DNA from: an uncultured Bacteroidota bacterium
GTDB lineage: Bacteria > Bacteroidota > Bacteroidia > 2-12-FULL-35-15
Assembly (NCBI GenBank): GCA_903919535.1
Contig: CAIXIP010000341.1
Location: 1-38,650, forward strand
DNA length: 38,650 bases
Reading direction: 5' to 3'
The notes beneath the pieces are model-generated. The model saw only the letters and a program-made list of their open reading frames with translations. It was not told where the DNA came from and made no database searches. The translations under genes were made by a program, and so were the position numbers. Shown here one piece after another: positions 1 to 38,650 of this stretch. Position 1 is the stretch's first letter; each line of letters starts with the position of its first letter.

Positions 1-1748
1 GGAATAGGTTTTTGATTGTGACGCTCTGTCCGTTTTAACGTTTCTTCGAATAAACTCAATACTCGGAAGCTATAAATTTCGGGTTCCAAGTGGTATTGGA
101 TCATTGCATCATAACTTTGCTCTTCAGGATTCATCACCATTATTGGCATCGTGATTCCTGCTTTACGTAATTCAATTCCTTCATCTGCGTATGCAACAGC
201 TAAATAATCAACACGATGAAACTGAAGTATATTCGCTATTTCAAAGCTTCCGCTACCATACGAAAAAGCTTTTACCATTGCCATAATTTTTGTTTCCGCC
301 TTTATTTTCGAACGAAAATAATTCAGATTATGAACAATAGAATTCAAATTAATTTCTAAAACGGTTTCGTGAGCTTTTTGTTGAATAACTTTACTAATGG
401 CTTCGAATCCAAATGCACGAGCACCTTTCAGCAAAATAGTTTCATCTCTGAAAAAAGCATTATTGTATTGTTGTAAAAAATCAGTAGTAGTTTTGAAGAA
501 ACTTTTCTCAATATTAAACTGATGTTGTTGACCGGAAATTCCTTCACCAATTCCAATTAATCGCGAGATGCCTTTTTTGTGTATCAGCTCTGCAACTTCT
601 CTGTATAGCGTCTCATCGTTTTGTCCGCTTTGAAGAATATCAGAAAGAACGAGTGTTTTTTTAGGATGTTGTTTTTGCTGATTCAAAAAATCCAATGCAA
701 TTGCCAAAGAACCCAAATCAGAATTGTAGCTATCGTTGATGATCGAACAGTTATTAACGCCTTCTTTTAACTCCAGTCGCATCGCAACCGGACTTAACAA
801 TCGCATGCGCTCAGAGATCAGTTCATTTTCATAGCCCAAATAAAGTAAGAGCGCCCAGCAATGAATTGCGTTTTCGATACTTGCTTCATCGGTAAAGGGA
901 ATAGTAATACTTATAAAATCATTTTTATAGATACCCTGTATTTCAGTATCTGCAGCACTTTTAGTAATACGACCAACTAACAGATCAGCACGTAATTTTT
1001 TTGACCAGGTAAATACTTTAAGATCACGTAAAGATTTGTTGTTTGTTATTTCATCATGAACGAGAAAATAATCTTTACAATAAATTAAAACTTCGGCACC
1101 AGTGAACAATTTTAATTTTTCATCAACTTTTTGTTTTTGATTTTCGAAATTCTCATCATGCGCTTGCCCAATATTTGTAATCAATCCAATGGTAGGCTGA
1201 ATAATATTTTGCAGCATTCGCATTTCATTCGGCTTTGAAATTCCGGCTTCAAAAATTCCAAGATCATTTTCTTGACTTGTCTGCCAAACAGATAAAGGAA
1301 CACCAACCTGTGAATTAAAACTTTTCGGACTACGAACAATGTTCTTGTCTTCGCGCATCAATTGATATAACCATTCCTTTACAATGGTTTTACCATTACT
1401 TCCTGTAATTCCTATAACCGGAATTTTATATTGTTGGCGATGAAAGGAGGCTAATTGTTGCATTGCCAACAGTGTATCTTTTACCAAAATAAAATTTGAA
1501 TCCATCAAACTACTTTGATTTTGTGGTAAAGTAGAAACAACAAAATTTCGTACACCTTTTTCGTATAGATCAGTAATGTATGCGTGGCCATCATGCCTGT
1601 CGCCCTTTAAAGCAAAAAATAAAGAAGTTTCGGCATTACTAAGCTTTCGACTATCAATCAATAAATTTTTGATAGAAGTATTTATATCACCATTGCCATT
1701 AATTTGGCCATTGATTGCTGATGAAAGGGCTGAAATAGTATAGGTCAT
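1..1748 (-). CDS. murF-alr: Bifunctional MurF ligase / alanine racemase (3' end cut by window edge)
   Basis: The reading frame starts at the ATG on 1748-1746 and stays open to base 1, giving about 582 residues. The first part is a Mur ligase: the ATP-binding motif GITGSNGKT lies at about residues 113-121. MurF adds D-Ala-D-Ala to the UDP-MurNAc-tripeptide in cytoplasmic peptidoglycan synthesis. From about residue 460 the protein turns into an alanine racemase: the PLP-lysine motif MVKAFSYG places the catalytic lysine at residue 493. Fusion of these two enzymes is common in Bacteroidota, where one protein makes D-Ala and uses its dipeptide. Most of the racemase domain, including its catalytic tyrosine, lies outside the window. 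The start is 3 bases after the tdk stop, so the two genes are probably one transcript. Identification is firm; the C-terminus is unseen. Confidence 0.95.
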   Translation of the reverse strand, partial: MTYTISALSSAINGQINGNGDINTSIKNLLIDSRKLSNAETSLFFALKGDRHDGHAYITDLYEKGVRNFVVSTLPQNQSSLMDSNFILVKDTLLAMQQLASFHRQQYKIPVIGITGSNGKTIVKEWLYQLMREDKNIVRSPKSFNSQVGVPLSVWQTSQENDLGIFEAGISKPNEMRMLQNIIQPTIGLITNIGQAHDENFENQKQKVDEKLKLFTGAEVLIYCKDYFLVHDEITNNKSLRDLKVFTWSKKLRADLLVGRITKSAADTEIQGIYKNDFISITIPFTDEASIENAIHCWALLLYLGYENELISERMRLLSPVAMRLELKEGVNNCSIINDSYNSDLGSLAIALDFLNQQKQHPKKTLVLSDILQSGQNDETLYREVAELIHKKGISRLIGIGEGISGQQHQFNIEKSFFKTTTDFLQQYNNAFFRDETILLKGARAFGFEAISKVIQQKAHETVLEINLNSIVHNLNYFRSKIKAETKIMAMVKAFSYGSGSFEIANILQFHRVDYLAVAYADEGIELRKAGITMPIMVMNPEEQSYDAMIQYHLEPEIYSFRVLSLFEETLKRTERHNQKPI

Positions 1749-1751
1749 AAT

Positions 1752-2327
1752 TTATTTTCGTGCTTCTGTAAAGCAATCTCTGCAAAGAGGCTCGTAATTA
1801 TTTGTTTCTCCGAGTAAAACCAACGATGATTCATCAGTTATCCGATGTGAATGATTTGCTAAATTTCCACAACGCATACAAATAGCATGAACCTTTGTAA
1901 CATATTCTGCAATAGCTAATAATGCGGGCATTGGACCAAATGGCTTACCTAAATAATCCATATCCAATCCTGCAACAATCACCCGAACTCCGCTATCAGC
2001 AAGTTGATTGCAAACAGCAACCAAGCCTTCATCAAAAAATTGCGCTTCATCTATTCCAACAACGGTAACATCATTAGCCAACAATAATATATTTGAAGAT
2101 GATGGAACTGGTGTAGAATGAATGGAATTACTATCGTGGGAAACTACTTTTACTTCATCATAACGTATATCAATTGCGGGTTTGAAGATTTCGACCTTTT
2201 GTTTTGCAAATTGAGCACGCTTCATCCTTCGGATCAATTCCTCAGTTTTCCCAGAAAACATAGAACCACAAATAACTTCAATGGAACCTTTTCGTGTGTG
2301 TGGATGTATGGTGTTTTCGAGAAACAT
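1752..2327 (-). CDS. tdk: Thymidine kinase (type II)
   Basis: This 191-residue protein phosphorylates thymidine to dTMP in the salvage pathway. The P-loop GSMFSGKT is at residues 21-28 and the Walker-B-like DEAQFF motif at 93-98, whose glutamate is the usual catalytic base. Four cysteines in two pairs (C150/C153 and C182/C185) form the structural zinc site of type II enzymes. Length and motif order match the family. It is the first gene of a two-gene unit with murF-alr (3-base gap). It is transcribed divergently from the gene at 2432, and a -7 type promoter box sits at 2377-2384. Nothing unusual was seen. Confidence 0.97.
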
Positions 2328-2376
2328 TTTTAATTAATAAAAAAATTAACGTATTTTTATTGAATAGATAGTTCAA

Positions 2377-2384
2377 CAAAACTA
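2377..2384 (-). promoter_or_regulatory. Putative Bacteroidota -7 promoter box of tdk
   Basis: On the minus strand this reads TAGTTTTG, a full match to TAnnTTTG. It lies about 50 bases upstream of the tdk start in a 104-base divergent intergenic region. I do not see a clear TTG box at the expected distance upstream, so this is a motif-based guess only. Confidence 0.35.
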
Positions 2385-2431
2385 ATCAAAAATCGGAAGG
2401 GATTTAGTACCTTTTTAAATAAAATAATCAT

Positions 2432-3130
2432 ATGAATAAATCGACCATAAGAAAAGAAATTGCAGTCTTGATCGATAGCATAAAAGAGCATTCTGATAAT
2501 ATCGGGGAGAATAAACATATTCCTCAATTGGAATTGGAGATGATTTTAAATAAAATTAAAAAGTTGTATGAGAAATCAATTGTCTTTAATCATTTAAATT
2601 CATTACCTGCTGAGATTCCACAAGAACCTGTAATCATTGAAAAAAAGGAAGAAATCAAAATAGAAATTCCAATTGTATTTGATAAACCAATACATAAAGA
2701 TTTATCGGATAAGGAAACTGGAATAACAGAAATTAGAGCTAGCGAAATAAAAATTCCGGACAGCATTACTCCCGTTGTTGACCTTTTTGGTGCCGCCATT
2801 CCGCCTACTATCGAAAAACCAAAACAAGAAAAAAAGCTTGATGTTAAAGTTGAGAAAAAAGAAGAAAAGCCAAGCTTAAGCCAAATACATAAACCTGCTA
2901 TTTCAGACATTTTAAAAGCAATAGGAATAAATGATAAGTTTCAGTTTTCGAATGAATTATTTGCAGGAAACATGCAAGAATTAAATATTGCTGTTCAACA
3001 ACTAAATACTGCCGAATCACTCGAATCAGCAATGGATTATTTCGAAAATTTAGCCCGATTGTATAATTGGGATTTAGAAAATCAAACCGTAAAACGTTTG
3101 TCAGACTTGGTGGATAGAAGATTTAGTTAG
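2432..3130 (+). CDS. Conserved hypothetical protein with C-terminal helical domain
   Basis: I do not know a function for this 232-residue protein. It has no signal peptide or membrane segment, so it is probably cytoplasmic. The N-terminal 55 residues look helical. Residues about 65-155 are a low-complexity linker rich in Lys, Glu and Pro. The C-terminal 75 residues form a compact conserved-looking segment with the phrases AIGINDKFQFSNELF and YNWDLENQTVKRLSDLV. I recall proteins with a very similar tail widely in Bacteroidota, often close to tdk or rsmI as here. The stop codon ends directly before the downstream peptidase region, with 30 bases to that gene's ATG, so co-transcription is likely. 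Confidence 0.8.
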   Translation: MNKSTIRKEIAVLIDSIKEHSDNIGENKHIPQLELEMILNKIKKLYEKSIVFNHLNSLPAEIPQEPVIIEKKEEIKIEIPIVFDKPIHKDLSDKETGITEIRASEIKIPDSITPVVDLFGAAIPPTIEKPKQEKKLDVKVEKKEEKPSLSQIHKPAISDILKAIGINDKFQFSNELFAGNMQELNIAVQQLNTAESLESAMDYFENLARLYNWDLENQTVKRLSDLVDRRFS

Positions 3131-3160
3131 TTGCCACTAACAACTTTTTATTATTTGATT

Positions 3161-4447
3161 ATGCAGTTTTTTCAAAAAACAAGCCTCCTGTTATTATTTT
3201 TTTTCTTTTGCTCACTATCTCTTTTTTCTCAAGAAATTAAAAAAGGAGAAGTGTATTTCTATGCGAGAAAAGTTGTAGACACAATGGCTTCGGAAAGCAT
3301 GCATGGCAGAGGTTATATAAATGATGGAGATAAAATTGCAGCAAATTATATTAAAACAGAATTTAAAAAATTTGGTTTGAGATCATTGGGGGATGATTAT
3401 TACCAGCTGTTTAGTTTTCCTGTAAATACTTTTCCTGGAAGTGTAAGTGTAAAACTGGGTGAACAAGAATTGGTTACAGGAAAAGATTATATTTTTTCTC
3501 CCCATTCATCTTCTTCAAATGGTAAATATTCTATTGTAGTAGCTGATGAAAAATTAGTAAAGAAAAAAAAGAAATTTGATAAATTTTTGAAACAGGATTT
3601 TAGTAACAAAATAATCGTTGTGAATGATACAGGAAAACAAACGGAACTGCTTCACAATTTAATTGGCAACACTCTAAAAGCAAAAGCTATTGTCACATTA
3701 AAAGATAAATTAACACTGAGCATGGCTCAAGAAGTGAATGATTATCCGATAATCGAGATTTTAAGAACCTCATACATTAAATCTAAGGAAATCAGTTTCG
3801 ATATTGAAAACAAATTCATTCCCAACTATCAATCTCAAAATGTAATCGGATATATTCAAGGCTCAGAACAACCAGATTCATTTCTTGTTTTTTCTGCTCA
3901 TTATGATCATTTAGGTCAAATGGGAAAAGAGGTATATTTCCCTGGAGCAAATGACAACGCAAGCGGTTGCGCAATGTTGCTGAATCTAGCAAAATATTAT
4001 TCCCTGCCCGAACATAAACCAAAATGTTCCATTGCTTTTATTGCCTTTTGTGGCGAAGAAGTAGGTTTACTTGGTTCGAAGTATTATACGGAACACCCCT
4101 TATTTCCATTAAAAAACATTAAATTTTTATTAAACATGGATATCATGGGAACAGGAGAAGATGGCATCACGGCTGTGAATGGTTCAGTATTTAAGAAAGA
4201 ATTTAGCGCGCTAAAACAAATTAATTCGGAAAACTATTTTATCAAAGATGTGAAAATGCGCGGCAAAGCAGCTAATAGCGATCACTACTTTTTTTCGGAA
4301 AATGGGGTTAAGGCATTCTTCATTTATTCAATGGGAGGAATAAAAGCTTACCACGATATTTATGATAGAGCAGAAACATTACCTTTGAATGAATTTGAAA
4401 ACTTATTTAAATTGATAACGAAATTTGGTGAGTACTTGCAAAATTAG
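3161..4447 (+). CDS. Secreted M28 family zinc aminopeptidase
   Basis: The frame is open from 3131 with a TTG, but the ATG at 3161 is preferred because it directly begins a signal peptide (MQFFQKTSLLLLFFFFCSLS, cleavage after SQ), giving 428 residues. The catalytic domain carries the complete M28 ligand set in order: H247 in SAHYDH, D265 in GANDNASG, the EE pair 299-300 in CGEEVGLLGS, D327 in NMDIMG and H375 in SDHYFF. It therefore should be an active di-zinc exopeptidase working in the periplasm or outside. The roughly 200 residues before the catalytic part include a region that may be a degenerate PA-type insert. No T9SS tail is present. It sits 30 bases after the hypothetical gene and 32 bases before rsmI. 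The substrate is unknown. Confidence 0.9.
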   Translation: MQFFQKTSLLLLFFFFCSLSLFSQEIKKGEVYFYARKVVDTMASESMHGRGYINDGDKIAANYIKTEFKKFGLRSLGDDYYQLFSFPVNTFPGSVSVKLGEQELVTGKDYIFSPHSSSSNGKYSIVVADEKLVKKKKKFDKFLKQDFSNKIIVVNDTGKQTELLHNLIGNTLKAKAIVTLKDKLTLSMAQEVNDYPIIEILRTSYIKSKEISFDIENKFIPNYQSQNVIGYIQGSEQPDSFLVFSAHYDHLGQMGKEVYFPGANDNASGCAMLLNLAKYYSLPEHKPKCSIAFIAFCGEEVGLLGSKYYTEHPLFPLKNIKFLLNMDIMGTGEDGITAVNGSVFKKEFSALKQINSENYFIKDVKMRGKAANSDHYFFSENGVKAFFIYSMGGIKAYHDIYDRAETLPLNEFENLFKLITKFGEYLQN

Positions 4448-4479
4448 TCGCCATAAACTTCAATAAAGGGAATAAAAAA

Positions 4480-5178
4480 ATGAAACTATACATTGTCCCT
4501 ACACCCATCGGAAACCTTGAAGATATAACTCTTCGGGCCATTCGTATATTAAAAGAAGTTGATTTGATCTTAGCGGAAGACACGCGCAAATCAGGAATAC
4601 TTTTAAAACATTTGGGTATAGAAAAAAGAATGTTTGCACATCATCAACACAATGAACACAAAACCGTTGAGATGATATCTGAGCGAATTGCAAACGGTGA
4701 AAAGATAGCATTAATAACTGATGCAGGTACACCAGGCATTTCTGACCCCGGATTTTTATTGATTCGTGAATGCATCGCAAAAGGAATTGATGTGGAATGT
4801 TTACCTGGGCCAACTGCTTTTGTGCCTGCACTTGTAAATTCAGGTTTGCCTTGTGACACTTTTTGTTTCGAGGGTTTTTTACCGCAAAAAAAGGGGCGTC
4901 AAACAAAAATTAAATCATTGATACATGAGCATCGCACCATTGTTTTTTATGAATCGCCACATCGGTTGGTAAAAGCGTTGGACCAATTCATTGAACATTT
5001 TGGTGCCGATAGAAAAGCTTCCGTATCACGTGAATTAACTAAAATGTTCGAAGAAAATAGACGAGGCACCTTACAAGAACTTTCCGATTATTTTAAAACA
5101 AAAACTATAAAAGGGGAAATTGTAATTGTTGTGGAAGGCAATAAAAAAAAGCATATTGAAGATAGTGAAGATGAGTAA
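4480..5178 (+). CDS. rsmI: 16S rRNA (cytidine1402-2'-O)-methyltransferase
   Basis: This 232-residue protein matches the RsmI type of tetrapyrrole-methylase-fold enzymes, which methylate the ribose of C1402 in the ribosomal decoding centre using S-adenosylmethionine. The N-terminus has the hallmark PTPIGNLEDITLRA followed by LAEDTRKSG, then ITDAGTPGISDPG and LPGPTAFVPALVNSG. The segment VFYESPHRL and the SRELTKMFEE motif follow in the expected order. Length is slightly short of enterobacterial RsmI but normal for Bacteroidota. It lies between the M28 peptidase and the CorA-type gene with short gaps (32 and 23 bases). Confidence is high. Confidence 0.96.
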   Translation: MKLYIVPTPIGNLEDITLRAIRILKEVDLILAEDTRKSGILLKHLGIEKRMFAHHQHNEHKTVEMISERIANGEKIALITDAGTPGISDPGFLLIRECIAKGIDVECLPGPTAFVPALVNSGLPCDTFCFEGFLPQKKGRQTKIKSLIHEHRTIVFYESPHRLVKALDQFIEHFGADRKASVSRELTKMFEENRRGTLQELSDYFKTKTIKGEIVIVVEGNKKKHIEDSEDE

Positions 5179-5201
5179 ATTTAAATACAAAACTATTTTA
5201 A

Positions 5202-6248
5202 ATGCATAGTATAAAAGACAAAACGGGTGCTCCTCCAGGAACCATTGTTTATTCAGGTGAACTTCATACTGATAAAGTTAAGATCACACTTATCGAATAC
5301 AATGAGACCCAACTCATCGAAAAAGAATATTTCAATATTGAAGACTGCATCAATAATTTTGATCCTACTATGGTAAAATGGATCAATGTGGATGGTGTGC
5401 ATGATGTAGCATTGATCGAAAAAATAGGAAAACAGTTTGACATACATCCGCTTACACTGGAAGATATTGCGAATACGAATCAACGTCCAAAATTTGAAGA
5501 TTATGATAGTTACTTGGTCTCTATCATGAAAATGATCTATTATGATGGAGAATTACATTCTGAGCAATTAAGCGTTGTGCTGATGGAAGGAATGGTTATT
5601 TCTTTTCAAGAGGCACATGGCGGGGATGCGTTTGATATTATACGCACCCGAATTAGAATGGGAAAAGGTCGAATCCGAAAAATGGGGGCGGACTATTTAG
5701 CTTACGCATTAATAGATGCTGTTGTGGATTGCTATTTTGCAATACTTGAAAAAATTGGAGATAGGATAGAGTATTTGGAAGATGGATTGATAGCAGACCC
5801 AAACAAGGAAACAATGCAGCAGCTGCATAACATGAAACGTGAAATGATTTTCGTGCGTAAAGCTGTATGGCCAATGCGCGAACTAATTAATAATCTGGAG
5901 CGCAGCGAAACCGAATTAATAAAACCTAGTACTGATATTTATTTACGGGATTTACATGATCATGCCGTGCGTGTGATTGATACTGTTGAAACATATCGCG
6001 ATCTACTTTCAGGAATGATGGATATCTATCTGTCCAGTGTCAGCAATCGAATGAATGAGATCATGAAGGTATTAACCATTATCACCACCTTATTTGTACC
6101 AGTTACTTTTATTGCAGGAGTGTATGGGATGAACTTTGATTATATGCCTGAACTACGCAGTAGATATGGCTATGCTATCCTTTGGGTAATTATGCTTTCT
6201 ATCATTTTGTCGCTGCTTTTCTACTTCAGAAAAAAGAAATGGCTATAA
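5202..6248 (+). CDS. corA: CorA-family magnesium/cobalt transporter
   Basis: This 348-residue inner-membrane protein is expected to form a homopentameric divalent cation channel. A long soluble N-terminal domain (about residues 1-280, ending in a long helix) precedes two C-terminal membrane segments at about 285-306 and 321-341. The signature GMN motif closes the first segment at residues 309-311 (YGMNFDYMPEL), and the protein ends in a short basic cytoplasmic tail (FRKKKWL). This topology and motif are diagnostic of CorA. Mg2+ or Co2+ preference cannot be read from sequence. It starts 23 bases after rsmI and may share its transcript. Confidence 0.95.
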   Translation: MHSIKDKTGAPPGTIVYSGELHTDKVKITLIEYNETQLIEKEYFNIEDCINNFDPTMVKWINVDGVHDVALIEKIGKQFDIHPLTLEDIANTNQRPKFEDYDSYLVSIMKMIYYDGELHSEQLSVVLMEGMVISFQEAHGGDAFDIIRTRIRMGKGRIRKMGADYLAYALIDAVVDCYFAILEKIGDRIEYLEDGLIADPNKETMQQLHNMKREMIFVRKAVWPMRELINNLERSETELIKPSTDIYLRDLHDHAVRVIDTVETYRDLLSGMMDIYLSSVSNRMNEIMKVLTIITTLFVPVTFIAGVYGMNFDYMPELRSRYGYAILWVIMLSIILSLLFYFRKKKWL

Positions 6249-6338
6249 TTAATCTGATTAACAAAAATTAACACATTTTCAATTATTAGTAATTTTAAAA
6301 ATTAAGAATTTTGTACGCAAATTTTAAAATATAATCCA

Positions 6339-7100
6339 ATGAAAAAACTAATAGGATCATTTATAGCTATCGTACTGTTTTCAGTTTCTGCAATTGCTGT
6401 TTCAAGCATACCAAGTGACACTAACAAAACTGATAATAGCGGAAAGAAAACTGGCTTATGGAAAGAAAAATTAAACCAGGAAGATTATTATGGAACATAT
6501 TCAAATGGGAAAAAAGAAGGAATTTGGATAGGTTACTATGCGAATGGAATTGTCAGTAATATTGATGAATATAAGAATGATAAAAAAAACGGATACTCTA
6601 TTTTGATCGACAAATCTGGATATTATAATCAGAAAGATTTTTACATAAATGATACAGTAAACGGATTGAGTGTTTCATATCATCCAGGGGCAAAATTACG
6701 TTCTGAAATTGAATATAAAATGGGAGTTTTAAATGGAATTAAACGCATTTACTATTCCGATGGAAGACTTCAGGAAGATGGAAAATACTCCAACGGGATT
6801 CGTAATGGGGTTACAAAATGGTTCTTCCCGGAAGGCCCCTTAAGTGTGGAGTATATTTATAAAAAGGGAAATTTAGAAGGTATACAAAAAACATATTATC
6901 GAAATGGAAATCTTAATTCGGAGGTTAACATGATAAATAATAATGAAGAAGGAGAATACCATGAATACTTTGAAAATGGCAAATTAAAAATCACCGGAAA
7001 ATATATTCATGCTAAAAAAGAGGGCATTTGGAAGGAATTTGATGAAGCGGGCAAAGTCTCCTCCACCGAAAATTACAAGAACGGTGAATTAAAAAAATAA
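6339..7100 (+). CDS. Secreted MORN_2 (YwqK-like) repeat protein
   Basis: This is a 253-residue protein with an N-terminal signal peptide (MKKLIGSFIAIVLFSVSAIA). The rest is a run of about eight short repeats of the form NGxxxGxWxxYYxNG, for example KKEGIWIGYYANG, NGVTKWFFPEG and KKEGIWKEFDEAGK. These match the MORN_2 variant repeat, found in many exported Bacteroidota proteins and in the annotated antitoxin YwqK family; I see no toxin partner next to it, so the antitoxin label should not be transferred. It is a smaller relative of the 515-residue repeat protein at 16675-18222. The function is unknown; a surface or periplasmic binding role is a guess. It stands alone between the CorA-type gene and recJ. 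Confidence 0.8.
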   Translation: MKKLIGSFIAIVLFSVSAIAVSSIPSDTNKTDNSGKKTGLWKEKLNQEDYYGTYSNGKKEGIWIGYYANGIVSNIDEYKNDKKNGYSILIDKSGYYNQKDFYINDTVNGLSVSYHPGAKLRSEIEYKMGVLNGIKRIYYSDGRLQEDGKYSNGIRNGVTKWFFPEGPLSVEYIYKKGNLEGIQKTYYRNGNLNSEVNMINNNEEGEYHEYFENGKLKITGKYIHAKKEGIWKEFDEAGKVSSTENYKNGELKK

Positions 7101-7254
7101 ATATATTTTTCTTTCCAGAATATTAACCAAAGTATTGCTGCTATTGAATAAAAGTGTTTTTTCAAAACATTTTTTAACTCTTTTGAAATACAAATTATCA
7201 ACATCTGTATTATCGATTGTGAATTAACTAATTTTACATCTTTAAAATTGGTGT

Positions 7255-8976
7255 ATGGAAAAACGTTGGAGAGTAAAAACACAGTCGGAGTCAACATTTG
7301 TTGACCAATTAGCTAGTGAAGTTGGAATCGACAAAGTGTTGGCAAACCTTTTAATACAACGTGGAGTAACATCTTTTGAAACTGCAAAAAGTTTTTTTCG
7401 CCCCTCATTAACTGATCTGCATGATCCTTTTTTGATGAAGGATATGGATAAAGCCATCAGTCGAATCGAAAAGGCAATCCAATCTCAGGAAAAAATATTA
7501 GTATATGGAGATTATGATGTAGATGGCACAACTGCTGTTGCACTGGTTTACTCATTTTTCAAAAAAAACATAACTGCATTAAGCGAAGGAATTATTGATT
7601 ATTATATTCCGGATCGTTATGCCGAAGGCTACGGTATATCATTTCAAGGAATTGATTTTGCCAAAGAAAATAATTTCACCCTGATAATTGCCCTTGACTG
7701 TGGAATTAAAGCCAACGATAAAGTTGATTATGCAAACGAACGGAATATTGATTTTGTTATTTGTGACCATCATCGCCCTGGAGAATTTTTACCAAATGCT
7801 GTTGCTGTATTAGATGCAAAAAGGAGCGATTGCACCTACCCGTTTGACGAACTTTGTGGATGTGGTGTTGGATTTAAATTAATTCAAGCATATGCTCAAA
7901 AAAACAACATTTCTTTTGATAAACTTGCTGAATATCTTGACCTAACAGCTATTTCAATCGCTTCTGACCTTGTACCAATTGTTGGAGAAAACCGAACCCT
8001 TTGTTATTTTGGATTAGAACAGATCAATAAAAATCCTAGAAAAGGAATAAAAGCCATTTTGGATCTGGCGAACATAAAAAAAGAAATCACTATCAATGAA
8101 TTAGTGTTTACTGTTGGCCCCCGAATTAATGCAGCAGGTAGAATTGAATCTGGTAGAAGTGCCGTAAAATTGCTTATTTCAGACAGTCATGAAAACGCAA
8201 AAATATCTGGCGAAAGCATCAATGTAACAAATACTGAACGCAGAGCATTAGACATCACAATTACGCAGCATGCATTAAGCATGATCGATGAAAATATTGA
8301 ACTGATCAATAGAAAATCTACCGTTTTATTTCATTCCGATTGGCATAAAGGAGTTATCGGAATTGTTGCATCGCGGCTTACAGAAAAATATTATCGTCCT
8401 ACAATTATTCTTACCGAATCGAATGGAATGGCAACAGGTTCGGCACGCTCAGTAAAAGATTTTGATGTGTATAATGCTATTGAATCTTGCTCTGACTTGC
8501 TGGAACAATTTGGTGGACACAAATATGCTGCAGGTCTTACCATGAAATTAGAAAATCTGGAAGCCTTCCAAAAACGTTTTGAGGAAATAGTATGTGAAAC
8601 AATTTTGGATCATATGCTCATTCCTGAAATAGAAATTGATGCCGAGTTAGAACTTCATCAAATTACTCCTAAATTTTTTCGAATACTCAAACAATTTTCT
8701 CCCTTTGGGCCTGAAAACATGGCTCCTGTATTCATGTCCAAAGGATTGCAAGATAAAGGCTATGTTCGAATTGTGGGTAACAATCATTTAAAATTAGATA
8801 TTCAGGCAGCTCAAAATCCTCGTGAAAGCTTTTCTGCGATAGCTTTTGGACAAGCTGAACATTTTGATTCTGCATTAAGAAAAAACATATTCAGTGCATG
8901 TTATGCCATTGAAGAAAATGAATACAACGGAAACGTTTCCCTTCAATTAAATGTGAAGGATATGAAAATGGAATAA
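7255..8976 (+). CDS. recJ: Single-stranded-DNA-specific 5'-3' exonuclease RecJ
   Basis: This 573-residue protein is a full-length RecJ, which degrades single-stranded DNA 5' to 3' in recombination and mismatch or base-excision repair. The DHH catalytic motifs are all visible: DYDVDG at residues 86-91, the aspartate of ALDCG at 148 and DHH at 171-173. The DHHA1 part shows GPRINAAGR at 288-296 and GGHKYAAG at 420-427, followed by the C-terminal OB-fold region (about 460 on). Metal-binding aspartates and histidines appear intact. The ATG at 7255 gives the usual family N-terminus. Transcription very likely ends at the hairpin at 9010-9034. Confidence 0.97.
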   Translation: MEKRWRVKTQSESTFVDQLASEVGIDKVLANLLIQRGVTSFETAKSFFRPSLTDLHDPFLMKDMDKAISRIEKAIQSQEKILVYGDYDVDGTTAVALVYSFFKKNITALSEGIIDYYIPDRYAEGYGISFQGIDFAKENNFTLIIALDCGIKANDKVDYANERNIDFVICDHHRPGEFLPNAVAVLDAKRSDCTYPFDELCGCGVGFKLIQAYAQKNNISFDKLAEYLDLTAISIASDLVPIVGENRTLCYFGLEQINKNPRKGIKAILDLANIKKEITINELVFTVGPRINAAGRIESGRSAVKLLISDSHENAKISGESINVTNTERRALDITITQHALSMIDENIELINRKSTVLFHSDWHKGVIGIVASRLTEKYYRPTIILTESNGMATGSARSVKDFDVYNAIESCSDLLEQFGGHKYAAGLTMKLENLEAFQKRFEEIVCETILDHMLIPEIEIDAELELHQITPKFFRILKQFSPFGPENMAPVFMSKGLQDKGYVRIVGNNHLKLDIQAAQNPRESFSAIAFGQAEHFDSALRKNIFSACYAIEENEYNGNVSLQLNVKDMKME

Positions 8977-9009
8977 ATACTTATTGAACGATTTTTCAAA
9001 TAATAAAAC

Positions 9010-9034
9010 AGGCGCAACATAAAATGTTGCGCCT
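9010..9034. terminator. Rho-independent terminator between convergent genes
   Basis: A perfect 11-bp stem (9010-9020 with 9024-9034; AGGCGCAACAT) and a 3-base loop are followed on the plus strand by ATTTTTATTTA. It lies 33 bases after recJ. The minus side is also T-rich, so it may serve the convergent gene ending at 9067 as well. Confidence 0.9.
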
Positions 9035-9066
9035 ATTTTTATTTACTAATCAACAGAAAAAAAATT

Positions 9067-10038
9067 CTATTGAACCACTATTTTATTCGTGAATACCTTA
9101 TCCCCTTCATAAATTTTTACAAAATAAATTCCCTTAGGAGAAGAAGAAATGTCAATATCACATGCCGATTGTTTGTTATTTATTTTTGAATAAACTTTTT
9201 CTCCAAGCAAATTATAAATCTCGACCGTTTGAAGGTCATTATTTACGGCTAGTTGACGGATAGAAAACTTTCCATTTGTAGGATTTGGGAAAACATTTAT
9301 TTCATTTGATGTCCCTAAAACCTGATTAACGCCCAACGGAAGTGTTACGCTTGCATCATCAATCCAAAGTGTGCTACCCGGTTTCGGATCCTTATCAAGT
9401 GACGATGAACTAAATAACACCCATAATGTATCAGGTGTTTGGCTGCTAACATAGGTTAGATTAATAACTGCATGCTGCCAACCAGATACGCCTGTGGCTA
9501 AATTTGTTTTAAACCATCCTCCCGCTACCGGAATACGGTTTTTAACTAATTCTACACGACACTCAGCCGTATCGTTCCCGGATGGCTTATATTGGTAGTA
9601 AAAGCTAAACTGTGTTATTTTTTGTGTGCAGGGAATACCAGGAATATATGTGACTGTTGTTACGTTCTCGTTTCCATTAAATAAAATTCCCAATGTATCA
9701 GAGTATACATGACCGATAAATGGAATACCCCAATTTTTATAATAATTCCAAGAAGTTGGAGTATAAACTTTGGTTTGAATACGTGCAGAATAGCTTCCTG
9801 AATGGACTGTATCGCTAGATCTGGTAACAGAAATAGGACTACTTCCAACAAAGGAACTGTTAAAAAAATTATACTCGCACCAACCGGTAGTTCCGTTGCC
9901 ACTATTAGGATTCATTGCTGATGGTGCTGCAATATCTGTCGTCCAGGTCTCAAACCCAGGATTAATAAGTTGGGCATTAGCCATCTGTATGGCAAACACC
10001 AAAATTAAAATTGTTAAAAGAGGTAGTGTTTTTTTCAT
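9067..10038 (-). CDS. Secreted protein with type A T9SS sorting domain
   Basis: This 323-residue protein has a signal peptide (MKKTLPLLTILILVFAIQMA, cleaved near ANA). About 220 residues follow, rich in aromatic, Ser and Thr residues, opening with NPGFETW and looking like a beta-sandwich of the carbohydrate-binding or PCMD kind; phrases such as SYSARIQT and LWIDDASVTLP are typical of that group. The last 75 residues are a type A T9SS sorting domain: FPNPTNGKFSI, then IYNLLGEKVY, then SSPKGIYFVKIYEGDK and a basic end. The protein should be exported by T9SS and anchored on the surface or released. No catalytic residues are recognised. It follows the lipoprotein gene by 46 bases. Confidence 0.88.
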   Translation of the reverse strand: MKKTLPLLTILILVFAIQMANAQLINPGFETWTTDIAAPSAMNPNSGNGTTGWCEYNFFNSSFVGSSPISVTRSSDTVHSGSYSARIQTKVYTPTSWNYYKNWGIPFIGHVYSDTLGILFNGNENVTTVTYIPGIPCTQKITQFSFYYQYKPSGNDTAECRVELVKNRIPVAGGWFKTNLATGVSGWQHAVINLTYVSSQTPDTLWVLFSSSSLDKDPKPGSTLWIDDASVTLPLGVNQVLGTSNEINVFPNPTNGKFSIRQLAVNNDLQTVEIYNLLGEKVYSKINNKQSACDIDISSSPKGIYFVKIYEGDKVFTNKIVVQ

Positions 10039-10084
10039 TTTTTTATGAGTATAAAAAGGTTACTGTTATTAAATTAATTCATAT

Positions 10085-11011
10085 TTACAATCCATCTAAC
10101 AAAGAAGTTAGCGAAGCATCAGAAGTTGCACTCATTGTTACATCAACAGAAGCACTTGCGCTTACAGTTTGAGTTTGATAAAAACTATATAACTGACCAC
10201 TTCCATTAACCGCAATTGCAATTATTTTTACTGCTGAACCATTAGGAATTTGTCCGGAAGCTAAATTATGCACTTGCATAACGGTTTTAGTACTTGGAAA
10301 ATAAATAAATATTGCAACATTTGTTAGGTCGTCTACTGTTGATGAAAAAGATAAAGTTGAGTTAGAAGTTCCGCCCGCCTGAAGTCCGCAGTTGATCCAT
10401 CCCAATCGAGCTATTGGAGCAGCATAGCCATATGATGTTGCAGAAAAAACAGGGTTTAGTGTTGTTGTAACACCTAACAATGAAGGATTATCTGTCCAAT
10501 CGGGTAACCCACTTGTTTCAAAGCCGTAAAAAACACGCATATTATTTTGTGGAGCAGCATTTGGCATTTCAATTTGAGACATGCAAGGATCTGGTTTTAA
10601 CAACAATTCAGTTCCATTTTTAAATGCTCGTAATCTTATCTCTCCTTCTGTTTTTAAAATTCCGGAAGAAGCAACAGTTGGCATTTGGTAATAGATCATA
10701 TCTTTTGGTTTGTATAATTCAACCAATTTAATTGTAAAGGGCCATGTTACACTATCGCCATTTGGAAACATCAAACATTGTTTTCCCATCCAAATTTTTG
10801 TGAATTGATTTCCGATTATTGGTCCCGAGCCAGATGTATCAATTGTAAACTCTTGTTCTTGTTGCTTCTTACTGTCCAAATAACTGTTTGGAGAATTGTA
10901 AGAATTCAATTGTTCCTGTTGAATCCTATCTTTTGAACAACTGAAGTATAAAACAGAAGATAAAAAAACAAGTAAAAATGATATTTTGGAAGTTGTATTT
11001 ATTTTTTTCAT
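10085..11011 (-). CDS. Putative surface or periplasmic lipoprotein, unknown function
   Basis: A 308-residue protein with a lipoprotein signal: a charged MKKINTTSK start, a hydrophobic stretch and a lipobox LYFSC with the lipidated cysteine at residue 25. The mature part starts with a polar Gln/Ser/Asn-rich linker. The central segment contains IKLVELYKPKDMIYYQMP, a phrase I associate with a group of large Bacteroidota surface proteins, and the C-terminal half is Ser/Thr-rich beta-type sequence. I do not recognise a named domain or active site. It lies 46 bases upstream of the type A T9SS cargo gene in the same direction, so the two may be made together. Confidence 0.75.
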   Translation of the reverse strand: MKKINTTSKISFLLVFLSSVLYFSCSKDRIQQEQLNSYNSPNSYLDSKKQQEQEFTIDTSGSGPIIGNQFTKIWMGKQCLMFPNGDSVTWPFTIKLVELYKPKDMIYYQMPTVASSGILKTEGEIRLRAFKNGTELLLKPDPCMSQIEMPNAAPQNNMRVFYGFETSGLPDWTDNPSLLGVTTTLNPVFSATSYGYAAPIARLGWINCGLQAGGTSNSTLSFSSTVDDLTNVAIFIYFPSTKTVMQVHNLASGQIPNGSAVKIIAIAVNGSGQLYSFYQTQTVSASASVDVTMSATSDASLTSLLDGL

Positions 11012-11083
11012 GACTGTAAATAATTATTAATAATTAAAGATAAAAAAATCGGGTATTCTGAAATGTCTGATTACAATACTTTA

Positions 11084-11608
11084 TTACGATCCATATGCTG
11101 CACATCTGTCAACGCTATGTTTTCTTCTTGACCCACTACAACCAAAAACATATAATAATCCTAAACGTAAATGTGTTTCTCTGAATTTAATGTTATAACG
11201 ATATTCTAAAAACGGTCGCAAACATCTGTTATTTGTGATTCCTATGCCGCCCTCTGCATTCCAATTATTTAATTGTGCACCTTTTAATGAAGAACGCTCA
11301 TAGTTTAACCAAGAGTTATATGCTCCATGTGCTAATAAATATAAATTAAATTTATCTCGTCTTAAAACCTTACACTCCAAACCTAACCCTATATAATATT
11401 CTTCTACTTTATTAAACGGAAAATAATAAGAGAATTGAGGTACAAAACTTAATCTGTTATTTGGAAAAACATTTACTCGCGCTCCGGCTCCAAAGCTTTC
11501 AGTTTGAAAATTATACATTACATCAACTCCGGCACCAATATTCTGAGATTTGCCTAAAAATGAAAAGAATAAAAAAAACAAGATTAATAAAAGTAAACGT
11601 GAGATCAT
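11084..11608 (-). CDS. Small outer-membrane beta-barrel-like protein
   Basis: The open frame reaches upstream to 11689, but that extension would run through the hairpin terminator at 11659-11684. The ATG at 11608-11606 begins a convincing signal peptide (MISRLLLLILFFLFFSFLGK, then SQ), so I take this start (174 residues). The mature part alternates polar and hydrophobic residues in strands ending in aromatic residues (VNVFPNNRLSFVPQFSYYFP, LRPFLEYRYNIKF, LRLGLLYVF), as in small outer-membrane barrels. The C-terminus, with CSGSRRKHSVDRCAAYGS, is unusual because a barrel normally ends in an aromatic residue. It holds two cysteines that may be a late addition. Function unknown. Confidence 0.72.
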   Translation of the reverse strand: MISRLLLLILFFLFFSFLGKSQNIGAGVDVMYNFQTESFGAGARVNVFPNNRLSFVPQFSYYFPFNKVEEYYIGLGLECKVLRRDKFNLYLLAHGAYNSWLNYERSSLKGAQLNNWNAEGGIGITNNRCLRPFLEYRYNIKFRETHLRLGLLYVFGCSGSRRKHSVDRCAAYGS

Positions 11609-11658
11609 GCTCGGGCTTAAAAACTGATGCACTATATTTTTTTGATTCTTTATTAAAA

Positions 11659-11684
11659 AAAGACCGACTTTGCAGACGGCCTTT
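11659..11684 (-). terminator. Rho-independent terminator of the MORN-kinase-regulator operon
   Basis: On the minus strand, AAAGGCCGTC, a 6-base loop and GTCGGTCTTT form a 10-bp stem with one G-T wobble and one mismatch, followed directly by a run of T. It lies 21 bases after the response regulator stop. It also shows that transcription is meant to end before the next gene. Confidence 0.8.
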
Positions 11685-11705
11685 TCCAAAAATTTATTTT
11701 AATCG

Positions 11706-12458
11706 TTAAACCATATTTAATCGTTTTGACAAATCATCTTTATAGGATCCGCCAACAGGAATAACTTTTTTATCTTCTTCCAAGATCAAGTTTGATTGTT
11801 CAATAGCAACAATTTTATCAATACGAACAATGAATGAGCGATGAACACGAATAAAATCAGTTGTAGGCAATTTTTTCTCAATATCCTTCATTGTTGAATG
11901 AATAGTATATCGTGCACTTGCTGTATTAATCACCACATAATCCTTCAGCGCTTCAACAAAATAAATATCGCTTGTTTTAACTTTTACCAAACGTGAATTT
12001 GATTTCACAAAAATTATATCTTTTGATTCTTTATTCTCAACGATAGAATATAAAAAATCTCTTTCTTTTTTTACATCTGTTTCTTTCTCATGCTTGTAAA
12101 TAGCCATTTCAATTGATGTATGTAAATCAATTTCTTTGAATGGCTTAATGATGTAACCATAAGGCTCTGATACTTTTGCTTTGCTTAATGTGCTTTCGTC
12201 AGCATAAGCTGTCAGATAAATAATAGGAACATTATATTTTTCTCTGATTTGGCCGGCAGCTTCAATGCCACTCATATCCCCTTTAAGCATGATATCCATC
12301 AATACAAGATCGGGTTTTAATTCTTCGGCAGACTTTATTGCGTCTTCACCTGTAGAACAAATCCCGACAACAGTATATCCAAGTTTTTTTAAACTATGCT
12401 GAATATCTTTAGCAACAATGCTTTCGTCTTCAACTATAAGAATATTTGTTTTTGACAT
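11706..12458 (-). CDS. Response regulator with receiver and LytTR DNA-binding domains
   Basis: A 250-residue transcription factor. Residues 1-120 are a receiver domain: acidic pair E10/D11, phospho-acceptor D55 in LVLMDIML, the conserved threonine in YLTAYAD and the lysine in IIKPF. Residues about 140-250 are a LytTR DNA-binding domain, with DIYFVEALKDYVVI, TMKDIEKKLP, FIRVHRSFIV and VPVGGSYKDDL. All phospho-transfer residues are present. The gene starts 2 bases after the stop of the large PAS histidine kinase, so that kinase is almost certainly its partner. LytTR factors bind direct repeats upstream of target promoters; targets here are unknown, though the T9SS genes just upstream are candidates by position. 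Confidence 0.95.
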   Translation of the reverse strand: MSKTNILIVEDESIVAKDIQHSLKKLGYTVVGICSTGEDAIKSAEELKPDLVLMDIMLKGDMSGIEAAGQIREKYNVPIIYLTAYADESTLSKAKVSEPYGYIIKPFKEIDLHTSIEMAIYKHEKETDVKKERDFLYSIVENKESKDIIFVKSNSRLVKVKTSDIYFVEALKDYVVINTASARYTIHSTMKDIEKKLPTTDFIRVHRSFIVRIDKIVAIEQSNLILEEDKKVIPVGGSYKDDLSKRLNMV

Positions 12459-12460
12459 AA

Positions 12461-15400
12461 TTATATGCGGTTTTTTACTTCGTTATGTTTAAAATTTATT
12501 ATAAAATTCACTCCATTATTATTTTCTAATTCTATTGTTCCGCTAAGCTGATCAACCAATGTTACTACAAGTTGCAACCCAAGCGACTCTGTATTTCTGT
12601 AATCAATATGCGATGGTAATCCTTTTCCATTATCACCCACCATTAAAAATAATTTCTCTCCTTTTGTGGACATTGAAATTTTAATTTCCCCGCCCTCTAC
12701 TTTTTCGACAAAAGCATATTTTAATGCGTTAGAAACAATTTCATTAATGATTAACCCACATGGAATTGCTAGGTCTAAATTAAGAAAAACATTTTGAATG
12801 TCAAGTTTTAATTTTACATCATGATTAATATTGGAGTAGGAATGCATCAAATTATTTGCAAGATTTTGCACATATTCAGTGAAATTAATGCTTGAAAAAT
12901 CTTTTGTTTGGTAAAGGCTCTCATGTATGAAAGCCATTGATTTGATACGGTTTTGGCTTTCTTTTAGTATGTTGAGTGTTCCCTGGTCTTTGACGTAGGA
13001 CGACTGCAGGTTTAATATACTTGAAATTACCTGCAAATTATTTTTCACGCGATGATGAACCTCCTTCAATAACACCTCTTTTTCCTGAAGTGAAAGTCGA
13101 ATCTGTTCCTCTGAAAGCTTTTTTTCTGTAATATCATGCGCAATTCCCGAAACTTCAATTACCCTACCATCTTCTTCAAAAATTGGATTCAAATATATAT
13201 CACGCCAAACAATATTGTTATTTACATCTACCAGTTTTGTTTCAAAATATTGAGAATTCCCATTAAAAACCTGCTGATATTTATTAATCCAGTAATTGTT
13301 ATATTCATCGGAGGAAATCGCATCTCCTTCTATCAATGATAAACCAAGGTGAGGTTGCACACCATATCTTAATTTCATGTGTTCATCAAAATTCTTATTG
13401 TATGAGGTAAGACAACAATTTTGATCAACAGTCCAGATAACATGAGAACTGCTTTCGAAAATAGCCCGTAATTTTGCGGCTTGGGCTTGTTTTTCACGCT
13501 CTGTTTTTAATCGTTCTGTAATATCCTGAGAAACGGCAATAAAATGTAAGGGTTTACCTTGATTATCCTTGACAACAGAAAGTGTTAAATTTATATTTAC
13601 AATTCGACCAGTCTTGTGAATGTATTTTTTTTCGTAGGTAGCCTTATTAATTTCCCCTCGCATCAATTTATTTCTATAATCGATACTAACATCTACCTCA
13701 TCAGGTGTTGAAATATCCATAAATGTTTTTTTGCAAAGTTCTTCTTTTGAATAGCCTACAATATTGCATAAATGATCATTAACCTGAAAAAAATTCCCAT
13801 CCATATCAACTTGAGCTATTCCAATAAATGCCTGATTGTATATTGCACGATATCTCTCTTCACTCTCTTTCAGTTCTTGTTCTGCTTTTTTAATTTTAGA
13901 AATGTCCCTGGAAACTCCCATCGCTCCAATAATTTCTCCATCTTCATTTTTTAAACTTGAAGCTGAAAGAAATGAGATAAATCTTTCTCCATTTTTTCTA
14001 ATGTTTACAATTTCTCCCGAGAAACCTCCATTTACATATAAGCCATGGTCCTCAATTTTTTTTCTATCCGTAGGATTATCATAAAGCAGACTTACATGTT
14101 TACCAATAATTTCACTTAATTCATATCCAAATGTTTTTTGAGCTGCTGCATTAAATTCAATGATATAACCATTTTTATCGGACGCACAAATCATGTCCAA
14201 AGAACTGTCGATTAATAGGCGTGTGTATTTTTGAGTCCTTTGCAGCGCTGCTTCAGCTTTCTTACGGTCAAGTATCTCGTTTTGTAATTTTTGATTTGTT
14301 TCTTCCGCTATTTGCGCTCTTAATTGTTCTTTGACAAGCTCTTTTTCAATACCTATTTTATGCATTGTCACCTGAATGGCAGCCATGCCATTATATTGAA
14401 CATGCTCTGCCTGCAATTCTAACTCGACAATATTCCCTTTATTTGTCTTAACTTTCATCTCCCTAAATGCACGTGCTGCAGGCGGATAATTAGTCTGCAT
14501 TCGCTCTTTAACATCAGAATGGTACTCAGGAAGAATAAAATCTAAAACGGTTTTTTCTTTTAATTCCTTAAGAGAATTAATTTCCACTATTTCAAAAGCA
14601 CTTGGGTTTGCAAAAATCACTTTACCATCAGTAGGATAAAAGATAAAAATTCCATCGGGAGATTTATCTACCAGACTTTTATAATTTTCACGGCTTTGTT
14701 TAAGATCTGATTCATAGCGCTTTTTCTCATCAATATCTAGAATAAAACCTTCTAAAAATAGTAATGTTCCATCACTGGAAAACACTCCTTCTCCTTTTTC
14801 AAGAACCCACTTTATCTCTCCACTTGCTTTTATTATTCTGTATTCTAATTCAAAAGGTTGTTTGTTTTTTATTGCATTCTTAATTATATCGGGTGATCTA
14901 TCTCCTGGATGAATAATATAAGCAAACGCTGTCTTGAAATTATCAACCAAATCCTTGGGTTTATATCCAGTTAGATTATACGAACCTTTGCTTACAAACC
15001 TCATGGTCCATTCATCATTATATTCACAACGATAAGCCATGCCAGGCAATTGATTCATTAGTGTAGAAAGAACCCTTTCATTCTCTTTTAGAATTTTTTC
15101 TGCGTTTTTTCGATCTGTGATATTATTAAAGATTGTTTGTATTCCCTTGCTTCCATTATGAAAAACCAGTTTTGATTTTGTTTCAACAGCTAGGATATCA
15201 CCATTAGGGGTTTTTATTTCGATTTCAAAAAACGGTAAGTTTTCGCCCTTAAAAACACGCTCAACGCGTTGGCGAATTTCTTTCTGGTAGTTTGGAAGTA
15301 TATAATCAAATATATTTGTTGTTTTTACCTTGCCTAACGGCTGATATTTGAGCCCTATCATTTCGAAAACAGCTTTGTTTGCAAAAACAACATCATTACC

Positions 15401-16663
15401 CACATAAATAATTACACCACTTGGTATTTCCTGTAAAAAGTGTTTATGACTCTCTTCACTTTCCTTTATTCGTAGTTCATTTTCTTTATACTTAGTAATA
15501 TCTCTTATAGAAGTTACGCGAGCTGCTTCTCCTTTGTATATTATTTCAGTCCCTATTAATTCTGCCCAAAAACTTATATTTCCTTTTCGAAGCATTTTTA
15601 CTTCATAAGGCGTTTCTGACTTACTTTTTACATTTTTAAGAACTACTTTATGAAAATCGGGATGAATAAATTTTAGAATCGACTGATTTATCAATTCTTT
15701 ATCCGAATAGTAAAATGTTTTTCTTATGCCGTTATTTATATCAATTAATTTTCCATTTCTATGAATTGCAACCCCTTCGAATGCTGAATCAGAAAGTTTT
15801 TTAAATTTTTCCTCACTTTCCTTTATTCTTTGCTCATTTACCTTATACTTGTTAATGTCTCGTATTGAAACCACTCGAGCAGGCTCCCCTTTATAAACTA
15901 TTTCCGTTCCTATCATTTCGACCCAAACCGGCTCTCCTCCTTTACGAAATATTATAACTTCATAGGGTGTTTCAACTTTGTTTTTTATATTTTCAATTAC
16001 TAGTTTATGAAAATCGGGGTGAAAAAATTGTAAAAAAGATTTACCAACAATTTCTTTTTCAGTATATCGAAATGTTTTGTACAAAGCTTTATTCGCTTCA
16101 ACAATTTTCCCATCTTTGTGAATAGCAACGCCTTCAAATGCTGAATCTGATAATTTTTTAAATTTTTCTTCACTTTGCAATAATTGATTTTTTGCATCAA
16201 CTTCATTCGTTATATCCACCGCTTCGATTGCTACAAAAACGATTTTTTTGTTTTCAAGAATCGGGGTAACTTTATTGTTATAATACCTTCTATTCCCATT
16301 TTTACCCAAATTCCAACACTCTAACTCCTGCAACACTCCATTTTTAAAAACAGAATTAATCGCCTTTTTCATTTTCAGTAACGAATCACCAGCTAAAAAA
16401 AAGTCGATATTTTTACCTACAACATTTTCCTTTTTTGATTTTTTGGCAAGTTTATTTGTATCCTGAATAACAAGTTTTCTATCAACAATAATAATGTCTA
16501 AAGAATTTTTTAAAAAATAGTCCCATTTAGAATCGTTGTTTGAAATATCCTTTGCAGAAGGCAATTGAGAAAGAGGTTTATTTTTTTTCAATAATTCGAT
16601 TTTCCGCTGAAGTTTTTTAACTTCAGATACAAGTTCGGTCTTCGTTTTTTTTGAGAGCGTCAT
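12461..16663 (-). CDS. Soluble sensor histidine kinase with about nine PAS domains (HisKA_2 type)
   Basis: A 1400-residue kinase. A short N-terminal coiled coil (1-35) is followed by about nine PAS domains of roughly 115-135 residues each, running to about 1190, several with clear PAC-type ends such as IRDITKYKE, MGVSRDISK and AVSQDITER. The kinase core is the HisKA_2 type: KEVHHRVKNNLQ puts the phospho-acceptor at H1203, and the ATPase part has INEIVSNALKYAF (N box) and VGDNGKGLP (G1 box). There is no signal peptide or membrane helix, so it senses cytoplasmic cues; ligands cannot be told from sequence. PAS 2 and 3 are near-duplicates. It follows the MORN_2 gene by 11 bases and precedes its regulator by 2. 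Confidence 0.95.
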   Translation of the reverse strand: MTLSKKTKTELVSEVKKLQRKIELLKKNKPLSQLPSAKDISNNDSKWDYFLKNSLDIIIVDRKLVIQDTNKLAKKSKKENVVGKNIDFFLAGDSLLKMKKAINSVFKNGVLQELECWNLGKNGNRRYYNNKVTPILENKKIVFVAIEAVDITNEVDAKNQLLQSEEKFKKLSDSAFEGVAIHKDGKIVEANKALYKTFRYTEKEIVGKSFLQFFHPDFHKLVIENIKNKVETPYEVIIFRKGGEPVWVEMIGTEIVYKGEPARVVSIRDINKYKVNEQRIKESEEKFKKLSDSAFEGVAIHRNGKLIDINNGIRKTFYYSDKELINQSILKFIHPDFHKVVLKNVKSKSETPYEVKMLRKGNISFWAELIGTEIIYKGEAARVTSIRDITKYKENELRIKESEESHKHFLQEIPSGVIIYVGNDVVFANKAVFEMIGLKYQPLGKVKTTNIFDYILPNYQKEIRQRVERVFKGENLPFFEIEIKTPNGDILAVETKSKLVFHNGSKGIQTIFNNITDRKNAEKILKENERVLSTLMNQLPGMAYRCEYNDEWTMRFVSKGSYNLTGYKPKDLVDNFKTAFAYIIHPGDRSPDIIKNAIKNKQPFELEYRIIKASGEIKWVLEKGEGVFSSDGTLLFLEGFILDIDEKKRYESDLKQSRENYKSLVDKSPDGIFIFYPTDGKVIFANPSAFEIVEINSLKELKEKTVLDFILPEYHSDVKERMQTNYPPAARAFREMKVKTNKGNIVELELQAEHVQYNGMAAIQVTMHKIGIEKELVKEQLRAQIAEETNQKLQNEILDRKKAEAALQRTQKYTRLLIDSSLDMICASDKNGYIIEFNAAAQKTFGYELSEIIGKHVSLLYDNPTDRKKIEDHGLYVNGGFSGEIVNIRKNGERFISFLSASSLKNEDGEIIGAMGVSRDISKIKKAEQELKESEERYRAIYNQAFIGIAQVDMDGNFFQVNDHLCNIVGYSKEELCKKTFMDISTPDEVDVSIDYRNKLMRGEINKATYEKKYIHKTGRIVNINLTLSVVKDNQGKPLHFIAVSQDITERLKTEREKQAQAAKLRAIFESSSHVIWTVDQNCCLTSYNKNFDEHMKLRYGVQPHLGLSLIEGDAISSDEYNNYWINKYQQVFNGNSQYFETKLVDVNNNIVWRDIYLNPIFEEDGRVIEVSGIAHDITEKKLSEEQIRLSLQEKEVLLKEVHHRVKNNLQVISSILNLQSSYVKDQGTLNILKESQNRIKSMAFIHESLYQTKDFSSINFTEYVQNLANNLMHSYSNINHDVKLKLDIQNVFLNLDLAIPCGLIINEIVSNALKYAFVEKVEGGEIKISMSTKGEKLFLMVGDNGKGLPSHIDYRNTESLGLQLVVTLVDQLSGTIELENNNGVNFIINFKHNEVKNRI
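15480..16190 (-). repeat. Tandem duplication of a PAS domain coding unit (period 357 bp)
   Basis: The second and third PAS domains of the kinase both begin with SEEKFKKLSDSAFEGVAIH (19 identical residues) and stay alike to their ends (FHPDFHK versus IHPDFHK, SIRDIN versus SIRDIT). The matching DNA word ATGCTGAATC occurs at 15781 and 16138 on the plus strand, an offset of 357 bases, or 119 codons. Outer limits are approximate. Confidence 0.85.
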
Positions 16664-16674
16664 TTATTGGATTC

Positions 16675-18222
16675 CTATTTTATACTTGGCTCAGATGTTG
16701 GTGTTTCGGGAACTACTTTTATTCCATCGAAACGAATTTCAATATCATTTTTAAACAAAATGGTCAAAAACAAAAAACCTGTTTCTTCATAAAATCTCCA
16801 CTCTCCATCCTTTAAGCCACCAACATATTTTCCTGTTTGTTTTTCCTTACCATTGGGATAATAAAAAATTTGCATTCCATCTGGCACTCCATCTATAAAC
16901 TTTCCTACAAACCTCAATTTGCCAGAATCTGTGTAGTAATGTTTCCATTCTCCATCGCGTCTATCGCCTTTATAAGAACCTTCTTCACGATAATCAGCCA
17001 ACTCAAGCACCCATGGTCCTTCTTTTTGCCCATCCAGATAGTCGCCTTTTGTTATAATTTTTCCATCATCGCTATATTCTGTCATGGTACCATCCTGTAA
17101 ATCATTTCTGTAATTTTCTTCACGCAACAAATTCCCACTTTCGTAAAACCATTTCCATGCACCTTGTGCTCTGCCACGTTTATCGTACTTCCCTTTTTGT
17201 TCTATCTTTCCATTAGGATGATAAAATACCCAGTCTCCAATTCGTTTTCCATTCACATATTCACCCTTTGATTTTAGCTCTCCGTTCGGATGGTATTCTT
17301 TCCATGGTCCTTGCTGACGACCAGCTGTATCTAGGATTCCTTCACCAGTAAGAACGCCTTCCGCATAAACTTTTGCTGCAACCACGATTCCTTCGGGAGA
17401 AAACACACGGTGAATACCCTCAGCAACACCTTCTTTATAGGTTCCTGTAAATTTTACTATGCCACCTGGATAATACTCCGTTCGTACATCTAGTTTTGCA
17501 AGTTCAGGTGCATTCATTTCAATTGTACCGTTTATATATTTTGTAGTATTTACTAGACTTCCCTTGGTTGAATATTCTTTGAGATACCCATTCATTTTAT
17601 CATCAGTATAGGTAACTTCTGTTTTTATTATTCCTGTCGGATAGAATGTTTTCCAAACTGCTTGCTTCAACCCTTTTCCATCTCTTCGATTTATTTTTTC
17701 TTCGCGTTGAATAAAACCCATTTTGTATTGAGTAAGCGTAATAACAGTGCTATCTGGAGACAATTCAAAACCTGCCCCTTCTTCTTTTCCGGAAATGAAA
17801 GGTATTATCTGTTTTACTTTACCATCCTTATAATAATTTATTGTATTCCCCTGTTTCACATCCATATCGTAATTTTCACAAGTAATTAAAAAACCTTCCT
17901 TTGGATCAAGGGTTTTCTTTAAGCCGTTCTTTTTTCCGTCTTTATAATTAAATTCAAAGGCTAATTTCCCTTGCTCATTATAAAACTTCCAAATGCTATC
18001 TAACTTAAAATTTTTACGATTCCCCTCTGATTTTATTTTTCCGTTTTCGGAATATGTCTTCCAATAACCGTCAGGCTTCCCTTCACGCATAGTGCCTTCG
18101 CTGGAAATCTTTCCATTATCGTAGTAAAAAGTATTATATCCGTTTGGATTTACATTCTGAGCAGGCTGTGCAAAAATTGCAACAGGAAGAATAAATGAAA
18201 TTATTATTAAAAACCGATACAT
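16675..18222 (-). CDS. Secreted MORN_2 repeat protein, large
   Basis: The frame is open from a TTG at 18246, but the ATG at 18222-18220 starts the signal peptide (MYRFLIIISFILPVAIFAQ) and the TTG overlaps the promoter box at 18244-18251, so I use 18222 (515 residues). The mature protein is almost entirely MORN_2-type repeats, about eighteen, each near 23 residues, such as REGKPDGYWKTYSENGKIKS and VNGKRIGDWVFYHPNGKIE. Such repeats form an extended beta-solenoid-like sheet. The stop is 11 bases before the nine-PAS kinase, so it probably shares a transcript with the two-component pair. A role as an exported sensor or scaffold linked to that system is an inference from position only. Confidence 0.85.
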   Translation of the reverse strand: MYRFLIIISFILPVAIFAQPAQNVNPNGYNTFYYDNGKISSEGTMREGKPDGYWKTYSENGKIKSEGNRKNFKLDSIWKFYNEQGKLAFEFNYKDGKKNGLKKTLDPKEGFLITCENYDMDVKQGNTINYYKDGKVKQIIPFISGKEEGAGFELSPDSTVITLTQYKMGFIQREEKINRRDGKGLKQAVWKTFYPTGIIKTEVTYTDDKMNGYLKEYSTKGSLVNTTKYINGTIEMNAPELAKLDVRTEYYPGGIVKFTGTYKEGVAEGIHRVFSPEGIVVAAKVYAEGVLTGEGILDTAGRQQGPWKEYHPNGELKSKGEYVNGKRIGDWVFYHPNGKIEQKGKYDKRGRAQGAWKWFYESGNLLREENYRNDLQDGTMTEYSDDGKIITKGDYLDGQKEGPWVLELADYREEGSYKGDRRDGEWKHYYTDSGKLRFVGKFIDGVPDGMQIFYYPNGKEKQTGKYVGGLKDGEWRFYEETGFLFLTILFKNDIEIRFDGIKVVPETPTSEPSIK

Positions 18223-18243
18223 AGAAAAAGAATTCGAATCTAG

Positions 18244-18251
18244 CAAAATTA
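18244..18251 (-). promoter_or_regulatory. Putative -7 promoter box of the MORN-kinase-regulator operon
   Basis: The minus strand reads TAATTTTG, a full match to TAnnTTTG, 22 bases before the ATG at 18222. The upstream box is only partial (TTT at about the right distance). It suggests the signalling operon can be transcribed apart from the T9SS genes. Confidence 0.45.
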
Positions 18252-18298
18252 AACAATTTAGAGGAGTTTAGAAAGGAAAAAAACCGGTATGTACTCCC

Positions 18299-20299
18299 TT
18301 ATTTATTTGATGAAAAAGTTGAAATTGCGATAATCTGTATTTTTCTCTCTAATGCAGCAGCAGGACTGTAAACAGAGTTTTTTGTATCATAATAATCATC
18401 ACTAACATTCGGACGGGCTTTCAATTCACCAATATCCTCATTAAAAAAAGTGATGCTACCTTCATTTGGATTTGGGTTATCCACATATTTTACAAATACA
18501 CCATCTTGATATTCCATAAAATAATTTCGAAGGCTCGAAATTCTTCGTTTTGCAAGATTCACATTATAATCAGTTGAGGCTAATGGGCTACAATAGCCTT
18601 TCATTGTGATTGTTACTTTTTCGCTATCCTTTAATACTTTTAACAGCAATTGTGCAAACTTTTCAAGATCCTGCATACCTGCATCAACACTGTCGTCAAA
18701 AAGATTATCAATGTCGCTGTTGGCTCGTTCCAACTCTTTATCATTCGCACCTTTTGAATACTCTTTTTTATATATTTCGCGCATCACTGTATAATCTTCA
18801 TACGCCTTTTTATAATTTTTTGTGGTAGTAATTGCAAGTGTTTTTTTGTCGGGCTCATCATTATGAAAATATAAAGTAAGAGGCACCAACAACTTCATTT
18901 GAGTCACAAACACTTGTGTACTATCAACCTTTTTAGGTGGTTCGTTGATCTGCGGAATTTTAAACATATAAATATCATTACAGCAACTTTCTTTTTCTTC
19001 AAAGTATGAACCTATACGATTTGATGAAATAAACGCTTCCGTTTTTTTTGAGTTGATGCTAAAATATATATCGTTATAATTACTATTAATAGGTAATCCA
19101 AGATTTTGAGGTTCGCCTAATTCACTGTTTTTATATTCACTTTTAAAAATATCAAAACCTCCCAAGCCTTTGTGCCAGGTTGAACTAAAAAACAATTCCT
19201 GACAAGGTTTACAATAAAACGGAGTCACCTCATCTTCTATCGAATTCACTTTTTTGCCTGCATTTATAGGTTTTTCATACGTTCCATCTGAATTGATCTT
19301 GCTATGCCAGATATCCATTTTTCCAATTCCTCCCGGTCGGTCTGATGCAAAAAACAACACTTCCTGTTCACCTAAAAACCCTATTGCAGGTTGGGTATTT
19401 GTATATCCTTTCATATTTATTTCGGAAGGTAATTTTTGTAAGGATTCCCAATGTCCATTTTTAAAATCAGAAGAATATATCTCACATATAAAATCCTGGG
19501 TGTTTTTTTGTTCGCATCGTGTGATATACACTTTCGTGAAATCTGAATTAAAAGCTGTATTCGCATTGTGTATAGCTTCTCTGTTAAACAGAGTATCAAG
19601 TTCATTTGCCTTCTGCCATTTTACAGAATCCTGAATAGAAGTATAAATTTTATTGTAATTAACGTTGTGTTTTTTGTCTCTGTCTTTTCCATCACGCAAG
19701 GAAGAAAAATATAAAATGCTATCCATTTGAATTGGTGCATATTCTGACACTTTACTATTTACAGTACTATCCAGATGAATAATGTTAATGCTTTTATCCG
19801 GACTCGCTGTAAGCAATTGCGAATAGTCACAAGCAAGAACTTCCTGATTTGCTTTCAGAACAAAATAATCATTCTTTTTTTTCTTGTTTTTTTTAGCGTA
19901 TTTATCAAAAAGTTTTCTTGCCTCTTTATATTTTCCTTCCGTTTTTTTGATGCTAGCTAACCAAAATGTACATTCAGGAAACTGCTTTCCCTGAGCATCC
20001 ACTTTATTAACTTTACTATACCAATGATCAGCAATTGCATAATCATAATTTAAACGACTTGCATCAGCATATTTGTATTGGATGGTTATATCACTTGAAT
20101 CTTGCAATATCGCTTTGTTATAATAAATCGCAGCACTAAAAAAATCGTTATCAGCAACAGCTTTATCACCATCGGCTAAAAGTTTTTTAAGATTTTGTGA
20201 AACAAGAGAAGAGTTAAAAAGGAAGAAACAAGAGACAAAACACAAGACGAATCTTGTTTTCAGAATACATTTAATTTTAGCTTCCCTCTTAAAAATCAT
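18299..20299 (-). CDS. TPR / PD40 propeller / OmpA-like protein, PorE-like T9SS accessory
   Basis: The ATG at 20299-20297 (666 residues) is preferred over an upstream TTG inside the preceding gene; it sits 2 bases after the porP-like stop. A signal-type hydrophobic segment (FVLCFVSCFFLFNSSLVSQ) is followed by TPR-like helices (about 35-130), then PD40-like beta-propeller blades (LYFSSLRDG, VLFFASDRPGG, LFFSSTWHKGLGGFDIFKS). The C-terminal part is OmpA-like, with GYCSPLASTDYNVNLAKRR. In Porphyromonas, PorE has a comparable TPR-WD40-OmpA plan (plus a small extra domain not seen here), binds peptidoglycan and links PorP to the T9SS ring. The normal peptidoglycan-binding Asp in the GYTD position is replaced here (GYCS), while the Asn and Arg remain. 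Its partner is probably the adjacent PorP-like barrel. Confidence 0.85.
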   Translation of the reverse strand: MIFKREAKIKCILKTRFVLCFVSCFFLFNSSLVSQNLKKLLADGDKAVADNDFFSAAIYYNKAILQDSSDITIQYKYADASRLNYDYAIADHWYSKVNKVDAQGKQFPECTFWLASIKKTEGKYKEARKLFDKYAKKNKKKKNDYFVLKANQEVLACDYSQLLTASPDKSINIIHLDSTVNSKVSEYAPIQMDSILYFSSLRDGKDRDKKHNVNYNKIYTSIQDSVKWQKANELDTLFNREAIHNANTAFNSDFTKVYITRCEQKNTQDFICEIYSSDFKNGHWESLQKLPSEINMKGYTNTQPAIGFLGEQEVLFFASDRPGGIGKMDIWHSKINSDGTYEKPINAGKKVNSIEDEVTPFYCKPCQELFFSSTWHKGLGGFDIFKSEYKNSELGEPQNLGLPINSNYNDIYFSINSKKTEAFISSNRIGSYFEEKESCCNDIYMFKIPQINEPPKKVDSTQVFVTQMKLLVPLTLYFHNDEPDKKTLAITTTKNYKKAYEDYTVMREIYKKEYSKGANDKELERANSDIDNLFDDSVDAGMQDLEKFAQLLLKVLKDSEKVTITMKGYCSPLASTDYNVNLAKRRISSLRNYFMEYQDGVFVKYVDNPNPNEGSITFFNEDIGELKARPNVSDDYYDTKNSVYSPAAALERKIQIIAISTFSSNK

Positions 20300-20301
20300 A
20301 C

Positions 20302-21318
20302 TTACATATAAATTGGACAAACACGTTTTTTTGCAACAAACGGAGCAATTTTTTTGAATATATAAATTACTGAAATTTCAAAACCACCACGATGACTTGT
20401 TGCTGCGATGAGCTTTGAGGTATTTATATCATAACTTATACCTACGTTAAAATTGCGATAATCCATATTAGCCACAACAATAAAAGCATCTTTCAAACGA
20501 TAAAAGCCTCCTAAAGAAATTGCCGTTGGGATATCATTTACCGGCTTTAAATAATATTTGCCAAACAAACCAACAACTGTTTCATTAAACTTACCTTGAC
20601 GCTGATATAAAATTGTCGGAATAACATCTAATTGCTCAGCAACAGGGAATTCAGCCATTCCGCTATAGGTTGTTTTAATATCTAATTTAATGTCTCTGTT
20701 ATCAAAAAAGGATTGTTTCGGTCTGTTTAAATGGAAAGCAGAGAACCCGATATTTATTTGTGTTCTTCTATTTTTTCTCCACAGATAAGCTAATCCGGCA
20801 CCAAGATCAAAATAAGTAATACGTGTAGTATTAAAATTTTCTCCACTTCCTAAAGCAGCATTATAATGATCACCATTGTATTGATTATCGAATGTTAATG
20901 CATTCACATTAAAACTTTTTGTTGTAATACCGGGCTGAACACCTATAGATATAAAGTTTGTGGAATCGCTACTCAGTTTTTTTATATAGGAGGCTGTTGC
21001 AAAAACTTGCGTTGTGGTAAATTTCGAATCTCCTGCTTTGTCTGTATTTACAATCATTCCAAGTGCCGGAACATCGTTTTGTAATTTTGTTTTTAAACGC
21101 GTATCTGTTGACAACGAGAATGTTGAATAAGGAACAGGGATCACAGACCACTGTCTTCTATGATTCCCAACAAATCGCCAATCGCCATCAAATAAACCTG
21201 TTTGAGCGGGATTCAAATTTTGTGGAGAAGCATTGAATTGAGAAAAATGAATGTCCTGTGCAAAAGCAAAGCTTGAGCAGCACACAATTAAAATAAATAT
21301 GACCTTATATTTATTCAT
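20302..21318 (-). CDS. PorP/SprF family T9SS outer-membrane protein
   Basis: The ATG at 21318-21316 begins the signal peptide (MNKYKVIFILIVCCSSFAFA), giving 338 residues; an upstream alternative start would lie within the end of the preceding cargo gene. The mature N-terminus, QDIHFSQFNASPQNLNPA, then WRFVGNHRRQWSVI, is the classic PorP/SprF signature. The rest is barrel strands, for example GFYRLKDAFIVVANMDYRNF and GGFEISVIYIF. In Flavobacterium johnsoniae, SprF is needed to export the type B cargo SprB, and many type B cargo genes are followed by a PorP/SprF gene. Here it lies 5 bases after such a cargo gene, so it is probably the dedicated outer-membrane partner of one or both cargo proteins upstream. 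Confidence 0.94.
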   Translation of the reverse strand: MNKYKVIFILIVCCSSFAFAQDIHFSQFNASPQNLNPAQTGLFDGDWRFVGNHRRQWSVIPVPYSTFSLSTDTRLKTKLQNDVPALGMIVNTDKAGDSKFTTTQVFATASYIKKLSSDSTNFISIGVQPGITTKSFNVNALTFDNQYNGDHYNAALGSGENFNTTRITYFDLGAGLAYLWRKNRRTQINIGFSAFHLNRPKQSFFDNRDIKLDIKTTYSGMAEFPVAEQLDVIPTILYQRQGKFNETVVGLFGKYYLKPVNDIPTAISLGGFYRLKDAFIVVANMDYRNFNVGISYDINTSKLIAATSHRGGFEISVIYIFKKIAPFVAKKRVCPIYM

Positions 21319-21323
21319 TTTTC

Positions 21324-24300
21324 TTAACGTATTAATGTTACGTTGCCTTTCTTTTCTAATTCGTTTCCACTGTAACATTTTGCCTTCAAATACCACGCAA
21401 ATACAGCAGGGTCTACTTGCATTCCCTTAAATATTCCATCCCAACCTTTTGTTATATCTGTTGTTTCAAAAACCATTTCGCCCCAACGGTTGTAAACAGC
21501 AAAATACAATTCGGTTAATTCATTTCCTCTAACAAATAAAACATCATTTTGTCCATCACCATTGGGTGTAAATGTATTGGGCACAAACACATCCGCTGTA
21601 TTACATTTCATAGAAATAACATAAATTGTAACTGTTGCACTTACAACACAGCCAGCACTATTTGATATTGTAACTGTGTAAGTTGTAGTTGATTCAGGTG
21701 TTGCAATGGGGTTAAAAGAATTTGAATTACTCAATCCAACGGAAGGAGTCCATGTTACCTGTAAAGTGGTATCTGTAATTGCATGAATTGTTGTTGATTG
21801 CCCTTGATCAAGTGTATCATCGTCCACAGTTGCTGTCAACACCAATGTTGAAGGATTTATCACAAATACTGTTGTTGATAATGCTTGAACACAAGTATCA
21901 CCAAGCGAATTTACTGATGTAACAGTTACAGTATATGTAGTAGTTGAATCAGGTGTTGCAATAGGATTTGGAATATTTGGATTGCTTAATCCTGTTGGAG
22001 GACTCCAGCTATAAGAAAATCCGCCCGAAGCATTTAGTTGAGAACTGTTACCATTACAAATTGTTGAATTCGGATTTATCACGACTGGATTTGAACCAAC
22101 AAAATCAACTAACACAACAGCGGTATCTTTACAACCATGAATTGTTGAAGTAATTAATTGAACATTGTAAGTTCCGGTAGTGTCATACAAATGTGTTGGA
22201 TTTTGAACAATGGAAGAGTCTCCATCATCAAAATACCACAACCAAGAAACTGGCGCAACAGCAGACGAATCGAAGAATGCAGCTTGATTAGTACAAGGAG
22301 TTGTTACAACATTAAAATCAGCAGTGATTGAAGGATAAACTGTAACATACTGAAATGCAGTATCCCAAACATTACAACTTGCCGGATTATTCACAAACAA
22401 TTGCACAAGATATGTTCCTGGCAAAGGAAATGTTCTTATCGGATCAAAAACTGTTGATGTTGTATCTCCATTTCCAAAATTCCATAAATAATTTCCTCCT
22501 TGTGTGCTTTGGTTATCAAAATGGACTGTTAGAGGAGCACATCCATTATAATAATTTACGGTAAAATTTGCATCGGCAATTGCAACTTGAAAATCAAATT
22601 TGAATGTTCCATTATTACAATTACTTGCATGATTCACGTTTGTTCCCGTATTGGGCCATGAACCTGGAGTTACAGGAAAGTCATCGTTACCTCCGCAACC
22701 AGCACAAACTGACTGATAAATAATTCCTTTTTTATCGAAGCGACTTGTTCCTCCATCAACGTGCTCACGACTTGAGGCGCCACCAAAATAAGTAGCATAT
22801 AGTAATGAACTTGCATTTGTAGAAAGTACAAATAAATAAAAATTAAATCCATCGGTAGTAGGCTGAATTGCATTTGCTGTGAGCGGCATTCCAGTTGTTG
22901 GGAAACCCGAAATAATATTTCCTCCCCAACCTGAAACATAAATGTTTTCACAATAATCTACAAGAAAGGCTGAAGGTGAAATATTTGGTTGTCCGTTTCC
23001 ATTTCCAAAAACAGTAGAAAAAATTAATGTGTTAAGAGAGTCATTCATCTTAGTAATAAACTGTCCGCTATTCGGATTATTATAAACCCCAGCAGAAACA
23101 GGCATTACACCCTCTGTTTGTCCAACAACATATACATTATTATGTTTATCTAACTGTACAAAATAAGTTTGATCATAGCCTGTTGTACCCCAAAAAGTTG
23201 ATTGCAGAATTGCTGTACCATCCTTTTTTATTTTTGTGATATAGCCATCGGCTTTACCACCATTGTATATCGGTTTTAATACTCCAGCTGTTGTAGGGAA
23301 ATTAGAACTGCGAGTACCACCTGTGATGTATACATTTGCTGAATCATCCAGTGCTAATGCGTAACCCGCATCATTATCACTTCCACCTAAATATGTACTC
23401 CAAAGTAATTGTGTAAGATCGCTATTAAACTTAAAAGCCACAGCATCCTGCTCCCCGCCAAGAGTATTATCGAAACCATTAACAATCGGGAAATTAGATG
23501 AACGTGTGGAACTTGAAATGTATGCATTTCCAAACTGATCAACATTTATTTCACCACGATATTGATCTCCATAATTGTATTGTAATGAATCAGGAGGAAA
23601 TTCATATGAACTTATTGCTGGAATAAATATGCTATCGTTATTCACATTAACGCCATCATTCATACTGCCACCAATGTATGTTGAAGCCAACAGTGACGTG
23701 CCAGTAGAATTAAATTTTGCTACATAAATATCTGTCCCGTTGTCAAAAAAAGATCCGTTATAAATGAAATGTAAAAGTATTCCTCCATTAAAAGTTGCAT
23801 CATATGCATTAGGAGTTATCGGAAAATCGGAAGAGCCAGTTGCTCCGTAGGCAAATAAATTATTCTGCGCATCAACTACTAAACTGGTAACAATTTCGGT
23901 ACTTGTAGCGCCACCCAGATAAGTAGAATACTGTAAAAAAGTACCTGATGAATCGTATTTTGTAATAACAACATCTGTTCTGCCATAAGCTGTTGCGCCA
24001 TTAAATGAAACATCATACGCTCCAAGAGTAGTTGGAAACCCTATATCAAAACATGTTCCTCCTGAATACAAATTCCCTTGGGAATCGTATGTAGCGGTCA
24101 TTCCAAAGTTATCGGCCGTTGAACCTGACGAACAAGCAAAAACAAGAATTGGGTCAATTACTAATTCATAACCCTTATCATAACCCAACGGAAAATGAAA
24201 ACTTACAGTTGAATTTTTCAAAACAAATTCGCAAGGAACATTTACTCTTTTACCACCAATCCATTGGTAAGCAAAAGGTTGCTCTTCCATCATTTCGTTA

Positions 24301-24905
24301 ACACTTGTTTTTATTTTCAAAGCACCTTTTTCAAGCGAAAGATTATCTTGTCCTTCATAAAAAAGTTTTATTTCATCTGTGTTTCCTTGCGGTGCAACAA
24401 TAAAATTATATTTCACACTGTTCTGAAAACCGAGAATTTGCAGATCAATTTTCTCATAAATATTTTTATAATTTATTTCCTTGTAATTTTTTGCATTACC
24501 AACCCATTTACTTTTATCCTTTCCAAGATAATAGTTACAATAATCAGGTGAAATTTGTTTTGCAGAGGTTTCCACAGTCTTTTTTGAATCCAAAAATGTC
24601 ATCCGAAAAGCATGGGAACGAATTGGTTTCACATCTTTCTCCGTCAGGTTTTTTCCTTGATGACCATGGCTTTCGCGCAAGGTTTCTTTGTCATAAAAAT
24701 TATAGGTGAATGCATTTTTTTCCAAAAACAATGCTCCCCCATCAAGTTGAGCGCGATAAATTACTTTTTTATCCCATTGGTTTTTATTCTCTGTAAACTT
24801 AATGGAGTTTTGAGGCTGTGGAGTTTTAACACCTCCAGCAAAACTATTTGAAGCATAAACAAATAGAAAAATAAACAAGAAATATATTTTAACTAGTTGC
24901 TTCAT
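21324..24905 (-). CDS. Giant SBBP/PKD surface protein with type B T9SS (CHU_C) tail
   Basis: This 1193-residue protein has a signal peptide (MKQLVKIYFLFIFLFVYASN, then SFAG). An N-terminal conserved domain (about 30-250) opens with IKFTENKNQWDKKV. SBBP-type propeller repeats fill about 255-760 (STYLGGSDNDAGYALALDDS, VYITGGTRSSNFPT). Two PKD domains follow (LWNFGNGDTTS and LWYFDDGDSS), then two Ig-like modules with PTGLSN or PSVGLSN, and the type B sorting domain (about 1105-1193: VFVPNTFTPNGDGQND, YNRWGEMVFE, GWDGIFKG, basic end). It should be exported by T9SS and displayed as an adhesin or gliding-type surface protein. It is a paralog of the next gene upstream and overlaps nothing; a PorP-like gene starts 5 bases after it. 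Confidence 0.93.
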   Translation of the reverse strand: MKQLVKIYFLFIFLFVYASNSFAGGVKTPQPQNSIKFTENKNQWDKKVIYRAQLDGGALFLEKNAFTYNFYDKETLRESHGHQGKNLTEKDVKPIRSHAFRMTFLDSKKTVETSAKQISPDYCNYYLGKDKSKWVGNAKNYKEINYKNIYEKIDLQILGFQNSVKYNFIVAPQGNTDEIKLFYEGQDNLSLEKGALKIKTSVNEMMEEQPFAYQWIGGKRVNVPCEFVLKNSTVSFHFPLGYDKGYELVIDPILVFACSSGSTADNFGMTATYDSQGNLYSGGTCFDIGFPTTLGAYDVSFNGATAYGRTDVVITKYDSSGTFLQYSTYLGGATSTEIVTSLVVDAQNNLFAYGATGSSDFPITPNAYDATFNGGILLHFIYNGSFFDNGTDIYVAKFNSTGTSLLASTYIGGSMNDGVNVNNDSIFIPAISSYEFPPDSLQYNYGDQYRGEINVDQFGNAYISSSTRSSNFPIVNGFDNTLGGEQDAVAFKFNSDLTQLLWSTYLGGSDNDAGYALALDDSANVYITGGTRSSNFPTTAGVLKPIYNGGKADGYITKIKKDGTAILQSTFWGTTGYDQTYFVQLDKHNNVYVVGQTEGVMPVSAGVYNNPNSGQFITKMNDSLNTLIFSTVFGNGNGQPNISPSAFLVDYCENIYVSGWGGNIISGFPTTGMPLTANAIQPTTDGFNFYLFVLSTNASSLLYATYFGGASSREHVDGGTSRFDKKGIIYQSVCAGCGGNDDFPVTPGSWPNTGTNVNHASNCNNGTFKFDFQVAIADANFTVNYYNGCAPLTVHFDNQSTQGGNYLWNFGNGDTTSTVFDPIRTFPLPGTYLVQLFVNNPASCNVWDTAFQYVTVYPSITADFNVVTTPCTNQAAFFDSSAVAPVSWLWYFDDGDSSIVQNPTHLYDTTGTYNVQLITSTIHGCKDTAVVLVDFVGSNPVVINPNSTICNGNSSQLNASGGFSYSWSPPTGLSNPNIPNPIATPDSTTTYTVTVTSVNSLGDTCVQALSTTVFVINPSTLVLTATVDDDTLDQGQSTTIHAITDTTLQVTWTPSVGLSNSNSFNPIATPESTTTYTVTISNSAGCVVSATVTIYVISMKCNTADVFVPNTFTPNGDGQNDVLFVRGNELTELYFAVYNRWGEMVFETTDITKGWDGIFKGMQVDPAVFAWYLKAKCYSGNELEKKGNVTLIR

Positions 24906-24944
24906 CCGAAGGATTCGATATTAAATAAATTTTAATGCTATTAC

Positions 24945-24974
24945 CAAAAATAAGAAAATTTACAAGCACATCAA
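24945..24974 (-). promoter_or_regulatory. Promoter of the 1193-residue cargo gene (TTG-N19-TATTTTTG)
   Basis: On the minus strand a TTG (24974-24972) is followed after 19 bases by TATTTTTG (24952-24945), matching both Bacteroidota promoter boxes. It lies about 40 bases before the ATG at 24905, and its upstream box overlaps the stop codon of the preceding paralog. Confidence 0.6.
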
Positions 24975-27900
24975 CGTACAACTGTTACATGTCCAATTTT
25001 TGTTTTCAATTTATCTTGTGTGCATTTTGTTTTATAACTCAACTTCCATACATACACATCTTGTTCAACAGGATTGCCTTTGAAGGTTCCGTTCCATCCA
25101 TTGTTTTCTTTTTCCGATTCAAAAATTAATTCCCCCCAACGATTAAATATCGTCAAATGAAAATAAGTAATATCGATGCCTTTTCCTGTAAAATTATCAT
25201 TCAGTCCGTTTGCATTAGGAGTAAACGAATTGGGAAACCAAATAATACCGGCTCCTAAACCACCATCCAGTAATATTGTATCACTTAGGATACAATTATC
25301 TTTGTTCATTACTACCCAATAAGTACCTGGCTCTGTAACATCTATTGTTTGTGTTATTGCACCTGTTGACCAGATATAAGAAGCTCCAGCTTCACCCGCA
25401 TTAAGTGTGTATTTTTCTAAATCACAAAGCGTAGAACTCTTTTCCCAAGCAATTGGTAGGATAAGCTTAACTAGCGTTGTGTCATTTGTTTTGCATTGAG
25501 CATTCGCCACTACTACTGTATAAACACCTCCCGTAGAAACTGTAATTGATTGAGCTGTATCACCTGTTGACCATAAATAGGATATTGCAGGAGCTCCTGC
25601 ATCTAAAACAGCAGAATTATTTGGACAAAGAATTATACTTGGCGGAAGATTTACAATCGGATAGGAAACGAAATTTACATCCATCGTATCTTTTGATTGG
25701 CAAGCCCCTAAAGTTGTAGTTACAATATATTGCCCTGATGATAGAACATTGATGGATGATGAAGTGGCACCTGTTGACCATAGATAAGTTGCACCCGATA
25801 CAAAAACATTTAATGTTACATTTTGACCGGCACATAAAGTTGTATCGCTTCCTAATTTTGGTATGATGCGTTGAATAACTGTTGCGGTATCCGACACACT
25901 GCATTGCGCATTAAAAGCTGTTACATAAAACACTCCACCTGTGGATGCAAAAATACTTTGTGTGGTATCACCAGTAGACCATAAATAAGAAGTTGCAGGA
26001 GCACCTGCATCTAACAATACTGAATCATTTTGACAAATAATACTGCTCGAAGGTAAATTAACAATGGGATATGGAATGTAATTTATGGCAACAGTATCAA
26101 ACGTATGGCACGTTGCCAATGAAATTTTAACCCAATACTGTCCAGCCGATGATACAGTAATTGATGGAGTTGTAACACCTGTTGACCATAAATATGTAGC
26201 TCCCGAAACAAAAGCATTTAGTGTTACAAGTTGACCGGCACATAAGGTTGTATCGTTTCCTAATGGTGAAAATAAATTAAGTTGTTGAATGTTAATGGTG
26301 TCAGATGCCGTGCAATTTCCATTACTTATCTCAACCCAGAAATTGCCCACAGTATCTGCCGATATAGTTTGTGTTGTTGCACCAGTTGACCAATTATAAA
26401 TCGTTCCGGATGTTCCTGCATTCAATACTAAATTTGGTGTTTGACATAAAACAGTATCATTTCCGATATTTACATTAGGAAGCGGTGCCACAGTGATTGC
26501 CAGATGAGATGTGTCAGAAAAGAGGCATCCAGAAGAGTCGATGGCAATAAGTGTGACAATAAATGTTCCAGGTGCTGAATAGGTATGGCTTGGAGATGTC
26601 ACAGTGCTGTTTGATGATCCATCACCAAAATTCCATATATAATTATAGGCATTTGCACTCGCATTACTAAAGTTAATTGTTTCACCAAGACATATGGTAT
26701 CATTGGGAGATATTACAGCATTTGCATTCACACCTGCTGCCTGAAAATCAAATTTAAAAACACCCATATTGCAATTCCATGATTGATTTACATTTGTGGG
26801 ATTTGTGGCATCAATTATTGCGTGTGGCCACGAACCTGGAGTAACAGGAAAATCATCATTGCCAGGACAGCCAGCACAAACAGCCTGATATACAATTCCT
26901 TTTTTATCAAAACGACTTGTTCCTCCGTCAACATGCTCTCTACTTAATGGACCACCAAAATAAGTTCCATAAAGTAAAGAAGCGGCATTGGGAGTAAGCA
27001 CAAATAAATAAAAATTAAATCCATCTGTTGTTGGTTGCAAAGCATTACTTGTAAGCGGCATATTGCTAGTAGGAGTACCATTTAGTATATTTCCTCCCCA
27101 ACCACATACATAAATGTTTCCACAATTATCTACTAAAAAAGAAGAGGGAGAAATATTAACTTGTCCGCTACCATTCCCGAAAACAGTAGTAATCAGCTGG
27201 GAGGATAAATTATTATCCATTTTCCAAATAAACTGTTTACTGTTCGGATTTGAATATACACTTCCTATTATAGGCATCACTCCTTCGGATTGACCAATAA
27301 TATATACATCGTAATTATTATCCAGTTGAATTAAAAATGATTGATCATAAGAAGCGGTACCTATAAATGTTGATTTTAAAAATGCGGTACCATCATTCTT
27401 AATTTTTGTAACAAAACCGTCAGTAATACCTCCATGATAAACTGTGCTGATCGCTCCTGGAGTGACAGGGAAATTAATACTTGAGGTTCCTCCAGTAGTA
27501 TAAATATTTGACAAATTATCTAATGTGAGGGCATAGCAACCATCGTCAGCACTTCCACCAACATATGTACTCCACAAAAGTGAAGATAAACTAGGGTCCA
27601 TTTTAAACACCACGCCATCCATACCTCCCCCTGCTATTGGCTGCGGACAACCTGCTGTTGTTGGAAAATCAGATGAATAAGTACAACTAGCAATGTAGCA
27701 ATTACCTGCATTATCCACTTGAATTTCTCCACGGTAATAATCACCATAGTTATATACCAATGTGCTACTATTATTGGCACCATCATTATCACTACCACCG
27801 ATAAAAGAAGAGGCTAACAAAGTTGTCCCTGTGTTATTAAATTTTGCTACATATAAATCTGTTCCATTTGGATATTCTGTTCCATTTGAGGAAAACATTA

Positions 27901-29032
27901 AATATGCTCCTCCACTAAAACTTGTATCATATGCATTGGGAGTTACAGGAAAATCGCTAGACCCTGTTGCCCCAAAGAGCATTAATTCATTTTGAGAATT
28001 TACAATTAAGCTGCTTACAATTTCGGTACCTACAGCTCCTCCAATATAAGTTGCATATTGTAAAAAAATGCCGGACGAATCATATTTTGTAATAACCACA
28101 TCCGTTCTTGCATACTGTACAATTCCGTTATATGTTTCATCATAAGCTCCCAGTGTGACTGGGTACCCTTGGTCGAAACATGTTCCTCCTCCATATAAAT
28201 TTCCAGCATCATCATACGTTGCTGTCATCCCAAAATTATCAGCAGTTGAACCTGATGAACACGCAAAAACTAATATCGGATCAATAACCAATTCTACATT
28301 TTTGTCATAACCTTTTGGGAATCGGAAACTCACTGTTGTGCCGTCCAATTCAAACTCACATGGTACTTCTACTTTTTTTCCATCTATAAATTGATAGGCG
28401 TATGGCTTCTCTTCGATAAGCTCATTAAGACTGGTTTTTATTCGTAGTGATTTTTTTTCTACTGAAATTTTTTCTAATCCTTCATACTGAAGTTTTATTT
28501 CATTGGCGCTTGCCAAAGGGGCAACAATAAAATTATACTTCAAACTATTTTGCAAACCGAGTATTTGCAAATCAATTCCATCATAAAGATCTTTATAGTT
28601 TACTTCTTTATAGTTTTTTACATTTCCAGCCCATTTGCTTTGATCCTTTCCGATAAAAAAATTGCAATAATCGTGAGTTATTTGTTTAGCTGATGTTAGA
28701 GGCTCCTTTAATGAATTAACAAATGTCATGCGGAATGCGTGAGAACGAATACCACTCATTTTTGCTGATGTTGAAGAACGTTGCTTTTTAACATGCTCTT
28801 TTCGCAGAGTTTCTTTGTCGTAAAAATTATAGGTAAAACAATTTTTTTCAAGGAATAAAACACCGCCATCAAGTTGAGCTTGGAAAAGTACTTTTTTATC
28901 CCATTGTGATTTATTTTCAGTGAATTTGATAGCGCTTTGAGGCACAGGATGCTTAATACCAATAGAAAAACCAACCTTGATAAAGGCAAATAGAAATACA
29001 AGAAGCAAATATTTTCTACTGGAATGCTTCAT
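24971..29032 (-). CDS. Giant SBBP/PKD/Ig-like surface protein with type B T9SS (CHU_C) tail
   Basis: A 1353-residue paralog of the following gene. It has a signal peptide (MKHSSRKYLLLVFLFAFIKV region), the same N-terminal domain (IKFTENKSQWDKKV), SBBP propeller repeats to about 780 and an identical block DGFNFYLFVL. After one PKD domain (IWNFGDGSSNSTV, about 800-870) it has about six Ig-like modules of 65-70 residues, each built around a YLWSTG or YNWSTG core with paired cysteines. The last 90 residues are a type B sorting domain (IIWFPNSFTPNANGLND, FNRWGELIFE, GWNGTFKG, ending GHVTVVR). The central modules include a 136-residue unit repeated in tandem. It is the first gene of the T9SS cluster and has its own promoter at 29074-29104. 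Confidence 0.93.
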   Translation of the reverse strand: MKHSSRKYLLLVFLFAFIKVGFSIGIKHPVPQSAIKFTENKSQWDKKVLFQAQLDGGVLFLEKNCFTYNFYDKETLRKEHVKKQRSSTSAKMSGIRSHAFRMTFVNSLKEPLTSAKQITHDYCNFFIGKDQSKWAGNVKNYKEVNYKDLYDGIDLQILGLQNSLKYNFIVAPLASANEIKLQYEGLEKISVEKKSLRIKTSLNELIEEKPYAYQFIDGKKVEVPCEFELDGTTVSFRFPKGYDKNVELVIDPILVFACSSGSTADNFGMTATYDDAGNLYGGGTCFDQGYPVTLGAYDETYNGIVQYARTDVVITKYDSSGIFLQYATYIGGAVGTEIVSSLIVNSQNELMLFGATGSSDFPVTPNAYDTSFSGGAYLMFSSNGTEYPNGTDLYVAKFNNTGTTLLASSFIGGSDNDGANNSSTLVYNYGDYYRGEIQVDNAGNCYIASCTYSSDFPTTAGCPQPIAGGGMDGVVFKMDPSLSSLLWSTYVGGSADDGCYALTLDNLSNIYTTGGTSSINFPVTPGAISTVYHGGITDGFVTKIKNDGTAFLKSTFIGTASYDQSFLIQLDNNYDVYIIGQSEGVMPIIGSVYSNPNSKQFIWKMDNNLSSQLITTVFGNGSGQVNISPSSFLVDNCGNIYVCGWGGNILNGTPTSNMPLTSNALQPTTDGFNFYLFVLTPNAASLLYGTYFGGPLSREHVDGGTSRFDKKGIVYQAVCAGCPGNDDFPVTPGSWPHAIIDATNPTNVNQSWNCNMGVFKFDFQAAGVNANAVISPNDTICLGETINFSNASANAYNYIWNFGDGSSNSTVTSPSHTYSAPGTFIVTLIAIDSSGCLFSDTSHLAITVAPLPNVNIGNDTVLCQTPNLVLNAGTSGTIYNWSTGATTQTISADTVGNFWVEISNGNCTASDTINIQQLNLFSPLGNDTTLCAGQLVTLNAFVSGATYLWSTGVTTPSITVSSAGQYWVKISLATCHTFDTVAINYIPYPIVNLPSSSIICQNDSVLLDAGAPATSYLWSTGDTTQSIFASTGGVFYVTAFNAQCSVSDTATVIQRIIPKLGSDTTLCAGQNVTLNVFVSGATYLWSTGATSSSINVLSSGQYIVTTTLGACQSKDTMDVNFVSYPIVNLPPSIILCPNNSAVLDAGAPAISYLWSTGDTAQSITVSTGGVYTVVVANAQCKTNDTTLVKLILPIAWEKSSTLCDLEKYTLNAGEAGASYIWSTGAITQTIDVTEPGTYWVVMNKDNCILSDTILLDGGLGAGIIWFPNSFTPNANGLNDNFTGKGIDITYFHLTIFNRWGELIFESEKENNGWNGTFKGNPVEQDVYVWKLSYKTKCTQDKLKTKIGHVTVVR
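25450..26267 (-). repeat. Tandem repeat of a two-module Ig-like unit (period 408 bp)
   Basis: Two successive units begin with GNDTTLCAGQ and GSDTTLCAGQ and share FVSGATYLWSTG, then YPIVNLP, then LDAGAPA and SYLWSTGDT. The matching plus-strand words CATAAAGTTGTATCGCTTCC (25833) and CATAAGGTTGTATCGTTTCC (26241) are 408 bases apart, equal to 136 codons. Limits are approximate. Confidence 0.85.
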
Positions 29033-29073
29033 TTACAAAATCAAATGGATTAATTCAAAATCTGTAATACTAC

Positions 29074-29104
29074 CAAAAATAAGCAAAATAGTTAGCAAAA
29101 TCAA
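29074..29104 (-). promoter_or_regulatory. Promoter of the 1353-residue cargo gene and T9SS cluster (TTG-N20-TATTTTTG)
   Basis: The minus strand carries TTG (29104-29102), a 20-base spacer and TATTTTTG (29081-29074), a full match to the Bacteroidota consensus. It is about 42 bases before the ATG at 29032. The bases around the -7 box (CTTATTTTTGGTA) are the same as those before the downstream paralog. Confidence 0.6.
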
Positions 29105-29229
29105 GGGCATCAAGAAATGTGTGCTATGTTCATTACTAACTTAAATTGTTTCTATAATATATACATTCAGCATAAATATTTATGCCTTATTTCATATTGC
29201 AAAAAGAAATCAAAATACTTGATTTAGGT

Positions 29230-29237
29230 TATCTTTG
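29230..29237 (+). promoter_or_regulatory. Putative -7 promoter box of the cytochrome-like lipoprotein gene
   Basis: TATCTTTG fully matches TAnnTTTG and lies 74 bases before the ATG at 29312. No good TTG box is seen at the usual distance. The rest of the 279-base divergent gap 29033-29311 holds the opposing promoter and nothing else I can identify. Confidence 0.35.
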
Positions 29238-29311
29238 ATTATACCAAACAAAGGACGCTTTATGGAAGGTAATTGGTTGCATTGAAAGACATATTAATAA
29301 ACTCACAATAA

Positions 29312-29707
29312 ATGAAAAAACTATTCTTCATTTCAGTTGCATTGCTAGCTTTATCAATCCAGTCGTGCAAAAAGGACTATCTATACGTACAAAAATTTGT
29401 TCCTCCTCCACCTGATCTATCATTTGCAACAAATATTTACCCATTAATGACAAGTTATAACTGCGCCAATTGTCATTCCCCGGGAGATAATTTTCCGGAT
29501 CTTTCTACTTCTCAAAATGCTTATTCTGACATTACAACTGGAAACCCACAACTTATTAATTCAAATCCTGCTTCCAGTCGTTTCTATATTGCAGTAACAT
29601 CGGCTTATAATGGCATTAGTGGTCAAATGCCAACTAATGCACCATACTTAACATCCAATGAACAGGAATTAGTTTTAGCCTGGATCAGCCAGGGGGCAAA
29701 GCCTTAA
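29312..29707 (+). CDS. Small lipoprotein with a single cytochrome-c-like heme motif
   Basis: A 131-residue protein with a lipoprotein signal (MKKLFFISVALLALSIQSC, lipidated cysteine at 19). A short proline-rich linker (VPPPPD) precedes a CANCH heme-attachment motif (C51, C54, H55). A later methionine in GQMPTNAPYL (M106) is in the right place to be the distal heme ligand, and the end ELVLAWISQGAKP resembles the closing helix of cytochrome c domains. This fits small membrane-anchored c-type cytochrome-like proteins of Bacteroidota, often annotated only as hypothetical. Whether heme is bound is inferred. No redox partner gene is adjacent; the gene ends just before a hairpin terminator. Confidence 0.82.
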   Translation: MKKLFFISVALLALSIQSCKKDYLYVQKFVPPPPDLSFATNIYPLMTSYNCANCHSPGDNFPDLSTSQNAYSDITTGNPQLINSNPASSRFYIAVTSAYNGISGQMPTNAPYLTSNEQELVLAWISQGAKP

Positions 29708-29740
29708 GATCGTCTGGCACATTTGACACCCCTAAAAACA

Positions 29741-29771
29741 AAACCCTTGAAAGTATTATTTTCAAGGGTTT
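29741..29771. terminator. Bidirectional rho-independent terminator
   Basis: A perfect 12-bp stem (29741-29752 with 29760-29771; AAACCCTTGAAA) with a 7-base loop is followed by a T-run on the plus strand, and by TTTTT on the minus strand. It closes the lipoprotein gene from the left and tRNA-Cys from the right. Confidence 0.9.
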
Positions 29772-29779
29772 TTTGGTTG

Positions 29780-29850
29780 AGGTCCCGTGCGGATTCGAAC
29801 CGCAGTAGGAGCTTTTGCAGAGCTCAGCCTAGCCACTCGGCCACAGGACC
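29780..29850 (-). tRNA. tRNA-Cys (anticodon GCA)
   Basis: The minus strand folds into a complete 71-base cloverleaf: acceptor stem GGTCCTG with CGGGACC (one G-T pair), D stem GCC/GGC, anticodon stem GAGCT/AGCTC with loop CTGCAAA giving anticodon GCA (29818-29816), and T arm TGCGG TTCGAAT CCGCA. The unpaired base 73 is U, the known identity element of tRNA-Cys. CCA is not encoded. A TACCTTTG promoter box lies just upstream. Confidence 0.97.
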
Positions 29851-29868
29851 TTTTGTTTTTAAGTTTGG

Positions 29869-29876
29869 CAAAGGTA
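29869..29876 (-). promoter_or_regulatory. Putative -7 promoter box of tRNA-Cys
   Basis: TACCTTTG on the minus strand matches TAnnTTTG and would start transcription about 10-12 bases before the tRNA 5' end. It lies in the 34-base gap after the CWC protein gene, so the tRNA can be made on its own. Confidence 0.45.
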
Positions 29877-29884
29877 ATAAATAT

Positions 29885-30079
29885 TTATTTATTTGGAAGC
29901 TTACTCGAAAATTGTATCTCAAATGTTTTTAGGCATCCCGGACATAAACAGTTATCGTAGTGTTCTTTTAAGTAGTTTAACGCTTCCATATTCAACTCTA
30001 CCTTTTCGCACCAGCAGCCCGTTTCTTCATTTTTACAGGAAAATGGTTCAGAACATTTCGAACATTTTTTGACAGACAT
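29885..30079 (-). CDS. Cysteine-rich CWC family protein
   Basis: A 64-residue protein with eight cysteines (6, 9, 15, 22, 24, 44, 46, 49) in the pattern CSKC...C...CWC...CLCPGC. This matches the small Cys_rich_CWC family, named for its Cys-Trp-Cys motif, and probably forms a zinc-binding fold in the cytoplasm; its biological role is not known. There is no signal peptide. It lies 39 bases downstream of folB in the same direction and is probably the last gene of the gltX-folB transcript, followed 34 bases later by tRNA-Cys. Confidence 0.88.
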   Translation of the reverse strand: MSVKKCSKCSEPFSCKNEETGCWCEKVELNMEALNYLKEHYDNCLCPGCLKTFEIQFSSKLPNK

Positions 30080-30118
30080 TTTATTCCCCCATACCCCTTC
30101 AATTTAGGGATATTTAAA

Positions 30119-30469
30119 CTATTCTGATATAATAATACTTACACTTTCCACATTCCCATTCATTGGTGGATTAAGCTTAGTGATTTTTAGATCCACTTTT
30201 ATTAATCCCTGTAATTCCTTTTTCAACTCGGTAATTATCCGTTTTCCAACATTTTCAATCAACATGGAACGAATTGACATTTGCTTTTTTACGATATTGT
30301 AAACAATCACATAATCAATCGTTTTTGTAAGGTCATCGGTTTCAGCAGCTTCCGAAAAATCAGTTTCCATTGTTACATCTACGATGTAATTTCCACCAAT
30401 TTTACCTTCCTCTTCCATACAACCATGATAAGCATATAGCTTAATCCCTTCAACAAGTATTTTGTTCAT
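30119..30469 (-). CDS. folB: Dihydroneopterin aldolase
   Basis: A 116-residue enzyme of folate synthesis that splits 7,8-dihydroneopterin into 6-hydroxymethyl-dihydropterin and glycolaldehyde in the cytoplasm. The N-terminal LVEGIKLYAYHGCMEEEGKI contains the conserved glutamate region, LIENVG carries the pterin-anchoring glutamate (E72), and ITKLNPP carries the catalytic lysine (K98). Length is normal for the family. The start codon is one base after the gltX stop, showing tight coupling with glutamyl-tRNA synthetase; no functional link beyond co-expression is evident. Confidence 0.95.
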   Translation of the reverse strand: MNKILVEGIKLYAYHGCMEEEGKIGGNYIVDVTMETDFSEAAETDDLTKTIDYVIVYNIVKKQMSIRSMLIENVGKRIITELKKELQGLIKVDLKITKLNPPMNGNVESVSIIISE

Positions 30470-30470
30470 T

Positions 30471-32003
30471 TTACTTAATACTATTTAATGCTGTTTCCAA
30501 TCGCTTCACAACTTCATCTTTTCCAAGCAATTCAACCATTTCAAATAACATCGGTCCGCCACCAACACCACTTAAACACACTCTGAATAGTTGCATAACT
30601 TGTCCTGCTCCAATGCCCATTTTTTCTGCTGTTGCTTTAAATGTGGCTTCGCTTTCTGCTGCAGTAAACGTAGTTAAATTTTTAAATGCTTCAGCCACTT
30701 CTTTGATGAATCCTGCACTCTGCTCATTCCATCGTTTTTTAATTACATCAGCATCAAATGTTGTTGGTGCAATAAAGAAATAACTACCTCCTGACCAAAA
30801 TTCAGAAACAAAATGTGCTTTTTCTTTTACCAAATTACAAACACCTTCTATAAATTTAGCATCAGCATTAATTCCTTTTTCTTTTAAAATGGGAGAAAAT
30901 AATTCTGCCAATTCTAAATTAGATTTCTTTCTTAAATACTGCTGATTGAACCATTTTGTTTTTTCAGGATCGAATTTAGCACCCGATTTATTTACCCGTT
31001 CAAATGAAAATGCCTGAATCAATTCTTCGAGAGAAAAAATCTCTTGTGTTGTTCCCGGGTTCCAGCCCAGCATAGCTAACATATTTATAAATGCTTCAGG
31101 GAAAAATCCTGTTTCACGATAACCCACATATTTTTCACCGGTTCGTTCATCATACCAATCAAGCGGGAACATCGGTATTCCGGATTTATCACGTTTAGAT
31201 AGCTTTCCATTTCCATCAGGTTTCAATATCAATGGCAAATGCGCTAATAAAGGCATTTTGTCTTCCATCCCTAAATAACGATATATCAATACATGTGACG
31301 GTGCCGAAGGCAACCATTCTTCACCACGTACAGCATGAGAAACCTCCATTTCAATATCATCAACGATATGTGCCAAATGATAAGTTGGCATACCGTCACT
31401 TTTCAATAAAACTTTATCATCCACTTGAGTAGAATTTACAACCACCCAACCACGAATTATATCATGAAAACGAATTTCTTCATTACGAGGAACTTTTAAT
31501 CGAATAACATAAGGTGTGCCTGCATCCATCAATTTCTTCACTTCATCTTCGGACAAGGTTAAGGAATTACGCATGTTTTGACGTGATACTGAATTATATT
31601 GGGGGGCAACAACTTTTGCTGCTTCCAATCGTTTACGCATGGCATCTAATTCTTCGGAAGTATCAAACGCAAAATAAGCGTGCCCACTTGCTATAAGTAG
31701 ATCAGCATATTTTTTATAAATTCCCAATTCTTTTCGTTCACTCTGACGGTAAGGAGCATGAGGGCCGTCACCAAAACCAACACCTTCATTAGGTTCAATC
31801 CCACACCACTTCAATGATTCGATAATATATTCTTCCGCGCCTTTAACATAACGGGTTTGGTCAGTATCTTCAATACGTAATATAAAATCCCCATTGTGTT
31901 TTTTCGCAAATAAATAACTAAACAATGCGGTACGCACACCACCCATGTGTAAACCACCTGTTGGGCTTGGCGCAAAACGTAAACGAACTCTTCTGTTTTC
32001 CAT
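30471..32003 (-). CDS. gltX: Glutamyl-tRNA synthetase
   Basis: A 510-residue class I aminoacyl-tRNA synthetase charging tRNA-Glu. The HIGH-type motif is HMGG at residues 19-22 within FAPSPTGGLHMGG, followed by LRIEDTD. The KMSKS-type motif is KLSKR starting at residue 267. The mid-region GEEWLPSAPSHVLIYRYLG is typical of GluRS, and the C-terminal helical anticodon-binding part is complete. The ATG at 32003-32001 gives the normal family start. A TATCTTTG box lies 18 bases upstream. It heads the gltX-folB-CWC operon. Whether it also charges tRNA-Gln cannot be decided here. Confidence 0.97.
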   Translation of the reverse strand: MENRRVRLRFAPSPTGGLHMGGVRTALFSYLFAKKHNGDFILRIEDTDQTRYVKGAEEYIIESLKWCGIEPNEGVGFGDGPHAPYRQSERKELGIYKKYADLLIASGHAYFAFDTSEELDAMRKRLEAAKVVAPQYNSVSRQNMRNSLTLSEDEVKKLMDAGTPYVIRLKVPRNEEIRFHDIIRGWVVVNSTQVDDKVLLKSDGMPTYHLAHIVDDIEMEVSHAVRGEEWLPSAPSHVLIYRYLGMEDKMPLLAHLPLILKPDGNGKLSKRDKSGIPMFPLDWYDERTGEKYVGYRETGFFPEAFINMLAMLGWNPGTTQEIFSLEELIQAFSFERVNKSGAKFDPEKTKWFNQQYLRKKSNLELAELFSPILKEKGINADAKFIEGVCNLVKEKAHFVSEFWSGGSYFFIAPTTFDADVIKKRWNEQSAGFIKEVAEAFKNLTTFTAAESEATFKATAEKMGIGAGQVMQLFRVCLSGVGGGPMLFEMVELLGKDEVVKRLETALNSIK

Positions 32004-32020
32004 AGTTTTTTTATTTTTCG

Positions 32021-32028
32021 CAAAGATA
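32021..32028 (-). promoter_or_regulatory. Putative -7 promoter box of gltX
   Basis: The minus strand reads TATCTTTG, matching TAnnTTTG, 18 bases before the gltX ATG in a 45-base divergent gap. The expected upstream TTG would fall inside the start of the divergent phosphatase gene and is only partial (TTC). Confidence 0.45.
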
Positions 32029-32048
32029 ATGGTATATTTAAAATCTGA

Positions 32049-34193
32049 TTGAAGAAATTTTTACTGAAAAATTTTTTGCCATTGAAATTCTATTCGAAAT
32101 TTATATTTTTTCTATTCCTGTTTTTCGTAACAGCCTTAAAGTCGTTTTCTCAAACTGACTCATTGGTTTATTACTTCAACCAAAACAAACCTCCTGAAAA
32201 CAAGATGTTGGAGCATTTTGTAAAAGCGATACCGTTAAGTGATTCTACTCCATTTTTAACCTTGGCGCCAAAAATCAATCCAATAGAAAAAAGAGTTCTT
32301 TATTTCCATTTTTTAGGCGAACATTTTTACAATTTGGATAATTATGCTGGAGCAAAATATTGGTATTCAAAATCTTTATACCTAGCTCAACGCACAGCAA
32401 ATAAAAAGTGTATTGCCGATGAATTGATTGCCTTAGGAGACATCTACCGCCTACAAGAGAACAATACCATCGCTTTTACCTATTTATTCGAAGCAATGTA
32501 TTTGTATAAGGAGTTGAATGACAAAAAAAATCTTTGTCATACACTTTCAATTATTGGCGATATCAATAGATGTGTTGAACAGTATGATGATGCAATAAAA
32601 TATTTAACTGAAGCAATTGATATTGCAGAAAAAAATAAATACCTCAATGACGAAGCTTTTTGTTTGAGTTCCCTAGGAAATACTTACCAATTCAAAGGTG
32701 ATTTTCAAGAGGCTATTCAGAATTATAAAAAAGGAGAAGCCATTGCAAAATCAATTAAGGACACTAGTCGAATTGTTGACCTAAAATGTGCAATTGCCGA
32801 TCTATTAATTGAACGCGGCAATTCCAACATCGCAATTTTGTATTTAAAAGAGGGAGTTGAATTATGTCAAAAAACAAACAACCCTTATCAATTAGCATAT
32901 TGTTATATAGGTTATTCAAAAGCTTATTTAAGGCAAAATCAATTCAATAAGGCTATTGAAAAAGGCTTGATGGCATTTGATATTGGAAAAAAATTAAATG
33001 CTTCCGGATTTTGTTCTGATGCTTCAGATGTTTTATACAAATCATATTTAGCAGGTCGTGATTACAAGAATGCATTTTATTATTTAAAATATAATAAGGA
33101 TGCATATGACAGCACAAATAGTAGTGGTCAAATAAAACAACAAGCACAAATCGAATATAATTTTGTTACTGCTTATAAAGAAAAACAAGATAGTTTGATC
33201 CGTTATTCTGTTCAAAAAGAAAAAGATATTGCTTATCAAGCTGAACTGAAACAACAAAAACTTGTTTCATATTTCGTTTCTTGTGGTTTACTGCTTGCGC
33301 TTGCACTGGCTTTCTTCATTTTCAAAGGATACAAACAAAAACAAAAAACGAATGAAATTATTTTAAAACAAAAAGACGAAGTTGAATCTCAGAAAAGAAA
33401 AGTTGAAGAAACAAGCTTAATAGTACTTGAAAAAAACAAAGAAATATTGGATAGCATACATTATGCGAAACGAATTCAATATGCAATGCTAACTTCAAAC
33501 AGTTATCTAAAAAAAATATTACCCGAGCATTTTGTATTATATAAACCTAAAGATATTGTGAGCGGTGATTTTTATTGGAGTATCAAACACAAGAACAAAA
33601 CCTTTTTGGCTGTAGCAGATTGTACAGGACACGGTGTACCTGGAGCTTTTATGAGTTTGCTTGGCATCTCCTTTTTAAATGAAATTGTTATTGAAAAAAA
33701 CATTACTTCTCCTGAAAAAATATTAAATCAATTACGTGAAGAAATTATTAAAGCACTCAACCCCGAAGATGCTTTAGAGGAATCAAAGGACGGAATGGAT
33801 ATTGTATTATGCAGTTATGATTTTGACGCCATGCAACTGGATTTTGCAGCAGCAAATAATTCATTGTATTTGATACGTGATGAAAAACTTTTAGAATACA
33901 AATCAGATAAATTTCCTGTTGGAAAATATCAGGATGAACAATCCTCATTTACCTTACAAACTATATCTTTGCAAAAAAATGATTGCATTTATTCTTTTAC
34001 TGATGGCTTTGCAGATCAGTTCGGAGGTCCACAGGGGAAAAAATATAAATACAAACAATTTAAAGAACAACTTCTAAAAAACCATAAACTGTCGTTTGAA
34101 AACCAGAAAAAACTAATCGACAATGAAATTGAAAATTGGAGAGGAACACTTGATCAAATCGATGATATATTAATGATAGGAATTAAAATTTAA
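32049..34193 (+). CDS. TPR sensor with SpoIIE-type (PP2C) phosphatase output
   Basis: A 714-residue membrane protein. A TTG at 32049 is taken as start because a stop codon lies directly before it and the next residues (MKKFLLKNF...) make a proper export signal; the first in-frame ATG would remove it. Residues about 70-390 are tetratricopeptide repeats facing the periplasm. A membrane segment (about 404-427, YFVSCGLLLALALAFFIF) and a coiled coil follow. The cytoplasmic C-terminal half is a SpoIIE phosphatase: SGDFYW (about 505), ADCTGHGVPGAFMS (about 523), SFTDGFADQ and DDILMIG carry the metal-binding aspartates. Such proteins dephosphorylate anti-anti-sigma or other Ser/Thr-phosphorylated partners; none is encoded nearby. 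The methyltransferase gene starts 4 bases after its stop. Confidence 0.92.
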   Translation: MKKFLLKNFLPLKFYSKFIFFLFLFFVTALKSFSQTDSLVYYFNQNKPPENKMLEHFVKAIPLSDSTPFLTLAPKINPIEKRVLYFHFLGEHFYNLDNYAGAKYWYSKSLYLAQRTANKKCIADELIALGDIYRLQENNTIAFTYLFEAMYLYKELNDKKNLCHTLSIIGDINRCVEQYDDAIKYLTEAIDIAEKNKYLNDEAFCLSSLGNTYQFKGDFQEAIQNYKKGEAIAKSIKDTSRIVDLKCAIADLLIERGNSNIAILYLKEGVELCQKTNNPYQLAYCYIGYSKAYLRQNQFNKAIEKGLMAFDIGKKLNASGFCSDASDVLYKSYLAGRDYKNAFYYLKYNKDAYDSTNSSGQIKQQAQIEYNFVTAYKEKQDSLIRYSVQKEKDIAYQAELKQQKLVSYFVSCGLLLALALAFFIFKGYKQKQKTNEIILKQKDEVESQKRKVEETSLIVLEKNKEILDSIHYAKRIQYAMLTSNSYLKKILPEHFVLYKPKDIVSGDFYWSIKHKNKTFLAVADCTGHGVPGAFMSLLGISFLNEIVIEKNITSPEKILNQLREEIIKALNPEDALEESKDGMDIVLCSYDFDAMQLDFAAANNSLYLIRDEKLLEYKSDKFPVGKYQDEQSSFTLQTISLQKNDCIYSFTDGFADQFGGPQGKKYKYKQFKEQLLKNHKLSFENQKKLIDNEIENWRGTLDQIDDILMIGIKI

Positions 34194-34197
34194 CGCA

Positions 34198-35088
34198 ATG
34201 CAATTACTTACACCACAAAATTTTACGGATTACGAATTAATAGATGTTGGTCATTTTGAAAAACTCGAACGATTTGGTCAATATATTACCATTCGTCCCG
34301 AGCCACAAGCTGTTTGGGATAAAACAATGAACAATGCCGAATGGGAAAAAATAGCACACGTAAAATTTATTTCCAAATCAAGCTCTTCAGGTGAATGGAA
34401 AAAATTAAAACCAATGCCCGACCAATGGAAAATTAGTTATCCTGTTATCGGAAATCAGGAAACGCAAATCTGTTTCCGTTTAGGGTTAACTTCTTTTAAA
34501 CATGTAGGTATTTTTCCCGAGCAAGCAAGCAACTGGGATTACATATTCGATACTATAAAAACAATGCAGACACCTCAACCAAAAGTGTTGAATTTGTTTG
34601 CATATACCGGTGGAGCATCATTGGCTGCTAAAGCGGCTGGAGCTGATGTTACACACGTTGATTCTATAAAACAGGTAGTAACCTGGAGTAAGGAAAACAT
34701 GGATCTTTCCAACTTAACAAACATTCGCTGGGTGGTAGAAGATGCCTTGAAATTTGTAAAGCGTGAAGAAAAACGAGGTAACAAATACAACGGAATTATC
34801 CTTGATCCTCCTGCATTTGGGCACGGACCCAATGGTGAAAAATGGAAATTAGAAGATAATATAAATGAAATGATAAAAGGTGTTTTGAATCTGTTAGATG
34901 ACAAAGAACACTTCCTTATTCTTAATGCATATTCATTAGGATTTTCATCACTCATCATCGAAAATTTATTGAAACAAAAAGCTGGCAATAATTTAAATGT
35001 TGGTGAATTATATCTGCAAGCCACAAAAGGGAACAAGCTTCCGCTAGGCGTTTTTGGAAGATTTAAGAATATTCAAGTATATTCCTAA
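34198..35088 (+). CDS. Class I SAM-dependent methyltransferase, RlmI-like
   Basis: A 296-residue cytoplasmic enzyme. The central SAM-binding motif is LNLFAYTGGASLAAKAAGA (about 130-148), with the acidic VTHVDSIK strand after it. The catalytic motif DPPAFG at about 203-208 is of the type found in 23S rRNA cytosine-5 methyltransferases (RlmI group) and related enzymes. It lacks the N-terminal PUA domain of E. coli RlmI, so the exact target is uncertain; it is often annotated in Bacteroidota as an oxidoreductase or plain methyltransferase. It begins 4 bases after the phosphatase gene and is followed by the palindromic repeat of the DUF559 cassette. Confidence 0.9.
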   Translation: MQLLTPQNFTDYELIDVGHFEKLERFGQYITIRPEPQAVWDKTMNNAEWEKIAHVKFISKSSSSGEWKKLKPMPDQWKISYPVIGNQETQICFRLGLTSFKHVGIFPEQASNWDYIFDTIKTMQTPQPKVLNLFAYTGGASLAAKAAGADVTHVDSIKQVVTWSKENMDLSNLTNIRWVVEDALKFVKREEKRGNKYNGIILDPPAFGHGPNGEKWKLEDNINEMIKGVLNLLDDKEHFLILNAYSLGFSSLIIENLLKQKAGNNLNVGELYLQATKGNKLPLGVFGRFKNIQVYS

Positions 35089-35118
35089 TTGAACCATAAG
35101 AATGATTGTGTAGACGAT

Positions 35119-35149
35119 CTCCCCCTCTTGAGGGGGATAAAGGGGGAGG
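35119..35149 (+). repeat. GC-rich palindromic repeat R1 (left end of DUF559 cassette)
   Basis: The core CCCCCTC-TT-GAGGGGG (35121-35136) is a 7-bp stem with a 2-base loop; a further AGGGGGAG (35141-35148) can instead pair with CTCCCCCT (35119-35126), so two folds compete. It is the same unit as R3 in inverted orientation, differing in the short spacers. The base content contrasts sharply with the AT-rich surroundings. Confidence 0.88.
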
Positions 35150-35192
35150 GCACGATTATCCTCTCATAATAAATAATACAAAGAATAAACAA

Positions 35193-35224
35193 AACCTCCC
35201 CCTGCCCCCTCGGGGAGGGGGAGG
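35193..35224 (-). repeat. GC-rich palindromic repeat R2, just before the DUF559 start codon
   Basis: It begins AACCTCCCCCTGCCCCCTC, 19 bases identical to R3, and ends CGGGGAGGGGGAGG. The two arms CCTCCCCCT and AGGGGGAGG are perfectly complementary. Its end supplies GGAGG (35220-35224) five bases before the ATG at 35230, an ideal Shine-Dalgarno position. Confidence 0.9.
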
Positions 35225-35229
35225 AATAA

Positions 35230-35619
35230 ATGAAAGCCACAAAAGAAAATCACAATTTATACAACAAATCTCTTCAGCCATTTGCACACGAAAACCGTTA
35301 CCAAATGACTAAAGCCGAAGCGTGTTTGTGGAAATATGTGCTAAGGGCAAAAATGATGTGCGGCTATACATTTAACAGACAACGACCTGTTTTAAATTAC
35401 ATTGCCGATTTTATGTGTAAAGAATTAAAATTGATTATTGAAGTTGATGGATATTCTCATACGTTGGATGAAGTGATTGAAAAGGATATTATTAAACAAA
35501 GAGATTTGGAAATTGCAGGATTTACAGTCATTCGATTTTCGGATGAAGAGGTATTGAAAAGAATTGAAGATGTGAGAAGATCACTGGAATTGAGAATTGA
35601 AGAAATCAAAAAAAGCTAG
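35230..35619 (+). CDS. DUF559 (Vsr-like) endonuclease domain protein
   Basis: A 129-residue protein of the DUF559 family, related to the PD-(D/E)xK/Vsr nuclease fold. After a basic N-terminus (TKAEACLWKYVLRAK) comes FNRQRPVLNYIADF with D60, then the catalytic-type pair E71 and D73 in LIIEVDGYSH, H77, and later KQRDLEIAGFTVIRF and SDEEVL. All expected acidic residues are present, so it is probably an active DNA nuclease or nickase, though activity of the family is not generally proven. There is no adjacent methylase. Palindromic repeats sit 5 bases before its start (R2) and 2 bases after its stop (R3), with R1 further upstream. This suggests the gene and repeats move or function together. Confidence 0.9.
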   Translation: MKATKENHNLYNKSLQPFAHENRYQMTKAEACLWKYVLRAKMMCGYTFNRQRPVLNYIADFMCKELKLIIEVDGYSHTLDEVIEKDIIKQRDLEIAGFTVIRFSDEEVLKRIEDVRRSLELRIEEIKKS

Positions 35620-35621
35620 AG

Positions 35622-35651
35622 AACCTCCCCCTGCCCCCTCTTGAGGGGGAG
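35622..35651 (-). repeat. GC-rich palindromic repeat R3 (right end of DUF559 cassette)
   Basis: AACCTCCCCCTGCCCCCTC then TTGAGGGGGAG; CCCCCTC-TT-GAGGGGG is the same 16-base palindrome as in R1. R1 and R3 are inverted relative to each other and enclose 533 bases (35119-35651). R3 lies between two convergent genes and may also act as a transcription barrier, though no T-run follows. Confidence 0.9.
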
Positions 35652-35677
35652 AAAACAATCGACATTAAGTAAATATT

Positions 35678-38650
35678 CTAATTCCCTTTTTTCTGCACAA
35701 TCATTTTTTGGATTTTCGTAAATCTATCAGTAGAAATTTTCAGAAAATAAATTCCGCTCTCAAAATTCATCGAGTTTATATGTATCGTTTTGTTAGTTGT
35801 TTTTTCTGAATACACATTCTGTCCTAAAATAGAAACAAGCTCTACAAGCGTTTCTGCATTGTTAAAATTTTTCAGTTCAACAGTAAAATCACCATTGTTC
35901 GGGTTGGGATAAATTGAAAAAGAGAGAATGCTATTTTCATCAATGCTTGTTATTACAATAACATTAGATGAAGCAGAATTACAACCATTAGCATCAGTAA
36001 CAATCACATAATAATTACCGCCTTGTGTTGGGGTGTAACTCGCTGCTGTTGCACCAACAATAATTCCTGAACTATTGTACCACTGATTTCCTGTTGTTGC
36101 ATTAGAGTTAAGAGTTCCACTTATTTGTGTAATTAAAGGAGTTGTAGGCAAAGGATTAATTATTACCAAAAGAGCATTTGATGTTTCCGGATTATTTAAT
36201 GCACAAACATTTGACGAATTTATTATACAAGTTACGGCATCACTAGTATTTAAAGTTGTACTGGAAAATGTTGGACTATTTGTTCCCGCATTTATTCCAT
36301 TTACCTGCCATTGATAACTAGGGGTTGTTCCACCATTTGTTGCACTAGCAGTGTATGTTGCTGGTGTACCTATACAAAAACTTGCTGATGGAGAAGTAAT
36401 GCTTGCACCTACAGTTGTTCCCGAATTAATGGTTGCTGTTACCGGCACCAGTACACTGGTACAACCTTGTTTGATCTCCCAATTATAGAAGTAATAATAA
36501 TAAACAGGATTATTTGCGCTGTTACCAGTTATGGAAACTATCCCTGCAATTGAATAAGGATAAACCGCTCCAGCAGAATTTCTGTATAAATTATTGTTCC
36601 CTGCAACACCCAATTGAAGATCAACTCCAATAGGAACGTTAAAATTCAAAGTGATACGATTTTGACCTGAAGGAACATTAACTATTGCAGATTGTAATAC
36701 AGTTCCTGCACTATTACGTAATTCAATAGTTCTGTTACCGGCTGTATTCGCATTTACCCATACCGAAACAAGAGTAAATGCACTTGTTGCACTAAACTTT
36801 AAATAATGATACGTTGCTGCAGTAAAATATCCTCCCGCACCAATACTACCTGTAAGGGCACCAACGTATTGAGAAGCTCCTCCTGCATCGTTTTCAACAT
36901 AATAAGTTGTTGTAGATGTAAGGGTTGGGGTGGTAAAGGATGTTCCGGTATTCACTAAATTCCCTCCTGTTGCTGCATCGTACCAATTAATAGTTCCACT
37001 TGCTGATGCTGTTAATACAAGTGACGCAGGAACACAACCAGGTGCTATTGCTGATTGAACAACTGGTGCATCAACAACCGTGACAGTAACAAAATTCGTT
37101 TTTATCAAAGAATCGGCTCCTGCACAATTACTTATTTTTAATTTGATCGAATAGGTTCCGCTTGCAGTATATATATGTGTAGGGTTTTGTTGTGTAGAAG
37201 TAATTCCGTCTCCAAAATTCCATAGCCAGGAAGTTGAACTTCCGCTAAGGTCAGTAAAATCAACAGCTCCACCACATGCACTTGTAATGGCGGCAGTAAA
37301 ATTAGCAACTGGTGAGATTGGGTTCAAACTGATATCTTGTATTGTTGCATTTCCATCTGTTACAACAATATTGTTTATTGTTTGTGATTGATAACCAGGT
37401 GCTGAATAGGTAACATTGTATGTTCCCTGATAAATAGGCCGATGATAATTTCCAACAGGCAAGGCTGAATAAACATGGGAACTATCAATATCGTGACCGC
37501 TAATAAACACTTTCGCTTTAATAGGTTGATTGGTACATGCATCTTTTATTATTCCTCGAATACCATGCAACGCCTCTTCCATGTAATTCAAAAATGATCT
37601 GTAATTATCATTCCAGTTAGTAAGAAGATCTGCGGTAGGCGTAACTTTTATATCCGATAATTCCAATGTAAACTCTCTGCAGTGTTTGAAATAATTCATA
37701 TAATCCTGACGTCCACCGGTAATGCTATACCACGCGAATCCGTTGGAAATCCCATTCGGATTTACACTTGTCATGTATCCTGCAGGAGCGTTTGCCATTG
37801 CTGTATCAGCATATTTTGATGATTCACGTATCCACCAATTATCATCAGCAGGTAATTGTGCCCAGGTATCCCATGGATAATTAACTACTTCTGCACCACC
37901 ATGAAAATTAGCCGCCATTACAAAATTCATCGTGTCTGCAAAATCCATGAATGCTTGTGTTTCGGGTTGCCACGAATTTCCATCAGGATGTGGACCGGCT
38001 TGCGGATCAGGATAATTACGATTCAAATCAATATTATTTCCATTAAAACGGGTTGCACCATTTACAGTTGTGCTCCCACCAGCATATGTTCCATCAGGAT
38101 TTGCGAGCGGACAGATCCAAATCTCCATGCTATTTACCAAGCTGGTAACGCGAGCATCTGTACCATAGTTAGTCAATAAAAAATCAATGTAATGCAACAT
38201 ACCAATATATCCGGCAGTTTCATCACCATGCATACTGGATGAATATAAAAACTGAGGTTCGTTTTCTTTTACATTTATATTATCTGATATTTTTAAAAGC
38301 ATTATTTTTCTTCCGCTAGTCAACGTTTTAATGGTAACTAGCTTGCAAATAGTTGGATGATCAGTAACAAACTGATTCATAATAGTTTCATAATTTGGAT
38401 AAGTAGGATACGTGTTCCAGATAGTTTGAACTTGAGTGAAGCTTTTCCCTTTTCCCATCTTCACCTTATTCAAAGAACTTGGAGGAGGTAAAATAGTGTA
38501 TTGATAATTCAAGACAATAAATTTTTCGAAGCCGCTTTTATTGGCATACGCAAACACTTCATTGTTTTTTACATTATCGATAGAAATAATTTTTGTGAGA
38601 GTTTTTATTTCTTCTCTGGAAGTAATGTTAAATTTAAAATACACTTCCCC
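35678..38650 (-). CDS. Secreted M14 zinc carboxypeptidase with type A T9SS tail (5' end cut)
   Basis: The frame stays open to the right edge, so the signal peptide and true start lie outside; about 990 residues are visible. Counting from the GTG at 38644, the M14 catalytic domain has zinc ligands H139 and E142 (MHGDE) and H248 (NFHGG), substrate-binding DLNRNYP at 206-212 and catalytic E328 in EFTLELSD. After it come a carboxypeptidase-regulatory-like domain (GIRGIIKDACTNQPI, about 365-445), a PKD domain (LWNFGDGITSTQQNP), two Ig-like or CHU-type domains (TINWYDAATGG and PSYQWQVNG regions), and a type A sorting domain (IYPNPNNGDFTVEL, GIYFLKI, basic end). It should be an active surface-bound or secreted exopeptidase exported by T9SS. 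Confidence 0.95.
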   Translation of the reverse strand, partial: GEVYFKFNITSREEIKTLTKIISIDNVKNNEVFAYANKSGFEKFIVLNYQYTILPPPSSLNKVKMGKGKSFTQVQTIWNTYPTYPNYETIMNQFVTDHPTICKLVTIKTLTSGRKIMLLKISDNINVKENEPQFLYSSSMHGDETAGYIGMLHYIDFLLTNYGTDARVTSLVNSMEIWICPLANPDGTYAGGSTTVNGATRFNGNNIDLNRNYPDPQAGPHPDGNSWQPETQAFMDFADTMNFVMAANFHGGAEVVNYPWDTWAQLPADDNWWIRESSKYADTAMANAPAGYMTSVNPNGISNGFAWYSITGGRQDYMNYFKHCREFTLELSDIKVTPTADLLTNWNDNYRSFLNYMEEALHGIRGIIKDACTNQPIKAKVFISGHDIDSSHVYSALPVGNYHRPIYQGTYNVTYSAPGYQSQTINNIVVTDGNATIQDISLNPISPVANFTAAITSACGGAVDFTDLSGSSTSWLWNFGDGITSTQQNPTHIYTASGTYSIKLKISNCAGADSLIKTNFVTVTVVDAPVVQSAIAPGCVPASLVLTASASGTINWYDAATGGNLVNTGTSFTTPTLTSTTTYYVENDAGGASQYVGALTGSIGAGGYFTAATYHYLKFSATSAFTLVSVWVNANTAGNRTIELRNSAGTVLQSAIVNVPSGQNRITLNFNVPIGVDLQLGVAGNNNLYRNSAGAVYPYSIAGIVSITGNSANNPVYYYYFYNWEIKQGCTSVLVPVTATINSGTTVGASITSPSASFCIGTPATYTASATNGGTTPSYQWQVNGINAGTNSPTFSSTTLNTSDAVTCIINSSNVCALNNPETSNALLVIINPLPTTPLITQISGTLNSNATTGNQWYNSSGIIVGATAASYTPTQGGNYYVIVTDANGCNSASSNVIVITSIDENSILSFSIYPNPNNGDFTVELKNFNNAETLVELVSILGQNVYSEKTTNKTIHINSMNFESGIYFLKISTDRFTKIQKMIVQKKGN

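Follow-up and report, generated by a model that had tools for sequence, protein, structure and literature searches.

A 38,650-base stretch of DNA (the window) contains a 533-bp unit in which a small DUF559 nuclease gene lies among short GC-rich repeats. Do the gene and the repeats belong together, and has the nuclease had a part in spreading them?

The locus and its repeats

The unit and its neighbours were arranged in the window as follows.

34198-35088: methyltransferase gene, the upstream neighbour of the DUF559 unit
35118..35149, + strand: R1, left end, an intrastrand-triplex motif with its tail toward the gene (from the sequence, the motif detector and equivalent ends in relatives)
35150..35193, no strand: AT-rich spacer from R1 to R2 (from the sequence; found in the close relative G001/L034 too)
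35194..35225, - strand: R2, an additional internal copy of the motif with a degenerate core, 5 nt 5' of the gene
35230..35619, + strand: DUF559 (PF04480, YcjD family) nuclease gene, 129 aa (from Pfam, alignment, profile and fold)
35622..35651, - strand: R3, right end, an inverted intrastrand-triplex motif, 2 nt past the stop codon (from the sequence, the motif detector and the right ends of relatives)
35678-38644, reverse strand: large gene, the other neighbour of the unit

All three repeats followed the layout of intrastrand triplex motifs (TMs), with a pyrimidine block, its reverse complement and a mirrored purine block separated by short loops: CCCCCTC is followed by GAGGGGG and then by GGGGGAG, which mirrors the purine arm. 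The copies listed in the preliminary description were re-found, with their positions and spacing, in the sequence and by a detector of the pyrimidine/purine/mirror-purine layout, which identified R1, R2 and R3 and no other place in the 38,650 bases and gave no match in 40 order-1 shuffles of the window. The three repeats are genuine and not a product of chance. Their earlier designation as palindromes had to be given up, as the third arm is a mirrored purine block and the layout is no plain palindrome. The pyrimidine arm is able to pair with either purine arm, and computed single-strand folding selected the outer pairing; judged by their sequence, the repeats could fold as a hairpin or as a triple helix.

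R1 reads TCTCCCCCTCTTGAGGGGGATAAAGGGGGAGG, and the 19 identical bases noted before in R2 and R3 (AACCTCCCCCTGCCCCCTC) were confirmed, at 5 nt upstream of the start codon and 2 nt downstream of the stop. R1 had been described as inverted relative to both other copies; this applies to R3, whereas the degenerate core of R2 (CTCGGGGAG) permits a TM reading in either orientation. The spacing of R2 and R3 around the gene was likewise correct, but they do not bound the unit: its actual ends are R1 and R3, with R2 as an extra copy. The outer tip of R1 is the point at which homology between unrelated copies starts, and the R1-R2 arrangement is common to the window and G001. The repeats themselves are GC-rich, as had been stated, and this richness is limited to them, because the G+C content is only 34% in the window and 39% in the whole unit.

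In the unit's own genome (3.87 Mb, 358 contigs), the strict unit occurred three times, always at this locus, and a looser pattern gave four matches, three of them here, so that the proposed search for further copies found the repeats nearly absent elsewhere. The same genome contained a single DUF559 gene, and no Y1_Tnp gene was found in it. The neighbouring methyltransferase matched Methyltrans_SAM and Cons_hypoth95, and these matches did not identify it as a cytosine-specific DNA enzyme. The DUF559 gene start (window 35226-35245) is similar in sequence to the 3' end of the methyltransferase (35010-35029), and in G001 a second copy of that 3' end lies past the unit (L034 2774-2832, 3454-3512; 59 bp, 80% identity).

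Several identities were considered for the locus and dropped. The Rfam matches lay far below the gathering scores, PADLOC identified no defence system, its weak matches being to a homing endonuclease model and a methyl-directed type II restriction enzyme, and a phage origin was represented by two phage records, each with a distant match.

The nuclease

The gene product matched DUF559 (PF04480) with 100 bits, against a gathering cut-off of 20.6, and residues E30, D60, E71, D73, H77 and R102 were invariant in an alignment of 28 homologues. Both the profile and the predicted structure of the window protein (pLDDT 87.5) matched 3HRL first, i.e., NGO0050 of N. gonorrhoeae, whose printed residues agree with the Neisseria DUF559 gene located here. 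The next match was the homing endonuclease I-Bth0305I (3R3P; profile E 1.3e-6, target-normalised TM-score of the fold 0.74-0.75). In an earlier profile study, YcjD was grouped next to Vsr (PMC1189080). The dN/dS values between pairs were mostly 0.04-0.17, and because of these values a working protein is being maintained by purifying selection.

Within the accessible text of the open-access papers naming DUF559, no report tying the family to repeats was found. The priority of the finding is not certain, since the search was limited to open-access papers. A search of the open literature for the repeat strings gave a Klebsiella CRISPR paper as the sole match.

Association of DUF559 genes with triplex motifs

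The occurrence of TMs beside DUF559 genes was determined in the 36 genomes of the genus, where a TM lay within 300 bp of 34 of the 38 stand-alone genes with enough flank, at a background density of 0.067 TMs per kb. The nearest upstream TM was in the '+' orientation in a ratio of 24:5 and the nearest downstream TM in the '-' orientation in a ratio of 28:2. The expectation that relatives would carry the repeats beside their DUF559 genes was thereby borne out. The association extended beyond the genus. In an even phylum-wide draw of 148 genomes, 24 of 27 located domains (from the 30 best loci) had a TM within 300 bp, with a background of 0.033 per kb. The strict detector, which misses many GCTGGC-core copies seen by eye in this set, assigned a TM to 51 of 75 close homologues taken from other genomes. 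The same geometry elsewhere within the loci served as a further control. As a test for inverted ends, the TM detector took the place of a flank-to-flank alignment score, which was misled by long direct repeats. Tandem copies of one end motif with a period of ~81 bp were observed behind the DUF559 gene in G009:C66, G027:C11 and G031:C16.

The genus data also bear on the idea that DUF559 is cargo, and that the TMs are moved by an enzyme of another kind, e.g., a RAYT/IS200 (Y1) transposase or a DDE insertion sequence. Y1_Tnp genes are present in most of the genus genomes, and Bacteroidetes Y1 enzymes have been described with atypical flanking structures. However, none of the 20 Y1_Tnp loci of the genus genomes had a TM nearby (Fisher p = 1e-11), the unit's own genome and the TM-rich genomes G016, G033 and G035 lack Y1_Tnp, and TM counts across the genus showed no relation to the presence of Y1, which makes the passenger role scarcely credible. 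TM counts were moderately higher in genus genomes with a stand-alone DUF559 gene (p = 0.017, with a pattern that misses many TMs). Nor is the linkage a product of a repeat-rich background, because the 8.1-Mb Fulvivirga genome contains four strict TMs, three of which flank its two DUF559 copies.

The TM sequence varied by lineage, and each variant was found beside the DUF559 genes of its own lineage in Bacteroidota, Neisseria, E. coli and cyanobacteria. The TM beside the N. gonorrhoeae gene reads CTCTCCC..GGGAGAGAG..GAGAGAGGG, that beside E. coli ycjD reads CTCGCCCCTCTGGGGAGAGGGTTAGGGTGAGGG, with a TTA loop as in the published TMECO type A, and the cyanobacterial TM reads CCCCCCAATTCTGGGGGG..GGGGGG; the Photobacterium DUF559 gene also adjoins its own kind of TM. 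Orphan-type motifs were numerous in a pattern search (42 in the N. gonorrhoeae record and 27 in Photobacterium, with 0 for the pattern control). In the genus, DUF559-flanking cores, e.g., CCCCCTCTCCGAGGGGGCAGGGGG in G003, G026 and G035, recurred by eye as orphans of the same genome. The N. gonorrhoeae record behind L214 contains TM arrays of alternating orientation with a period of ~280 bp (57015-59102 and 1410616-1411951).

In E. coli, clear TMs were seen on just one side of ycjD, and the gene seems fixed in the lineages that have it. In the sapF-fabI interval (L222/L223), ycjD and its TMs were observed where the eef efflux operon is absent, and ycjD has been reported where that operon is missing in E. 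coli (PMC12817139). The presence or absence of ycjD was dropped as an empty-site test, because the gene alternates with the eef operon and the locus offers no clean empty site.

As judged from these comparisons, the core idea of the preliminary description, that DUF559 is a repeat-linked enzyme, has strong support both as an association and as a unit mobile across phyla, and its comparison with REP/RAYT elements fits the function but not the protein family. It had overlooked the TM/PIT/boxC class of the repeats, the ends at R1 and R3, the kinship with EDxHD homing enzymes and the in-frame sister class described below.

Copies at unrelated sites

Near-identical copies with unrelated flanks were found within single genomes, at 96.6% for L068/L072 of Fulvivirga, 90% for L041/L046 and 91% for L063/L078. 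Copies were also shared between phyla, the deltaproteobacterial L051 being 83-85% alike in the gene to the planctomycete L052 and L057. In the L051 versus L052/L057 pairs and in L058/L089, the homology started at TCCCCC of the left motif and ended at GGGGGACA or GGGGGAAA of the right motif. In two other pairs of copies, alignable DNA extended 60-100 bp past the TM tips. L041 and L046 share ~80 bp beyond the TMs, ending in an inverted TAATGCGAATT / AATTCGCATTA pair, and this stretch is perhaps a second nested element. Next to L080 lay a copy with both end motifs and just ~45 nt from the start of the gene, by its sequence an internal-deletion derivative. Several groups of relatives kept the unit in synteny, which shows that vertical inheritance is likewise common. 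Behind the methyltransferase the unit was present in G000 and G001 only and absent in the other relatives with readable downstream sequence, which do not represent an exact empty site, because their downstream genes differ.

True transposition is an alternative reading of this pattern: the TMs would be terminal inverted repeats, DUF559 a transposase-like nuclease that cuts out or copies the unit at the TM tips and inserts it where no TM is needed, and solo TMs leftovers or mini-elements. Such a reading is favoured by the homology bounded at the outer TM tips, the copies in non-homologous flanks, the internally deleted copy at L080 and the orphan TMs at many sites. Compared with classical insertion sequences, however, the loci had the inverted ends and showed no short target duplication of constant length. 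Longer direct repeats of 40-314 bp flanked 32 of 109 DUF559 loci, compared with 0 of 204 control placements, and in the cases read they had the TM and adjoining DNA inside; such repeats could stem either from long target duplications or from tandem duplication. The loci concerned were L053, L060, L080, L093, L095, L074, L061 and 25 others.

An in-frame class in housekeeping genes

DUF559 domains within long ORFs were dropped as a negative control, since 17 of 19 were also TM-flanked, with the tails outward; the failed control therefore revealed an in-frame class of the unit (L245-L260, in G001:C81, G015:C36, G020:C41, G006:C102, G006:C5, G014:C5 and others). The hosts, recognised by sequence, were MetH, leucyl- and isoleucyl-tRNA synthetases, acetyl-CoA synthetase, a PaaZ-like enzyme and a BadF-like kinase, and the borders of the inserts were TM-encoded peptides, e.g., LTPNPSPKERG and SPLSFGEGPGVRS. 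A terminator or purely regulatory role of the repeats was rejected because this class holds motifs of the identical kind within coding sequence.

One MetH site of the genus was found in four states: empty alleles in G000, G005, G021, G028 and others, solo in-frame TMs in G010 and G029, a deleted copy retaining part of DUF559 in G017, and full units in about ten genomes. The empty sites proposed as a check thus exist. On the tree, the MetH inserts formed two clades, of which one was placed next to the LeuRS inserts and the other next to the IleRS insert, and a single origin was rejected (forced grouping costs 18 log units, AU p = 0.002), the two-clade grouping having been seen on the first tree before the AU test. 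The trees thus point to two separate insertions at the MetH site. In the MetH gene of G001, a type I unit abuts a type II motif remnant. Repeated homing to a TM-bearing site would give this pattern, which, together with a homing nuclease as the closest characterised enzyme, argues against true transposition; as no short target duplication of fixed length was seen either, we consider true transposition rather unlikely.

The in-frame copies also bear on a housekeeping role, in which DUF559 would be a repair nuclease resolving folded TMs, as a guardian, or would be regulated by them, while the TMs spread otherwise and the pairing is kept by selection. Strong purifying selection, the many syntenic copies, the kinship with Vsr and a Caulobacter DUF559 protein that acts in a DNA-damage context agree with such a role. 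It does not explain why inverted TMs lie immediately at both ends of the gene, why the identical unit occurs at unrelated sites and in other phyla with homology stopping at the TMs, why TMs lie within coding sequence in the in-frame class, or why the Fulvivirga genome is almost devoid of TMs except at its DUF559 genes. The housekeeping role is, in our opinion, highly improbable.

Proposed mechanism

The 533-bp unit is probably a minimal mobile element, homing- or transposon-like, in which a Vsr/EDxHD-type PD-(D/E)XK nuclease lies between inverted TM ends and would act at the TMs. This reading was adopted because the gene and the repeat recur at unrelated sites in many phyla. We infer that the nuclease recognises, binds and cuts the motif, that TM folding in the single strand plays a part and that the unit is copied into the break during repair. 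The motif, when single-stranded in replication, transcription or repair, would fold into a hairpin or triplex, at which the nuclease would nick or cut, and repair would then copy the motif-bounded unit into the broken site. The target would usually already bear a motif, as in homing, and would sometimes be a new site; losses would leave solo motifs and internally deleted copies. The homing-like route is favoured on three grounds: a TM is often already present at the target, one site received two insertions, and the characterised enzyme nearest to DUF559 is a homing nuclease. Counted against a mobile element were the lack of a constant short target duplication at the loci, the synteny in several relatives, the one-sided TMs and apparent fixation of ycjD, the 60-100 bp shared past the TM tips in two pairs and the moderate size of the genus-wide TM excess.

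More broadly, we tentatively suggest that DUF559/YcjD genes and TMs may constitute a separate, phylum-spanning class of minimal mobile elements, differing from insertion sequences and RAYT elements in both ends and enzyme, that spreads the TM/PIT/boxC repeats, including those of E. coli and Neisseria, and has one branch living in frame in essential enzymes. The DUF559-TM unit may explain the spread of a long-known family of orphan bacterial repeats, and one nuclease family lying between such repeats in every well-sampled lineage here offers a testable answer to the origin of TMs. It also suggests a function for a widespread family of 'unknown function' for which a structure has been solved (3HRL) and which is represented in K-12 (ycjD). 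In addition, aminoacyl-tRNA synthetases and methionine synthase are seen to tolerate an in-frame element that looks selfish.

Comparison with known systems

Rickettsia palindromic elements consist of palindromic DNA inserted in frame within protein genes (PMC10969869). The in-frame DUF559 class resembles them in sitting in frame in protein genes. We know of no nuclease gene reported for these elements, and their sequence is unrelated to the TM units.

YcjD and NGO0050 (3HRL) belong to the same DUF559 family as the window protein, and Vsr to the same superfamily; the literature found does not tie them to repeats. The EDxHD homing endonucleases (I-Bth0305I, 3R3P) share a related fold and profile of the catalytic domain, and also the habit of inserting more than once at the same place in a conserved gene, as in the two insertions at one MetH site. 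Unlike EDxHD homing genes, the DUF559 unit has no intron or intein and is bounded by inverted triplex repeats, and its protein is smaller than I-Bth0305I-type enzymes and without extra DNA-binding modules.

REP/REPIN-RAYT systems are similar in having hairpin repeats of lineage-specific sequence around a single nuclease gene, with inverted flanking repeats and orphans that were seen in relatives and are few or none in the unit's own genome. The RAYT gene (TnpA-REP), however, encodes a Y1 HUH transposase, whereas a PD-(D/E)XK-type DUF559 gene occupies the place between the triplex-type repeats of the window, so the analogy appears to fit the function and not the family.

The TM/PIT/boxC motifs are the closest in the repeats themselves, sharing the pyrimidine/purine/mirror-purine layout, the intergenic copies and the inverted pairs, and the E. 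coli type A repeat adjoins ycjD as the window repeats adjoin DUF559. They were described as orphan repeats, known from over 260 genomes (Holder et al. 2015, PMC4666352); in E. coli they mark unstable loci, and the authors wrote that no mobility genes had ever been found nearby. Here, in contrast, nearly every DUF559 gene examined adjoins such motifs. Repeats with a nuclease and homing genes are kinds of system already known, and what would be new here is a dedicated nuclease gene joined to TM repeats.
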